A stretch of DNA of 64,000 nucleotides. It comes from Barnesiella sp. GTDB lineage: Bacteria > Bacteroidota > Bacteroidia > Bacteroidales > Muribaculaceae. How positions within the stretch are numbered: the first letter of the stretch is position 1; each line of letters opens with the position of its first letter. The notes under the pieces are model-generated. The model was not told the DNA's origin and searched no databases. It worked only from the letters and a program-made list of their open reading frames with translations. The translations under genes and the position numbers were made by a program. Of the stretch, positions 1 to 64,000 are shown in pieces. The DNA lies in assembly GCA_014801075.1 (NCBI GenBank), contig JAAVEW010000005.1, positions 35,684-99,683 of the forward strand, written 5' to 3'.

Positions 1-5
1 ACGAG

Positions 6-3000
6 GTGAAAGCGCCCGTGACCCTCACCGCGGCCGGCAAATATGAGTTTGCCGTGTGCGTCTCCAACAATGACGGCGCAAGCCCCTATGTCAAGGCCGA
101 GGACTTCATCGGAGCCGACACCCCCGTGGCCACCAAGGCTACTCTCGTGCGCGACGGCGACAACCTCGTGCTTTCATGGACACCCGTCACCCAGAGCGTC
201 AACGGCGGTTATATCGATGTTGACAACATCACCTACACCGTGACCCGCTTCCCCGACAACGTTGTCGTAGCCGACCACATCGCAGCCACCACTTACAGCG
301 AACCCATCCCCGCCGGCGATGACCTCATCAGCTATTATTACACCGTAGTAGCTCACTCGGGCGACATCACCTCGGGCACTGCCAAGTCCAACTCAGTGAC
401 CACCGGTTCGGTAAATCCCCCTTATGCTTCGTCGTTCAACACGTCAAACGGTCTTGACGGCTACACCACCATCAACGCCAACAACGATATCAAGGCATGG
501 CAGCTCAAAAACGGCGCGGCATACCTCCCCTACAGTTCATCGCTCGATTCCGACGACTGGCTCATCACTCCCCCCATGCGCCTCAAGAAAGGCTGCACCT
601 ACAAGGTCGACTACATCCTCTACACCGAGAGCAACAGCTACAAAGAGAAAGTGGAAGTGAAATGGGGTACCTCGGCCACTGTCGAAGGCATGACCGATTA
701 TATCCTTGAGCCCTACGAATTTGCGAGCCTCGCCGACGTTCCCTTTGAAACGTATATCACTCCCGAGGCCGACGGCATCTACTACATCGGTATCCACGGT
801 ATAAGCACCAAGTACATGTATGGCCTCTTCGTAATGAGCATCAATGTATCGGCACCTCTTGCCGTTAAAGCTCCCGCCGAAGTGACCGGCCTGTCAGTCG
901 TGCCCGACTACAACGGTGCCAACAAGGCTACCATCAAGTTCAACGCTCCTGCGGTTGACATCCTTGGCAACGCCCTTGAATCGCTGACCGCGGTTGAACT
1001 CCTCCGCGACGGCACACTCATTCACACCTTCGAATCTCCCGCTCCCGGCGCCGAACTCTCCTACACCGACGAGGTAGCAGCATCGGGCAACTACACCTAC
1101 ACCGTTATCCCCGTCAACAACGACGGCAAAGGTAAACCGGCCGAAGTAACCGGCTTCATCGGCATTAACAAACCGGGTAAGGTAAGCAACCTCAAAGCGT
1201 TTGAAACCGCTACTCCCGGCGAAGTGACCTTCACATGGGATGAAGCGACCAACGATGTCGACGGCAATCCCTTGAACCCCGCCCTCATCACTTACAGCAT
1301 CTACGAGTTCACCACTTCGTCGAAGTATGTTCCCGTGGTTGAAAACATCAAGGAAACCACCTATACATTCCAGGCTGTAACGGCTGACGAAGAGCAGCAG
1401 ATGAAGCAGTGGGTGGTATGCGCAGTCACCGCAAGCGGCGCGGGCTCTCCCGTAGCCACCGACCTGATGTGCGTAGGTCCCAACTATCAGATGCCGTTCG
1501 TTGAATCGGTAGCCGACGGCAAACTCTCCTACAACTTCTCTATGGACCAGGCAATGGGCGGCGTATGGCGTCTCTACACATCGCAGACTCTTGCCGAACC
1601 CACAGCAGTCGACGGCGACAACGGTATCCTCGGTATGAAAGGTAACGGTGTCGGCACCTACGGCTCAATCATCTCCGGCAAGATTGAAATCAGCGGCAAC
1701 ACCCCCGTACTGACATTCTACACATTCAACATCAACGGTATCAACCCCACTACCGGCGCAACCGTTCCCGACGAGAACATCCTCAACGTCTACCTGCGCT
1801 GCGACGGCAACGAAACCCGCGTGCAGAATATCGTAATGAAGTCACTCCCCGCCGAGGGCTGGAACATTGTAAGCGTGCCCCTCGATGCCTATAAGGGCAA
1901 GGTTATCTATATCCGCTTCGAGGGTGTTTCAGTCAACTATGACTACGTTCTCGTTGACAACATCCGCGTGGCCGACTCTATCGCCAACGACCTCGCAGTA
2001 GCTGCGGTTGAAGCTCCCGCCTCGGTCAACGCCGGCGAGCAATTCAACATCGACGTGCTCGTTGAAAACCTCGGCTACACCAACGCCGAGGGCTACACCG
2101 TCAACCTTTACCGCGACGGTCAGCTCGTTGACTCAGCCGAAGGCAATGCCGTGGCACCCTTCCTCAACACCACCGTAAGCTTCACTCAATCAGTCAAGAT
2201 TACCGACAACGATACAGCGGAATTCATGGCCGAAGTTATCTATGGCAATGACGAGAACACCGCCAACAACAAGTCGGAGGCTCCAGTAATCGTCAACGGT
2301 ATCTTCCCTAACCACCCCGTGCCCTCGCAGCTCTCGGCCGTGACCGGCGACAACGGTGTGACACTCTCATGGACCGCACCCGAACTCGACATGGAAATCC
2401 CCGATGCCGTGACCGAGACATTTGAAACCGCCGAGTCATTTGCCACTTCACTTGACGGCTGGACATTTATCGACGTCGACGGCAAAGCCATCGGAGGCTT
2501 GTCGGGCGTGAAGTTCCCCGGCATCGACAGTTACTCTGAACAGTCATTCTTCGTCCTTGACAACAGCGATGCCCAGTTCAACGCCACCTACCATACTCAT
2601 TCGGGCAACAAGTGCCTCGTATCAATATATGAGGCTTACCTTGGAGCTATCGACGACTGGGCTATCTCACCCCGCCTCAGCGGCGAAGCGCAGACCGTAT
2701 CGCTCTACGCCCGCAGCTACCACAACGTCTATCACGAGGACGTCGAACTGCTCTACTCCACCGGCAGCCTCGACCCCAATGACTTTATCTCCATAGAGAA
2801 ATTCAATCAAATCTCCGGCGAATGGACCGAATTGACAGCCGACCTCCCCGAGGGTGCCCGCTACTTCGCAATCCGTTCATGCGCTACAGGCGGTATGATG
2901 CTGATGATTGATGACGTCACTTACATCCCGGCACCCGTTCATCAGGGTCTCGAACATATCGGTTACAACGTGTACCGCAACGGCGTGCAGCTCAACGAAG

Positions 3001-3263
3001 CCCCCGTCACCGATACCACCCTTACCGATACTCTCGCCGAAGAGGGTGACCACACCTACGCCGTGACCGCCGTCTACAACGCAGGCGAGTCAAAGGCCGC
3101 CAAGGTAACAGTCAAAGTGCTCTCAGGCATTGACGGCGTGACAGCCGACGACAACGCTCCCGTTGAATACTTCAACCTCCAGGGCATCCGTGTTGACGCA
3201 CCCCGCGCGGGCAACGTCTACATCCGCCGCCAAGGCACCAAGTCCGAAAAGGTAGTATTCTGA
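6..3263 (+). CDS. C-terminal part of a large secreted surface protein with Fn3-like and choice-of-anchor (MAM-like) modules and a C-terminal sorting-type tail; 5' end lies outside the window
   Basis: Open from the window edge. Repeated Fn3-like segments (VTGLSVVPDYNGANKATIKF, SWTAPELD) and two DDWLITPP / DDWAISPR motifs typical of choice-of-anchor J domains. Ends YFNLQGIRVDAPRAGNVYIRRQGTKSEKVVF. Confidence 0.8.
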   Translation: MKAPVTLTAAGKYEFAVCVSNNDGASPYVKAEDFIGADTPVATKATLVRDGDNLVLSWTPVTQSVNGGYIDVDNITYTVTRFPDNVVVADHIAATTYSEPIPAGDDLISYYYTVVAHSGDITSGTAKSNSVTTGSVNPPYASSFNTSNGLDGYTTINANNDIKAWQLKNGAAYLPYSSSLDSDDWLITPPMRLKKGCTYKVDYILYTESNSYKEKVEVKWGTSATVEGMTDYILEPYEFASLADVPFETYITPEADGIYYIGIHGISTKYMYGLFVMSINVSAPLAVKAPAEVTGLSVVPDYNGANKATIKFNAPAVDILGNALESLTAVELLRDGTLIHTFESPAPGAELSYTDEVAASGNYTYTVIPVNNDGKGKPAEVTGFIGINKPGKVSNLKAFETATPGEVTFTWDEATNDVDGNPLNPALITYSIYEFTTSSKYVPVVENIKETTYTFQAVTADEEQQMKQWVVCAVTASGAGSPVATDLMCVGPNYQMPFVESVADGKLSYNFSMDQAMGGVWRLYTSQTLAEPTAVDGDNGILGMKGNGVGTYGSIISGKIEISGNTPVLTFYTFNINGINPTTGATVPDENILNVYLRCDGNETRVQNIVMKSLPAEGWNIVSVPLDAYKGKVIYIRFEGVSVNYDYVLVDNIRVADSIANDLAVAAVEAPASVNAGEQFNIDVLVENLGYTNAEGYTVNLYRDGQLVDSAEGNAVAPFLNTTVSFTQSVKITDNDTAEFMAEVIYGNDENTANNKSEAPVIVNGIFPNHPVPSQLSAVTGDNGVTLSWTAPELDMEIPDAVTETFETAESFATSLDGWTFIDVDGKAIGGLSGVKFPGIDSYSEQSFFVLDNSDAQFNATYHTHSGNKCLVSIYEAYLGAIDDWAISPRLSGEAQTVSLYARSYHNVYHEDVELLYSTGSLDPNDFISIEKFNQISGEWTELTADLPEGARYFAIRSCATGGMMLMIDDVTYIPAPVHQGLEHIGYNVYRNGVQLNEAPVTDTTLTDTLAEEGDHTYAVTAVYNAGESKAAKVTVKVLSGIDGVTADDNAPVEYFNLQGIRVDAPRAGNVYIRRQGTKSEKVVF

Positions 3264-3356
3264 GACCAATCGGCAGACTCAGCGCGCTGCGGTAATATTC
3301 TATGCCTGAGGCAGCGTTATTGATATACCGCTACTTACAATCAACAATCCCTTTAT

Positions 3357-3388
3357 AATCAGGGCCGTGATGATGCACGGCCCTGATT
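3357..3388. terminator. Rho-independent terminator
   Basis: AATCAGGGCCGTG-ATGATG-CACGGCCCTGATT followed by TTTTTG; perfect 13-bp stem after the surface protein gene. Confidence 0.85.
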
Positions 3389-3526
3389 TTTTGTTAAAAT
3401 TGGTCCAATTCGGTATATTTTTGACATATTTGCGACATATATTTTGTAAAGTCAATTATTATCACTATATTGCGAAACTAAAATACTTAATACCATAAAG
3501 AACTTTTCTTTCGGGCCTAATTTTAA

Positions 3527-4771
3527 ATGACAATCTTAAAACTAAGGTACATATTCCTATTACTCAGCGCGGTATGCGTCACAAGCTTGCACGGTGAGAT
3601 AGCACGGGATGAATTTCGTGCCGATTTTCGCGTGAACACGGCCGTAATCGATACCACGTTTGCCGACAATGCCGCTTCCGTAGAGAAAATAATAGCTTTC
3701 ATCGAGAGCCTCAACCATAGTCCGGGCACGCGTATCACCGACGTGTCGTTCCGCGGCAGCGCATCGCCTGAGGGCAGCTACGAAATAAACAGCCGCCTTT
3801 CGCACGAACGGATGACCGCCCTCGAATCACTTATACGCAACAGGGTCGATATTCCCGACAGTATCATCACGCACGATGAAAGCTATATAGCATGGGACTA
3901 TCTGCGCGACCGGGTCGAGAACTCCACCCTCCCTTACCGCGATGAAGTAATCGCCATCATCGACGAGCAACCCCGCCTCGTCACCGGCAATCCCGGCACT
4001 CTCATTGACAACCGCATCCTCAAACTGAAACATCTCGACGGGCAAAACGTGTGGAACGACCTGCTCAGGACTTACTTCCCCGAGATGCGAAACGCCATAG
4101 CAGTCATTATCACCTACACCCCTGCCGAGCCGCTGCAGGCCGGTGACGGTTATGTGCCCGGCGCCGATCTTTCCGATGTGACACCGTCAGGAATCATCGA
4201 TGTTGCTCCGGCACCGGATGTGACGGGCCGCGTGCCGAAACTCTACCTCAAGACCAACTTCGCCGAGTGGGCGCTCGCTATTGTCAACATAGCCGTGGAG
4301 GCCGACATAGCCCGCCACTGGTCATTCTCGCTCCCTATCGCATGGTCATCGTGGGATTACTTCTCATGCCGCCTGAAATTCCGCACACTCAACATTCAGC
4401 CCGAGATGCGCTACTGGTTTCGCGGCGACAACAACGGTGTGTTCATAGGAGCGCACTTCGGCCTCGGATCCTACAACGTGGCTACCAACGGCGATTACCG
4501 CATCCAGGACCATGACGGCACCACCCCCGCAATAGGTGGCGGCCTGAGTATCGGTTACCGCCTGCCTGTGAGCCGCGACGGTCGCTGGCGCATGGAGTTT
4601 AGCGTCGGCGCAGGTATCTATCGCCTGCACTACGACAAGTTTTTCAACACCCGCCCCACCTCGTCGGGACTGCTCGATTACAGCGTTCACAAGACGTATC
4701 GCGGCATTGACGGAGTGTCGGTGTCGATAATACGCACGTTTGACCTTAAAAAGAGAGGAGGTGCCCGATGA
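3527..4771 (+). CDS. DUF3575-like protein with OmpA-like N-terminal region, fimbrial locus
   Basis: Signal peptide; 'FRGSASPEGSYEINSRLSHERMTALESLI' OmpA-like motif; C-terminal beta-barrel-like part; ATGA overlap with the FimB/Mfa2-like gene. Confidence 0.75.
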   Translation: MTILKLRYIFLLLSAVCVTSLHGEIARDEFRADFRVNTAVIDTTFADNAASVEKIIAFIESLNHSPGTRITDVSFRGSASPEGSYEINSRLSHERMTALESLIRNRVDIPDSIITHDESYIAWDYLRDRVENSTLPYRDEVIAIIDEQPRLVTGNPGTLIDNRILKLKHLDGQNVWNDLLRTYFPEMRNAIAVIITYTPAEPLQAGDGYVPGADLSDVTPSGIIDVAPAPDVTGRVPKLYLKTNFAEWALAIVNIAVEADIARHWSFSLPIAWSSWDYFSCRLKFRTLNIQPEMRYWFRGDNNGVFIGAHFGLGSYNVATNGDYRIQDHDGTTPAIGGGLSIGYRLPVSRDGRWRMEFSVGAGIYRLHYDKFFNTRPTSSGLLDYSVHKTYRGIDGVSVSIIRTFDLKKRGGAR

Positions 4772-5802
4772 CCCGCTTCCGCAACATATTCAGGAATATA
4801 TCGGCCACGGCGGCATGCAAAGCGGCGACTGCGGTGACAGGCGCAGCGGCAGTCTGCTGCATGACCGGATGCGACGTGCATGAATTTCCTTATGACCGTG
4901 CCACGGTAGATGTCGTTGTCACCGTTCACCACGACCTGCCATGGACCTCCATCGACTACACCTACGAAGAGGGGCGCGCCAACCTGTCGCGCGACGGCTC
5001 GTCGGAGACCGGTCGCGGACAACTCTGGACAGCCCGCTACATATTCCGCGCCTACCCCCGCGGCGAGCGCGGCACGTCGTACCGCGAGTTCACCATGAGC
5101 AGTGACGACCTTACCCTCGCCGACTTTGACATAACCCTGCCGCTCCCTGCGGGCGACTGGGATATATGCGTGTGGCAGGACCTCGTATCGGACGCCGAGC
5201 AGCCTCCATATTATAATGTGGCCGACTTCGCCGCCATCACATACAACATGCCTTACCGAGGCGACACCGACCGGCGCGATGCCTTCGAGGGAACAACCTC
5301 GGTCAGTGTCCGTGCCACCTACGACTCCGACGCCGAGGAGCGCGTACGCATCGACATGGAGCGCCCGATGGCCCGCTACGTGTTCATCGCCACCGACTAC
5401 GACCTGTTTACCACGGGCATGTCGAAAGGTGAGGATGATTCCGACTTCTCCATCTACGCCTCCTATCCCCTTTTCATGCCGGCAGTCTACAACATGTTCA
5501 CTTCAAAGATTCTTGACTCATGGCGAGGCGTCAGCTACCGGGCACACATCACGCCGCTTAACGAGAAGGAGGCCGTAATCGCGATTGACTACGTATTTAT
5601 GAACCATCACGAGAGCGGCGCGCAGGTGTTGCTGGGACTGACCGACCCGCGCGGCGTCACCACAGCCATCACCCCTACGGTGACCGTTCCCCTGCAACGC
5701 GGCCAAACCACCTATGTGCGCGGTAAGTTCCTGACCAACACCGTAGGAAACGGCATTGACATTGATTTCTCATTTTCCGGAGACATCAATATCGAGCTCT
5801 GA
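4768..5802 (+). CDS. FimB/Mfa2 family fimbrial anchor lipoprotein
   Basis: Lipobox 'VCCMTGCDVHEFPYDR'; 'VVVTVHHDLPW' as in Mfa2/FimB; position between the DUF3575-like gene and the fimbrillin. Confidence 0.8.
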   Translation: MTRFRNIFRNISATAACKAATAVTGAAAVCCMTGCDVHEFPYDRATVDVVVTVHHDLPWTSIDYTYEEGRANLSRDGSSETGRGQLWTARYIFRAYPRGERGTSYREFTMSSDDLTLADFDITLPLPAGDWDICVWQDLVSDAEQPPYYNVADFAAITYNMPYRGDTDRRDAFEGTTSVSVRATYDSDAEERVRIDMERPMARYVFIATDYDLFTTGMSKGEDDSDFSIYASYPLFMPAVYNMFTSKILDSWRGVSYRAHITPLNEKEAVIAIDYVFMNHHESGAQVLLGLTDPRGVTTAITPTVTVPLQRGQTTYVRGKFLTNTVGNGIDIDFSFSGDINIEL

Positions 5803-5863
5803 ATTATCACCATTACTAATAATCATTTTATATACTCACCATCATTTAATCATTTTTTTCAGT

Positions 5864-7738
5864 ATGAAGCACTATTTAATTCCGACAATTGCGTTTGGCA
5901 TGATAGGCCTCGCATCTTGTTCGTCTGATGATGTTGCCGAAGTTAATAACGACGGTCCCGTAACCTTCCGCGTTGAGATACCCGGCAGCTTGAGCAGTCG
6001 TGCCACTTTGGGCGACCAGATTGTAGCCGACGTCGACAACCTTCAATGGGCTGTCTATGAAGTTACCGGCACCGCCGAAGCTCCCGTCTACACGTTCATC
6101 TATGCCGACAGCAAAGCGGGCGCTTTCCCCGGCGAGAGTCTCGTGGAAAACGTGTCAATCAATCTCGGTAGCGGCAAGAACTATAAAGTTGTGTTCTACG
6201 CCGACGTTGAAGCCAACGACGCCGTGAAATTTACCGATGGCAAAATCGCCGTTGACTACGCAGCAATGGCTTCCAACACTGTAGCCGAGGATGCTTTCAC
6301 CGCCGTATCGGCTACCATCTCGGGCAGCAATGCACTGCCGCAGACCGTAGTTCTCACCCGTCCGTTCGCACAGCTCAACTGGGGTACTTCCGACCTCAAC
6401 GCCGGCACAGTAAAACCCTCCGTGGAGACTCTGACAGCAGCCGTGACAGTGAAAGGTTCGCTCTACACCTCGCTCGATGTCATCAACGGCACCTATGACG
6501 CTGCCGAAACCGACGTAACATTCGGTGCTGTCAACGTAAAGGATATCGACGCCGGTTACACATTCCCCGTAGCAGGTTACGACCTCCTCGCCATGAACTA
6601 CCTCCTCACTGGCGACGCCGCCATCGAGTGTACGCTTACATTCAACAACGGTTTTGACGCCGTAGTGGTGAACAACGTGCCCGTGCAGACCAACTACCGT
6701 ACCAATATCTACGGCGCGCTCCTCACCAACCCCGCCGACTTCAATATCGTAATCAAACCCGGTTTTGACGGCGACAACGGCGTGGAGTATCCTCAGGAAA
6801 TCCCCGCAGCCAATGCCGACGAACTGACCGCAGCCATCGAGAATGCTCAGGACGGCGACATCATCAAGCTCACTCAGGACATGGACCTCTCGGCCACCGG
6901 TGCTATCGCCCTTGACAAGAATATCACGCTGACAGTACCCGAAGGCGTGACCGTGACCACCGCACGTCAGGGCAACGACGCCAACTTCATCGTGGCCGAC
7001 AACACTACCGTGACCCTCGAAGGTGACGGCACCTACGCCGGCGACAACCGCATATTTGACGTCAACGGTACCCTCATAGTCAAAGGGGGCAACATGACAA
7101 CCTCGACCAAGACCCGCGGCTCGGCCATCACCGTGAACCCCGGCGGAGAACTTCAGTTTGACGACGGTAACGTCACCGCAGCTAACTGCGCTTTATGGAT
7201 TGAAGGTAAAGTGACCATCAACGGCGGCAAGATAGCTTCGACCAACAGCCCCTCCGACCCCGAAGTAGGCACCAACTGGTCATACGCCGTGCGCCTGCGC
7301 TCAAGCGATGCCGAATTAACAATCAACGGCGGTGAAATCGAGGGCGTGCAGGGTGCAATAGCCAATCCCAATGGCACACTCACCATCAACGACGGCTACT
7401 TCCACACCCACCCCGCGCCCGCACCCATTGGCGGTAACAACTACTACGCACTCTACATCGGCGACTCTTACGGCTCGGTAACTACCATCAACGGCGGTAA
7501 GTTCTACTCACAGAACACTTACTCGGTTTACTACGTGAAACAGTATGCCGGCTATGCCGAGAACGTGCTCAACCTCAACGGCGGCGAGTTCAACAACAAA
7601 GGCCGTCAGGTAGTCAACTCCATCGACGAAGAAACAGGCAAAACCGTATCTACCGGCTCCGACCTCGTTCCCTCCGACGGTCACAAGTGGAACGAAATCA
7701 GCGACGGCAACTTCAAGTTTGAAGTAGTTAAGGAATAA
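5864..7738 (+). CDS. Fimbrillin/Mfa1-like lipoprotein subunit with a C-terminal beta-helix-like repeat region
   Basis: Start MKHYLIPTIAFGMIGLASCSSDDVAE (lipobox) at 5864. N-terminal fimbrillin-like domain; repeated 'TINGG' strands after residue about 380 of the ORF. Confidence 0.75.
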   Translation: MKHYLIPTIAFGMIGLASCSSDDVAEVNNDGPVTFRVEIPGSLSSRATLGDQIVADVDNLQWAVYEVTGTAEAPVYTFIYADSKAGAFPGESLVENVSINLGSGKNYKVVFYADVEANDAVKFTDGKIAVDYAAMASNTVAEDAFTAVSATISGSNALPQTVVLTRPFAQLNWGTSDLNAGTVKPSVETLTAAVTVKGSLYTSLDVINGTYDAAETDVTFGAVNVKDIDAGYTFPVAGYDLLAMNYLLTGDAAIECTLTFNNGFDAVVVNNVPVQTNYRTNIYGALLTNPADFNIVIKPGFDGDNGVEYPQEIPAANADELTAAIENAQDGDIIKLTQDMDLSATGAIALDKNITLTVPEGVTVTTARQGNDANFIVADNTTVTLEGDGTYAGDNRIFDVNGTLIVKGGNMTTSTKTRGSAITVNPGGELQFDDGNVTAANCALWIEGKVTINGGKIASTNSPSDPEVGTNWSYAVRLRSSDAELTINGGEIEGVQGAIANPNGTLTINDGYFHTHPAPAPIGGNNYYALYIGDSYGSVTTINGGKFYSQNTYSVYYVKQYAGYAENVLNLNGGEFNNKGRQVVNSIDEETGKTVSTGSDLVPSDGHKWNEISDGNFKFEVVKE

Positions 7739-7756
7739 TTTCCATTGCTATTCAGC

Positions 7757-7841
7757 AGGGACGCGATACGTCGTGTCCGCATAAACCGTTGGTACTTAAA
7801 TGTTATACCATCGGGTTGCGGACGCGACATATCGCGTCCCC
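7757..7841. repeat. Dispersed paired-hairpin repeat, family 1, copy A
   Basis: GGACGCGA-TACG-TCGTGTCC ... GGACGCGA-CATA-TCGCGTCC separated by 41 nt; homologous in inverted orientation to 51762-51845. Confidence 0.85.
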
Positions 7842-7929
7842 GCTATTTGCCCGTCTTGCAACATCGCTATTTTTCTATCAAAAATTCACAAAGTTGGATT
7901 TTTAGTTTTCATATATTAAGAAAAATGCT

Positions 7930-7937
7930 TAACTTTG
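7930..7937 (+). promoter_or_regulatory. Bacteroidetes -7 box (TAnnTTTG) for carA
   Basis: TAACTTTG 66 nt before the carA ATG at 8003; the -33 element is weak. Confidence 0.5.
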
Positions 7938-8002
7938 CATGGTTTTCACGATGGAAATCTTGTCAACCGCTCCATAGTTTACTAATATTTTTCCACATTC
8001 CT

Positions 8003-9073
8003 ATGCGCGAAACAAGACGAGCCACCCTGATTCTCGAGGATGGCACCACGTTTGAGGGAAAATCTTTCGGGTATGAAGCATCGACTTCGGGCGAAGTAGT
8101 TTTCAACACTGCAATGACCGGTTATCCCGAGAGCTTGACCGACCCTTCCTATGAAGGTCAGATACTTGTCACCACTTATCCCATTCTCGGTAACTACGGC
8201 GTGCCCCCGCGCCGCGAAAAGGATGACGTCAGCGAATTTTACGAAAGCGACCACATCCACGCCAAAGCCATCATCGCTCAAGACTACTCTCACGAACACT
8301 CCCACTGGCAGGCCGACCGCTCTCTGGCCCAATGGCTCCGCGAGGAGAAAATACCCGGTATCTACGGCATCGACACCCGAGCGCTGACCAAGCACCTGCG
8401 CGAGAAAGGCTCTATGCTCGGCAAGATTGTCATCGAGGGTTGCGACGATGTGGAGTTCTATAACCCCAATCTCGAAAACCTCGTAGGCAAAGTGAGCTGC
8501 AAGGAGGTAGAGATTCACGGCAACGGCGACAAGACCGTGGTGCTCGTGGACTGCGGCACCAAGCACAATATCATCCGTTGCCTCACCCGCCGAGGCGTCA
8601 AGGTAGTGCGCGTGCCTTGGGACTATGATTTCACTCAGATACCCTACGACGGTCTATTCATCTCCAACGGTCCCGGCAACCCCGACATGGCCGAAGCTAC
8701 CGTTGCCAACATCCGCAAGGCCATCGAGATAGGCAAGCCCATATGCGGTATCTGCATGGGCAACCAGCTCCTCTCAAAGGCAGCCGGCGCCAAGACCTAC
8801 AAGCTCAAGTACGGCCACCGCTCCCACAATCAGCCCGTGAGACGCGTAGGCACCGATATATGCTACGTCACTTCGCAGAACCATGGATTTGCCGTCGACA
8901 GCACCACGCTGCCCGACGAGTGGGAACCCCTCTTCGTCAACATGAACGACGGCACCAACGAGGGTATCCGCCACAAGAGCAAGCCCTTCTTCTCGGCGCA
9001 GTTCCACCCCGAAGCGTCATCAGGACCAAAGGACACCGAATTCCTCTTCGACGAATTCATAGCCCTGCTTTAA
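8003..9073 (+). CDS. carA: Carbamoyl-phosphate synthase small (glutaminase) subunit
   Basis: MRETRRATLILEDGTTFEGKSFGYEASTSGEVVFNTAMTGYPE; class I amidotransferase motifs GPGNPD, CGICMGNQLL, QFHPEASSGP. The ORF-track start at 7745 is over-extended. Confidence 0.97.
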   Translation: MRETRRATLILEDGTTFEGKSFGYEASTSGEVVFNTAMTGYPESLTDPSYEGQILVTTYPILGNYGVPPRREKDDVSEFYESDHIHAKAIIAQDYSHEHSHWQADRSLAQWLREEKIPGIYGIDTRALTKHLREKGSMLGKIVIEGCDDVEFYNPNLENLVGKVSCKEVEIHGNGDKTVVLVDCGTKHNIIRCLTRRGVKVVRVPWDYDFTQIPYDGLFISNGPGNPDMAEATVANIRKAIEIGKPICGICMGNQLLSKAAGAKTYKLKYGHRSHNQPVRRVGTDICYVTSQNHGFAVDSTTLPDEWEPLFVNMNDGTNEGIRHKSKPFFSAQFHPEASSGPKDTEFLFDEFIALL

Positions 9074-9176
9074 ATACTCCGGACCCGCCGGCTCAGTCGG
9101 CGCGGTCCACATATTTATATAACCGAATTTTCAGCAACCAATATAAACCGCGGCATAGCCGCCTCAACAACTCATA

Positions 9177-12100
9177 ATGAGCGACAAGACAATAAAAAAA
9201 GTACTTTTGCTTGGTAGCGGTGCACTCAAGATAGGTGAGGCCGGAGAATTTGACTACTCCGGTTCGCAGGCACTCAAAGCAATGAAAGAAGAGGGTATCG
9301 AAACTATTCTTATCAACCCCAATATTGCAACAGTACAGACGTCTGACGGCTTTGCCGACCACATCTACTTCCTCCCCGTGACCCCGTTCTTCGTTGAAAA
9401 GGTCATCGAGAAGGAACGCCCCGACGGCATTCTCCTCGCATTCGGCGGACAGACTGCCCTCAACTGCGGCGTCACCCTGTACGAATCGGGTGTACTCGAA
9501 AAATATAATGTACGCGTGCTCGGTACTCCCGTCCGCGCCATCATGGACACCGAGGACCGCGAACTCTTCGTGCGCAAGCTCGACGAAATCGGCGTCAAGA
9601 CCATCAAGAGCGAAGCGGTATCGACCGTAGAGGATGCTCTGCAGGCCGCCCGTGACCTCGGCTACCCCGTCATCGTGCGCGCAGCCTACGCGCTCGGCGG
9701 TCTCGGCTCAGGCTTCTGCGACAACGAGGAGGAACTCGTGGCTCTTACCGAGAAAGCACTCTCCTTCTCTCCGCAGGTACTCGTCGAGAAATCGCTCAAA
9801 GGCTGGAAAGAGGTTGAGTATGAAGTGGTGCGCGACCGCTTCGACAACTGTATCACGGTATGTAACATGGAGAACTTCGACCCGCTGGGTATCCACACCG
9901 GCGAGAGTATCGTAGTAGCTCCCTCGCAGACCCTCTCCAACGAGGATTACCACTACCTGCGCAAACTCGCCATCAAGATTATACGCCACGTGGGCATCGT
10001 GGGCGAGTGTAACGTGCAGTATGCCTTCGACCCGCATTCGATGGACTACCGCGTCATCGAGGTGAACGCACGTCTCAGCCGCTCTTCAGCCCTGGCGTCG
10101 AAAGCCACCGGCTATCCCCTCGCTTTCGTAGCCGCCAAGCTCGGTCTCGGCTACGGCCTCTTCGACCTCAAGAACTCCGTGACTAAGGATACCTCGGCAT
10201 TCTTCGAGCCGGCTCTCGACTATATCGTGGTGAAGATACCCCGCTGGGACCTCGGCAAGTTCCACGGCGTGCGCAAGGAAATCGGTTCGTCGATGAAATC
10301 GGTCGGCGAAGTGATGGCTATAGGCCGCACCTTCGAGGAAGCTATCCAGAAAGGATTGCGCATGATTGGCCAGGGCATGCACGGCTTCGTGGGTAACCGC
10401 GACCTGAAAATCAACGACATTGACCGCGCGCTCGCCGAACCTACCGACAAGCGTATCTTCGTCATAGCCAAGGCTATGAAGGAGGGTTACACGGTCGACA
10501 AAATCCACGAGCTCACCAAGATTGACAAGTGGTTCCTCTACAAGCTCCAGCACCTTATCGACACCGAGGCCGAGCTTGAGACGTTCAATGAAATCGACAA
10601 ACTCCCCGCTGCGCTTCTGCGTCTGGCCAAAGAGCAGGGCTTCAGCGACTTCCAGATAGCACGCGCCGTGCTCGACAACTTCGGCGGTTCGGCCGAGAAA
10701 GCCAACAAGATGGTGCGCGACTACCGCAAGAGCCTCGGCATCGTGCCCGTGGTCAAGCAGATTGACACACTCGCAGCCGAGTATCCCGCGCAGACCAATT
10801 ACCTCTACCTCACCTACAACGGTACGGAAAACGACGTGCAGTATCTCCACGACCACCGTTCTATCGTGGTGCTCGGTTCGGGTGCCTACCGCATCGGTAG
10901 CTCAGTAGAGTTTGACTGGTGTTCGGTCAACGCTCTCATGACCGTCAAGAAGGAGGGCTGGCGCTCGGTTATGATCAACTACAACCCCGAAACCGTGTCG
11001 ACCGACTACGACATGTGCGACCGTCTCTACTTCGACGAACTCACCTTTGAGCGCGTGATGGACATCCTCGACCTCGAGCAGCCCCACGGCGCCATCCTCT
11101 CGGTGGGCGGTCAGATACCCAACAACCTCGCTACCCGTCTTGACGACGAGGGCGTAAACATTCTCGGTACCAATGCACACAGCATCGATAACGCCGAGGA
11201 CCGTCACAAATTCTCGGCCATGCTCGACAACCTCGGCATCGACCAGCCCCGCTGGCGCGAGCTCACCAGCTTCGAGGATATTCGCGAATTTATCGACGAA
11301 GTCGGTTTCCCCGTTCTCGTGCGCCCCAGCTACGTGCTCTCAGGCGCAGCGATGAATGTATGCTCCAACGACGACGAGCTTGAACGTTTCCTCCGCCTCG
11401 CGGCCAACGTGTCGAAGCAGCACCCCGTGGTTGTGACCGAGTTCATCCAGAACGCCAAGGAGATTGAAATGGACGCCGTTGCCGCCAACGGTGAAATCAA
11501 AGCCTACGCCATCTCGGAGCATATCGAGTTTGCCGGCGTACACTCGGGCGACGCCACCATCCAGTTCCCGCCGCAGAAACTCTACGTCGAGACAATGCGC
11601 CGCATCAAGAAAATCTCGGCACAGATTGCCAAAGCGCTCAATATCACCGGTCCGTTCAACATCCAGTATCTTGCCAAGAACAACGATATCAAGGTTATAG
11701 AATGTAACCTGCGTGCATCGCGCAGCTTCCCCTTCGTGTCAAAGGTATTGAAAATCAATTTCATAGACCTCGCCACCAAGGCTATGCTCGGCCTGAACGT
11801 GGAGAAGCCCGCCAAGAACGCCTTCGACCTCGACTACGTAGGTATCAAGGCATCGCAGTTCTCCTTCTCGCGTCTGCAGGGCGCCGACCCCGTGCTCGGT
11901 GTCGACATGTCATCGACCGGCGAAGTAGGCTGTATCGGAGTTGACACCTCGGAGGCCATCATGAAATCAATGCTCTCGGTAGGTTACCGCGTGCCCAAGA
12001 AAGGCATCCTGCTCTCCACCGGCTCGGCACGTCAGAAAATCGACATGCTCGACGCAGCGCATCAGCTCCACAACAAGGGTTACGTGCTCTACGCCACCGG

Positions 12101-12401
12101 CGGTACTCACCAGTTCCTCGCCGACAACGGTATTCCCGCTATCCGCGTGTACTGGCCCTCGCAGCCCGACATGCAGCCGCAGGCACTCCAGATGCTCCAC
12201 GACAAGGAAATCGATCTCGTGGTAAACATTCCCAAGAACCTGTCGACCACCGAGTTGAGCAACGGCTACAAGATACGTCGCGCAGCAATCGACCTCAACA
12301 TCCCGCTGCTCACCAACGCCCGCCTTGCCTCAGCATTCATCGGAGCATTCACAACCCTCACCCTCAACGACATCGAAATCAAACCCTGGGACGAATACTA
12401 A
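9177..12401 (+). CDS. carB: Carbamoyl-phosphate synthase large subunit
   Basis: VLLLGSGALKIGEAGEFDYSGSQA, two ATP-grasp halves, MGS domain; directly follows carA. Confidence 0.98.
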   Translation: MSDKTIKKVLLLGSGALKIGEAGEFDYSGSQALKAMKEEGIETILINPNIATVQTSDGFADHIYFLPVTPFFVEKVIEKERPDGILLAFGGQTALNCGVTLYESGVLEKYNVRVLGTPVRAIMDTEDRELFVRKLDEIGVKTIKSEAVSTVEDALQAARDLGYPVIVRAAYALGGLGSGFCDNEEELVALTEKALSFSPQVLVEKSLKGWKEVEYEVVRDRFDNCITVCNMENFDPLGIHTGESIVVAPSQTLSNEDYHYLRKLAIKIIRHVGIVGECNVQYAFDPHSMDYRVIEVNARLSRSSALASKATGYPLAFVAAKLGLGYGLFDLKNSVTKDTSAFFEPALDYIVVKIPRWDLGKFHGVRKEIGSSMKSVGEVMAIGRTFEEAIQKGLRMIGQGMHGFVGNRDLKINDIDRALAEPTDKRIFVIAKAMKEGYTVDKIHELTKIDKWFLYKLQHLIDTEAELETFNEIDKLPAALLRLAKEQGFSDFQIARAVLDNFGGSAEKANKMVRDYRKSLGIVPVVKQIDTLAAEYPAQTNYLYLTYNGTENDVQYLHDHRSIVVLGSGAYRIGSSVEFDWCSVNALMTVKKEGWRSVMINYNPETVSTDYDMCDRLYFDELTFERVMDILDLEQPHGAILSVGGQIPNNLATRLDDEGVNILGTNAHSIDNAEDRHKFSAMLDNLGIDQPRWRELTSFEDIREFIDEVGFPVLVRPSYVLSGAAMNVCSNDDELERFLRLAANVSKQHPVVVTEFIQNAKEIEMDAVAANGEIKAYAISEHIEFAGVHSGDATIQFPPQKLYVETMRRIKKISAQIAKALNITGPFNIQYLAKNNDIKVIECNLRASRSFPFVSKVLKINFIDLATKAMLGLNVEKPAKNAFDLDYVGIKASQFSFSRLQGADPVLGVDMSSTGEVGCIGVDTSEAIMKSMLSVGYRVPKKGILLSTGSARQKIDMLDAAHQLHNKGYVLYATGGTHQFLADNGIPAIRVYWPSQPDMQPQALQMLHDKEIDLVVNIPKNLSTTELSNGYKIRRAAIDLNIPLLTNARLASAFIGAFTTLTLNDIEIKPWDEY

Positions 12402-12443
12402 TCCAGCAGGGTATCGTATTATAAACGGCATAAGCTGTACGAC

Positions 12444-12485
12444 AAAAGAAGCATGGGCTCTGAAAATAGCGCCCATGCTTCTTTT
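12444..12485. terminator. Terminator after carB
   Basis: AAAAGAAGCATGGGC ... GCCCATGCTTCTTTT, perfect 15-bp stem with T-tract. Confidence 0.85.
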
Positions 12486-12529
12486 CTATATTTACGTTTT
12501 CTTTATTTATATTTACTCTATATATCCTG

Positions 12530-13921
12530 TTACTTGGAGTCTACGATGGTGGGCCAGGGGAAAGAGTGGGGGTTGACTGAGACGTGGACTTTGGTGCGGT
12601 GGAGGCGGACGGCTATGTAGTCGGCGATTTTGGCGCGCTGTTGTTCGGTGATTTCCTTTGAACTGCGGATGAATACCATGTTGACGGTATCGGTCAGTGA
12701 GTTGTTGACGCCGGCGAGCACCATGTTGGAGAGCGCCAGGTCCTCCACTTCGGGGAAGAGCACTTTGACTTCGGGAGCCAATCGCGTTGCCTCGTCGTCA
12801 AATGCCGTACGACGCGCTATGACGGTCTGCAACGAGTCGATGCGGTTCTGTCGCTGTGTTATCTCCTGCTGCATCATTCCGTATAGCTGATTCATCGACT
12901 TTGAGTTGTCGGTGAAATTGTTGAGCGAGAAGCCCTGCTTGATGTTTAGTATCGTGCCGCCGAGACCCACCGAGTCGAGTTTGTGGAGCATGGCGAGTTG
13001 CAGGGAGTCCTTCGGAAGCGCCTCCCCTATCAGCGTCACGTCGATATATCGCTTGCCGTCGGAGATATACTCCTTGTGGCTGAGTACCTGAGTATTGGGG
13101 AACACCATTTCCTGATTCACGAACTGCGTAGCGTTGAGCATGAACACGTTGGTGCGTATCATCTTGACTGTCAGCCACGCACTGAGACCGATAGTGACGG
13201 TGACGATTACGGTGACTATCGTCTGCACGCGGCGCGCTTTCTTATCGTCCTTGAATACCACTGCCTTGAAGCGCATAGCTTTCACTCCCACCCATGTGGC
13301 AAAAAGGATGAATACCATGTTGGTAAAGAACAGATAGAGAGCGCCGAAGAAGAAGTGAGGCTGGAGAGTGGCGAGACCGTAACCTGCCGTACACAACGGC
13401 GGCATAAGGGAGGTGGCGATGGCGACTCCGGGAAGCACCTGACCTTTATTCTTGCAGGCCATGCTGACGATACCCGCCGCGCCGCCGAAGAAGGCTATGA
13501 ACACGTCGTAAATCGACGGCGAGGTGCGCGCCAGCAGCTGACTACCGTCCTCATACTGAGGCGATATAAGGAAATAGATAGCCGAGGCGATGATCGAGCC
13601 CAGCACTGCCATTATAATGTTTTTAAGTCCGCGCTGCAGCAGATTGTAGTCACTGATGCCGATGCCGAGACCCATGCCGATGATGGGGCCCATGAGCGGA
13701 GATATAAGCATGGCGCCGATGATTACCGCCACATTGTCGGTGTTAAGACCGAGCGATGCCACGAAGATGGCAAACACGAGAATAAGTAACTGTGACCCTT
13801 TAAACGACACTCCGGCACGAATGGAAGCCTCGGTGTCGGCCTGCGGTTCGAGGTCGGCACTGACATTGAAATAAGATTTCAGTTCCGTAAAATACTTTGC
13901 TAACTGTTCTTTAAAAGCCAT
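12530..13921 (-). CDS. DUF389 / TIGR00341 family membrane protein
   Basis: 'DNVAVIIGAMLISPLMGPIIGMGLGIGISDY...LL' core of the DUF389 family, multiple TM segments. Confidence 0.9.
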   Translation of the reverse strand: MAFKEQLAKYFTELKSYFNVSADLEPQADTEASIRAGVSFKGSQLLILVFAIFVASLGLNTDNVAVIIGAMLISPLMGPIIGMGLGIGISDYNLLQRGLKNIIMAVLGSIIASAIYFLISPQYEDGSQLLARTSPSIYDVFIAFFGGAAGIVSMACKNKGQVLPGVAIATSLMPPLCTAGYGLATLQPHFFFGALYLFFTNMVFILFATWVGVKAMRFKAVVFKDDKKARRVQTIVTVIVTVTIGLSAWLTVKMIRTNVFMLNATQFVNQEMVFPNTQVLSHKEYISDGKRYIDVTLIGEALPKDSLQLAMLHKLDSVGLGGTILNIKQGFSLNNFTDNSKSMNQLYGMMQQEITQRQNRIDSLQTVIARRTAFDDEATRLAPEVKVLFPEVEDLALSNMVLAGVNNSLTDTVNMVFIRSSKEITEQQRAKIADYIAVRLHRTKVHVSVNPHSFPWPTIVDSK

Positions 13922-14233
13922 GTCATGAATAAATTATATTGAAACGTAATGATACCACGACAATCCTTGGGTATCCTCTATATATTTAACAAACTTAGCT
14001 TTTATTTTGATTAAATATAAGGCTTCAATATGTATTTTAACTCTTGATAATCTTAACGAACTTTTGCTCTAAGACATTGTTATATAAGTATATATTAATA
14101 ATTTCCATACTGAATTATCAATATATTTTATTAAATTTTTATCTATAAACTCATTGCCCATAACCCTTTCATGCATTATTGTATTGGCTTATGAAAGAAT
14201 GGCAGATGGCATTAACCTGTAAATCAAACGAAT

Positions 14234-14506
14234 ATGAAACGAATAGAAAATCCCGGAATGGGGAAGATTGCCTGGTTGCTTTTTCCTCCGTCAATGTTAC
14301 TGCTTTTCCCTTCGGCGGTAGGGAAGTTCCCTGTCGTCGCTACCGTAATATATATTATCTGTCTCGCTCTGTTCGCAGGATTCTCAACATACTATTGCCT
14401 ACGCCAGAAATGCTACGCCCAATTTGCAATCGCCACATTGATTACAATAATCCTTATCGGCGCACTGATATTTATGCACTCAATATCTTCGCAACTGACG
14501 ACATAG
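14234..14506 (+). CDS. Small multi-TM hypothetical protein (90 aa)
   Basis: Hydrophobic translation with three predicted TM stretches; isolated between AT-rich DNA and a strong hairpin. Confidence 0.5.
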   Translation: MKRIENPGMGKIAWLLFPPSMLLLFPSAVGKFPVVATVIYIICLALFAGFSTYYCLRQKCYAQFAIATLITIILIGALIFMHSISSQLTT

Positions 14507-14573
14507 CCGACTGAGAAAACTTGTAATAAATAAGAAGTATCTATACTCCTTATTGAGCTACCATATAAATGTA

Positions 14574-14617
14574 AACTACCCTCCAAAAGTATAACAGTAA
14601 ACTTTTGGAGGGTAGTT
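14574..14617. terminator. Stem-loop terminator between convergent genes
   Basis: AACTACCCTCCAAAAGT-ATAACAGTAA-ACTTTTGGAGGGTAGTT, perfect 17-bp stem. Confidence 0.8.
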
Positions 14618-14659
14618 GATTATAATAAAATTTATTTTTGCGCTACAATGCTCAATTGC

Positions 14660-17080
14660 TTAGAAGAGCAGGGCGAGGCGGTAGACTATGAAGGCGGCTA
14701 TCCAGGCTACGGTGGTGTTGTAGAGTACCGCGAAAGCGCCGTAACGCCATGAGTGAGTTTCCTTTACAATGGCTACGATGGTAGCTATGCAGGGGCAGTA
14801 AAGGAGGATAAATACCATGAAGGCGAGGGCTACGGCGGGGGTAAAGTCGGCAACTCCGGTGACGGGATTGGGTGCGGTCAGTCGGGTTGAGAGCGCGTTG
14901 TCGTCAATATCCTCGTCGCCGGTGTAGAGCACACCGAGGGTTGATACCACAATCTCTTTGGCGGGAACACCGGCAACAACAGCCACCGATGCACGCCATG
15001 AGAATCCGAGCGGACGGAACACGGGATTGATGGCTTTGCCAATCATTTCGAGGAACGAATCGCGCGAGGGGTCGATAGTGTCATCGTCGACAGCCGGTGA
15101 GGCCTCGGCAGTAACAGTCTGCTCCGCAACCGCTGCGTCGTCGTCATCGTGACGCGGGAAATAACTGAGCGCCCACACCACGATGCTCGCTACAAGAATA
15201 ATACCACCCATCTTGCGGAGATACTGCTGCGCTTTCCACCACATGTGGCGCATCGACGATTTCAGCGTAGGCACACGGTAAGGGGGCAACTCCATCACGA
15301 AGGGCGTCTCATCGACCTTGAATACAAACCGGCGCAGCAACCGGGCCGTAATCACGGCCACAAGCACGCCGAGTGCATAGAGCGACATGAACACAAGCGC
15401 TGCATGCGCCGAGAAGAATGTGCCTATAAGCAGCACATACACAGGCAGTCGCGCCGAGCAGGAGATGAACGGGTTTATCATTATGGTAATCAATCGCGAG
15501 CTGCGGCTCTCGATGGTGCGGCAACCCATGATGGCGGGCACGTTGCAACCGAATCCCATAACCAACGGGATGAACGACTTGCCGTGAAGCCCTATCTTGT
15601 GCATGATACGGTCCATGATAAATGCCGCTCGGGCCATGTAGCCTGAGTCCTCCATAAACGATATGAAGAAATAGAGTATCAGGATGTTGGGCAGGAACAC
15701 TATTACGCCCCCCACGCCCCCTATCACACCGTCGGAAAGGAGGTCCTTGAGCGGACCTTCCGACATGTGCTCATTGACGATGCCGCTGAGCCACTCGCAT
15801 CCGCTCTCAATCCATTCCATCGGGTACTGCCCCACATAGAATGTGAACCAGAAGATAAAGAACATGATGGCGAGGAATATCGGGAATCCGAATAAACGGT
15901 TGGTGACGAAGGCGTCGATGATATGCGTCTTGGTGACCTTTTCCTCCTCGCCGCGCTGCATTGTCTCGGCAAGCGCACCTGATATGAAGCCGTACTTCTC
16001 GTTGGCTATCATCGTGGACACATCCTCTTCGTGAATCTCGGCGAGATGGTCCACGGCCTTGTCGCGCAATGCAAGTATCTTCTTGCCATCGGGGGTATCC
16101 CTCACTACGTCGTCGGCCGCCTTGTCCTTTTCGAGCAGCTTAATTGCGAGATAGCGGGCGGAGTAACGGCTTGAAATCACGGGATCGGCCTTCAGCAACG
16201 GCTTGATGGTATTGATAGCGTTCTCGATGTCGCTTCCGAGATTGACGTGCACGTGGCGCACGACATCGTTATTACCCTCATACACCTCTATTATAGTGTC
16301 GAAGAGACGGTGAATACCCTCGCCGCTACGCGATACGGTGGGCACAATCGGCACGCCTATCATACCGCCAAGAGTCTCATAGTCAAGGTTATCGCCCTTG
16401 CGACGCAACTCGTCGTAGAGATTGAGCGCAATGACCATCGAGTGGTCCATGTCTATAAGCTCGGTGGTGAGATAGAGGTTGCGCTCCAGGTTGGAGGCGT
16501 CGACCACGTTGACAATGACATCGGGGTTGGAGTCGGTGAGATATTGGCGCACGTAAAGTTCCTCGGGCGAATACGACGAGAGGGAGTAGGTGCCGGGGAG
16601 GTCGACGATATTGAATTTATAGCCTTTGTAGCGGAATGTTCCGTTCTTGGAGTCGACAGTGACGCCGCTGTAGTTGCCTACATGTTCCTGCGCGCCGGAG
16701 GCGATGTTGAAGAGCGACGTCTTGCCGCAATTGGGGTTGCCTATGAGGGCTATATTGATAGTGTGGTCAGAGACAACAGCCTTGTGGAGAGTGGGATCGG
16801 TGTCGTCATCGACTACGCAGCTCGCGCGCGACCCCATGTCTGCCTTGCACGATTCTTCCACAGGCACTACCTCAATCATCGACGCCTCGCTGCGGCGGAG
16901 CGATACCTCATAGTCCATCAATCTGTACTTCACGGGGTCATTGAGCGGGGCATTGAGCACGGCGGTAATCTCGCGCCCTTTCACAAAGCCCATCTCAATG
17001 ACGCGCTTGCGAAACGCGCCATGGCCCAATATCTTGATAATGACGGCCGAACGGCCTGTTTCAAGTTCTGATAGTCTCAT
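14660..17080 (-). CDS. feoB: Ferrous iron transporter FeoB with N-terminal FeoA domain fusion
   Basis: FeoA-like MRLSELETGRSAVIIKILGHGAFRKRVIEMGFVKGREI, then G-protein motifs GNPNCGKTSLFN, VDLPGTYSLSSYS and the FeoB permease. Confidence 0.95.
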   Translation of the reverse strand: MRLSELETGRSAVIIKILGHGAFRKRVIEMGFVKGREITAVLNAPLNDPVKYRLMDYEVSLRRSEASMIEVVPVEESCKADMGSRASCVVDDDTDPTLHKAVVSDHTINIALIGNPNCGKTSLFNIASGAQEHVGNYSGVTVDSKNGTFRYKGYKFNIVDLPGTYSLSSYSPEELYVRQYLTDSNPDVIVNVVDASNLERNLYLTTELIDMDHSMVIALNLYDELRRKGDNLDYETLGGMIGVPIVPTVSRSGEGIHRLFDTIIEVYEGNNDVVRHVHVNLGSDIENAINTIKPLLKADPVISSRYSARYLAIKLLEKDKAADDVVRDTPDGKKILALRDKAVDHLAEIHEEDVSTMIANEKYGFISGALAETMQRGEEEKVTKTHIIDAFVTNRLFGFPIFLAIMFFIFWFTFYVGQYPMEWIESGCEWLSGIVNEHMSEGPLKDLLSDGVIGGVGGVIVFLPNILILYFFISFMEDSGYMARAAFIMDRIMHKIGLHGKSFIPLVMGFGCNVPAIMGCRTIESRSSRLITIMINPFISCSARLPVYVLLIGTFFSAHAALVFMSLYALGVLVAVITARLLRRFVFKVDETPFVMELPPYRVPTLKSSMRHMWWKAQQYLRKMGGIILVASIVVWALSYFPRHDDDDAAVAEQTVTAEASPAVDDDTIDPSRDSFLEMIGKAINPVFRPLGFSWRASVAVVAGVPAKEIVVSTLGVLYTGDEDIDDNALSTRLTAPNPVTGVADFTPAVALAFMVFILLYCPCIATIVAIVKETHSWRYGAFAVLYNTTVAWIAAFIVYRLALLF

Positions 17081-17203
17081 ATCCTGATTGTAAGTGATAG
17101 TGTGATGGGTGCAAAGGTCATAAAAAATCCCGTCAACGCAAAATATTTCCGTGCTTTATTTATATCCATTCTAAATAATGGGTGTAATTTGGACATCTCC
17201 GTC

Positions 17204-17243
17204 CGCCGTCAATTTGTACCGCCGGCCGTCAATTTGTATCGTC
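17204..17243. repeat. 20-bp tandem direct repeat, 2 units
   Basis: CCGTCAATTTGTACCGCCGG CCGTCAATTTGTATCGTCGG, 94 nt upstream of the CDS at 17337. Confidence 0.85.
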
Positions 17244-17291
17244 GGGTCTCAATATCTCGAAAATATTGCGTAGTAATTAGATAAATTTTTG

Positions 17292-17299
17292 TAAATTTG
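17292..17299 (+). promoter_or_regulatory. Candidate -7 box TAnnTTTG
   Basis: TAAATTTG upstream of 17337. Confidence 0.4.
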
Positions 17300-17336
17300 A
17301 CGATTATTTGCATCGTGCAAAACAACACCGAGAACA

Positions 17337-18077
17337 ATGAGACAAAAAGCAATCGCACTTCTCGTGCTTCTATTCATACTCTGCGGGGCTTCCCGTGCCG
17401 GAGCGCAGGAGCAGTTCAGGCGCGGACTCCAGCAGATATCCTTTGTGCCCAAAGGCCAATGGATTACCGGCGTAAGCGTCAGCTACTCGCAGTCCAACCA
17501 GTCAAACTATCAGTTTCTGGTGGTGGAAAACCTCAACGGCGACACCTACAACTTCAAGCTCAGCCCTATGCTGATGTACTGCTTCAAGGACAACCTCGCC
17601 GCGGGCGGACGCTTCTCCTACAAGCGCTCGAAGGTCGACCTCCGCTCGGCCGACGTGGTGCTCGACTCCGAGACGGGCTACAACGTTGACAACCTTTACA
17701 GCATATCGCAAAGCTGGTATGGCACGGCCGCTTTCCGCAACTACATATCGCTCGGCAACAACCGCCGCTTCGGCATGTTCAACGAGGTGCAGCTCGAAAT
17801 CGGCGGCGGCGACTCGAAGATATGCAACGGCTCGGGCGACGACCTGACCGGCACCTACTCGCGCAACGTCAGTTTCAACGTGGGACTGGCACCCGGCATG
17901 ATAATGTTCCTCAACAACTACTCAGCCATAGAGGTGAACATCGGCGTGCTCGGATTCTCCTACTCCCATTCCAAGGCCACGACCGACCGCGTCTACGTGG
18001 CGCATGCCAACTCGCAGTCGGCCAACTTTAAAATAAATCTGTTTTCAATCACTTTCGGAGTGGCATTTTATCTGTAA
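17337..18077 (+). CDS. Outer-membrane beta-barrel-like protein, paralog 1
   Basis: Signal peptide; alternating amphipathic strands; shares KGQW..G(V)..SY, RNYI.LG...RF..FNEV with the next gene. Confidence 0.7.
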   Translation: MRQKAIALLVLLFILCGASRAGAQEQFRRGLQQISFVPKGQWITGVSVSYSQSNQSNYQFLVVENLNGDTYNFKLSPMLMYCFKDNLAAGGRFSYKRSKVDLRSADVVLDSETGYNVDNLYSISQSWYGTAAFRNYISLGNNRRFGMFNEVQLEIGGGDSKICNGSGDDLTGTYSRNVSFNVGLAPGMIMFLNNYSAIEVNIGVLGFSYSHSKATTDRVYVAHANSQSANFKINLFSITFGVAFYL

Positions 18078-18082
18078 GAGTC

Positions 18083-19018
18083 ATGAAAAAAATCGCAACA
18101 CTCATAGCAGTCCTGATGGTCATGCTCCCGGTAGTCACCGCGTCGGCCCGGACGCCGATAGCCGACACTCAGGCTCCCCGCTACGACAAGGTCAAGGATT
18201 TCAGCAACAACTTTATAATCAACGAGAATATCCTCGGCCACGACAAGATAAAACTTGACTCACTGAGCGACTCCAGTCCCTACCTCGACGAGAAGGTCAT
18301 CATAGGCAACGACACGGTCAGCATCATTCTTCCCGACAAGAACTACGGCCGCTATGACCGCGGCCTCTTCAACTTCCTCATCATCCCCAAAGGTCAGTGG
18401 TCGTTTGGCGTTACAGCATCCTACGGCGAGTTTGACACCGACGACGTGGAGGTGCTCTCCATTCTCAAGAACTTCGACATAAAGGTCAAGACCTACTCGC
18501 TGAAGCCGTCAATCTCCTATTTCTTCCGCAGCAATCAGTCGATAGGTATCAAGTTCAACTACACCCACTCGGCTATCGACCTCAACAACATGACCTTCGA
18601 CTTTGACGACGACCTCAACTTCTCGTTGCACGATGTCAGCTACTACTATCAATCCTACTCGGCATCAATCAATTACCGCAACTATATAGGTCTCGGCCCG
18701 GAGAAACGTTTCGCCATATTCAACGAGGTTGACCTCGGCTTCGGCAGCGGCTCGTCGCGCTTCAGACGCCTCTACAACGACGAACCGCGCGACACGCGCA
18801 CCAACCTCACCATGGCAAGCCTCAACTTCAGCCCCGGTCTGTGCGTGTTCATCATGGACTACATCTCGTTCAATGTATCGTTCGGCGTGTTCGGTCTCAA
18901 CATGACCCACGAGAAGCAGACCACCAACGGACACCCCGACGGCTCGCGTTTCTCCTCAGGCGCCAACTTCAAGTTCAACATCTTCAACATCAACTTCGGT
19001 ATGGCCGTGCATATTTAG
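18083..19018 (+). CDS. Outer-membrane beta-barrel-like protein, paralog 2
   Basis: IPKGQWSFGVTASYGEF..., NYRNYIGLGPEKRFAIFNEVDLGFGSG; starts 6 nt after the previous stop codon. Confidence 0.7.
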   Translation: MKKIATLIAVLMVMLPVVTASARTPIADTQAPRYDKVKDFSNNFIINENILGHDKIKLDSLSDSSPYLDEKVIIGNDTVSIILPDKNYGRYDRGLFNFLIIPKGQWSFGVTASYGEFDTDDVEVLSILKNFDIKVKTYSLKPSISYFFRSNQSIGIKFNYTHSAIDLNNMTFDFDDDLNFSLHDVSYYYQSYSASINYRNYIGLGPEKRFAIFNEVDLGFGSGSSRFRRLYNDEPRDTRTNLTMASLNFSPGLCVFIMDYISFNVSFGVFGLNMTHEKQTTNGHPDGSRFSSGANFKFNIFNINFGMAVHI

Positions 19019-19073
19019 CCCGCGTCTCGCGCTATGCCCCACCGCCTTCCCCATACGTCAAATCATAATCAGA

Positions 19074-20654
19074 ATGACTCGATTCCGCAACCCCATATAC
19101 ACCGCCGTCACTCTCGCCATAATGCTGGCGGGAATACTCAGCGGCTGCATCAAGAACGACATCCCCTACCCCCGCATCCAGCCCAACATCACGAGCCTTA
19201 AGGTAGAGAACCAGTCGCAGGCCGCGCAGATTGACACCATCAACCGCATGGCTACCGTCTACCTCAACGAGGAGGCCGACATCTACAATGTCAACGTGGT
19301 TGAATGCACGCTTTCCGACAAAGCAACCTTTGTTGGCGACTCCATCGCCGGCACTATCGACCTTTCGCAGCCCCGCTACTACATTCTCAGCATATATCAG
19401 GAATATGTGTGGACGCTGAAAGCCGTGCAGAATATAGCGCGCTACCTCACTGTGGCCAATCAGATAGGTTCGTCGGTAATCGACGTGCCCGGTCGCCGCG
19501 TCATAGTGACACTCCCCACTACCGCCGACCTGTCGAAAGTAAAGGTGCTCACGGCCAAACTCGGGTCGACCGGCTCCACCATCACCCCCGCCATCGAGGG
19601 TGAATATATCGACCTGACCCACCCTGTCACCGTCACCGTGACCGACTATGGCCGCTCCGCCGACTGGACCATATACTGCGAAGTGACCGAAGCAACGGTA
19701 ACAACGGTGCGCGCCGACGCGTGGACCAACGTGGCCTGGGTCTACGGCGAGGCACAGGAGGGACGCGACAACTATATAGAGTATCGCCGAGCCGACGCCT
19801 CGCAATGGACCCGCGTGCCCGACGCCTGGATGACCGTCGACGGCGGCAGTTTCCACGCCCGCATCATTCACCTCGAATCGCTCACCGACTACGTGGCACG
19901 CGCCGTGTCGGGCGACGAAACGGGTGCAGAAATAGAATTCCGCACAGGTGCCAACATTCAGCCGCCGAATGCCGACTTCGAGAACTGGTGGCTAAACGGC
20001 AAGGTGTGGAATCCCTGGGCCGAGGATGGCGTGCGCTTCTGGGACACCGGCAACAAAGGCGCCACGACTCTCGGGTCGAGCAACACGCAACCTTCCGACG
20101 ACACTCCTACCGGCACGGGCCGCTCTGCCAAACTCGAAACCCGCTTCGTGGGCATCGGTATCGTGGGCAAACTTGCCGCGGGCAATATCTTTGCCGGCGA
20201 GTATGTCAAGACCGACGGCACCAACGGTATTTTGAGTTTCGGTCGTGAGTTCAGCGAACATCCTACTCGCCTGCGCGGTTATTATAAGTACCATTCGGCA
20301 CCCATCAGCTCGGTTACAACCGGATTCACCGACCTCAAGGACCGCCCCGACACTGCGGTTATATGGGTAGCGCTTATCGACTCGCCCGAACCGCTGGAGA
20401 TTCGCACCAATCCCGCCAACCGACAGCTGTTTGACCCCGAAGCCTCCTACGTAGTGGCCTACGGCAAGTTTGAGACCGGAAGCGACATGGAGCAATGGTC
20501 GCCCTTTGAGTTTGAGCTCAACTACACTGCCACCAATCGCGAGCCCCGCTACCTGCTTATCGTAGGCTCGGCAAGCAAGTATGGCGACTACTTCACCGGC
20601 GGCAACGGTTCGGTGCTCTTCCTCGACGACTTTGAACTGCTCTACGACTATTGA
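19074..20654 (+). CDS. PCMD (putative carbohydrate metabolism domain)-like lipoprotein
   Basis: Lipobox 'LAGILSGCIKNDIPYPRIQPNI'; C-terminal 'PNADFENWWLNGKVWNPW...FWDTGNKG' typical of PCMD proteins. Confidence 0.75.
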   Translation: MTRFRNPIYTAVTLAIMLAGILSGCIKNDIPYPRIQPNITSLKVENQSQAAQIDTINRMATVYLNEEADIYNVNVVECTLSDKATFVGDSIAGTIDLSQPRYYILSIYQEYVWTLKAVQNIARYLTVANQIGSSVIDVPGRRVIVTLPTTADLSKVKVLTAKLGSTGSTITPAIEGEYIDLTHPVTVTVTDYGRSADWTIYCEVTEATVTTVRADAWTNVAWVYGEAQEGRDNYIEYRRADASQWTRVPDAWMTVDGGSFHARIIHLESLTDYVARAVSGDETGAEIEFRTGANIQPPNADFENWWLNGKVWNPWAEDGVRFWDTGNKGATTLGSSNTQPSDDTPTGTGRSAKLETRFVGIGIVGKLAAGNIFAGEYVKTDGTNGILSFGREFSEHPTRLRGYYKYHSAPISSVTTGFTDLKDRPDTAVIWVALIDSPEPLEIRTNPANRQLFDPEASYVVAYGKFETGSDMEQWSPFEFELNYTATNREPRYLLIVGSASKYGDYFTGGNGSVLFLDDFELLYDY

Positions 20655-20702
20655 TTCTTAGCCCTTTAACTTTTGAATTATTAATCAAACACATACCGCA
20701 TT

Positions 20703-21365
20703 ATGAAGAAATTATTCATCTCTCTGATTGCACTCGGCGCAGCAGCGTCGGCATCGGCACAGGCCGACCTTTTTGACAACCCCGACAACGAAGCCTATCT
20801 CGGAGCGCGCATCTCGCTCGACATCTCATCAACCGCCGACGGCAATTCCTACTACTCCAACGGCGCCGGTTTCAGCATTGGTGCAATCTATAATATTCCT
20901 CTCTACAAGAACCTCTATTTTGAACCGGGACTCTCGCTCTTCTACGACACCTTCGGCGAAGAACTCCTCATTCCCGACGAAAATAATATCTCTTACGGTT
21001 CAATCGACGGCTCTATACGCAACCTCGGTTTCCGCATTCCCCTCGTAGCCGGTTATCACTTCGACTTCACCGACGACATGCAGCTGTCGGTATTCACCGG
21101 TCCGCAGCTCAATCTTAGCGTTCTTGCCAAGGAACATCTCGGCGACAATTCCTACTCCATCTTCGGCGAATACGGCTTCAAGCACATTGACCTGCAGTGG
21201 GCTCTCGGCGTAGGTCTGACATGGCAAAACTACTACGTATCGGTATCGGGCGGCATCGGCATGACCAAGGTGCGTGACTGGAGCACAACCGACGTCTATG
21301 GCAAAAAAGTCTCCGACTCCTTCCGCCGCAACAACTTCAGCATAACCTTAGGCTACAACTTCTAA
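20703..21365 (+). CDS. Porin-family outer-membrane beta-barrel protein
   Basis: Signal peptide MKKLFISLIALGAAASASAQA; 'IPLVAGYHFDF' strands; C-terminal aromatic (NFSITLGYNF). Confidence 0.75.
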   Translation: MKKLFISLIALGAAASASAQADLFDNPDNEAYLGARISLDISSTADGNSYYSNGAGFSIGAIYNIPLYKNLYFEPGLSLFYDTFGEELLIPDENNISYGSIDGSIRNLGFRIPLVAGYHFDFTDDMQLSVFTGPQLNLSVLAKEHLGDNSYSIFGEYGFKHIDLQWALGVGLTWQNYYVSVSGGIGMTKVRDWSTTDVYGKKVSDSFRRNNFSITLGYNF

Positions 21366-21448
21366 CCTCCCGCTGAAACAACCTCCAGCAATAAGCGACA
21401 AAAAGGAAATAAAGCAGAAACAAAGAAATAAAAACATAGCCAAAGCCA

Positions 21449-21478
21449 AAAAGAGCGAGTCTTTTGACTCGCTCTTTT
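21449..21478. terminator. Terminator of the OM cluster
   Basis: AAAAGAGCGAGTC-TTTT-GACTCGCTCTTTT perfect stem. Confidence 0.85.
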
Positions 21479-21651
21479 CGTTTACTAAGACCTCAAACAC
21501 TACGTATCCATCCGAGAATGACCGACTTTCACATGCAGTATTGGATTGTAAGTATCTATCGCCTACATAGAATTGATGAGAACAGTAATAAGACGAACAA
21601 TAATGAGGAGATAGAGTAATATGAGGATATAATAACAGCTACACATGGAAA

Positions 21652-21886
21652 GGGGCGTCCGAAGGTCGCCGATTTACCAATAACCGGGGCTGCCAAGCGA
21701 AGCGCAGGCGTCCCCGGAATTAATGAGAAAGGAAAAGAGGCGCTCGAAGACCGCCGATTTACAACAGAAAGCCATCTAAATCGGCGGTCTTCGAGCGCCT
21801 TTCCCTATGCTATCGGGTATTCCCTGCACGTCTCCGCTTCGCTACGACGGGCAGGGTTACTGCTAAATCGGCGGCCTTCGGACGCC
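21652..21886. repeat. Nested inverted-repeat composite element, family 2
   Basis: Outer arms GGGGCGTCCGAAGGTCGCCGATTTA (21652-21676) and TAAATCGGCGGCCTTCGGACGCC (21864-21886); inner perfect 24-bp inverted repeat AGGCGCTCGAAGACCGCCGATTTA (21738-21761) / TAAATCGGCGGTCTTCGAGCGCCT (21777-21800). Confidence 0.9.
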
Positions 21887-22024
21887 TCTTCTTCTTTAAC
21901 GGTAATCGGTGACCTGATGCCCATCATGGATTAGCATTACGGAGTTTTGGCCAAAGCTTAAAAATAGGGGAATAATATAGCTGCTGTTTAATGTAAGTAT
22001 CCGTCAAATGGCTGATAGTGAGGA

Positions 22025-22112
22025 GCGAGTCGGAGACTCGCTGATTGTTGTTAACCTCGGGCTTTAGCCCGAGGCTCGATGATACTCAGAGGGGTTCGCC
22101 TCGGAGAGGCGA
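22025..22112. repeat. Cluster of three short hairpins, family 3
   Basis: AGCGAGTC-GGA-GACTCGCT (22025-22043); CCTCGGGCTTTAGCCCGAGG (22056-22075); TCGCCTC-GGA-GAGGCGA (22096-22112). Confidence 0.85.
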
Positions 22113-22128
22113 TTTGTGGTACGCACTG

Positions 22129-22320
22129 TCAGCGGAGGGGATCGGGATTGAGGGGGACAAATATCCAAAAGAGGATATATGCTATAATTCCGGCGCCTGA
22201 ACAAGCCAGGACAGCCCAGAAAATGCGGATAATTATCGGGTCAATGCCGAAGTATTCACCGATTCCGCCACACACTCCCGCTATTATGCTATGTATATTT
22301 GACCGATATAACTTTCTCAT
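22129..22320 (-). CDS. PspC domain small membrane protein
   Basis: MRKLYRSNIHSIIAGVCGGIGEYFGIDPIIIRIFWAVLACSGAGIIAYILFWIFVP. Confidence 0.93.
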   Translation of the reverse strand: MRKLYRSNIHSIIAGVCGGIGEYFGIDPIIIRIFWAVLACSGAGIIAYILFWIFVPLNPDPLR

Positions 22321-22421
22321 AACTAATATAATTGATAGATTAACAAATCATTTCATTTCACCTCGCCAACTGTCAACAGCACCGGGCCGGGGATAACATC
22401 GCTCACAATCAGCCACGCATC

Positions 22422-24077
22422 TTACTTATATAGATAGCGCTTGATTGACTGCTTGGGCGTCTTTTCAAAGGGGTCGGTGCGAAGCTCGATAGCGTTCACC
22501 CGTGAATAGCCGGGGAGATCGCGGTTGAGTGCCTTGAGGTTGTCATCCATAATGGCAGCGACTTTGTCGGCTGAGATGCGCGCGCGGCGCAGTGCCTCCC
22601 CGTCGGGATATACGAGGGCTACGAGTTTGCCGTCGCGCTCCACCACGATGCTTTCCGCCACGTAAGGCAGATGGTTGAGTTTGTTTTCAATCTCCTCAGG
22701 ATAGATATTCTGACCGCTCGGACCGAGTATCATGCTCTTGTCGCGGCCCTTGATGAAGAGGTAACCGTCGGGGTCGAGAATACAGATGTCGCCGGTATTC
22801 ATCCAGCCATCCTTCATCACGGCCTCGGTTGCCTCGGCATTCTTATAGTAGCCTTTCATCACATTGTCACCCTTGACCCACAGCGTGCCTGGCACATGGG
22901 CGGGGTCGGCGGAGTCAACGCGGGCCTGCATGCGGTCAACAACGAGTCCGCACGATCCGGGTTTCTGCTTGTCCCAGAAGCAATAGCTTATGAGCGGAGC
23001 GCACTCCGTCATGCCGTAACCCACAGTGTAAGGGAACTTTATCTTAAGCAGGAACTTCTCGACAGCGGGAGCCAGAGCAGCGCCGCCGATAATCAGCTGA
23101 TGCAGATTGCCGCCGAAAGCCTCGATGAGCTGACCGCGCACCTTCTTGTAGACCAAGCTATTGACACCCGGTATATGCGTCAACACCTTCATCATCGGCT
23201 TGTTGAGCACGGGAAACACCTTGCCTACAACGATTTTCTCAATCACGAGCGGCACGGTCACCACCAGCTTAGGTTTCACTTCAGCGAAAGCGCCGAGCAA
23301 AATCTTGGGTGAAGGCACTTTGCCGAGGAAAGTGATGTGACACCCTTTGAGCAAGGGGAAAATCAGTTCGACGAGCAGGCCGAACATGTGGGCGAGCGGA
23401 AGCATGGACACCATGCCGTCGCCGGGGTTGAAAAACTTGATATTGTCGGTTGAGAAGCGGGCGTTGCTCCACAGGTTGCCATATGTGAGCATCACACCCT
23501 TTGAGAGTCCCGTCGAACCGGAAGTGTAGTTGATGACGGCAAGGTCGTCTTTGGTATCATGGAAATAATCCGTGTCGAAATTGCTCTCGGTAATGCCGTC
23601 GGGATAGGCGGCGGCTACGAGTGAGTCGAGATTGCTGAAGGCCGACGTAAGAGCCTTGGAGCGCGAGAAGAGTAGCGAGCGGTTCTCGATGTCAAACACG
23701 CCGTCGACACCGCCAATCTTCTCCACGTCAAGACCGTTCCACACGTGGGCGTCGACAAAGAAGAGACGCGCGTCGGAGTGTGACACGAGGTGATGTATGC
23801 TGTCATGGTGGAAGTCATGCAGGATAGGCACCGATACCGCGCCGTAGGTAAGCGCCGACAGGAAAACCACTCCCCAGTGGGAGGAGTTTTTGGCACAGAT
23901 TGCTATCTTGTCGCCGCGGCGTAGACCTGCGTTGCGAAACAGCACGTGCATGCGCGCGATGCGGCGGGTAAGTTCGGAATAAGTAATTGTATTGTCAGCG
24001 TTGAGATCGGACAACGCCTTGATGTTCTGATTGCGGCGAAACGAAGCCGCCATATCCATCACCAGTGATTGTGTCAT
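22422..24077 (-). CDS. AMP-binding long-chain acyl-CoA/acyl-ACP ligase
   Basis: INYTSGSTGLSKGVMLTYGN, GYGMTECAPLISY, WMNTGDICILDPDGYLFIKGRDK. Confidence 0.93.
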   Translation of the reverse strand: MTQSLVMDMAASFRRNQNIKALSDLNADNTITYSELTRRIARMHVLFRNAGLRRGDKIAICAKNSSHWGVVFLSALTYGAVSVPILHDFHHDSIHHLVSHSDARLFFVDAHVWNGLDVEKIGGVDGVFDIENRSLLFSRSKALTSAFSNLDSLVAAAYPDGITESNFDTDYFHDTKDDLAVINYTSGSTGLSKGVMLTYGNLWSNARFSTDNIKFFNPGDGMVSMLPLAHMFGLLVELIFPLLKGCHITFLGKVPSPKILLGAFAEVKPKLVVTVPLVIEKIVVGKVFPVLNKPMMKVLTHIPGVNSLVYKKVRGQLIEAFGGNLHQLIIGGAALAPAVEKFLLKIKFPYTVGYGMTECAPLISYCFWDKQKPGSCGLVVDRMQARVDSADPAHVPGTLWVKGDNVMKGYYKNAEATEAVMKDGWMNTGDICILDPDGYLFIKGRDKSMILGPSGQNIYPEEIENKLNHLPYVAESIVVERDGKLVALVYPDGEALRRARISADKVAAIMDDNLKALNRDLPGYSRVNAIELRTDPFEKTPKQSIKRYLYK

Positions 24078-24173
24078 TTCTCTTTTTCGTTTTTTAACAA
24101 ATATTGGGGAACGGGGTCTAATTTATTAACGCCTTTGCGGGTAGTTTTGTTGAGATTGCAATAGATGTCAGCG

Positions 24174-24593
24174 TCAGGGCCGCTGCTTGCGCCACGCCTT
24201 GAGCGCCATTGTTGCGAGCCACGCGCCGGCTGCCGCTCCCGCAGCGTCGGCGAGGAAGTCGAGCCAGTCGCCGGAACGGCCGGCTCCCATCGCCATCTGC
24301 AACACTTCAATCAATCCGCCCGTCGCGGCCGACGCAGCCGCTACGCAAAGGCATGACCGGCGACTGATCGGGGCATACTCTCCGCGGCCACGACGCGCAA
24401 GGTCAACGACCGCAACAAACGCCAGCGCACCGAACATCACGGCGTGGACCACCTTGTCCAGGCCCGGCACTTCAATGTCATTGTCGGGCAACGGACGCGG
24501 CACAAGCGTGAGATACAGGATGGCAAACATAATCAAAGCGGTGGCAACCCACCGCTTTGGCCATATCTGAAATATTTTATTTACAAGTTTCAC
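24174..24593 (-). CDS. VanZ-like membrane protein
   Basis: 'DKVVHAVMFGALAFV' and 'RSGDWLDFLADAAGAAAGAWLA' VanZ-type motifs. Confidence 0.8.
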   Translation of the reverse strand: MKLVNKIFQIWPKRWVATALIMFAILYLTLVPRPLPDNDIEVPGLDKVVHAVMFGALAFVAVVDLARRGRGEYAPISRRSCLCVAAASAATGGLIEVLQMAMGAGRSGDWLDFLADAAGAAAGAWLATMALKAWRKQRP

Positions 24594-24648
24594 TGCTGAA
24601 TTCTACCTTAATTATTTACAGAAGAAATCAACCTTAAATTGCCTGTCC

Positions 24649-25731
24649 TTAATTTGCTGCGATAGAATCGTTGGCTGCAACGGGTTGGTTATAGGCAAGA
24701 GGCTTGGGAGCATAGGCTTCCTCAAGGATAGCGTTAAGCTCGGCATCCTCGGGGTTGCGGGCTATGATAGTGCCGTCAGGACCGAAAAGGATGATGCAGG
24801 GAATACCGAGAATACCGTAGATGTCGGTGGGGATAGTCTGCGCGTCGATAATCTGTTTCCAAGGGAGTTCCAGTTTGTCAATAGTAGCGAGAGACTTCGC
24901 CGGTTCGTCCCACACTGCCACGCCGAGCACTTCAAGACCTTTGGGAGCATACTGACTGTAAATCTCCTTGAGGTGAGGCATCTTGCGCATGCAGGGGCCG
25001 CACCAGCTTGCCCAGAAGTCAACGAGGGTGTAGTTGCCTTTGCCCACGTAGTCGCTGAGGCGATGGGTGTTGCCATCGTATGTCACCTCGAAGTCGGTGA
25101 ACATCTTGCCGGGAGCGGTGGCGTCCTGGCTGTCATATACGCTCTTCATCTTCTGCACACGCTTGTAGTTGTTGAGCGAGGGATTCTTGGCGAGAGCGGC
25201 GTTAAACTGATCGCGGTCCATCTCGTAGGCTTCCTGCATGAAGAAGTAGTAGCCGATGGGATTGTCGATATTGGCATTTTTCATGCTGTCGGTAAGAGCG
25301 GCATATTCGGTATAAATCTGCTGCTGACCGGCGGCATCGTCGGGTGAAAGCATCTGCATTTTGGCCGAGAGGGCGTTGACCTTTTCGGCGTAGTCATTGA
25401 GCGCGGTGTTGAGAGGAGTACCGGTTGCATCACCGCCGGCAACATTGATGTCGCCCTGCTCGAGCACGAACATGCCCATGCGGTTGCCGTCCGATACCAG
25501 ACGAACGAACGCAGGGTTCTCAATGCGGCCGGCGAACACAGCCTTACCGTCGGCCACGACAGTAGAGTCGATATTCTCCGATGTGTCATAGTCGAGAAGA
25601 TAGACCATCGAACCGTTTTCGAGCGAGGGCTCCTCAACGGTCACTTTATAATTGTTGGGCTCAGCCTTGGCGGTGCAGGCCACGAGGGCCAGCGCTGCGA
25701 GGGGAACAAGAATTGCTTTTTTCATATTCAT
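24649..25731 (-). CDS. TlpA-like thioredoxin-fold lipoprotein with DUF4369-like N-terminus
   Basis: Lipobox ALALVACTAK; 'VDFWASWCGPCMRKMPHLKEIY' redox motif. Confidence 0.93.
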   Translation of the reverse strand: MNMKKAILVPLAALALVACTAKAEPNNYKVTVEEPSLENGSMVYLLDYDTSENIDSTVVADGKAVFAGRIENPAFVRLVSDGNRMGMFVLEQGDINVAGGDATGTPLNTALNDYAEKVNALSAKMQMLSPDDAAGQQQIYTEYAALTDSMKNANIDNPIGYYFFMQEAYEMDRDQFNAALAKNPSLNNYKRVQKMKSVYDSQDATAPGKMFTDFEVTYDGNTHRLSDYVGKGNYTLVDFWASWCGPCMRKMPHLKEIYSQYAPKGLEVLGVAVWDEPAKSLATIDKLELPWKQIIDAQTIPTDIYGILGIPCIILFGPDGTIIARNPEDAELNAILEEAYAPKPLAYNQPVAANDSIAAN

Positions 25732-25910
25732 AATATTTAATTGTTATCAGTGATTACGAGCCGTGCCGACACCGTGGCTGGAATCATTGCCTGCGCCGAC
25801 GCGGCTCTTCCACCGTTACAAACAGTTGATTACATCATTTTGTTTGTGGTCAGGCTGATGTTGAAATCAGTTTATACTTGGAGTGTATTTAAATAACCTT
25901 CAACTTCCGC

Positions 25911-28900
25911 TTACTTCTTTTTATTGGCGTCAATCTCTTTGAGAAGTTCCTCAACGGCTGTGCGGAGCTGAGTGTCCTCCCCTTTCACGATTGTCTCGGG
26001 CGAATTGGCCACCTTGATGTCGGGCTCAAGCTGAGTGTTTTCAAGATAGCTTCCGTCGGGCAACTGATAGCCTACTACGGGAATACCGAAGTAGAGCGAC
26101 GGATCCTGAAGGGTAACCCAGTTGACCGAAGTCATGGTACCGGGCACGGGCATACCGACGAGCTTGCCGAGGTTGCGGTTTTTGTAGACCCAGGGTGTGC
26201 CGTGGGCGTTGGAGTAGCAAGGCTCGGCCATGAGCATGATGGTAGGCTTGTTGTAACGGCGCGAGGGCATGTCGCACACTTCCTCGCCTCGTATCACCTG
26301 AGTGAAGTATTTGTCGCCCGAAAGGAACACTTCGACATCCTCGTGCAGTCGACCGCCGCCGTTCCAGCGAATATCGATAACGGCGCCCTCACACTCGTTG
26401 TACTTGCCGAGCAGATCGGAGTAGAGAGTGCGGAAACTGTCATCGCCCATCGACTCGATATGTACGTAGCCGAGACGACCGTTTGACCAGCGTTTCACAT
26501 CTTCGGCACGCTGTTTCACCCAACGGTTGTAGAGGAGGTCGCCCTCAGCACCTGCCGAAATCGGTTTCACCACTTCGTCAAAGTCAGCGCCTGAGGCGGG
26601 GTCCTTTATGGTGACGAGTGTTTTCTTATTGGCAAGGTTGTTGATTACGGTAGTGGGGTCGATGTCGTCGCCTATCTCCTCGCCGTTGATTTTGGTGATA
26701 ATCATGCCGGGACGGAGCTTGGTGGCGGCGTTGTCAAACGGACCGCCTGTGATGATTTCCTCAACCTTGAGGCCCTTGCCGTTGTAGTTCATGTCGTAGA
26801 GCAGACCGAGACGCGCGGTGCGGTCGGTGATGGCGTTGGCCTCATTGCCGCGGAAACCTGAGCCGGTGTGCGACACGTTGAGTTCGCCGAGAAGTTCCGA
26901 AAGCATTTCGGAGAAGTCATAGTTATTGTTGATATGGGGGAGGAACCGGCGGTAGGCCTTGGTCATGGCTTCCCAGTCGACGCCGTGCATATTCTTGTTG
27001 TAGAACATCTCGCGCTCCGAGAGATACACTTCGTCAAACATCGCCTCGCGCTCGGCAGCGTGGTCGAGGGTCATGGTTGCCGACGAACTGATAGAGGTCG
27101 ATTTGTCAGAACCAGCATCAATCTTGCGCATCTTGTCGCCGCTGATAAAGAGAGTCTTGCCGTCGGCTGAAGGATGGAGCGAAGCGCCATTGGCGTCGAT
27201 GCGCACTGCAACCGAGGGCATGGGGTCGCGAAGGTCCATCTTCCAGAGGTCGTAGCCTTTCTCCACGCTCATGAGGTAGTAGAGGTTCTCGCCGTCGTTG
27301 TCGACCCAGGCGCCTGCGAGGTCGGCCGAGAAGGGAGTGAGACGTTCCACGCGGTCCATGATACCGTCGAGTTCCACTACGATAGCGTCGTCATCGTCAT
27401 TCTCCTCTTTGTCGCCATCTTTCTTGTCGGCGTCCTTCTTGTCCTTTTTATCTTTCTTGTCGGCATCATCCTTTTTCTTATCCTTGGCTGACTTCTTGTC
27501 GGCCTCCTTGCGGAGTTCGAAATCCTCCTCGTCGAGGTGGAAACGGTCGTAGGCATCGCGATTGAGGAACACAATCATTGCATCGTCCTGCGAGCCCCAT
27601 GAGGCGTGGTTGCGCATACCGTACTTCTCGGTGAGAAACACGATGGCGTTGCCCCCCATAGCCCACTGCGGGTCGCGGTCGGTGTAACCCGAACGGGTAA
27701 GATGAGTCATCTCGCCGCTCTCCACGTTGATGATGGCGATGTCGGTGTAAGGGCTGTGGTGGTTGTCGTCGACTTCAAGCGCAATCCAGCGGTTGTCGGG
27801 CGACCATTTGTAGTCAAAGCCACCGTCGCGGTAACGGTAGGTGGAGCCGTCGGTCAGCTGTTTCACCTTCTTGGTCTTGGTGTCCATGACCATCAGCTTG
27901 TTGCGGTCCTGGATGAAGGCGAGCTTCTTGCCGTCGGGCGAATATTTCGGGAGCGTACGCTCAGTTTTGTCGGCAGCGATTAAGGGCGCTTCGTCGATAA
28001 GCGTTGCGTTGGAGAAGTTAGGGTCATCGTCGCGCGCAATCTTGGCCGAGTAGATATTGTAATGGCCGTCGCGCAGAGAGGTGTAGACAATCTCGCGGCC
28101 TTCGGGGTGCCATTGCGGCATCTCCTCGGCTGCGGCAGTATTGGTAATCTGTTTCACTGACGAGTGGTCAACCGAGCCTACGAACACTTCGCCGCGGCTC
28201 GCATAGGCCACCTGCTTGCCGTCGGGCGAGAGGGCACCGCCGCGGCCGGTCACTCTTATGCGTTCCACTTCGGGGAACTCCTCGGTGTTGATGGCTACCG
28301 CCACTTTCTGAGGCTTGCCGCCGTCGCGCAGGGTGTAGAGTTCGCCGTCATAGCCGAAAGCGAGTGTGCCGTCGGCAGCCTGCGAGAGGAAGCGCACGGG
28401 GTGGGTCTTGAAGTTGGTCACCTGCACAGCCTTCGACATGTCGTCGACGGGAGCTTTCCACACGTTGAAAGTGCCGCCGTTGCGCTCCGAGAGGAAGTAG
28501 ACGGTCTTGCCGTCGGGCGATAGCACGGGGTTGCGGTCCTCACCGGCGCGGTCGGTAAGATTCTTATGCGTGCCGGTTGCGGCATCGTAGCGCCATATGT
28601 CGCGGGTCACCGATGAGGTGTGATGCTTGCGCCATGCGTTTTCAAAGCCCTTGACATCCTGATAGAGGAATGAGCCGTCATTGCCCGTTACGGCGAGGGC
28701 CTGGGCGGGAGTGCCGAGCACCTGACGGGGCTTGCCGCCGTCGACGCTGACGGCATAGAGCTGGGTCATGCGTCCGGTGGGAAACATGGCACTTGCAGTC
28801 GGAGCCTGCACGGCTGCCGAGTAGTATATCTCCTTGCCGTCGGCCGAGAATGCTTCGGGGAGTTCGCCGGCCGAGTTGGAGGTGAGGCGTTTGGGAGTGC

Positions 28901-29189
28901 CGCCGTTGGCGTTCATCACAAATATGTCGGTGTTGCCGTGACGGTCGGAGGCAAAGGCTATCTTCTTGCCGTCGGGCGACCATCGGGGAGCGGTTTCGTA
29001 ACTCTCGGAGGTGGTGAGACGGGTGGCCTCGCCGCCTGCGGCGGGCACGGTGTATATGTCACCTTTGTATGTGAATGCGATTTGCTTGCCGTCGGGCGAA
29101 ATCACTGCGTTGCGCAGCCACAACGGGGTCGCTGCCGACAGACCGAGCGCCATCGCACCCGTCATAAATAGGACTACTCTTCTTTTCAT
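25911..29189 (-). CDS. Tricorn-like S41 peptidase with TolB/WD40-type beta-propeller and PDZ domain
   Basis: Many SPDGK(K/Q)(I/V)A(F/Y) propeller repeats; C-terminal 'GAVIDIRWNGGGRLHEDVEVFLSG' S41 core. Confidence 0.93.
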   Translation of the reverse strand: MKRRVVLFMTGAMALGLSAATPLWLRNAVISPDGKQIAFTYKGDIYTVPAAGGEATRLTTSESYETAPRWSPDGKKIAFASDRHGNTDIFVMNANGGTPKRLTSNSAGELPEAFSADGKEIYYSAAVQAPTASAMFPTGRMTQLYAVSVDGGKPRQVLGTPAQALAVTGNDGSFLYQDVKGFENAWRKHHTSSVTRDIWRYDAATGTHKNLTDRAGEDRNPVLSPDGKTVYFLSERNGGTFNVWKAPVDDMSKAVQVTNFKTHPVRFLSQAADGTLAFGYDGELYTLRDGGKPQKVAVAINTEEFPEVERIRVTGRGGALSPDGKQVAYASRGEVFVGSVDHSSVKQITNTAAAEEMPQWHPEGREIVYTSLRDGHYNIYSAKIARDDDPNFSNATLIDEAPLIAADKTERTLPKYSPDGKKLAFIQDRNKLMVMDTKTKKVKQLTDGSTYRYRDGGFDYKWSPDNRWIALEVDDNHHSPYTDIAIINVESGEMTHLTRSGYTDRDPQWAMGGNAIVFLTEKYGMRNHASWGSQDDAMIVFLNRDAYDRFHLDEEDFELRKEADKKSAKDKKKDDADKKDKKDKKDADKKDGDKEENDDDDAIVVELDGIMDRVERLTPFSADLAGAWVDNDGENLYYLMSVEKGYDLWKMDLRDPMPSVAVRIDANGASLHPSADGKTLFISGDKMRKIDAGSDKSTSISSSATMTLDHAAEREAMFDEVYLSEREMFYNKNMHGVDWEAMTKAYRRFLPHINNNYDFSEMLSELLGELNVSHTGSGFRGNEANAITDRTARLGLLYDMNYNGKGLKVEEIITGGPFDNAATKLRPGMIITKINGEEIGDDIDPTTVINNLANKKTLVTIKDPASGADFDEVVKPISAGAEGDLLYNRWVKQRAEDVKRWSNGRLGYVHIESMGDDSFRTLYSDLLGKYNECEGAVIDIRWNGGGRLHEDVEVFLSGDKYFTQVIRGEEVCDMPSRRYNKPTIMLMAEPCYSNAHGTPWVYKNRNLGKLVGMPVPGTMTSVNWVTLQDPSLYFGIPVVGYQLPDGSYLENTQLEPDIKVANSPETIVKGEDTQLRTAVEELLKEIDANKKK

Positions 29190-29240
29190 ATTTTGCAGAA
29201 TTATACTGTAGAATAATTAAATTTCGGAACTATAATGATG

Positions 29241-29248
29241 CAAATATA
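29241..29248 (-). promoter_or_regulatory. -7 box (TAnnTTTG) for the tricorn-like gene
   Basis: CAAATATA on the + strand (TATATTTG on -), about 50 nt upstream of the start codon. Confidence 0.5.
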
Positions 29249-29504
29249 CAACTTTTTCATCTTTTTGCCATGCCATAAAGCCGCTTTCTTTACATTATAT
29301 TATATAAACCTGCGGCTGCATATAGTATATACCTGCGGCTGCGTGCCTTCTTACAACATCATATAACCATACGATGACCGCCGTTAACAATTTTTGTGGC
29401 TGACTCCATTTTGTAATCTCGGCCATTATGGCTATCTTTACGCGCCCATAGTCTGACAACTATAATCTTCTTACTGTAATATATCTAATATCGAAATTTG
29501 TCCA

Positions 29505-29741
29505 ATGTATAACGACATAGAGACCTTCATCACCGATTTGATACGTCAATCAGGCAGTTACGACATAGCCCGCGCAGAGTTCACACGCATTCTGGCCGAC
29601 GACCCGGAGCTAACCATGCAATACAAGGAATGGTGTGAGGAGAACGGCTACACGGAACGCACCGGCTTCGATGAACTCGCTGACAGCCTGAGGGACTCTG
29701 ACGACTCGGTGTGGGACACTTTAAACGACTTTGACGAATGA
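29505..29741 (+). CDS. Small acidic hypothetical protein (78 aa), coupled to aguA
   Basis: MYNDIETFITDLIRQSGSYDIARAEFTRILADDPEL...; stop overlaps the aguA start (ATGA at 29738-29741). Confidence 0.75.
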   Translation: MYNDIETFITDLIRQSGSYDIARAEFTRILADDPELTMQYKEWCEENGYTERTGFDELADSLRDSDDSVWDTLNDFDE

Positions 29742-30799
29742 CAACGACTACAACGTTACACCCCTCCGCCCCGACACGACGCATGCCCGCCGAGTGGGAA
29801 CCCAACGGCGCCGTGCTCATAGCGTGGCCTCACGCCGATACCGACTGGGCCTACATGCTCGATGACGTCACGAAATGCTACATCGACATCGTCCATGCTA
29901 TCGTCGACAGCGGAGCAATCCCCGTAGTGGTGGCGCCCGACATAGCGCTTCCCAAGAAATATCTCGCCGACATCGACGGCTCCCGCATCATATTCTGCCA
30001 GGTAGCCACCAACGATACATGGGCCCGCGACTTCGGCCCTATCACAGTGAAGGATGGAGATACCACGCGCCTGCTCGATTTCTGCTTCAACGGCTGGGGA
30101 TTGAAATTTGCCGCGTGCCTCGACAATCTCATCAACTCCAAACTGTCACGCGCATCGCTCTTCACCGCTCCGCTTGAGAATCATCTCGGCTTCGTGCTCG
30201 AAGGCGGCTCGATAGAGAGCGACGGCTGCGGCACCATACTGACCACCTCGGAGTGTCTGCTCTCGCCCAACCGCAACGGCGACCTCTCACGCGAGCAGGT
30301 CGAGGAGTACCTGTGCAAGGCTCTCGGCGCCCGACGCGTGCTGTGGGTTGACCACGGCTACCTCGCAGGCGACGACACCGACTCCCACATCGACACTCTC
30401 GCACGCCTCGCCCCCGGCGACACTATCCTCTACGTGAAGTGTGACGACCCCTCCGACGAGCACTACGAGCAACTGTCGCTCATGGAGCAGGACCTCATGG
30501 CCATGCGCACAGCCGACGGCCGCCCCTACAATCTCGTAGCGCTACCAATGCCCTCGGCCATCTACGACGAGGATGGCGAGCGTCTCCCCGCCACCTACGC
30601 CAACTTCCTCATCACCGACACGTCGATACTGCTCCCGGTCTACAATCAGCCGGCTAACGACCGCCTGGCCGAGCAGATAATGCAGATAGTATTTCCCGAG
30701 CGCCGCATCATCAAGGTCGATTGCAGCGCGCTTATACGTCAACACGGTTCGCTCCACTGCGTCACAATGCAGCTCCCACGTCAAATTCTTCCTATATGA
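29738..30799 (+). CDS. aguA: Agmatine deiminase
   Basis: PAEWEPNGAVLIAWPHADTDW, NDTWARDFGPI, LEGGSIESDG, WVDHGYLAGDDTDSHIDTLAR. Confidence 0.94.
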   Translation: MTTTTTLHPSAPTRRMPAEWEPNGAVLIAWPHADTDWAYMLDDVTKCYIDIVHAIVDSGAIPVVVAPDIALPKKYLADIDGSRIIFCQVATNDTWARDFGPITVKDGDTTRLLDFCFNGWGLKFAACLDNLINSKLSRASLFTAPLENHLGFVLEGGSIESDGCGTILTTSECLLSPNRNGDLSREQVEEYLCKALGARRVLWVDHGYLAGDDTDSHIDTLARLAPGDTILYVKCDDPSDEHYEQLSLMEQDLMAMRTADGRPYNLVALPMPSAIYDEDGERLPATYANFLITDTSILLPVYNQPANDRLAEQIMQIVFPERRIIKVDCSALIRQHGSLHCVTMQLPRQILPI

Positions 30800-31689
30800 A
30801 AACTCCCGATACACTCAGAACAGGTATAATACAGCAGCACAACACCGGCGACATCGCCGACAACCGCCGCCGCATAGCCGACAAGATACGTCAGCTCGCC
30901 GCCCAAGGCGCACAGCTCATTGTCAATCAGGAACTTCACGACTCGCTCTACTTCTGCCAGACGGAGAACGTCGACGAGTGTAACCTCGCACTCCCGCTCG
31001 ACGACCCTTCCATACTCGCCTACGGCGAACTGGCGCGCGAGCTTGGTGTAGTGATAGTTACCTCAGTGTTTGAGCGTCGCGCTCCCGGTCTGTACCACAA
31101 CACCGCCATAGTGTTCGAGGCCGACGGCAGCGTGGCCGGCAAGTACCGCAAGATGCACATTCCCGACGACCCCGCCTACTACGAGAAGTTCTACTTCACC
31201 CCCGGCGACCTCGGTTTCGCTCCCATCGACACCTCGGTAGGACGTCTCGGTGTGCTCGTATGCTGGGACCAGTGGTACCCCGAAGCCGCCCGCATCATGG
31301 CCCTGTCAGGCGCCGAAATCCTCATCTACCCCACCGCCATCGGCTATGAAAGTTCCGACGCTCCCGAAGAGCAGCGCCGCCAACGCGAGGCATGGATAAC
31401 AGTGCAGCGCGGCCACGCCGTAGCCAACGGTCTCCCCGTTGTGGCGGTCAACCGTGTGGGCCACGAGCCCGACCCATCCGGTGCCACCAACGGCATCTCA
31501 TTCTGGGGCAACAGTTTCGTAGCCGGTCCGCAGGGCGAATTTCTCTACGAAGCACCCACCGACGCCGAGGCCACAGCCATAATCGACATCAACATGCGCC
31601 GCTGCGAGCAGGTGCGCCGCTGGTGGCCCTTCCTCCGCGACCGCCGCATCGATGCCTACTCCCCCATCCTGCGCCGCTTCAACGACTAA
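30796..31689 (+). CDS. aguB: N-carbamoylputrescine amidase
   Basis: Nitrilase fold: NQELHDSLYFCQ, YRKMHIPDDPAYYEKFYFTPGD, VLVCWDQWYPEAAR; ATGA overlap with aguA. Confidence 0.94.
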   Translation: MKTPDTLRTGIIQQHNTGDIADNRRRIADKIRQLAAQGAQLIVNQELHDSLYFCQTENVDECNLALPLDDPSILAYGELARELGVVIVTSVFERRAPGLYHNTAIVFEADGSVAGKYRKMHIPDDPAYYEKFYFTPGDLGFAPIDTSVGRLGVLVCWDQWYPEAARIMALSGAEILIYPTAIGYESSDAPEEQRRQREAWITVQRGHAVANGLPVVAVNRVGHEPDPSGATNGISFWGNSFVAGPQGEFLYEAPTDAEATAIIDINMRRCEQVRRWWPFLRDRRIDAYSPILRRFND

Positions 31690-31775
31690 GCCCCGGCAGG
31701 TAGCTTTAGCTCCGCAAAGGCCTTCACCATAAAGGCCTTGACCTGACCGAAGCCTTCTTCTTAAAGCAATAAGGC

Positions 31776-31841
31776 TTTCACCTTACGACAAACCCCATCG
31801 CTGATTACGCTGTCAGCGATGGGGTTTGTCGTAAGGTGAAA
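31776..31841. repeat. Perfect 29-bp inverted repeat with 8-nt loop
   Basis: TTTCACCTTACGACAAACCCCATCGCTGA-TTACGCTG-TCAGCGATGGGGTTTGTCGTAAGGTGAAA. Confidence 0.95.
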
Positions 31842-31890
31842 TATAAAGCCTGCAAGGCAAAGGCCCTTAAAGAGAAAGAGCTATCGGGCA

Positions 31891-31919
31891 AAAAAAATGC
31901 CTCATCCGAGGCATTTTTT
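31891..31919. terminator. Bidirectional terminator between aguB and the C10 peptidase
   Basis: AAAAAAATGCCTC-ATCC-GAGGCATTTTTT. Confidence 0.9.
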
Positions 31920-31941
31920 ATATAGTAAAAGCGGGAGCAGA

Positions 31942-34758
31942 TTACTTCACTGCTATCTTGGCTACGGTGCGGGTGCCGTTGTCGAGAGTTACCGATACGA
32001 GGTAGATACCTGCGCCGAGCGAGGAGAGGTCGTAGCGGTTGGCGGCGGCGAGCATGCCGGAAGCGGTGTAGATTTCAACCGACTTCACATTCTGACCGTC
32101 GGCGGGCACTACGCGGAGAGTGTCACCCTCAACCCAGATGGCTACAGCGCTCTTGGCTGCCTCGATAAGATCGGCACCGGAAACATCGCCGATAGCTACC
32201 GGCTTCGCATAGAGCGAATAGTTACCCGCGGGAGTCGAAGCCGACGAGGAACCAATCTCGATTACAGCCATGTAGAGACCATCCTCAAGTGAGCTGCCGG
32301 GACGATAGTTGCCTGACAAAGCTACTTTATTACCCGGTTCAAAGGAAGTGGACGACCTCATGTTGACAATCTCGCCGTTGCGGTTGTTGAGCTGACGGAG
32401 TCTTAAATATAAGGTAGTTCTGACAGTCTTGCGACCCACAAGCTCGAGAGAGTAAGGCACTTGCTCGCCCTTGGCAATGTGCTCGGGGAATTCGAACGAA
32501 GTAACGTCGGCCACGATTACATCGCCGTCGTCAACGGTGATTACGAGCGGCTCGTCGAGCGATACCATCTCGGTCATTGAGAAGTCGTCGTTAATCTGAA
32601 GGAAATCAAGAGTATAAGTACCGGGCTCGTTGGCGATAGCACGGCTGAAGATTACGGAAACCGACTTATCATCGACAAAGTTGGCCTCGGCCATCACCAT
32701 GCGGGTTGTCTCACCGGTGGCGGTATTGGTCAGGCGCGACTCAATCTTGGCGGTACCGGGAGCACCGGCATTGCGGAAGTAGGCGGTAACGTAGATGTTC
32801 TCGCCCTGTGTGAGACGGTCGGGCACTGAGGCTGTAGCGTTGTTGACTTGCCATGTGGGGGTTGCCACGAGGCGCGCAACGGGAGCGTCGGGCTTGGCAT
32901 GCACATTGACTTCGGTAGCTTCAAAACCGTTGAGGTCAAAGGGATACTCATTACCGTTGGCTGCTACAAGACCCGAAAGGATATAACGGCCTGCAGTGAT
33001 GTCGGCGCTGACGGGGAAAGTAACATCTACGGTCTCTACGCTCTGGTTGTAGACCGATACCGAAGCTTTGGCATCAAACACAGCCGAGGGGTTGTCGACA
33101 CCGGTGAGGCGCAGGGTAATCTCCGAGATGTCATAGTCGCCCGAAAGGCTTTCAATAGTCACGGTGGCACGACCGTAACCGCCGGCATAGAGGTCGCCGT
33201 CGGTGGTGAACGCCGAGTGCTGCACTACCTCGGGTGCAGGAGTGTGGCGCTCTACAATCGAGATGCTGCCGTTGGTCACCTTGACATTTACGTAGGAGGG
33301 AAGGTTGACGGGGTGACGCAGAATGGTCCAGTCACTGTCGTCGCCCTTGAATACGAAACACATCTGATAGTCACCGTCGGGCACATCGCTTACGTTGCTC
33401 GCCACGCTGCGAAGAGTAATCATCTCCGAGCCTGAGTAACCGTTGGCGAAGCCTTTAAACTGAATATTGTCACCGCCGAGGGTTGCAACAACCTTGCCAT
33501 CCTTGACAAGCGCACCCTCAACGCGGCCGTTGAAAGGCTCTATGTCGATGTTACCCACGAATGTCATCATGGTGAAAGTGTCGCCGAAGGGACCGTCGGC
33601 ACTGCATCGCGAGTCGGCATAGAGAGCATAGTCGCGCTTCGAACCGGGCTGCGCGGGCTGAATACCTGTCACCATATCCTGGCCAAGGTTGTAGCCGCCT
33701 CCGCCACCACCTGCGCCGAGCGACGAGGGGTCGAGATGGTTGATACGGAAATAACCGTTGGAGCTGCCATACCAACCCCAGTTGACGTGGAAGAAATCCT
33801 GCGAGTCATAGCCGTCGAGCACGAAAGCGTGGCCACCGCCACCGTTGTCGCTCGTACCGCCGTAGAACACGGGGCGGCCGGCCGACAGTTCATCCTTAAT
33901 CATGCCCACCCATTCCGATGTGGGATAGTATTCGCGGCGGTGAGAACGCACGGCGTTGTCGTAGCCGAAGTATGTGCGGAGAGCGTAAGGCACGAGCATG
34001 TCATAAGCACCGCTGCCCGCTGCCTCATACTGCATCTCCACGGAGATGCCGAAGTGTGCGGCAAGCGTGGAGTAAGCCTCAGTCTGTGCGGCGGTGACAT
34101 TGTCGGGCACTACAGTGGGCATCAGGTCCCAGTTGTAGGTGGTGCTGCCGAAGTCAGCTGTCAGGGTATTCTTTGACGCGGGGTCGGTATAGGTCTTTGT
34201 GCCCTGTCCTACCGCGGGATAGCTGTAGTGGCGCATAATCTGCGTAGCGGCGCAGGCCACGCAGCCTGTATAGTAGTGGGTAGTGCCGGTAGAGAGGGGT
34301 GTCATGGTGTTGAACGGCGCGTCCTGGCCCCAGGTGATGTCGCCGAGCAGAGGCTCTACCACCACTGTGGGAGCGGAGGCTATCGTCGAACCTGCGGCAT
34401 CGTCGCCCTCGGGCAACGCTTCGTAGGCCGCAGTGTAGAGACGCAGTATGTCGACAAGTCCGTCGGGAGCCGAGGCGAGGTCGATAGCGCCGGCATTGTT
34501 GTAGGCGAGTATGTCGCCGAAACGGTCGTCACCCGACACGATTACGAAGCCGCCACCATCGTAGTTGTAGATATAATAAGGTGACGCCACGTCAGCGTTC
34601 TGCGACTTGGCTACCACTCGGCGGGGCGAGGGGCGGTCAATGCTCTTGCCGGCCATGAAGTCGGCCGCGATGCCTGCTGCCTGCGAGGGATTGATGGTTT
34701 TTGCTCCGGCGGGAACGGCTATGCCGAGCGCCGCGAGCAAATAATAAAATCTTTTCAT
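31942..34758 (-). CDS. C10 (streptopain-like) cysteine peptidase with C-terminal sorting-type domain
   Basis: 'YTGCVACAATQIMRHYSYPAVGQGTKTY', 'GGGHAFVLDGYDSQDFFHVNWGWYGSSNGYFRI'; ends VEIYTASGMLAAANRYDLSSLGAGIYLVSVTLDNGTRTVAKIAVK. Confidence 0.92.
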   Translation of the reverse strand: MKRFYYLLAALGIAVPAGAKTINPSQAAGIAADFMAGKSIDRPSPRRVVAKSQNADVASPYYIYNYDGGGFVIVSGDDRFGDILAYNNAGAIDLASAPDGLVDILRLYTAAYEALPEGDDAAGSTIASAPTVVVEPLLGDITWGQDAPFNTMTPLSTGTTHYYTGCVACAATQIMRHYSYPAVGQGTKTYTDPASKNTLTADFGSTTYNWDLMPTVVPDNVTAAQTEAYSTLAAHFGISVEMQYEAAGSGAYDMLVPYALRTYFGYDNAVRSHRREYYPTSEWVGMIKDELSAGRPVFYGGTSDNGGGGHAFVLDGYDSQDFFHVNWGWYGSSNGYFRINHLDPSSLGAGGGGGGYNLGQDMVTGIQPAQPGSKRDYALYADSRCSADGPFGDTFTMMTFVGNIDIEPFNGRVEGALVKDGKVVATLGGDNIQFKGFANGYSGSEMITLRSVASNVSDVPDGDYQMCFVFKGDDSDWTILRHPVNLPSYVNVKVTNGSISIVERHTPAPEVVQHSAFTTDGDLYAGGYGRATVTIESLSGDYDISEITLRLTGVDNPSAVFDAKASVSVYNQSVETVDVTFPVSADITAGRYILSGLVAANGNEYPFDLNGFEATEVNVHAKPDAPVARLVATPTWQVNNATASVPDRLTQGENIYVTAYFRNAGAPGTAKIESRLTNTATGETTRMVMAEANFVDDKSVSVIFSRAIANEPGTYTLDFLQINDDFSMTEMVSLDEPLVITVDDGDVIVADVTSFEFPEHIAKGEQVPYSLELVGRKTVRTTLYLRLRQLNNRNGEIVNMRSSTSFEPGNKVALSGNYRPGSSLEDGLYMAVIEIGSSSASTPAGNYSLYAKPVAIGDVSGADLIEAAKSAVAIWVEGDTLRVVPADGQNVKSVEIYTASGMLAAANRYDLSSLGAGIYLVSVTLDNGTRTVAKIAVK

Positions 34759-34879
34759 TTAAAGCAGAATTGTTATTTGATTAAATAATATAAATATCGA
34801 ATTAGATACTATTGCAACGAGCATAAAGTAAACTTATAACGTGATATTCACGACAATATTTTATCTCTGCATTATAAAA

Positions 34880-34925
34880 TCCGGAACTTGAATGGTCGAA
34901 AACGGTCGGCCGTTCAAGTCCCGGA
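34880..34925. terminator. Stem-loop 3' of the 34952 gene
   Basis: TCCGG-a-ACTTGAA ... TTCAAGT-c-CCGGA. Confidence 0.65.
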
Positions 34926-34951
34926 ATTATTTTGAAAAAGCTGTTGCTAAA

Positions 34952-36817
34952 TTAGAGGGCGATTTTGGCTACGGTGTTGCCGGCCTTTACAATCACGATG
35001 CCGGTAGCGTTGACACCGAGGGTGGTGACGCCGGGGGCAACGTTGACAGCAGCGAGCTTGCGGCCTGCGAGGTCGTAAACCTCAACGGTAGCGGCAGCAT
35101 CGGCCGATACCTCGAGCATACCGTTGCCGAGCGACTTGAACGATACGGTATCGTCACCGGCTACTGCAACGTTATCAACGCCTGATTTGCTTGAAATAGC
35201 AACCGGCTCAGAAGCTGAAGAGTAAACGTAGACAATTTCGTTGCCGCTTACGGTGGGAGCATAAGCCATAACAGTGATTTCGTAGGAAGCGTTATCCTTA
35301 ACCTCTACCTTGCTTGAATATGAGGGCTCTGCAACATCGTCCTGAGCATAGGTAGTGGTGTTGACATATCCTGCGGGTTTCACCTGTGCGATAGTGATAT
35401 CGTTGAAGAAGTAACGGTAAGAAGTGTTCTCGTCGGCATCCATGATTTTAACCTTCGAGGCAGCAGTACCACCTTCGAGTTCAACGGTATAGGTAGTGAA
35501 ACCTGCTTCGTCAATTTTCAAGTTGACAGGTTCGGTGAAGTTACCTTCGGCATCCTCAAGCTGGAATGAGAGAGTACCTGCGGCTGCATACGCTGTGCCG
35601 TAAACAGTAGCGGCATCGATAATCACAGTGACTTTACCACCGTCGGCCGAGAGGTCGAGCGCGGGGGTTTCAAGGTAGCTTGAACCGGCTGAAGTGTAAG
35701 GAGTAAGACCAATACCACCGTTGTAGTATGCCATGTTGTTGCCGGTCCAACCGGGCTCGTTGAGCAGAGCAAGGTGACGGTCGTAGGCATATTCATAGTC
35801 GAAGGGAGTACCGGTAGTGAAGCAGTCGAAAGGCTCGTTGAGCACGTTGGCAAGACCGGGTTCGGTCAGAGTGGTGTGACAGAACACATTGATAATATAA
35901 CCGGTTGCATCGGCAACGGCATCCCATGAAGCGGTGTAGCTGCCGTCGGCTGCTGCGTCGACCTTAACTACGGGAGTAGCAAGCGATGATACTATCTTCA
36001 CTACTTCAATCTCTTCGGAGTCACCTGACACAGCGTCGTCGTTGGCCGCGCGCACCACGTAGTAGTAGGTAGTCTTCGGGTCGAGACCTTCCACAGTGTA
36101 GTAGATGTAGCTTGCGGTAGCTGTCGCGGGCAATACTTCCTTATTTTCGAGGAACATAGATATGCTGCCGTCGGAATTCTTGCTGTAAACGTCGATGAAA
36201 TATTTGGTGGCACCGCTGACAGTTCTCCAACGTGCTTCAAATGAAGTACCGTCGGCCTTGGTGGGGAGATAGGCGGTGGGGGCTCCGATAAATTCCTTGC
36301 CCTGCTCTATCTTGATGCTCTTGAGGAACATACCGTCGAATACAATGTACGGGCTGATCTGACCGTAGTTGGAGTAAGAGCCTGACGATGTGGGAGTAAT
36401 CATGAACTCTACAGTGGTCCAGTCATCACTATATACCTCTGTGGTAAATGTAGATGAATAACCCCACTGCAGCTGCACCATACCCATATTGGCATTGCGC
36501 AACTTCAGTTCCATCGACACCTTGATGGCACCGTTGGAGGTATCTACTCCGCTGAGATACGGAGTCCTGACGTATGCACCGTCCTTGATGTAAAGCGAAC
36601 CGCCGGCCTGACCGAGATTAGAAGCCGATGAGAGGCCCCAGCCTGAGTATTGGCTTGTAAAGTCTGATGTGAATCTGAACATCTCGGGCGCGTCTTCCGA
36701 GCCTGCTGTCAACTCTGAAAAATCGGCTTCAAGGAGCACGGTCGGCTCAGCCGAAGCGTAACTCACGCCGAGGATAACGGCCGCAGCCGCTGTCAGTTTT
36801 CGTAAAGTTTTTTTCAT
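34952..36817 (-). CDS. Secreted surface protein with Fn3/choice-of-anchor-like modules and C-terminal sorting-type domain
   Basis: Signal peptide; repeated Fn3-like segments; ends VEVYDLAGRKLAAVNVAPGVTTLGVNATGIVIVKAGNTVAKIAL. Confidence 0.75.
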   Translation of the reverse strand: MKKTLRKLTAAAAVILGVSYASAEPTVLLEADFSELTAGSEDAPEMFRFTSDFTSQYSGWGLSSASNLGQAGGSLYIKDGAYVRTPYLSGVDTSNGAIKVSMELKLRNANMGMVQLQWGYSSTFTTEVYSDDWTTVEFMITPTSSGSYSNYGQISPYIVFDGMFLKSIKIEQGKEFIGAPTAYLPTKADGTSFEARWRTVSGATKYFIDVYSKNSDGSISMFLENKEVLPATATASYIYYTVEGLDPKTTYYYVVRAANDDAVSGDSEEIEVVKIVSSLATPVVKVDAAADGSYTASWDAVADATGYIINVFCHTTLTEPGLANVLNEPFDCFTTGTPFDYEYAYDRHLALLNEPGWTGNNMAYYNGGIGLTPYTSAGSSYLETPALDLSADGGKVTVIIDAATVYGTAYAAAGTLSFQLEDAEGNFTEPVNLKIDEAGFTTYTVELEGGTAASKVKIMDADENTSYRYFFNDITIAQVKPAGYVNTTTYAQDDVAEPSYSSKVEVKDNASYEITVMAYAPTVSGNEIVYVYSSASEPVAISSKSGVDNVAVAGDDTVSFKSLGNGMLEVSADAAATVEVYDLAGRKLAAVNVAPGVTTLGVNATGIVIVKAGNTVAKIAL

Positions 36818-36870
36818 GCGAATGGTTTATTGTTTGTTTAATTAATTGATTTCTATACTAATTAACACTG

Positions 36871-36902
36871 CAAAAGTAGTTTAAATATCATTAACGCCCA
36901 AA
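36871..36902 (-). promoter_or_regulatory. Bacteroidetes promoter (TTTG-N20-TAnnTTTG)
   Basis: On the - strand: TTTG (36902-36899), 20-nt spacer, TACTTTTG (36878-36871), upstream of the start at 36817. Confidence 0.65.
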
Positions 36903-36956
36903 TCATTTTGCTTAATAAATATAAAAATATGCATCAAACCGATGGACTTACGCGTT

Positions 36957-37016
36957 TTTATGCACCTCTATGAAACTTTATGCACCTCTATGAAACTTTA
37001 TGCACTGCTATGAAAC
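36957..37016. repeat. 20-bp tandem direct repeat, 3 units
   Basis: TTTATGCACCTCTATGAAAC, TTTATGCACCTCTATGAAAC, TTTATGCACTGCTATGAAAC. Confidence 0.95.
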
Positions 37017-37021
37017 TGTTT

Positions 37022-38320
37022 TCACACTTCCTTACCACCGGGCTTGCGCAGGTAGAACCATGTCTGCACGCCGCCGCGCATTGCAAGATAGAGAATGAAC
37101 GCGAGCCACAGCGCATGGTTGCCCATCGCTCCGCGCAGTGCGAAATAAACGGCAAAGAACGTGGCCATAGCCACAGCCATCGACACGAGCATGGGGCGCG
37201 TGCGGGTCTCCCCCACGAATATGCCGTCCCAGATGAATGCCGCCGCTCCGGCAAACGGTATCGACACTCCCCACCACATATACTCCCGCGAGAGCTCGAC
37301 AACTGATATGTCGCTGCTCAACAACCGCAGTATATCCATGCCGAAAAGGGCATAAACGACAGTAAAGGTCAGCGACACCACGCCGCCGGTCAGAAACAAG
37401 CGGTGTATCAGTTCCCGCTTTCCGGCAATATTTCCCGCGCCGGTCAGCTTCCCCGCCAATGCCTCGCCGGCAAATGCAAAACCATCCATCATATAGGAGA
37501 AAAGTATAAAGAGTTGCATCAGCAATGCGTTGACCGACAACACAATGTCACCCTGCCGTGCTCCCGCGCGGGTGAACCACACCGTCACCGCCACGAGGCA
37601 TAGCGTACGCAGAAACAGATTGACATTGACCGAGAAGAATCGGCGCAAACGATTGCCGTCGACAAGCCTCCGCCACGCTCCGATTGCGGGCCGGTAACGG
37701 CGTATCATCAGGCAGCCTGCAAGAAATCCTGTCCACTGCGCTATCAGTGTGCCGGTGGCTACGCCCTCTATGCCAAAGTGAAGCATATAGACGAGCGTAA
37801 GGCTTGCCGCGATATTCACAATGTTGATTATCAGCGATGTGAACATAGTGTAGCGGCTGTTCTGCACCCCTATAAGCCAGCCGTTGACAACATAGAGGCC
37901 CATCGTGGCGGGCGCGCCGTAGATGAGTATATCGAAGTAGCGGGCGGCAAGGGCGGTAACGGTCGCATCGCCTCCGAAGAAGCGCAACATCAGTTCACGC
38001 AGCGGGTTATGCAACGCTACGAGCAGCAGTCCTATGCCGAGTGCCACGGCCATAGCGCGGTAAAGCGATGCGTCGCGCTCGGCACGGTCGCCGGCGCCGA
38101 AGGCCTGCGCCGTAGTGCCCGACGTGCCCATCCGCAGGAATGCGAACACCCAGTAAATCATTGAGAACATGGTGCTTCCCAGCGCTATGGCCGCGATATA
38201 TGCGGCACTTCCCATGTGGCCCACGATAGCGATGTCGACGAGCCCTAAAAGAGGAGTCGTGATGTTTGCCACAATCGACGGCACTGCGATAGCAAATATC
38301 TCACGGTCAGTTTTTCTCAT
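37022..38320 (-). CDS. MATE family efflux transporter
   Basis: 12-TM MATE layout, 'FAVPSIVANITTPLLGLVDIAIVGHMG', 'MGTSGTTAQAFGAGDR'. Confidence 0.92.
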   Translation of the reverse strand: MRKTDREIFAIAVPSIVANITTPLLGLVDIAIVGHMGSAAYIAAIALGSTMFSMIYWVFAFLRMGTSGTTAQAFGAGDRAERDASLYRAMAVALGIGLLLVALHNPLRELMLRFFGGDATVTALAARYFDILIYGAPATMGLYVVNGWLIGVQNSRYTMFTSLIINIVNIAASLTLVYMLHFGIEGVATGTLIAQWTGFLAGCLMIRRYRPAIGAWRRLVDGNRLRRFFSVNVNLFLRTLCLVAVTVWFTRAGARQGDIVLSVNALLMQLFILFSYMMDGFAFAGEALAGKLTGAGNIAGKRELIHRLFLTGGVVSLTFTVVYALFGMDILRLLSSDISVVELSREYMWWGVSIPFAGAAAFIWDGIFVGETRTRPMLVSMAVAMATFFAVYFALRGAMGNHALWLAFILYLAMRGGVQTWFYLRKPGGKEV

Positions 38321-38405
38321 TCTGAATTCTTAATTGCGTTGTTGGTGTAGACGCCCGAAAGAGCTTTATAAAAGGCGGCGGGGATAAAGGCCCGGGCGTG
38401 GAATA

Positions 38406-38446
38406 AAGGGCGGTGAGCGGAATAGCGTATTCCGGCTCACCGCCCT
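38406..38446. terminator. Stem-loop terminator after the OPT transporter
   Basis: AAGGGCGGTGAGC-GGAATA-gcg-TATTCC-GGCTCACCGCCCTT with one bulge. Confidence 0.75.
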
Positions 38447-38491
38447 TGTTATATCATTGCCCCGGCATTAACAATATCGGGGAACGGGGTA

Positions 38492-40546
38492 TTACTTCTT
38501 GCCTACGCGGGTAGAGCCTTTGTAGAGGTAGAGGATGATGGCGGCATAGGCCACGAGTCCGAGTACCTGCGGACCAAATTCCATACCATTGTCGGGCAAT
38601 GACTTGCCGCACATGATGGTGATGGCTGCGAACACACCGAAGAGCGCACCGCCGGCAATGAAACCTGAAGCGATGAGCGTACCGCGGTCGTTGCGCGCAC
38701 GGCTCACTTCGGGATCCTTCGACGAACGTTTCACAAAGTAGTTGATTGCACCGCCCACGAGCATGGGGACGTTGAGAGGCAGCGGAATGAACATACCGAG
38801 ACAGAATGCCAGCGCGGGCACGCCGAGCCAGTTGAGAAGCAGTGCGAGCACCGCACCCACGATGTAGAGTATCCAGGGGGTGTCACCGCCCATCATGAGG
38901 GGTTCGATGACATTGGCCATAGCGTTGGCCTGGGGTGCGACGAGCGCGTTCTCGCCGGTGAAACCGTACACCTTGTCGAGCACGAGAATCACGCCGCCCA
39001 CTGTAGCCGCAGCCACGAGTGTGCCGAGGAATTTCCACTGTTCCTGAGTCTTGGGGGTTGAGCCGAGCCAGTAACCTACCTTGAGGTCGGTAACGAAACC
39101 GCCGGCCATTGAGAGCGCCGTACACACAACGCCACCGATTACCATCGATGCCACTATACCTTTAGTGCCGCTCAAGCCGATACCCACGAAGATGGCCGAT
39201 GCGATAATCAGCGTCATGAGCGTCATGCCCGACACGGGGTTGGAGCCTACGATTGCGATTGCATTAGCCGCTACGGTGGTGAAGAGGAACGCGATGAGTG
39301 TCACTACGAGCCATGCCACGGCAGCCTGCCACAACGAGTGGATTACGCCGAAATAGAAGAAGAGGAACACGGCCACGAGAGCTATACATATAAAGAATAC
39401 GACATGCTTCATGGAGATGTCGAGCTGCCAGCGTATGGGACTCTCGGTCTTGGCGCCGCCTTTGAATTCACGGCCTGCAAGACCTACGGCCTGACGGATG
39501 ATAGGCCATGATTTCACAATACCGATGATACCGGCCATGGCGATACCGCCGATACCGATCATACGGGCGGTGGAGGAGAAAATCTGGTCGGGCGACATGA
39601 GCTGCATTGCTTCGGTGCCGTAAGTTCCGAGCAGCGGTATGATTATCCACCACACGAAGATAGAACCGGCGAAGATTACAAACGCGTATTTCAAACCGAC
39701 GATGTAGCCCAGACCGAGCACTGCGGCTCCGGTGTTGCACGAGAACACGAATTTGCTCTTGGCGGCGAGAGCCTGACCCCAGCCGTAGGCGGTGGTGGTC
39801 ACTGTCTCCGACCACCAGCCGAAGGTAGCCACGATATAGTCATAGATACCGCCGATGAGCGATGCGATGACGAGAGTCTTGGCCTGACCGTTGCCCGATG
39901 ACGACTGTCCGGAAGCGAGCACCTGGGTGGTGGCGGTAGCTTCGGGGAAGGGGTACTTGCCGTGCATATCCTTCACGAAATATTTGCGGAAGGGGATGAA
40001 GAACAGGATACCCAACACGCCTCCGAAGAGCGAACTGAGGAATATCTGCAGGAAGTCAACGGTAATCTCCTCATACTTTGCCTTGAGTATAAACAGGGCG
40101 GGGAGGGTGAAGATGGCACCGGCCACAATCACGCCGGAGCATGCACCGATTGACTGGATGATAACATTCTGGCCGAGAGCGTCTTTCTTCTTCAACGCGC
40201 CTGAAAGACCTACGGCGATGATGGCGATAGGAATTGCGGCCTCAAACACCTGGCCCACCTTAAGACCGAGGTAAGCGGCTGCTGCCGAGAAGATGACGGC
40301 GAGCAGCAATCCGAGAGTGACGGAGTAAGGGGTTGCCTCCTTGTAGCTGCGCGCGGGGTGCATCATCGGGCGGTACTCTTCGTCCTTACCCAGTTCGGTA
40401 AAGGCGTTCTCGGGGAGAACGGTGGGGTCGGCGTCGGCATACACTGCCTCGCCGGCTGCGGAGCCGTCAACAATCTGCTGAGTCTCCGCGAAGTTTTTGC
40501 GGGGCAAGTCCGAGGGCTTTCCTCCGCTCTTTTCGTTTTGTTTCAT
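38492..40546 (-). CDS. OPT family oligopeptide transporter
   Basis: SVTLGLLLAVIFSAAAAYLGLKVGQVFEAAIPIAI, FPEATATTQVLASGQ, NPVSGMTLMTLI. Confidence 0.93.
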   Translation of the reverse strand: MKQNEKSGGKPSDLPRKNFAETQQIVDGSAAGEAVYADADPTVLPENAFTELGKDEEYRPMMHPARSYKEATPYSVTLGLLLAVIFSAAAAYLGLKVGQVFEAAIPIAIIAVGLSGALKKKDALGQNVIIQSIGACSGVIVAGAIFTLPALFILKAKYEEITVDFLQIFLSSLFGGVLGILFFIPFRKYFVKDMHGKYPFPEATATTQVLASGQSSSGNGQAKTLVIASLIGGIYDYIVATFGWWSETVTTTAYGWGQALAAKSKFVFSCNTGAAVLGLGYIVGLKYAFVIFAGSIFVWWIIIPLLGTYGTEAMQLMSPDQIFSSTARMIGIGGIAMAGIIGIVKSWPIIRQAVGLAGREFKGGAKTESPIRWQLDISMKHVVFFICIALVAVFLFFYFGVIHSLWQAAVAWLVVTLIAFLFTTVAANAIAIVGSNPVSGMTLMTLIIASAIFVGIGLSGTKGIVASMVIGGVVCTALSMAGGFVTDLKVGYWLGSTPKTQEQWKFLGTLVAAATVGGVILVLDKVYGFTGENALVAPQANAMANVIEPLMMGGDTPWILYIVGAVLALLLNWLGVPALAFCLGMFIPLPLNVPMLVGGAINYFVKRSSKDPEVSRARNDRGTLIASGFIAGGALFGVFAAITIMCGKSLPDNGMEFGPQVLGLVAYAAIILYLYKGSTRVGKK

Positions 40547-40621
40547 ATTGCAAGTTTGTATGTGATAATGTTCTGTTTTATCGAGCGCCGGTCGCGGGGT
40601 GGCTTGCCGGGCACGGGCTTT

Positions 40622-40996
40622 TTATAGGGTACCGGGGTCAGGAGCAGGTGTGGTTGGGGCAGGCGACGTGCGCGAGAGTATGTCGAAGTTGTCGACAAGT
40701 ATCTCGGTGATACGGCGCGTGATGGCGTTGCGGTCCTGCCACTGGCGGGTGCGCAGTTTGCCCTCGATGTAGAGTTTTGTACCGCGGTCAATGTAGCGCT
40801 CGGCTGTTTCGGCGGCGGCGTCCCACATCACTATCTCGTGCCACTCGGTGCGCTGCGGTATCACGCGCCCGTCGGGAAGCTGACGTGCGGGCTCGTTGGT
40901 GGCCAGCGAAAAGGAGGCTATCGGGCGGTTCTCTATGTAGCGCACCTCAGGTTTGCGCCCGACATTCCCTACAAGTATTACCTTATTTACCGACAT
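40622..40996 (-). CDS. ssb: Single-stranded DNA-binding protein
   Basis: MSVNKVILVGNVGRKPEVRYI...ASFSLATNE, EWHEIVMWDAAAETAERYIDRGTKLYIEGKLRTRQWQD. Confidence 0.93.
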   Translation of the reverse strand: MSVNKVILVGNVGRKPEVRYIENRPIASFSLATNEPARQLPDGRVIPQRTEWHEIVMWDAAAETAERYIDRGTKLYIEGKLRTRQWQDRNAITRRITEILVDNFDILSRTSPAPTTPAPDPGTL

Positions 40997-41059
40997 AGTC
41001 AGTCTGCTTTATATTAATAATTTAAACAATATATGCAGCCTCAACTGCATATTAAGCTA

Positions 41060-41067
41060 CAAATATA
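41060..41067 (-). promoter_or_regulatory. -7 box for ssb
   Basis: CAAATATA on + (TATATTTG on -). Confidence 0.45.
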
Positions 41068-41111
41068 CTATAAACATTTGAAAGTCGCAAAAATGAAGGC
41101 ATGGAAGGGGT

Positions 41112-41201
41112 AAACTAAATTTTTAGTGTTAAAATATGTAAAATAGCTTGCAAACTAAAATCTTAGTTGTATATTTGCGACATCAACTAAGATTTTAGTT
41201 G
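41112..41201 (+). promoter_or_regulatory. BlaI/MecI-like promoter-operator region with three dyads
   Basis: AAACTAAATTTTTAGTGTT (41112-41130), AACTAAAATCTTAGTT (41153-41168), CAACTAAGATTTTAGTTG (41184-41201); promoter TTG (41148-41150)-N19-TATATTTG (41170-41177). Confidence 0.8.
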
Positions 41202-41231
41202 TTTTATCACAATAATTCCAACTCAAAAGAT

Positions 41232-41642
41232 ATGGCTAATTTTCAAAAACTTACCGAGAAAGAGGAAGAGGTCATGACTCTTTTCTGGAACAACGGCACT
41301 CTTGCCATACGCGATGCCGTGGCCCTCTGCCCCGAACCCCGTCCCCACTTCAATACGGTCAGCACCTACGTGCATATTCTCGAAAAGAAGGGATACCTGA
41401 CACGCGAAAAGGCAGGCAACTCCCTTGTCTACTCCCCTGCCGTCGGGCTCGAAGAGTACCGCAAATCGACCATGAAGGGGGTGATACGCCGCTTCTTCGA
41501 CAACTCTTACATGAAGATTGTATCGACTTTTGTCAACGATGATAATATCTCGGTCGACGAACTCAAAGAACTCATCCGCATGGTCGAGAAGAATAAACAA
41601 TCAGAACAAAATACTGATTCCGTAACGGATAAAAACTCCTGA
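41232..41642 (+). CDS. BlaI/MecI/CopY family winged-helix repressor
   Basis: MANFQKLTEKEEEVMTLFWNNGTLAIRDAV...PHFNTVSTYVHILEKKGYLTREKAGNSLVYSP. Confidence 0.94.
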   Translation: MANFQKLTEKEEEVMTLFWNNGTLAIRDAVALCPEPRPHFNTVSTYVHILEKKGYLTREKAGNSLVYSPAVGLEEYRKSTMKGVIRRFFDNSYMKIVSTFVNDDNISVDELKELIRMVEKNKQSEQNTDSVTDKNS

Positions 41643-41643
41643 T

Positions 41644-42963
41644 ATGGGCACAATTACAGCATATTCCATCTCCGTAGCCATAATACTTGCCATCGAGTAT
41701 ATAGTCTACAAAAGTCTGTTGGCCAACTCTACGTTCCACCGGTTTAACCGCTTTGTCCTCATGGCTTGCTACGTCATAGCGCTGACCGTAGTGCCACTGT
41801 GCCATCTTATTGGCGGACAGGGTGTTGGAATTGATACCGTCACCACTGCGGGCAACATTACGTTTGAAGCGCCTGCGGCAACTTTTATCGGCACGGCGCC
41901 GGCCGGTACCGGCAGCGCTCTGTGGAAGGCCGTACCTGTTGTTTATATAGCGGGAGTAGTAGCAATGGCGGTGATGACCATTATATCCTACGCGAGAATG
42001 TTGCGCGTGATTCGTGCGGGTGAGCACCGTCGCCGCGGCGATGTCATCATCGTGGTGTCAGATACCAAGGTATCCCCTTTCAGTTGGGGCAAATATATAG
42101 TTGTGTCGCCCGAAGATGCCGATAACGAGACGATTATAGCCCACGAGATGGCCCATATCAACAATCGCGACAGCGTTGACCTGCTATTCGCCCAACTGTT
42201 TATCATATTCAACTGGTTCAACCCCGCGGCCTACCTGATGCGCCGCGAACTGAGTGCGGTTCACGAATATGAGGTAGACCGACTGATGCTCGACTCGGGT
42301 ATCCGCGCCTCTGACTACCAGATGCTATTAATAAAAAAGACTGCCGGCCTCAGATTCCAGTCCATAGCCAACAGTCTTAATCATAGTCAACTTAAAAACC
42401 GTTTAACCATGATGTTGAAATCAAAATCAAGAAGAGGCCGCTCGCTTTTGGCAGCCGCCCTGGTGCCCGCAGCTCTGCTGGCAGTGTCAATGACCAACCT
42501 TCCCGCCGTTGCGTCGACAATCCGTAATGTCGCAGCCGTGAGCTACGACAAAGGTAGTGAAAATAACGCTCCCCTCCAAGAGGCAGCAATCGAAAGCACC
42601 GCAGCAAAGCCTGCTGCCGACGAGAACGACCGCGTTTACGCGAGCGCTCAGCAATTGCCTCAATATGAAGGGGGCATGAAACAGCTGATGACTGACCTTG
42701 CCAACGAGGTGAAATACCCCGAAAAGGTACTTGCCGACGGCGTTTCAGGCAGAGTGGTAGTAAAATTTGTGGTAAATACCGACGGCTCGATGTCAGACTT
42801 CGAGGTAGTTCGTTCGCAAAGCGAAGAACTTGACGCCGAAGCCATCCGCGCCATCAAATCAATCAAAGGCAAATGGACTCCCGGCAAGGAAAACGGCAAA
42901 GCAGTACGTTGCATGTTCACCCTCCCCGTAAGCTTCGCCCTCGAATCCGACACCACCAAGTAA
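41644..42963 (+). CDS. BlaR1-like M56 metallopeptidase with C-terminal TonB domain
   Basis: ETIIAHEMAHINNRDSVDLL zinc motif; C-terminal 'YPEKVLADGVSGRVVVKFVVNTDGSMSDFEVVRS' TonB-type domain. Confidence 0.93.
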   Translation: MGTITAYSISVAIILAIEYIVYKSLLANSTFHRFNRFVLMACYVIALTVVPLCHLIGGQGVGIDTVTTAGNITFEAPAATFIGTAPAGTGSALWKAVPVVYIAGVVAMAVMTIISYARMLRVIRAGEHRRRGDVIIVVSDTKVSPFSWGKYIVVSPEDADNETIIAHEMAHINNRDSVDLLFAQLFIIFNWFNPAAYLMRRELSAVHEYEVDRLMLDSGIRASDYQMLLIKKTAGLRFQSIANSLNHSQLKNRLTMMLKSKSRRGRSLLAAALVPAALLAVSMTNLPAVASTIRNVAAVSYDKGSENNAPLQEAAIESTAAKPAADENDRVYASAQQLPQYEGGMKQLMTDLANEVKYPEKVLADGVSGRVVVKFVVNTDGSMSDFEVVRSQSEELDAEAIRAIKSIKGKWTPGKENGKAVRCMFTLPVSFALESDTTK

Positions 42964-43159
42964 TCCCCCGCCCCACACCTCCCCCCCGACCTCTCTCTCC
43001 AATCCCCAATCTCTCTTCATACAAGAAAAATTAGACAAAGAAAAGATATAAGAAGAATTAGACAAAATAAAGAGCTATTAGACAATACATATAATTATAA
43101 TCTCAATCTCAAAATAATTACAATCCCAAAGTAATTTCATACTAACCCCCAAAAACAAA

Positions 43160-43218
43160 GAGGGTGTTGCCAAGGACAATCGCCGAAAAAAGAAGAACGA
43201 CGTCCCCGCAACACCCTC
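43160..43218. other. 59-nt bipartite hairpin upstream of the toxin-like gene
   Basis: GAGGGTGTTGC-caa-GGAC-aa-TCG ... CGA-c-GTCC-cc-GCAACACCCTC. Confidence 0.65.
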
Positions 43219-43349
43219 ATATATTTTACTCACATTCCAAACCAGATTGAAATTAAAAAAGATTATTCTACATCCCAAATTATCAACCTATAAGTTGCAT
43301 TTTTCAGATTTATTCTCTAACTTAGCGGCAATGTAATTGTTTATAAGAT

Positions 43350-43898
43350 ATGAAGTTTGTACGAATAATCAAGAATTACGACCACCTTTGGGCCGTACAA
43401 GCACCAACCGGTGACGTGGACGAACTTACCCTTCTGTTTCGCAACTGGACAAACGGTGAATTTCTCTTCGACTTCTTTATGGAAAACTTTGAGGATTTGA
43501 AAAGTTTTTTTCATATAGAACGTATTGACGAGGCCGTGAACGACACCTTTGAAGATGCTGAGGCTCTACAAGAAATGGTTCTTGATTTTCCGTACACCGA
43601 ACATCTTGACGAACTTTTCAAACCCCTTGATATCACAGATGCTCGCATCAGAGAATTAAGTCGCGAAAAGGCTCGAAATTGGGATCGAAATCGCCATGCA
43701 AGTTGGCTTAGAATATACGCAATCCGACTTGAACCGAATGTTTACGTTATTACAGGAGGTGCCATCAAACTGACTCGCACGATGCAGGAGCGTGAACACA
43801 CCGCTGCTGAGTTGGAAAAACTTAACCGATGCAAGGCCTTTCTTAAATCTAATAGCGTTTGTGATCAGGACAGTTTTGTTGAACTCACTAATGAATAG
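43350..43898 (+). CDS. Putative HigB/RelE-like toxin with long N-terminal region
   Basis: C-terminal 'SWLRIYAIRLEPNVYVITGGAIKLTRTMQEREHTAAELEKLNRCKAFL' resembles the C-terminal core of HigB/Gp49-type toxins; immediately followed and overlapped by an Xre gene. Confidence 0.55.
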   Translation: MKFVRIIKNYDHLWAVQAPTGDVDELTLLFRNWTNGEFLFDFFMENFEDLKSFFHIERIDEAVNDTFEDAEALQEMVLDFPYTEHLDELFKPLDITDARIRELSREKARNWDRNRHASWLRIYAIRLEPNVYVITGGAIKLTRTMQEREHTAAELEKLNRCKAFLKSNSVCDQDSFVELTNE

Positions 43899-44202
43899 AA
43901 TTATGGCAAGTAAAGCAATAAATTTCTTGAAGGCTCATCAAAGTGATACCCCCTCTAATTTTGTGAAGGAGGCAAATTGGCGTAAAGAAAATGAAAGTTG
44001 GCTGAAATGGTCACGCCAACTTGCTATCTCTCTTATCGGATACATGCAGGACAACGGACTCAAACGTGCTGACCTTGCTATAAAATTAGGTGTCAGCCCT
44101 CAATATGTTAGCAAACTGCTTTCCGGTACCGAAAATCTCAGCTTCAAAAGCGTAGCAAACATAGAGGACAAACTCGGCATTACATGCTTCGCCACAGTCT
44201 AA
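43891..44202 (+). CDS. Xre family HTH antitoxin-like protein
   Basis: 'LKRADLAIKLGVSPQYVSKLLSGTENLSFKSVANIEDKLGI' HTH; start ATG at 43891 (or 43903) overlaps or abuts the toxin stop. Confidence 0.8.
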   Translation: MNRIMASKAINFLKAHQSDTPSNFVKEANWRKENESWLKWSRQLAISLIGYMQDNGLKRADLAIKLGVSPQYVSKLLSGTENLSFKSVANIEDKLGITCFATV

Positions 44203-44230
44203 GATAGTCATGCAATCCCCAAGTATCCAT

Positions 44231-44266
44231 CCTGTCCGACTAGTCTGACCTGTCCGACTGGTCGGA
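44231..44266. repeat. 18-bp tandem quasi-palindromic repeat, 2 units
   Basis: CCTGTCCGACTAGTCTGA CCTGTCCGACTGGTCGGA. Confidence 0.85.
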
Positions 44267-44281
44267 CTGCCCTGACTCGTC

Positions 44282-45478
44282 CTATGCTGCTGCCGGGTGG
44301 GGTGATTTGCGGCCGAAGAAGTGTTGGATTATCTGGGCTATGGAGCCGTCGCCTGTCACGTTGCAGGCAGTGCCGAAGGAATCCATCGTGATGTAGAGCG
44401 CTATCATCAGCGATTGCTGGTCGGCGTTGAAGCCGAGGATGGAGGCGAGCAGTCCGAGAGAGGCCATTATCGCGCCACCGGGCACTCCGGGCGCTGCTAC
44501 AATAGTGATACCGAGCATCATAATGAAGCCGGCAAACATTCCCGTGGACCATGTCATGCCCTCCATTATCATTACCGCGAGGGCGCATGCCACTATCTTC
44601 ATAGTGCTGCCCGACATATGTATCGTAGCACAAAGCGGCACCACGAAGCCGGCAATCTCCTCGCTGACACCCATCTTGACGGTTTGTCGCAAGGTGACGG
44701 GGATAGTCGCGGCCGATGACTGAGTGCCGAGCGCCGTAAAATAAGCCGGAAGCATGGTCACCAGCATCTTAACAGGATTGCGACGCACAAACAGTGCCGC
44801 CACGCAATACTGAAACAGCAGCAACACAATGTGCATCACGAATATAACTCCGATAATTCCGGCAAATGTGCCGAGCACGGCAGCGACTTCGCCCTCCATC
44901 GTCATATTGAGAAAGATGCCGAAGATATAGAGCGGAAGCAGCGGAATAATAGCCTTCATCACAGCGAGTTGCACGCAGTCACGAAACTCTTCGAAACCGC
45001 GTCGCAACGCCGACGCCTTTAAATATGCCATGCAAATACCTGTCACAAAGGCAAATACCAGTGCCGTCATGACACTCATGAGCGGAGGCATCTCCACCGT
45101 GAAATACGGACCAAGCGCCTCGGCGGCAGTGGGTTGCAGATGTCGCGGCTCAACGAGCGAGGGGAATATCCACTCTCCCACTCCGAGCGCAAAGAAGCCC
45201 GACATGGAGGTAAAAAGGTAGGCGATAGCCACCGTGACCACGAGCATCAGGCCCGCATTGCGGCCTATCTGCGCGATAGCCGGAGCCACAAAGCCCACTA
45301 TAATAAGCGGTATCATGAAGCCGAGGAACTGCGCGAAAATGGCGTTGAACGTCAGGAACACACGCGCTCCCCACACCGGCATAATGAATCCGCACCCGAT
45401 GCCGAGCGCTATAGCCAGCACTATGAGCACCAGCAGATTGGGTTTGAATTTACGTCGCATAAGCGGCGAGCCTCTCAA
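44282..45478 (-). CDS. Dicarboxylate/amino acid:cation symporter
   Basis: 'LGTQSSAATIPVTLRQTVKMGVSEEIAGFVVPLCATIHMSGS', 'GVPGGAIMASLGLL'. Confidence 0.94.
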   Translation of the reverse strand: MRGSPLMRRKFKPNLLVLIVLAIALGIGCGFIMPVWGARVFLTFNAIFAQFLGFMIPLIIVGFVAPAIAQIGRNAGLMLVVTVAIAYLFTSMSGFFALGVGEWIFPSLVEPRHLQPTAAEALGPYFTVEMPPLMSVMTALVFAFVTGICMAYLKASALRRGFEEFRDCVQLAVMKAIIPLLPLYIFGIFLNMTMEGEVAAVLGTFAGIIGVIFVMHIVLLLFQYCVAALFVRRNPVKMLVTMLPAYFTALGTQSSAATIPVTLRQTVKMGVSEEIAGFVVPLCATIHMSGSTMKIVACALAVMIMEGMTWSTGMFAGFIMMLGITIVAAPGVPGGAIMASLGLLASILGFNADQQSLMIALYITMDSFGTACNVTGDGSIAQIIQHFFGRKSPHPAAA

Positions 45479-46605
45479 CGGCCTTCGATGGCGGCACGGA
45501 AGCGGGCGAGGAACTCGTCGGCCTGTGCGCGGGTGAGACAGAGAGGGGGCAGGAGACGGATGGTGTTGGTGCCGGACGCGCCGGTGAACACGTGCTTGTC
45601 GAAGATAAGACGGCTTCGAAGCTCCTTGACCGGCTCTTCCATCTCGATACCGATCATGAGACCGCGACCGCGCACCTCCTTGATGCCGGGGATACCCTTG
45701 AGCTGCTCAAGCAGGTATGCGCCCACTTCGTCAGCATTCTCAACAAGGCGTTCCTCCTCGATTACATCGAGCACGGCGATAGCCGCAGCGCAGGCAAGAT
45801 GGTTGCCGCCGAATGTGGTGCCGAGCTGACCGTAGACGGGGGTAAACTTGGGCGAAATAAGTACCGCACCCATCGGGAAACCATTAGCTATACCCTTGGC
45901 CACGGTGATGATGTCGGGGCGAATGCCGGCCCACTGATGGGCAAAGAAACGGCCTGAGCGACCGTAGCCCGACTGAATTTCGTCGAGGATAAGCACCACC
46001 CCGGCCTCCTCGGTTACGCTACGCAGTTCGCGCAGGAAAGCGTCGTCGGGGATGCGTATGCCACCCACGCCCTGAATGCCCTCGATGATTACCGCTGCCA
46101 CATCGCCTTTGGCAATCTCAGCCTTTACGGCCTCGATGTCGCCGAGCGGCACGAAGGTCACGTGGCCGTTGTCATTGATGGGGGCTACAATCTTGGGATT
46201 GTCGGTAGCCTCGACAGCAGCCGAGGTGCGGCCGTGGAACGCTTTGCCGAAAGCTATCACACGACGTTTGCCGGTAGCGAACGAGGCGAGTTTGAGAGCG
46301 TTTTCGTTGGCCTCGGCGCCCGAGTTTATAAGGAAAAGCTGATAGTCGTCATACCCCGACACCTTGCCAAGTTTCTCGGCAAGACGATGCTGCAGGGAGT
46401 TCTGCACGGAGTTGGAGTAGAACACCAACCGCGAAGCCTGGTCGGCAAGAGCCTTGAGGTAGTGGGGATGGGAATGGCCTATCGAGATAACGGCATGACC
46501 GCCGTAGAGGTCGAGATACTCCTGTCCGTCAGCATCGTAGGTGTTACAGCCTACGCCTTTCACTATTTCCACATCATAAAGTGGATATACATCAAACAAC
46601 TTCAT
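45475..46605 (-). CDS. argD: Acetylornithine/succinyldiaminopimelate-type aminotransferase
   Basis: NSGAEANENALKLA, LILDEIQSGYGRSGRFFAHQWAGIRPDIITVAKGIANGFPMGA. Confidence 0.9.
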   Translation of the reverse strand: MKLFDVYPLYDVEIVKGVGCNTYDADGQEYLDLYGGHAVISIGHSHPHYLKALADQASRLVFYSNSVQNSLQHRLAEKLGKVSGYDDYQLFLINSGAEANENALKLASFATGKRRVIAFGKAFHGRTSAAVEATDNPKIVAPINDNGHVTFVPLGDIEAVKAEIAKGDVAAVIIEGIQGVGGIRIPDDAFLRELRSVTEEAGVVLILDEIQSGYGRSGRFFAHQWAGIRPDIITVAKGIANGFPMGAVLISPKFTPVYGQLGTTFGGNHLACAAAIAVLDVIEEERLVENADEVGAYLLEQLKGIPGIKEVRGRGLMIGIEMEEPVKELRSRLIFDKHVFTGASGTNTIRLLPPLCLTRAQADEFLARFRAAIEGR

Positions 46606-46695
46606 AAGCTTAAATTTTAATTACAAAGTTAATTTAATAACTTCATATTATAAAATATCGACCCCATTTTTTATCTTTTTTATAACTCGTAGGAG

Positions 46696-48021
46696 TTACA
46701 GGCTGAGGGTCACACCTATCGAGGGACAGAAAGCATGCACGGAGTAGTCGGCCACGAAGGTCTTTTCGCCGAGAATGAAGTCGCGGTAGGTGCAGCTGCG
46801 GTTGTCGGCACCGAGACCGGCCACGTAAAGCAGACCGAGGTCAATCGAGAGATAATCGAGCGGACGGAACGAACAGCCTATCGACGGCTCAATCTTGGTC
46901 ATACCGGGAGTTTCGGGGTTGTAGTGGTTCTTGTCGACGGGAGTGGTATCGAGCATAAGACCGGCGCGAACGTCGAAACGCTTGGAAAGGTCGTACTGCG
47001 CGCCGAGATGGAATGTCCACGAATTGTGGTAATTCTTGGGGATGTTCTGGTTGAACGCGGTGAGATTGGTGTTGAGAAACTCGATGTCGAGCTGCTTGTA
47101 GGCACTCCACTGAGTGAACTGAGCGTCGAAGGCTATGATAAGCGGTTTGACAGGGCGATAGCTGACACCGGCACTGTAGACAGCCGCGCAGGGCATCTGA
47201 GCCTTAAACTCGGCTGTGTTGATGATACCGAGAGTAGGTTCGAGTATGTTCTCGATTTCGACTGAAGCATATTTCATTGTGGCCTCGCCGGCTTTCACTT
47301 TCATCATCATTTCCGAGCGGAAGTTGGCACCGACGGTCCACTGCTTGTTGATGTCGTACATGACACCGACGTTGACTCCTACGCGGGGGTGGGCATTGCC
47401 CGAGAGGTTGACGCTTGCCGGCACTGTGTTTCCGATGGAGGGGAATCCGGGTATCATCTGCTGCATCATGGCGTCGAAGCCCTGAGGAGATACAAGTCCT
47501 TTGTTGAGATTTACATTACCCCACGTCACCATAAGACCTGCACCTACGCTTAGGTTGGGAATGATACGCCATGCGATAGTGGGCTGAATGGTAAACGTCT
47601 TAAGGTCAACCGACTGGTTGAGGTCGGCACCGGGCCAGTTGTCGGTCCAGTTGATTGACGAGCCGTAGGGGGTGTAGAAAGCGATACCGGCTTTGAGATT
47701 ATCATATATCGAAAATCCTACATTGACACTCATGGGAGTTGCTGCCGTGTTGTCGGTTTCGTACTTGCGGCCGTCAGACTTTAAAGTAGCCTCGCCGGTG
47801 GCGAATATAGGTGACACACTGGCTGAAAGTTCAAAATTCTTGTCAAGCCACCCCATGCCTGCGGGGTTGAAAATCTGGCTCTCTGCGCCAAGATGGAGCG
47901 CCGTACCGGTATGTCCCATACCATTTTGCTTCGCGCTAAGAGTGTTGACTTGGTAACCTTCGGCCCAAACTGCCAAAGGAGCTACAGCTGCGACGAGGGC
48001 AGCAACTACAGTTCTTTTCAT
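46696..48021 (-). CDS. OmpP1/FadL family outer-membrane transporter
   Basis: Signal peptide, 'QNGMGHTGTALHLGAESQIFNPAGMGWL', barrel strands. Confidence 0.92.
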   Translation of the reverse strand: MKRTVVAALVAAVAPLAVWAEGYQVNTLSAKQNGMGHTGTALHLGAESQIFNPAGMGWLDKNFELSASVSPIFATGEATLKSDGRKYETDNTAATPMSVNVGFSIYDNLKAGIAFYTPYGSSINWTDNWPGADLNQSVDLKTFTIQPTIAWRIIPNLSVGAGLMVTWGNVNLNKGLVSPQGFDAMMQQMIPGFPSIGNTVPASVNLSGNAHPRVGVNVGVMYDINKQWTVGANFRSEMMMKVKAGEATMKYASVEIENILEPTLGIINTAEFKAQMPCAAVYSAGVSYRPVKPLIIAFDAQFTQWSAYKQLDIEFLNTNLTAFNQNIPKNYHNSWTFHLGAQYDLSKRFDVRAGLMLDTTPVDKNHYNPETPGMTKIEPSIGCSFRPLDYLSIDLGLLYVAGLGADNRSCTYRDFILGEKTFVADYSVHAFCPSIGVTLSL

Positions 48022-48137
48022 AATAAATAGTTTGTTGTCTCATCATCGATTGAGTCAGTCATGGCCGCGCCGCTCCAACTATTTCCACATAAAGCGACGC
48101 TTGCACATAAATCGGAAAAATGAAACAAATTTTCCGA

Positions 48138-48145
48138 CAAAGGTA
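48138..48145 (-). promoter_or_regulatory. -7 box for the FadL-like gene
   Basis: CAAAGGTA on + (TACCTTTG on -). Confidence 0.45.
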
Positions 48146-48779
48146 ACAATAAAACCATTACATACCAATCAAAGAAGTATTAATTTTATAGCAAAAATAT
48201 CCTACTGAGCCGACAATAGTAAACAACAATCTGACATACAAAACATTACGCGCATCACAGCAAGTAACTCAACCCCCATAAATGCGAAATCCGACGACTC
48301 TCACGAGCCATCGAATCTCTAACCTATGATTCACTTTTGTTCTTATTACTAATCTATGGTATAATACTGTATAGTTGCTTTATCTTAATCAATATTCGTT
48401 TTGTCACACATGAGGGTTCGACGAACCGCCGGAACACGCATACGCCATTCCTATACGAGAATCCCATGCAGTAACATTACCGCACGAAAAATGGTGTAAC
48501 GCAGCAACGATTACATCCATCTTTCTTAATTATCTATTAAAATTGTATAATTCGTGAGAATAATACCGATAATACAGTGATAATTCTTTAAGATTATTCT
48601 AAATTGTCTGCCCGGAGGCAAATGTTAGATATAGGTAATGCGTAGGTATTACGGCACAAATATACTACAATATTTCAAAGTTCCATAAAATATTATGGTT
48701 TTTTTATTGAATTTGTAATATTATCACCAATTGATAACAATTAGTAAGCACCGGAATCGTAGCTCAAAAATTATTTTAT

Positions 48780-48787
48780 TATCTTTG
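48780..48787 (+). promoter_or_regulatory. -7 box for the ABC importer operon
   Basis: TATCTTTG 38 nt before the ATG at 48825. Confidence 0.5.
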
Positions 48788-48824
48788 CAACAAATAATTA
48801 TATGCTTTACAGTCCGTTTAGATT

Positions 48825-49919
48825 ATGAGATACATAAATATTCTGTCGGTCATCACATTAGCCACACTCCTCGGCCTCATAGCGGGAGCGTGCGCACGCA
48901 AAACCGACAATCACACCTATGACCGGGAGATATACACCCCGCGCTATGCCACCGGTTTCGCGATAAAAAGCAATGCCGACTCGGTGACGGGTATCCTCAT
49001 CAGCAATCCGTGGCAGGGCGCCGACAACGTGACCATGACCTACCGCGCGGAGCAACCGGCACAGCGCATCGTGGCCATGTCGTCGACCTTCGTCGCCATG
49101 CTCGAAAGCCTCGGCGCGGCCGACCGTATAGTGGGCGTGTCAGGTCTCGACTTCATCAACAGTCCCGCCCTCAACGCCCGCCGCGGAGAGATAGCCGACG
49201 TGGGCTACGACACCAACATCGACTTCGAGAAGATAGTTATGCTCAATCCTGACGTTGTGCTCCTCTACGGCGTCAGCGGTCCCAATCCGGCCGAGGAGAA
49301 GCTTCGCGAGCTCAACATCCCTTATATATACCTGGGCGACTATGTGGAGCAATCGCCGTTAGGCAAAGCCGAGTGGGTGGTTGCCGTAGGAGAAATCGTA
49401 GGCCGCCGCGAGCAGGCCGTAGAGTTGTTCAACTCCATTGCCGACAACTACAACGCTCTGCGTCAAAGCGTAGCCGACTCCGAGTCGAAGCCCCGAGTGA
49501 TGGTCAACGCTCCCTATAACGACGTGTGGTGGGTGCCGTCGGCCGATAACTATATGGCACAGCTCATCGCCGACGCGGGTGGCGACTACGTGTGCGGCGA
49601 TATTTCGGGAAGCGCATCGCAGAGCATCGACCTGGAGGAAGCCTACATGCTTATGAGCGAGGCTGATATATGGCTCAACCCCGGGCAGGCTGTCACGCTC
49701 CGCCAACTCGCGGCCATGACACCGCGGTTCACCGACACCCGACCGTTTACCGCCGGCAACGTCTACAACAACAACCTCAAACTATCGCCCGGCGGAGGCA
49801 ACGACTTCTACGAGTCAGGCGCAATACACCCCGACCTGGTGCTCAAGGACCTAATCAAACTGTTTCACCCCGAAGCGCTCGGCGACTACGACCCGACATT
49901 CTACCGCCGCCTGCAGTAA
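48825..49919 (+). CDS. FecB/BtuF-like ABC transporter substrate-binding lipoprotein
   Basis: Lipobox LIAGACARK; 'RIVAMSSTFVAMLESLGAADRIVGVSGLDF'; next to FecCD and ATPase genes. Confidence 0.92.
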   Translation: MRYINILSVITLATLLGLIAGACARKTDNHTYDREIYTPRYATGFAIKSNADSVTGILISNPWQGADNVTMTYRAEQPAQRIVAMSSTFVAMLESLGAADRIVGVSGLDFINSPALNARRGEIADVGYDTNIDFEKIVMLNPDVVLLYGVSGPNPAEEKLRELNIPYIYLGDYVEQSPLGKAEWVVAVGEIVGRREQAVELFNSIADNYNALRQSVADSESKPRVMVNAPYNDVWWVPSADNYMAQLIADAGGDYVCGDISGSASQSIDLEEAYMLMSEADIWLNPGQAVTLRQLAAMTPRFTDTRPFTAGNVYNNNLKLSPGGGNDFYESGAIHPDLVLKDLIKLFHPEALGDYDPTFYRRLQ

Positions 49920-49970
49920 ATCCACACTGCCGACGGTATCAGTACCCCGCTACCCTATCATAACATTCTC

Positions 49971-50978
49971 ATGAAGAAAAGCCGAAGTCTCATAATATTT
50001 ATCGCGCTGTCGCTGCTGACTGTGCTGTTGCTGCTGCTCGATCTCGGAGCAGGCTCGGTGACTATAAGCATCGGCGACGTTGCCGACGCGCTGACGGGCA
50101 ACTGCGACAACCCCGCGATAGCCAAGATAGTGATTGACATACGATTAATCAAAGGAGTGGTTGCGATACTGGCAGGCATGGCTCTGTCGGTCAGCGGATT
50201 GCAGATGCAGACACTCTTCCGCAACCCGTTGGCCGGACCTTACGTGCTCGGTGTCAGCTCGGGAGCGTCGTTGGCCGTGGCACTTTTCATACTCGGCGCG
50301 CCGCTCACGGGCGGACTGTCGGGCACGGCGGCATCGCTCGGCATGACCGGAGCCGCGCTTATCGGTTCGGGTGCCGTGCTGGCGCTTGTCGGCATCGTGG
50401 GGCGACGCATCAAGGATATCATGGTGGTGCTGATTCTCGGCATCATGGTATCGTCGGGCATCAGCGCAATCGTGCAGATATTGCAGTATCTCAGTACAGA
50501 TGAGGCGCTTAAATCATTTGTGATATGGACAATGGGGTCGCTCGGCAATGTCACTTCGGAGCAACTTCCCGTGCTTGCCGCAGTGATGGCGACAGGACTG
50601 CTGCTCGCCGTGGCTACCATCAAGTCGCTCAACCTGCTTCTGCTCGGCGAGGAGTATGCCGTGACGATGGGCTACGACCGCCGCCGCTCACGCACGATAG
50701 TGCTGATTTCCACGACTTTGCTTGCGGGAGGCGTCACTGCGTTCTGCGGCCCAATCGGGTTTGTCGGGCTCGCATTGCCCCACGTGGCGAGGGTACTCTT
50801 TGCCACCTCCGACCACCGCGTGCTCCTGCCGGGCGCCGCACTTACAGGTGCTGTGGTGATGCTCGGCTGCGATATAGTTTCTAAATCATTTGTAATACCG
50901 GTCAACGCTGTCACTTCGCTCGCGGGCATACCGATTGTGATATGGATAGTGTTCCGAAACCGACGCATATCAGTATGA
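49971..50978 (+). CDS. FecCD family ABC permease (iron-siderophore/cobalamin type)
   Basis: 'MALSVSGLQMQTLFRNPLAGPYVLGVSSGASLAVAL', 'CGPIGFVGLALPHVAR'. Confidence 0.95.
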   Translation: MKKSRSLIIFIALSLLTVLLLLLDLGAGSVTISIGDVADALTGNCDNPAIAKIVIDIRLIKGVVAILAGMALSVSGLQMQTLFRNPLAGPYVLGVSSGASLAVALFILGAPLTGGLSGTAASLGMTGAALIGSGAVLALVGIVGRRIKDIMVVLILGIMVSSGISAIVQILQYLSTDEALKSFVIWTMGSLGNVTSEQLPVLAAVMATGLLLAVATIKSLNLLLLGEEYAVTMGYDRRRSRTIVLISTTLLAGGVTAFCGPIGFVGLALPHVARVLFATSDHRVLLPGAALTGAVVMLGCDIVSKSFVIPVNAVTSLAGIPIVIWIVFRNRRISV

Positions 50979-51697
50979 TAGAACTCAGAAACGTAGGAAT
51001 AGGTTACGGCTCGCGGGAGCTTGTCACCGGCGCCGATGCTACTTTTGCGCCGGCCACACTGACTGCTATTATTGGCCGCAACGGAGCAGGTAAGTCGACC
51101 TTGCTCCGCGCCGTGGCAGGACTTGGCAAGATTACAGCCGGTGAAATCGTTATCGACGGCAAGGTAAGGTTTGAGTCGGCGATGGAACGCGCGCGGGCCA
51201 TAGCGTTTGTCAATACGGAGCGCATCCGCGTGGCCAACATGCGTTGCCGTGACCTCGTAGGGCTTGGTCGCGCGCCATATACCGATTGGGCGGGGCGGCT
51301 CGGCAAACGTGACTGGGCTATCGTCGACGAAGCGCTCGACACCGTTGGCATGAGTGACTATGCCATGCGCACACTCGACTCGATGAGCGACGGCGAGTGC
51401 CAGCGCGTCATGATTGCCCGCGCCCTGGCTCAAGATACGCCCAATATTCTGCTCGACGAACCCACCTCGTTTCTCGATATTCCCAACCGCTATCAACTGA
51501 TGGAACTGCTCGGCATGCTCGCCCGCGACAAAGGGAAAACGGTAATCCTGTCGACCCACGAACTCGACATAGCCCTCGCCACAGCCGACAACATAGCACT
51601 AATCGACACCCCTCGCCTGTCGCTCCTGCCGGCCTCCGCCCCCTCAACCCGCGCCACAGTAGCGCAGGCCTTCAACCTCCCCGCCAATCTACTCTAA
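50975..51697 (+). CDS. FecE/BtuD-like ABC ATPase
   Basis: Walker A GRNGAGKSTLL; signature MSDGECQRVMIARAL; Walker B NILLDEPTSFLD; start MIELRNVGIGYG. Confidence 0.95.
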   Translation: MIELRNVGIGYGSRELVTGADATFAPATLTAIIGRNGAGKSTLLRAVAGLGKITAGEIVIDGKVRFESAMERARAIAFVNTERIRVANMRCRDLVGLGRAPYTDWAGRLGKRDWAIVDEALDTVGMSDYAMRTLDSMSDGECQRVMIARALAQDTPNILLDEPTSFLDIPNRYQLMELLGMLARDKGKTVILSTHELDIALATADNIALIDTPRLSLLPASAPSTRATVAQAFNLPANLL

Positions 51698-51761
51698 TCC
51701 CCAACCACAAATACCAACTGTAATTGATATTGTAAATAGTTACAAAACTATGTAAGCAGTA

Positions 51762-51845
51762 GAGACGCGATAAATCGCGTCCGCATCCGGGTGGCATAAC
51801 AGTTAAATATCAACGACTTATGTGGACGCGATTTATCGCGTCCCT
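51762..51845. repeat. Dispersed paired-hairpin repeat, family 1, copy B (inverted relative to copy A)
   Basis: GACGCGA-TAAA-TCGCGTC ... GGACGCGA-TTTA-TCGCGTCC separated by 41 nt; reverse complement aligns to 7757-7841. Confidence 0.85.
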
Positions 51846-51903
51846 ACAAACATGCAGTCATTTGCATCACCGCTATCCCCTCGCATATTAGGATGCGTCA
51901 CGA

Positions 51904-52848
51904 TTATTTGTGGTGGAAGAGGGAGTTCCAGATGGAGCGGAATGGGGTTATCAGCGGGCGGAAGGGTTGCTTGTCGCCGGGGATGAAGATATTGAGCCCT
52001 GCGTGATGACACTTTATATCCATTATGTCATCGAGAATCATCGGTTCGCCGTCGATATGCGCCGGGCCCTCGTTAGTGCGGTAGATAACGGCAGCAGGAG
52101 CCCGTAGTGAGTGAATCAGCGTGTTGGAATCGATATAGCCGGTGAAGAGGTCCATACCCACCATAGCCGTGTCAATCGGCGAGCCTTGATGAATGATGAT
52201 AATGTCGAGGAGACCGTCGGTGATTGAAGCCTTGGGCGCGATGTAAGCGTTGTTACCATACTGCGATGCGTTGCAGCATGCTACCACAAAGGCGCGCTCG
52301 GTGAGTATCTTTCCGTTGGCCGAGATGGTGTAAGTGTCAGGCTTGTAATTAATATACTGCGTCAGCGCGCTCTTGAGATATGTAAAGAGTCCGCGCTTGC
52401 TCTGCTTGGCAAAATTGTGTGACACCGCAGCGTCAAATCCTACGCCAAACGTGCAGAAGAACGGATGTCGGTTGACCGTACCGTAGTCACACTGCGCCAC
52501 TATGCCGCGACCCACTACTTCGAGCGCCCCGTCAACACTGATGGGAATACCGATATGACGGGCAAGACCATTGCCTGAGCCTGAGGGGATTATGCCGAAC
52601 TTCACGGGCGTCTCACACAGAGCCTGCGCCGTCTCGTTGACAGTGCCGTCACCTCCGGCCGCAAGCACCACCTCATAACCTTTCTCTACAGCCTCGGCGG
52701 CCAGTCGCGTGGCATCGCCGCGACAGCCCGTGTAGCGCACGTCGAGGTTGTAGCCTGCATTTCGCATGGCTTTCTCGACCTTCGAGTCGAGGCCTTTTTT
52801 CTTCGACGTACCCGATATCGGGTTGATTATGAGCATCGCATCGGCCAT
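51904..52848 (-). CDS. Diacylglycerol kinase family (YegS-like) lipid kinase
   Basis: MADAMLIINPISGTSKKKG; VVLAAGGDGTVNETAQAL; IPSGSGNGLARH. The ORF-track start at 53079 is over-extended. Confidence 0.93.
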   Translation of the reverse strand: MADAMLIINPISGTSKKKGLDSKVEKAMRNAGYNLDVRYTGCRGDATRLAAEAVEKGYEVVLAAGGDGTVNETAQALCETPVKFGIIPSGSGNGLARHIGIPISVDGALEVVGRGIVAQCDYGTVNRHPFFCTFGVGFDAAVSHNFAKQSKRGLFTYLKSALTQYINYKPDTYTISANGKILTERAFVVACCNASQYGNNAYIAPKASITDGLLDIIIIHQGSPIDTAMVGMDLFTGYIDSNTLIHSLRAPAAVIYRTNEGPAHIDGEPMILDDIMDIKCHHAGLNIFIPGDKQPFRPLITPFRSIWNSLFHHK

Positions 52849-52950
52849 AGTAATCTTCGTTGGTGATTTTACAGTGTACAAAAGCAGGTACAAAAGTAGG
52901 GAAAATCTCATAAAAAAACAATAAAAGCGGCAACAACGCGTTAAATTGGT

Positions 52951-53676
52951 ATGAAACGCGTTAAACTCATATTGCTCACATTGTTGGCTATCATACCCAT
53001 GGTATCGGTAAGCGCACAGTCGAGACAGCTCAACGACAAGCTGCTCAACCGTCCGTATGCAGACATGCGCCGATGGCACTTAGGTTTTGCGGTGGGGCTC
53101 CATACTCAGGATTTACGCTTCACCCACAACGGTTTTATAACTCCCGACGGCGAGTCGTGGTTCATGGAGCAGCCATCGTTCCAACCCGGCTTCAACGTCA
53201 ACGGCCTCTTTGACCTGCGTCTCAACGACTACTTCAACGTGCGCTTCACTCCGGGCCTCTACTTCGGCAACCGCGACCTGCGTTTCCACGAAGTCAACAC
53301 CGGCGCCGAGGAGCGACAGAGCCTCAAATCGGCCTACCTCGCACTCCCCGTCGACCTTAAATTCTCGGCCATGCGACTGCGCAACCTCCGCCCCTACGTC
53401 ACTGCCGGCATCATGCCCGCAATGGACCTCACCCGCAAGAGCGGCGAGTATATAAAGCTGAAGAGCAGCGACTTCTACCTGACATGCGGATTTGGCTGCG
53501 ACCTCTATCTCCCCTATTTCAAGCTCATACCCGAGGTGAAATTCTGCTTCGGACTTGTCGACGTCATTGACCATGACCGCCCCGACCTCACCGATGACCC
53601 CGCGAAACAGAAATTCACCCAATCGCTCAAAAAGGCAGTATCATCAATGGTGGTATTCAGTTTTTATTTCGAATGA
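52951..53676 (+). CDS. PorT-like T9SS outer-membrane beta-barrel protein
   Basis: Signal peptide; 'MRRWHLGFAVGLHTQDLRFTHNG...EQPSFQPGFNVNGLFDLRLNDYFNVRFTPGLYFGNRDLRF' resembles PorT; immediately upstream of porP. Confidence 0.75.
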   Translation: MKRVKLILLTLLAIIPMVSVSAQSRQLNDKLLNRPYADMRRWHLGFAVGLHTQDLRFTHNGFITPDGESWFMEQPSFQPGFNVNGLFDLRLNDYFNVRFTPGLYFGNRDLRFHEVNTGAEERQSLKSAYLALPVDLKFSAMRLRNLRPYVTAGIMPAMDLTRKSGEYIKLKSSDFYLTCGFGCDLYLPYFKLIPEVKFCFGLVDVIDHDRPDLTDDPAKQKFTQSLKKAVSSMVVFSFYFE

Positions 53677-54668
53677 CACGCAATATATCTACAATCATAT
53701 CACGCCTGACCATTGCGCTGGCCATGCTTCTTGCAGCGGCCGGAGCGAGCGCTCAGAGCGACGCTCAGTTCTCTCAATACTATCAGGTGAAGAACTACTA
53801 CAACCCTGCCGCAATCGGCACCTCCGACCTGCTCAACATACGAGGCGGCGCGCGCCTGCAATGGGTAGGTATCGACAATGCCCCCAAATCGTTTGCCGCC
53901 ACCGCCGAGATGCCTCTCATGCTTTTCAAGAAACGTCTTGGCGTGGGCCTTCTCATGCAGCAGGAGAGCATGGGTCTCTACAAGAACCTCACCGTCGGGG
54001 CACAGGTTGGCTACAAGCTGAAACTATTTAAAGGCGAACTCACCGCCGGACTCCAGTTGGGATTCATCAACGAGTCGTTCAAAGGCTCGGACGTGGTGCT
54101 TCCCGACGATGACAACTACCATCAGGGCAACGACGAGGCCATACCGATGAACGACCTCAACGGCAATGCCTTCGACCTCGGAGTCGGTGTGTTCTACACC
54201 CGCGGCAACTGGTGGGGCGGCCTCTCGCTGACCCACGCCACGCAGCCCGTCATAAGCCTCAAAGCCGACACCGGCGACTCGTCGCTTGAAAAAAATTATG
54301 AATTTCAGGTGGGCCGCACGCTATATTTTATGGCGGGAGGCAATATTCCTGTAAAAAATACGTTATTTGAAGTGATGCCGTCGATATTGGTGAAAAGCGA
54401 CTTCACGTTTACCACCGCCGAGGCTACCGCGAGATTGCGATACAACAAATTTCTCACGGCAGGTATCGGCTATCGGTACAACGACGCGGTGACTATCAGC
54501 CTCGGCGCCGAAATCAAAGGTTTCTACCTCGGTTACGCCTACGACTACGCCACCTCGGCCATCGCCAAAGCCTCTTCGGGCAGCCATGAGATATTTGCGG
54601 GCTACTCTCTCAAGCTCGATTTCTCAGAAAAGAATAAGAACAAACATAAGAGCATACGCATACTTTAA
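53673..54668 (+). CDS. porP: PorP/SprF family T9SS membrane protein
   Basis: 'SAQSDAQFSQYYQVKNYYNPAAIGTSDLLNIRGGARLQW' motif of PorP/SprF. Confidence 0.93.
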   Translation: MTRNISTIISRLTIALAMLLAAAGASAQSDAQFSQYYQVKNYYNPAAIGTSDLLNIRGGARLQWVGIDNAPKSFAATAEMPLMLFKKRLGVGLLMQQESMGLYKNLTVGAQVGYKLKLFKGELTAGLQLGFINESFKGSDVVLPDDDNYHQGNDEAIPMNDLNGNAFDLGVGVFYTRGNWWGGLSLTHATQPVISLKADTGDSSLEKNYEFQVGRTLYFMAGGNIPVKNTLFEVMPSILVKSDFTFTTAEATARLRYNKFLTAGIGYRYNDAVTISLGAEIKGFYLGYAYDYATSAIAKASSGSHEIFAGYSLKLDFSEKNKNKHKSIRIL

Positions 54669-54671
54669 GAC

Positions 54672-56114
54672 ATGAAAAGAAAATCTCTTTATCTCCTTCC
54701 GATAGCAGCGACGATGCTGACAGCAGCAGCATCATGTGCCACAGGGTCACGCAACGCAAGCGGCGGTGAAGTCACCGGCGTGGGCGGTATGTCGTGGGCC
54801 GAACCTACCCCCTACGGGATGGTGCTCGTGTCGAGAGGTTCGATGGAAGTAGGCCCGCAGAAGGCCGACAGCCTGTGGAATCTCCCCGCATCGGCACGCG
54901 GTGTGTCGGTCGACGCTTTCTGGATGGACGAGACCGAAATAACCAACTCCAAGTACAAGCAGTTCGTATTCTGGGTGCGCGACTCCATTATCCGCGAGCG
55001 TCTTGCCGACCCGGCCTACGGCGGCAACGAAGCGTTTAAAATCGAGGAGGACAAGGACGGCAACCCCATCACTCCCCACCTCAACTGGAACAAGCCTATT
55101 CCCTGGCGCAACGCCAACGAGGATGAGCAGCGTGCCATCGAGAGCGTGTATCGCACCAATCCCATCACGGGTCAGCGCGAACTCGATCCCGAGCAGCTCA
55201 ACTACCGCTACGAAATCTACAACCACACCGAGGCAGCCAAGCGTAAGAACCGTCTTGACCCTCGCCGTCGCGAGTATAACACCGACCGCCCCACCCCCAC
55301 CGATGTGCCCATCATATCCAAGGACACCGCCTACATCGACGACGAGGGCGAAATCGTGCGCCGCACCATCACCCGCGGCCTGACCGGCAACTATGACTTC
55401 CTCAACACTTATATAGTTAATGTGTACCCCGACACCACCGCCTGGGTCAACGACTTCGACAACGCTTACAACGAGCCTTACGTGCGCATGTACTTCTCGC
55501 ACGGCGGTTACAGCGACTATCCCGTGGTAGGTGTAAGCTGGGAGCAGGCCAACGCGTTCTGCAACTGGCGTACCGACTACCTGCGCCGCGCCCTCGGCCG
55601 CGAAGGCGTCTACGTTGAGCCCTACCGCCTCCCCACCGAGGCCGAGTGGGAATACGCAGCCCGCGCCGGTGTCAACGAAAACATGTACCCCTGGGAGGGT
55701 GACCTCCCCCTGAGCGAGGACAAAGGTTGCTTCTACGCCAACTTCAAGCCTAACGAAGGCAACTACGTGAAGGACGGACAGCTCATCACGGCGCGCGTAG
55801 GCACCTACGCCCCCAATGATTTCGGTCTCTACGACATGGCGGGTAACGTGAGCGAATGGACCTCGACGGCCTACACCGAGAGCGTCAGCAAGCTCACCAG
55901 CGACCTCAACCCCGAGTATCGCTACGACGCAGCCCAGGAGGACCCCTACAAGATGAAGCGCAAGATTGTGCGCGGCGGTTCGTGGAAGGACATCGCCCAC
56001 AACATCCGCTCCGACATACGCATGTGGGAATACCAGAACGAGCAGCGCTCATATATCGGATTCCGCTGCGTGCGCTCCCAGATAGGTTTCGCCAAAGGAA
56101 ACAAACTGAAATAA
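54672..56114 (+). CDS. porK: T9SS ring lipoprotein PorK/GldK (SUMF1/FGE fold)
   Basis: 'MVLVSRGSMEVGPQ', 'WEQANAFCNWRTDYLR', 'RLPTEAEWEYAARAG', 'DMAGNVSEWTSTAY'; first gene of the K-L-M-N order. Confidence 0.93.
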   Translation: MKRKSLYLLPIAATMLTAAASCATGSRNASGGEVTGVGGMSWAEPTPYGMVLVSRGSMEVGPQKADSLWNLPASARGVSVDAFWMDETEITNSKYKQFVFWVRDSIIRERLADPAYGGNEAFKIEEDKDGNPITPHLNWNKPIPWRNANEDEQRAIESVYRTNPITGQRELDPEQLNYRYEIYNHTEAAKRKNRLDPRRREYNTDRPTPTDVPIISKDTAYIDDEGEIVRRTITRGLTGNYDFLNTYIVNVYPDTTAWVNDFDNAYNEPYVRMYFSHGGYSDYPVVGVSWEQANAFCNWRTDYLRRALGREGVYVEPYRLPTEAEWEYAARAGVNENMYPWEGDLPLSEDKGCFYANFKPNEGNYVKDGQLITARVGTYAPNDFGLYDMAGNVSEWTSTAYTESVSKLTSDLNPEYRYDAAQEDPYKMKRKIVRGGSWKDIAHNIRSDIRMWEYQNEQRSYIGFRCVRSQIGFAKGNKLK

Positions 56115-56219
56115 AACGGCGCCGGCCGGTGACAGCTCTCCGAGCCACGCACCGGCCCTCAGCAAGAACCATAGTAAATCAATCATCTTCAACCGAGATA
56201 ACAAAACAAAATATCCGCG

Positions 56220-57218
56220 ATGGGAAAAGTAAAAAGATATAAGAACCGCATAACCCGCTTCCTTGCGAGCGACGGAGGTCAACGCTTCTTCAATTTCGCC
56301 TACTCCATAGGTGCGGCAATCGTAATATGGGGTGCTCTCTTCAAGATATTGCACCTACCCGGAGGCAATGTCCTTCTTTCGCTCGGTATGGGCACCGAGG
56401 TATTAATGTTCATCCTTTCGGCATTTGACCGCCCGCCGCGCGAATATCACTGGGAAGAGGTGTTCCCCGCCTTCGACCGTTCACGCAACAGCGAAGATAA
56501 CGCCGACGGTGCCACCGCTGCCATCCCCGCAGCCGGAGCCAACGGCACTACCGTGATTGTGACCGGTTCGGGCAACGACCGGTCAGCCAATGGCCTTCCC
56601 GCCGTAAGCGTCAGCGAAGCCAAGGCAGCAGCCGGTATTCCCCAGAATATCAACCTCACCGAGGAGGACTCGCGTTCGCTCTCCGAAAGCATCGCCAAGA
56701 TGGCCGCCGCGTCCGACCAGCTCGCACGCATGGCCGAACTCACCTCGGCTACTCAGCAATATCTCGACCGTATGGCCAACATCGCCGACGAGATGGAGCA
56801 CCTGCGCAACACTACCGCCGCCCTCAATCAGGTGTCGGACGTGCTGCTCGACAGCTACCGCGCCATCACCGAGAACTCCGAGAACATCACCCGCAGCTCA
56901 TCGGGCTACGTGGAGCAGATGCAGGACCTCAACCGCAACCTCACCGGCCTCAACACCATCTACGAGATACAGCTCAAGAGCGTGTCGTCGCAGCTCGATT
57001 CAATCGACCGCGTCAACCGAGGCATCAAGGATATCCGCGACATGTACGAGAAGAGCTCTACCCAGAGCGCACGCTACGTCGAGGAGACCGAGCGCATGGC
57101 CCACTACATGCACCAGCTCAACGCCGTCTATGAGAAGATGCTCACGGCCATGACTGTCAACATGTACCGCCAGCCCATACCCGTCGACCCCGATCCCGTC
57201 AACGGCAAGCAAGTGTAA
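56220..57218 (+). CDS. porL: T9SS inner-membrane motor protein PorL/GldL
   Basis: 'FFNFAYSIGAAIVIWGALFKILHLPGGNVLLSLGMGTEVLMFILSAFD'. Confidence 0.94.
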   Translation: MGKVKRYKNRITRFLASDGGQRFFNFAYSIGAAIVIWGALFKILHLPGGNVLLSLGMGTEVLMFILSAFDRPPREYHWEEVFPAFDRSRNSEDNADGATAAIPAAGANGTTVIVTGSGNDRSANGLPAVSVSEAKAAAGIPQNINLTEEDSRSLSESIAKMAAASDQLARMAELTSATQQYLDRMANIADEMEHLRNTTAALNQVSDVLLDSYRAITENSENITRSSSGYVEQMQDLNRNLTGLNTIYEIQLKSVSSQLDSIDRVNRGIKDIRDMYEKSSTQSARYVEETERMAHYMHQLNAVYEKMLTAMTVNMYRQPIPVDPDPVNGKQV

Positions 57219-57325
57219 CACAGCGCGGGGAGCGCATCTCCGCATCATAACAAAGATATATCAGAGAGCGACTGAGCGCGGGCCCGCTGCTCCGCACAGC
57301 CTCTCACGAAACGTAAAATATAAGA

Positions 57326-58891
57326 ATGGGAGCTTCCAACAATCGATTATCGCCACGCCAGAAGATGATAAATCTTATGTATATCGTCCTCATGGCCATG
57401 CTCGCGCTTAATGTTTCAAGCGACGTGCTCGACGGCTTCACCCAGGTGAAGGAAGGATTGGTACGCACCAATGACAACATAGAACAGCGCAACGCCTCCA
57501 TATTCGGCGCCCTCGAGGCCTTCAGCATGCAGAATCCCGAGAAGGGATTGCAATGGTATCAGAAAGCGGTGGAGGTGCGCGAGCGCACAGCACGCATCTA
57601 TGACCTCGTCGACTCGCTCAAACTGCAGATAGTGCAGAAGGCCGACGGCCCTCAGGGCAATGTCGACAACCTCGTCAACCGCGAGGACCTCGACGCAGCG
57701 GCCTCAATCATGCTTGAGCCTGCCACCGGACGCGGCGCCATGCTGCGCGAGTCAATCGAAGCATATCGCAGTTTCATCACCTCCATAGTTACCGATTCCG
57801 TTAAAAGTTCGAGCATAGAGCAAGCGCTCGCCACCGACCCGGTGCAGCGCAAAGGCGAAATCGGCGAAATGAATTGGGAGGAATACAAGTTTGAAAACCA
57901 GCCCGTTGTGGCAGCCGTCACATTGCTCACCAAGTTGCAGAACGATATCCGCTACTCGGAGGGCGAGGCGCTCCAGTCACTTCTGGCCAATGTCGACGCA
58001 GGTGACGTGCGCGTAAACCGTCTCGACGCTTTCGTCATACCCGACTCACGCTTCGTGATGCGCGGTGGCAAATATCAGGCCAACATCGTCCTTGCCGCCG
58101 TCGACACCACCCAGCGACCCAACATCTACATCAACGGCAAGAAACTCGGCGAGAACGGTCTCTACGAGGTGGTGGCCAACGCTTCGGGCAACTTCGAGTA
58201 TAAAGGTTATCTGGAAGTACCCCACGGCGACGGCACCATGACACGCCACGACTTCTCGTCGGCCTATACCGTCATTGAACCTACAGCCACTGTGTCGGCC
58301 ACGATGATGAACGTGCTCTACGCCGGCATCGACAACCCCATCAGCATCTCAGTGCCGGGCGTTGCCAACACCGGTGTCACCGCTACGATGACCAACGGCA
58401 CGCTGACCCGCCGCGGCGACGCGTGGGTAGCCCATCCCTCCAAGGTTGGCGAACCCGCCGTGCTGACTGTCACCGCCGACATGAACGGTAAGAAGACCGA
58501 CGTGTCACGCACCGAGTTCCGAGTGCGCAAACTCCCCGACCCCACTCCCTTCGTATCATACAAGGATGGCGAGGGCAACACCGTGCATTATCGCGGAGGC
58601 GGTCGCGGCATCTCCAAGAACCTGCTTATGCAGGCTCCCGGCATCGAGGCCGCTATCGACGACGATTTGCTCAACATATCGTTCAACGTGCTCAGTTTCG
58701 AGACTGTCACCTTCGACTCCATGGGCAACGCCATGCCTGAAGTGTCGGACGGCAACAAGTTCTCGGCTCGCCAGAAAGCGCAGCTGCAGCGACTCAAACG
58801 CGGCAACCGCATCTACGTGACCCGCGTGAAAGCGGTTGGCCCCGACGGCATCACCCGCGAACTCGCACCGCTTGAAATCATCATCAACTAA
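57326..58891 (+). CDS. porM: T9SS protein PorM/GldM
   Basis: 'SPRQKMINLMYIVLMAMLALNVSSDVLDGFTQV'. Confidence 0.95.
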   Translation: MGASNNRLSPRQKMINLMYIVLMAMLALNVSSDVLDGFTQVKEGLVRTNDNIEQRNASIFGALEAFSMQNPEKGLQWYQKAVEVRERTARIYDLVDSLKLQIVQKADGPQGNVDNLVNREDLDAAASIMLEPATGRGAMLRESIEAYRSFITSIVTDSVKSSSIEQALATDPVQRKGEIGEMNWEEYKFENQPVVAAVTLLTKLQNDIRYSEGEALQSLLANVDAGDVRVNRLDAFVIPDSRFVMRGGKYQANIVLAAVDTTQRPNIYINGKKLGENGLYEVVANASGNFEYKGYLEVPHGDGTMTRHDFSSAYTVIEPTATVSATMMNVLYAGIDNPISISVPGVANTGVTATMTNGTLTRRGDAWVAHPSKVGEPAVLTVTADMNGKKTDVSRTEFRVRKLPDPTPFVSYKDGEGNTVHYRGGGRGISKNLLMQAPGIEAAIDDDLLNISFNVLSFETVTFDSMGNAMPEVSDGNKFSARQKAQLQRLKRGNRIYVTRVKAVGPDGITRELAPLEIIIN

Positions 58892-58927
58892 ACCATATTC
58901 CGGAAATAAAAAATACCATAATATACA

Positions 58928-60028
58928 ATGAGCGTATTGAAAAGACATATCACCGTGGCAGCCGCCCTGCTCATGACCGCTGCGGCGGCCGTAGCGCAGG
59001 ACTCCTCGTCGAGCACCGTAGTGCGCCGCGGGGGCGCTGACCGCAACCGCAACGAGCAGAAGCAGCCCGGAGTGACTGACCGCATGCAGAAATTCTACGA
59101 AGAGGCGCCCAAAAGCGATGCCGACATGCAGTGGATGCGCGTTATTTACCGCGAGATTGACCTCAACAAGCCCAAAAATGCCTCGCTCTACTACCCCGAG
59201 GATATTATCGACGGCGACAAGAATCTCTTCCGCATCATTCTGGAACAGCTCGCCGACAACCGCATAGCCGCTTACGAATACCTCGACGGACGCGAAATAT
59301 TCACCGACCAATACAAACTCAAGGTAGGTGACATGCTCGACCGCTTCCACATCTATCATACCGATGCCAAGGGCTCGACGGAGAAGAATCCCCGCTATGT
59401 CATCGAAGAGGTTGATGTACCCACCAACGAGGTGCTGTCATACTATCTGCTCGAACGCTGGGAATTTGACTCGCGCTCCAACAATATGCGCACCCGCGTT
59501 GAAGCTATCTGCCCTGTGCTCCATCGCTCGGGCGACTTCGGCGGCGATGCCATGAAGTACCCCATGTTCTGGGTGAAGATGGATGCTCTCCGCCCCTATC
59601 TGTCGCAGCAGTATATATTTATCGACGATGACAACAACCTGCCCAAGTACACTCTCGACGATTTCTTCGCCATGAACATGTATGAAGGCGACATATACAA
59701 GACCCGCAACCTGCGCAACCAGTCGATGATGCAGATGTATCCCGACCCCGACGATCTCAAGCGCGCGCAGGACAGCATCCAGAACCGTCTTGAGACCTTT
59801 GACGACCACCTTTGGGTGCCCTCGCGCGAGGAGGTTATCGCAGCCCGTGAGGCACGCGAGGCCGCAGCCGCAGGCGACTCAATCGTAATCCCCAGCCGCG
59901 ACACGAAAACCGGCTCCGCCCGCTCGTCACGCGCCCGCAAGCCTGCCGCCAAACGCAAAGAACCCAAGTCAATCAAAGGCAGCAACTCAAGCAACAACGC
60001 TGTCCGCTCAGTTCGCCGCCGCAAATAG
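58928..60028 (+). CDS. porN: T9SS protein PorN/GldN
   Basis: 'DMQWMRVIYREIDLNKPKNASLYYPEDIIDGDKNLFRIILEQLADNRIAAYEYLDG'; basic Ser/Arg/Lys-rich C-terminus. Confidence 0.93.
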   Translation: MSVLKRHITVAAALLMTAAAAVAQDSSSSTVVRRGGADRNRNEQKQPGVTDRMQKFYEEAPKSDADMQWMRVIYREIDLNKPKNASLYYPEDIIDGDKNLFRIILEQLADNRIAAYEYLDGREIFTDQYKLKVGDMLDRFHIYHTDAKGSTEKNPRYVIEEVDVPTNEVLSYYLLERWEFDSRSNNMRTRVEAICPVLHRSGDFGGDAMKYPMFWVKMDALRPYLSQQYIFIDDDNNLPKYTLDDFFAMNMYEGDIYKTRNLRNQSMMQMYPDPDDLKRAQDSIQNRLETFDDHLWVPSREEVIAAREAREAAAAGDSIVIPSRDTKTGSARSSRARKPAAKRKEPKSIKGSNSSNNAVRSVRRRK

Positions 60029-60047
60029 TTGATTCAATGCATAATTC

Positions 60048-60070
60048 ACAATTCATAATTCATAATTGAC
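60048..60070. repeat. AATTCATAATTCATAATT repeat, left copy
   Basis: cacaattcataattcataattgac; inverted counterpart at 60339-60369. Confidence 0.7.
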
Positions 60071-60176
60071 GATGCATAATGCTCAATTGATAATTCATAA
60101 TGCACCATTCGGAATTTACCGATTGGGATTGGCATTTTGGAAAACTGATTGACATTTAATAAAATAACTTATACTG

Positions 60177-60216
60177 AAATCGGTCACGCCGGGTAATGAA
60201 CGGGCGTGACCGATTT
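60177..60216. terminator. Terminator of the T9SS operon
   Basis: AAATCGGTCACGCC ... GGCGTGACCGATTT followed by CTTTT. Confidence 0.85.
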
Positions 60217-60338
60217 CTTTTCAGTTCATTCCGGTTCAATTAATTTCATTTGAGCTAAGTAACTGTTCAAAATTATTTTAACATTGTAACGGGATGAGTT
60301 ACTTATTTTTTTGAGGGGAATCAGCCTCTCCGAGCCCG

Positions 60339-60369
60339 CATAATTATGAATCATGAATTATGAATTGGC
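60339..60369. repeat. AATTCATAATTCATAATT-type repeat, right inverted copy
   Basis: cataattatgaatcatgaattatgaattggc. Confidence 0.65.
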
Positions 60370-60445
60370 TTTGCTGCGCAGAATTATTTTATATGTGCAA
60401 AAGGTTAAGGTTATGTTAAAGAATATGTAATTCAGAATTTTTTAC

Positions 60446-60453
60446 TATTTTTG
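60446..60453 (+). promoter_or_regulatory. -7 box for the 2-oxoacid:ferredoxin oxidoreductase operon
   Basis: TATTTTTG (TAnnTTTG) 48 nt before the start at 60501. Confidence 0.45.
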
Positions 60454-60500
60454 CATTACAAAACATATAAAAGGTATAATATACACTATTATTAAACATC

Positions 60501-60731
60501 ATGGCAAAAATTCACGGAGCCGTAGTAATTGATGAAGAGCGGTGCAAAGGGTGTGACCTGTGCGTAGTTGCATGTCCTACCGATGTGTTGCTGCTCAAAC
60601 AGAAAGAGGTCAATGACCGTGGCTATCACTATGCCTATATGGCTCAGCCTCAGGCTTGCATAGGATGTGCGGCATGCGCGACAGTATGTCCCGACGCCTG
60701 CATCGAAGTCTACAGGGTGGTTGAGAAATAA
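60501..60731 (+). CDS. korD: 4Fe-4S ferredoxin subunit of 2-oxoacid:ferredoxin oxidoreductase
   Basis: CKGCDLCVVACPTDV and CIGCAACATVCPDACIEV. Confidence 0.9.
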   Translation: MAKIHGAVVIDEERCKGCDLCVVACPTDVLLLKQKEVNDRGYHYAYMAQPQACIGCAACATVCPDACIEVYRVVEK

Positions 60732-60758
60732 CAACAAACGAGACAAAGACGAAAAATT

Positions 60759-61862
60759 ATGAATGAAGATATAAGGCTGATGAAGGGCAACGAAGCCATC
60801 GCTCACGCTGCGGTGCGCTACGGTGTCGACGGGTACTTCGGCTACCCCATCACCCCCCAGTCAGAAGTGCTTGAGACTCTTGAGGCTCTCATGCCGTGGG
60901 AAACTACCGGCATGGTCGTGCTTCAGGCCGAGAGCGAGGTTTCATCAATCAATATGGTATATGGCGGTGCGGCCACCGGTAAGGCGGTCATGACATCGTC
61001 GTCAAGCCCCGGCGTGTCACTGATGCAGGAAGGCATTTCCTACATCGCGGCATCGGAACTCCCCGCACTGATTGTCAACGTGATGCGCGGCGGCCCCGGC
61101 CTCGGCACCATCCACCCCTCGCAGAGCGACTATTTCCAGGCAACCAAAGGCGGCGGCCACGGCGACTATCGCCTCATCGTGCTTGCCCCCTCGTCGGTGC
61201 AGGAGATGGCCGACTTCGTAGGACTCGGTTTCGACCTCGCTTTCAAGTACCGCAACCCCGTTATGATACTCTCCGACGGCGTCATCGGTCAGATGATGGA
61301 GAAGGTAGTGCTCCCCGAGCAGCGTCCGCGCCGCACCGAGGAGGAGATTCGTCGCCAGTGTCCCTGGGCGCTCACCGGCAAGACTGCCGACCGCAAGCGC
61401 AACGTCGTCACCTCGCTCGAACTCGACTCAGCCATCATGGAGAAAAACAACGAGCGTTTCCAGCGTACCTACCGCGAGATTGAAGCCAACGAAGTGCGCT
61501 ATCAGGAATACTTCACCGACGATGCCGACTACATCATCGTAGCCTTCGGCTCTATGGCCCGTATTTGCCTCAAAGCCGTGGAGGAAGCGCGCAAGGCCGG
61601 TGTGAAAATCGGCATGATACGCCCCATCACCCTCTGGCCCTTCCCCTACAAGGAGATAGAGCGCATAGCCTCCCGCGTCAAAGGCATCCTCGTGGCCGAG
61701 CTCAATGCAGGCCAGATGATTGAGGACGTGCGCCTCGCCGTTCACGACAACGTGCCCGTGGCCCACTTCGGCCGCATGGGCGGCATCGTGCCCAACCCCG
61801 CCGAAGTGCTTGAGGCATTCACTAAAAATTTCGGCGTAAAATTCAACAATCCAATTGATTGA
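60759..61862 (+). CDS. korA: 2-oxoacid:ferredoxin oxidoreductase alpha subunit (Kor/Vor type)
   Basis: 'MKGNEAIAHAAVRYGVDGYFGYPITPQSEVLE', 'TSSSSPGVSLMQEGISYIAASELPALIVNVMRGGPGLG'. Confidence 0.92.
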   Translation: MNEDIRLMKGNEAIAHAAVRYGVDGYFGYPITPQSEVLETLEALMPWETTGMVVLQAESEVSSINMVYGGAATGKAVMTSSSSPGVSLMQEGISYIAASELPALIVNVMRGGPGLGTIHPSQSDYFQATKGGGHGDYRLIVLAPSSVQEMADFVGLGFDLAFKYRNPVMILSDGVIGQMMEKVVLPEQRPRRTEEEIRRQCPWALTGKTADRKRNVVTSLELDSAIMEKNNERFQRTYREIEANEVRYQEYFTDDADYIIVAFGSMARICLKAVEEARKAGVKIGMIRPITLWPFPYKEIERIASRVKGILVAELNAGQMIEDVRLAVHDNVPVAHFGRMGGIVPNPAEVLEAFTKNFGVKFNNPID

Positions 61863-62650
61863 ACATGGAACTGAACGAAATCATAAATCCCGCCAACCGC
61901 GTGTACAGCCGTCCCGCTCTGCTCGACGACAACACTATGCACTACTGCCCCGGCTGTAGTCACGGCGTGGTACATAAAATAATAGCTGAAATCATTGAGG
62001 AAATGGGTATGCAGGACAAGACCATCGGCGTTGCGCCGGTAGGTTGCGCCGTATTCGCCTACAACTATATCGACGTTGACTGGGTTGAAGCAGCCCACGG
62101 CCGCGCACCCGCCCTCGCCACTGCCATACAGCGTCTCAACCCCGACAAACTGGTATTCACCTACCAGGGCGACGGCGACCTCGCCGCCATCGGTACGGCC
62201 GAGACAATCCACGCTGCCAACCGCGGCGAGAACATAGCCATCATCTTCATCAACAATGCCATCTATGGCATGACCGGCGGACAGATGGCCCCCACCACTC
62301 TCGAGGGCCAGAAGACAGCCACCACCCCCTACGGACGCCGCGCCGACCTCAACGGCTATCCCCTCGCCATCTCCGACCTGCTGGCACGCCTCGACGGCAC
62401 TCACTACGTGACCCGTCAGTCGGTCCACACTGCAGCATCGGTGCGCAAGGCCAAAGCCGCCATCCGCAAAGCATTCCAGAATGCCATCGACGGCAAAGGC
62501 ACCTCGGTAGTTGAAATCGTAGGCACCTGCAGCTCGGGCTGGAAGATGAGCCCCGACGCCTCCAACAAGTGGATGGAGAAACACATGTTTGAGAAATATC
62601 CCCTCGGCGACCTCAAAGATGCCGGTGAACTTAAAGAGAATACAAAATGA
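61859..62650 (+). CDS. korB: 2-oxoacid:ferredoxin oxidoreductase beta subunit (TPP-binding)
   Basis: 'HYCPGCSHGVVHKI', 'YQGDGDLAAIGTAETIHAANRGENIAIIFINNAIYGMTGGQMAPTT'. Confidence 0.93.
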   Translation: MNMELNEIINPANRVYSRPALLDDNTMHYCPGCSHGVVHKIIAEIIEEMGMQDKTIGVAPVGCAVFAYNYIDVDWVEAAHGRAPALATAIQRLNPDKLVFTYQGDGDLAAIGTAETIHAANRGENIAIIFINNAIYGMTGGQMAPTTLEGQKTATTPYGRRADLNGYPLAISDLLARLDGTHYVTRQSVHTAASVRKAKAAIRKAFQNAIDGKGTSVVEIVGTCSSGWKMSPDASNKWMEKHMFEKYPLGDLKDAGELKENTK

Positions 62651-63180
62651 AGGAAGAAATAGTCATAGCCGGATTCGGCGGCCAGGGTGTGCTCTCCATG
62701 GGCAAGATACTCGCCTACGCGGCATTGATGAACGACCTTGAGGTCACCTGGATGCCCTCTTACGGTCCCGAACAGCGTGGCGGCACGGCCAACGTGACCG
62801 TCATACTCAGCGACGAGGAAATATCCTCGCCTATTGTCGACATGTATGACACCGCCGTCATACTCAACCAGCAGAGTCTCGACAAGTTCGAGAGCCACAT
62901 CAAGCCCGGCGGCACCCTCATCTACGACCCCTACGGCATTCACCACGAGCCTACACGCACCGACATCAACATCGTGAAAGTCAACGCTATGGATGCGTCA
63001 ATCGAGCTTGGCAACGCCAAGGGTTACAACATGATACTGCTCGGCGCTCTGCTCAAACTCAAGCCCGTAGTATCGCTCGACGATGTGCTCCGCGGCCTCA
63101 AGAAAGCTCTGCCCGAACGCCATCACCATCTCATCCCCGCCAACGAGCAGGCTATCCTCAAGGGCATGAGCCTTGTATAA
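62647..63180 (+). CDS. korC: 2-oxoacid:ferredoxin oxidoreductase gamma subunit
   Basis: 'IAGFGGQGVLSMGKILAYAALMNDLEVTWMPSYGPEQRGGTANVTV'. Confidence 0.93.
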   Translation: MKEEIVIAGFGGQGVLSMGKILAYAALMNDLEVTWMPSYGPEQRGGTANVTVILSDEEISSPIVDMYDTAVILNQQSLDKFESHIKPGGTLIYDPYGIHHEPTRTDINIVKVNAMDASIELGNAKGYNMILLGALLKLKPVVSLDDVLRGLKKALPERHHHLIPANEQAILKGMSLV

Positions 63181-63236
63181 GTCTCCCCGCGCCCTATTCC
63201 AATTTTATCACAACCGACATCTTACTGACGCTCTAA

Positions 63237-64000
63237 ATGAAAGAATTTTTCAAAATACTGCGCCGCTTTGTGCCGCCTTACAAGAAGTATCTGATACTTA
63301 ATGTAATATTCAACATACTGGCCGCATTCCTGACGCTCTTCTCCTTTGCCCTTGTTATCCCCATCCTTGAGATGCTCTTTCAGGTCAAGGAAGCCCACTA
63401 CGAGTACATGGCGCTCGGAAGCGACAACCTTAAAGATGTCGTTGTCAACAACTTCTACTACTACGTGCAGCAGGCCATCGCCGATTGGGGTCAGTCACAG
63501 ACCCTCGCGATACTTGCCGTGTTGCTCGTGCTTATGACGCTGCTCAAAACCGGTGTCACCTATCTCAGCTCCTACTGTATCATACCGCTCCGCGCAGGTA
63601 TCGTGCGCGACCTACGCAACTTCGTCTACGATAAGATAGTACGCCTCCCTATCTCGTTCTTCACCTCCGAACGCAAGGGCGACGTCATGGCCCGCATGAG
63701 CGGCGACGTTGCCGAAATCGAGAGCTCCATCATGTCGTCAATCGACATGTTCTTCAAGAACCCCATCATGATTATCGTGTGCCTCGTCACCATGCTCATG
63801 ATTTCCTGGCAGCTCACTCTCTTTGTCCTCATTCTTCTCCCCATTGCGGGAACCATCATGGGAAAAGTGGGCAAGAAGCTCAAACGCAAGTCGTTGGAGA
63901 GCCAGAACCAGTGGGGTGTCATCATGTCAAACATCGAGGAAACTCTCGGCGGTCTGCGTATCGTCAAGGCTTTCAACGCCGAGGAGAAGGTGCGCACCCG
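63237..64000 (+). CDS. MsbA-like ABC exporter, N-terminal TM part (truncated by the window end)
   Basis: ATG at 63237: MKEFFKILRRFVPPYKKYLILNVIFNILAAFLTLFSFALVIPILEMLF...VRLPISFFTSERKGDVMARMSGDV. Confidence 0.88.
   Translation, partial: MKEFFKILRRFVPPYKKYLILNVIFNILAAFLTLFSFALVIPILEMLFQVKEAHYEYMALGSDNLKDVVVNNFYYYVQQAIADWGQSQTLAILAVLLVLMTLLKTGVTYLSSYCIIPLRAGIVRDLRNFVYDKIVRLPISFFTSERKGDVMARMSGDVAEIESSIMSSIDMFFKNPIMIIVCLVTMLMISWQLTLFVLILLPIAGTIMGKVGKKLKRKSLESQNQWGVIMSNIEETLGGLRIVKAFNAEEKVRT

Follow-up and report, generated by a model that had tools for sequence, protein, structure and literature searches.

Two adjacent genes in the DNA of a gut Barnesiella sp. (Bacteroidales) quite likely form a type II toxin-antitoxin cassette that is mobile and autoregulated, with a toxin assigned to the HigB/Gp49 branch of the RelE superfamily and predicted to be an mRNA interferase. 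The cassette represents an as yet unnamed long form of a well-known kind of module; according to its structural model, the toxin is a long RelE-superfamily protein with HigB as its closest counterpart in fold. A toxin-antitoxin module had already been proposed at this place in the first-pass annotation of the 64,000-nucleotide stretch of DNA that was analysed (the window), and the proposal is supported by fold matches, profile comparison, the operator and the pattern of gene decay. The features of the module are as follows:

43283-43299, + strand: predicted operator TCAACCTATAAGTTGCA, an imperfect dyad with the consensus GCAACCTATAAGTTGC, overlapping the predicted -33 region (TTG at 43295-43297)
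43318-43325, + strand: predicted -7 element TAACTTAG, one base off the consensus; relatives have TAACTTTG
43350-43898, + strand: toxin gene, 182 aa, RelE-superfamily (HigB/Gp49-like) and related to PDC-M64B, with the predicted key residues R121 and K140
43903-44202, + strand: antitoxin gene, 99 aa, with an Xre/Cro-type helix-turn-helix (HTH) in the C-terminal half (residues 49-94), PDC-M64C-like; start taken from relatives

The 182-residue open reading frame was found as first described, and the Xre-type HTH frame that ends at position 44202 (+) scores 31.7 bits with Pfam HTH_3, above the curated cut-off of 23. The order of the genes, with the toxin first and the antitoxin second, is kept in 92 of the 107 loci examined, where both genes are intact and adjacent; the remaining loci correspond to contig ends, broken toxins or diverged fragments. 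In a second, phylum-wide set, nearly all loci similarly possess both genes, intact, adjacent and with the toxin first. Relatives are encoded by 165 stretches of one genome collection; most of these come from Bacteroidales records, with Bacteroides, Prevotella, Parabacteroides and Muribaculaceae among them. Since the pair is also kept across loci, the two frames are not chance reading frames. The reported overlap of the genes fared less well: the ATG at 43891 (ATGAATAG) is in frame with the HTH frame but probably unused, the conserved start of close relatives being ATGGCAAG(T/C)AA(A/G)GCAAT, located a few bases 3' of the toxin stop. With reference to these relatives, the window antitoxin most likely starts at the ATG 43903, as a 99-residue protein separated from the toxin stop by a gap of 4 nt. 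Genuine ATGA overlaps between the two genes occur in the Prevotella and Parabacteroides relatives.

The toxin, labelled 'hypothetical protein' in RefSeq, has no Pfam, NCBIfam or convincing PHROGs match, and none of the 54 aligned members of its family matches PF05973 or another toxin-family Pfam at the gathering threshold, so that the family is not filed as a member of PF05973. Against the PDB, phmmer yields nothing significant with the toxin sequence, and the toxin profile gives chance-level matches only, mostly to helical designs. Both proteins of the pair match profiles of the PADLOC candidate PDC-M64, which comprises toxin-like (M64A/M64B) and HTH-like (M64B/M64C) profiles and shares its gene order and fold with the window pair. 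The toxin matches PDC-M64B at 9.5e-6, over only some 50 residues located in its C-terminal third, and each of the 54 aligned relatives is recognised by this profile, too; the HTH protein matches PDC-M64C at 1.2e-9, and the M64B HTH profile as well. Because the direct sequence links to known toxins are not significant, the connection to HigB had to run via PDC-M64B. By hhalign, the window family aligns with PDC-M64B over residues 10-159 (probability 96.6, E 6.7e-10) and PDC-M64B aligns with Gp49 (P 1.6e-4), with none of 200 shuffled-column controls scoring as high at either step, but the direct comparison of the window family with Gp49 is not significant, 5 of the 200 shuffles reaching the same score. 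The HigB/Gp49 likeness first noticed in the C-terminal part of the toxin is supported by the fold matches and by the profile comparison via PDC-M64B, but not by the direct profile comparison.

The AlphaFold (AF2) model of the window toxin, built from the alignment of 54 sequences, has a pLDDT of 93.5 and a pTM of 0.90. The six best Foldseek matches in the PDB all consist of Streptococcus pneumoniae HigB chains (6af3/6af4), with Vibrio cholerae HigB2 ranking lower, and the best HigB match has a weak E-value of 0.015, a probability of 0.96 and a TM-score of 0.34 by query and 0.47 by target. A second model, for the shorter sister family PDC-M64B (pLDDT 90.4), was built from seven other sequences; a member of this sister family, L133, is encoded in the window's own genome. 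S. pneumoniae HigB is again the best PDB match, with a probability of 1.00 and a TM-score of up to 0.64 by target length, and further matches comprise RelE, a ribosome-bound HigB1, a RelE2, ParE, HigB2, YafQ and YoeB. The β1-α1-α2-β2-β3-β4-α3 fold of RelE accordingly occurs in the models and the Foldseek matches, with E-values that are weak for the toxin and stronger for PDC-M64B; a viral fold library contains no meaningful match to the toxin. An HTH regulator encoded together with a small protein unrelated to HigB, which would resemble HigB by coincidence, might be suspected from the missing Pfam match and the weak direct scores, but is very improbable in view of two independent structure models and a profile chain that agree on both the fold and the residues.

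The N-terminal region of about 110 residues had been singled out as long for a HigB and as a possible new domain. It is indeed longer, by some 25-40 mainly helical residues, of which about 25 are located near positions 36-58 and about 15 between α2 and the main sheet. However, rather than a separate domain, residues 1-110 are predicted to hold mostly the ordinary β1-α1-α2 core of RelE, enlarged by helices, a correspondence that follows from the order of the elements in the two models and from the hhalign gaps. In the window toxin, a β-hairpin (2-17) is followed by five helices (25-33, 36-45, 47-54, 59-78 and 82-88) and, in the C-terminal part, by three strands (104-108, 120-128 and 131-139) and a long helix (149-167). 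The PDC-M64B model consists of a hairpin (3-22), two helices (29-38 and 41-60), three strands (77-79, 87-93 and 98-106) and a helix (116-138). A more speculative idea, to which we attach a low probability, is that the window family represents a distinct clade of RelE-superfamily toxins, in which the extra helices between α1 and α2 form a new surface, e.g., a sensor of phage or host proteins or a second contact with the ribosome or the antitoxin, which would turn the toxin into a triggerable defence toxin distributed throughout the Bacteroidota.

Compared to the known systems, the window module shares its toxin-first operon and HTH antitoxin with the HigBA modules of the Gp49 branch (PF05973), such as those of S. 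pneumoniae (HigB, 6af3/6af4) and Mycobacterium tuberculosis (HigB1, 7nbu), together with the predicted RelE topology and an Arg and a Lys that align with those of the HigB active site. It differs by the length of the toxin, 182 residues against about 110-120, by the failure of the Pfam model to recognise the family, by a third active-site Arg that is not clearly present, and by the KTQKTP motif, which is replaced by KLTRTMQER. Within PDC-M64B, most of the aligned proteins contain 156-166 residues, whereas the window clade reaches 182 residues, with extra helices between α1 and α2. The RelE, YoeB, YafQ and ParE toxins share the superfamily fold with the window family. The usual partners of the classic RelE/ParE toxins are RHH or Phd/YefM antitoxins, which are encoded first, whereas the window module possesses an HTH antitoxin encoded second. 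Besides the window toxin, the same genome encodes a PDC-M64B toxin (L133, G000:C10:69053-69517, -) and a classic Gp49 toxin (L113, G000:C7:61545-61808, +), so that three grades of the toxin superfamily coexist in one genome. Elsewhere, a single reading frame of 225 residues (L122 on G106:C10, 1453-2127, +) combines a Gp49 toxin with a downstream HTH-like region, and looks like a single-chain fusion of toxin and antitoxin.

Two residues of the window toxin, R121 and K140, are invariant in all 54 relatives and line up, in three profile alignments, with an Arg and a Lys that are likewise invariant in the two other families, namely with R88 and K107 of the PDC-M64B protein L133 and with R68 and K89 of the Gp49 protein L113. 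In the Gp49 profile alignment, K140 corresponds to K92 of the solved S. pneumoniae HigB and to the K95 position of M. tuberculosis HigB1; R121 corresponds to R77 of the latter and to R73 of the former, the last residue being assigned by the R-I-L-F motif because the printed alignment has a gap there. R121 and K140 are thus predicted to take the place of R73/K92 (R77/K95 in M. tuberculosis HigB1). In S. pneumoniae HigB, the R73A mutation lowers the activity by about 70% and K92A has only a mild effect (PMC7984235), and both R77A and K95A inhibit the toxicity of M. tuberculosis HigB1 (PMC9098466). For the third active-site residue of HigB (R68 of the S. pneumoniae protein), a counterpart cannot be assigned with certainty; an invariant K107 occurs near this position in the neighbouring strand, in an ambiguous register. 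By inference from HigBA, the window toxin would work like a HigBA toxin: it would most likely enter the ribosomal A site and cleave mRNA via R121 and K140.

A RelE-like protein that has lost its nuclease activity, and serves as a co-regulator of the operon or acts on another target such as gyrase in the manner of ParE, was also considered. The RelE-fold proteins include ParE, which is also matched by the PDC-M64B model, the third active-site residue is uncertain, and some native HigB proteins are non-toxic (M. tuberculosis HigB2 and HigB3, PMC9098466). However, the R and K positions of the RelE nucleases are invariant in 54 of 54 sequences, the best fold matches are HigB proteins that cleave mRNA, and the bias towards toxin loss detailed below suggests a costly toxin; a protein devoid of nuclease activity appears quite unlikely.

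The main conserved DNA upstream of relatives from unrelated contexts is (G/T/A)CAAC(C/T)TATAAGTTG(C/T/A), located at about -67. At 35 nt from the start of this operator occurs a sequence resembling TAACTTTG, which we take to be the -7 element of the Bacteroidota-type TAnnTTTG promoter, and the spacing is fixed in most relatives. As a side observation, the form TAACTTTG, shared by nearly all close relatives, is replaced by TAACTTAG in the window copy, the promoter of which may be weaker. When 150 bp 5' of the toxin gene are considered, the operator is found in 41 of 54 relatives with at most 5 mismatches and in 39 of 54 with at most 4, compared to 44 and 5, respectively, of 1080 shuffled controls; this enrichment is descriptive, since the consensus was read from the same sequences, and the dyad symmetry offers the more independent support. 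In this respect, cross-axis pairs are complementary in 77% of the cells at the true axis, but in 16-37% when the axis is displaced; changes of the outermost pair are also symmetrical (G-C in 10, A-T in 10 and T-A in 6 of 44). The operator core occurs without mismatch once in the 2.7-Mb genome and once in the window. With an HTH_3 domain in the antitoxin and a conserved operator upstream of the operon, the operator is probably bound by the HTH antitoxin, and its location over the -33 region fits repression by this protein. In the toxin-antitoxin reading, the antitoxin would bind and neutralise the toxin and, alone or in complex with it, would occupy the dyad over the -33 region to repress the operon. 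An arrest of the antitoxin supply, following plasmid loss, stress or infection, would free the toxin and stop growth.

The possible release of the toxin by infection leads to the question of defence. A dedicated anti-phage system of the abortive infection type would use the same toxin chemistry, and would be kept because infection frees the toxin; the first-pass annotation also had such a role in mind. PADLOC lists the family as the defence candidate PDC-M64, nominated by guilt-by-embedding, but the candidates of this series are stated to be unvalidated (PMC12988326), and a literature search yielded no paper naming PDC-M64. A survey of the neighbourhoods of 26 relatives, with 140 proteins in total, disclosed no recurrent defence family; none of the families is present more often than three times, and most of the proteins that could be identified have housekeeping functions. 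In the window itself, the module has a BlaI/M56 pair and a symporter for dicarboxylates as neighbours. A dedicated anti-phage system is accordingly unlikely, the PDC-M64 label alone being a weak ground for a role in defence, which is possible but without support from the gene neighbours. The same survey of 140 proteins at 26 loci revealed neither a third component of the module nor a placement in defence islands. Irrespective of its role, PDC-M64, 'hypothetical' in RefSeq and an unnamed candidate in PADLOC, gains a predicted fold, a candidate active site, an antitoxin and an operator, and a family distributed across the Bacteroidota, including gut commensals, becomes directly testable.

The module is best read, from the comparison of loci, as a mobile cassette of about 0.92 kb that moves between unrelated sites of Bacteroidota genomes. 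In all 24 of the closest relatives, the nucleotide similarity is wholly contained within the module, and in most of them its start coincides with the operator or slightly precedes it; the window copy is flanked on each side by 4.3 kb that have no match in these 24 loci. Three congeners (G001, G002 and G005) exhibit the empty site, where the M56/TonB gene and the symporter known from the window occur as neighbours with no module in between, and one of them (G002) has its own copy elsewhere in the genome. Among 118 related genomes, 17 possess relatives, as do 31 of 396 genomes sampled from the phylum as a whole, and three plasmid records carry relatives, one of these plasmids being conjugative. 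An origin from phages was discarded: since 2.9 million viral contigs yielded no more than 5 loci, in addition to one phage record, the toxin is not a typical phage gene family.

The 107 loci include 9 in which a broken or missing toxin accompanies an intact HTH gene and, contig ends aside, none showing the converse. By gene length alone, such a bias has a probability of about 0.02, the nine loci being counted without regard to common descent, and it is conservative to the extent that assembly errors are proportional to gene length and that loci with intact toxins are preferentially retrieved when the toxin serves as the query. The preferential loss of the toxin suggests that it is costly.

A purely selfish or plasmid-addiction cassette, of no gain to its chromosomal host, would similarly account for a similarity limited to the cassette with unshared flanks, for the patchy spread, for the copy on a conjugative plasmid and for a toxin that decays first. 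However, the same signature is expected for beneficial toxin-antitoxin systems, and the toxin exhibits good conservation, with a mean column identity of 59% in the 54-sequence alignment. We give this possibility slightly less than an even chance; it is compatible with the autoregulated toxin-antitoxin cassette proposed above and does not exclude it.

Some minor observations concern individual copies. On the conjugative plasmid of Bacteroides faecis (L187, CP103229.1, 5940-6806, +), the module is located near a gene of the zeta-toxin family, so that two toxin-type modules are close neighbours on this plasmid. A record titled 'Clostridium sp.' (L039, JAMPBQ010000022.1), probably a mislabelled or misbinned MAG, contains a copy that shares 77% identity with the window toxin. 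In the window, the M56/TonB_C gene next to the module (41644-42963, +) encodes 439 residues with one TonB_C domain, and its counterparts in the congeners (L173-L175) are open frames of 637-697 residues with two TonB_C domains; with the module located between this gene and the symporter, its arrival may have accompanied the loss of the second TonB_C domain.
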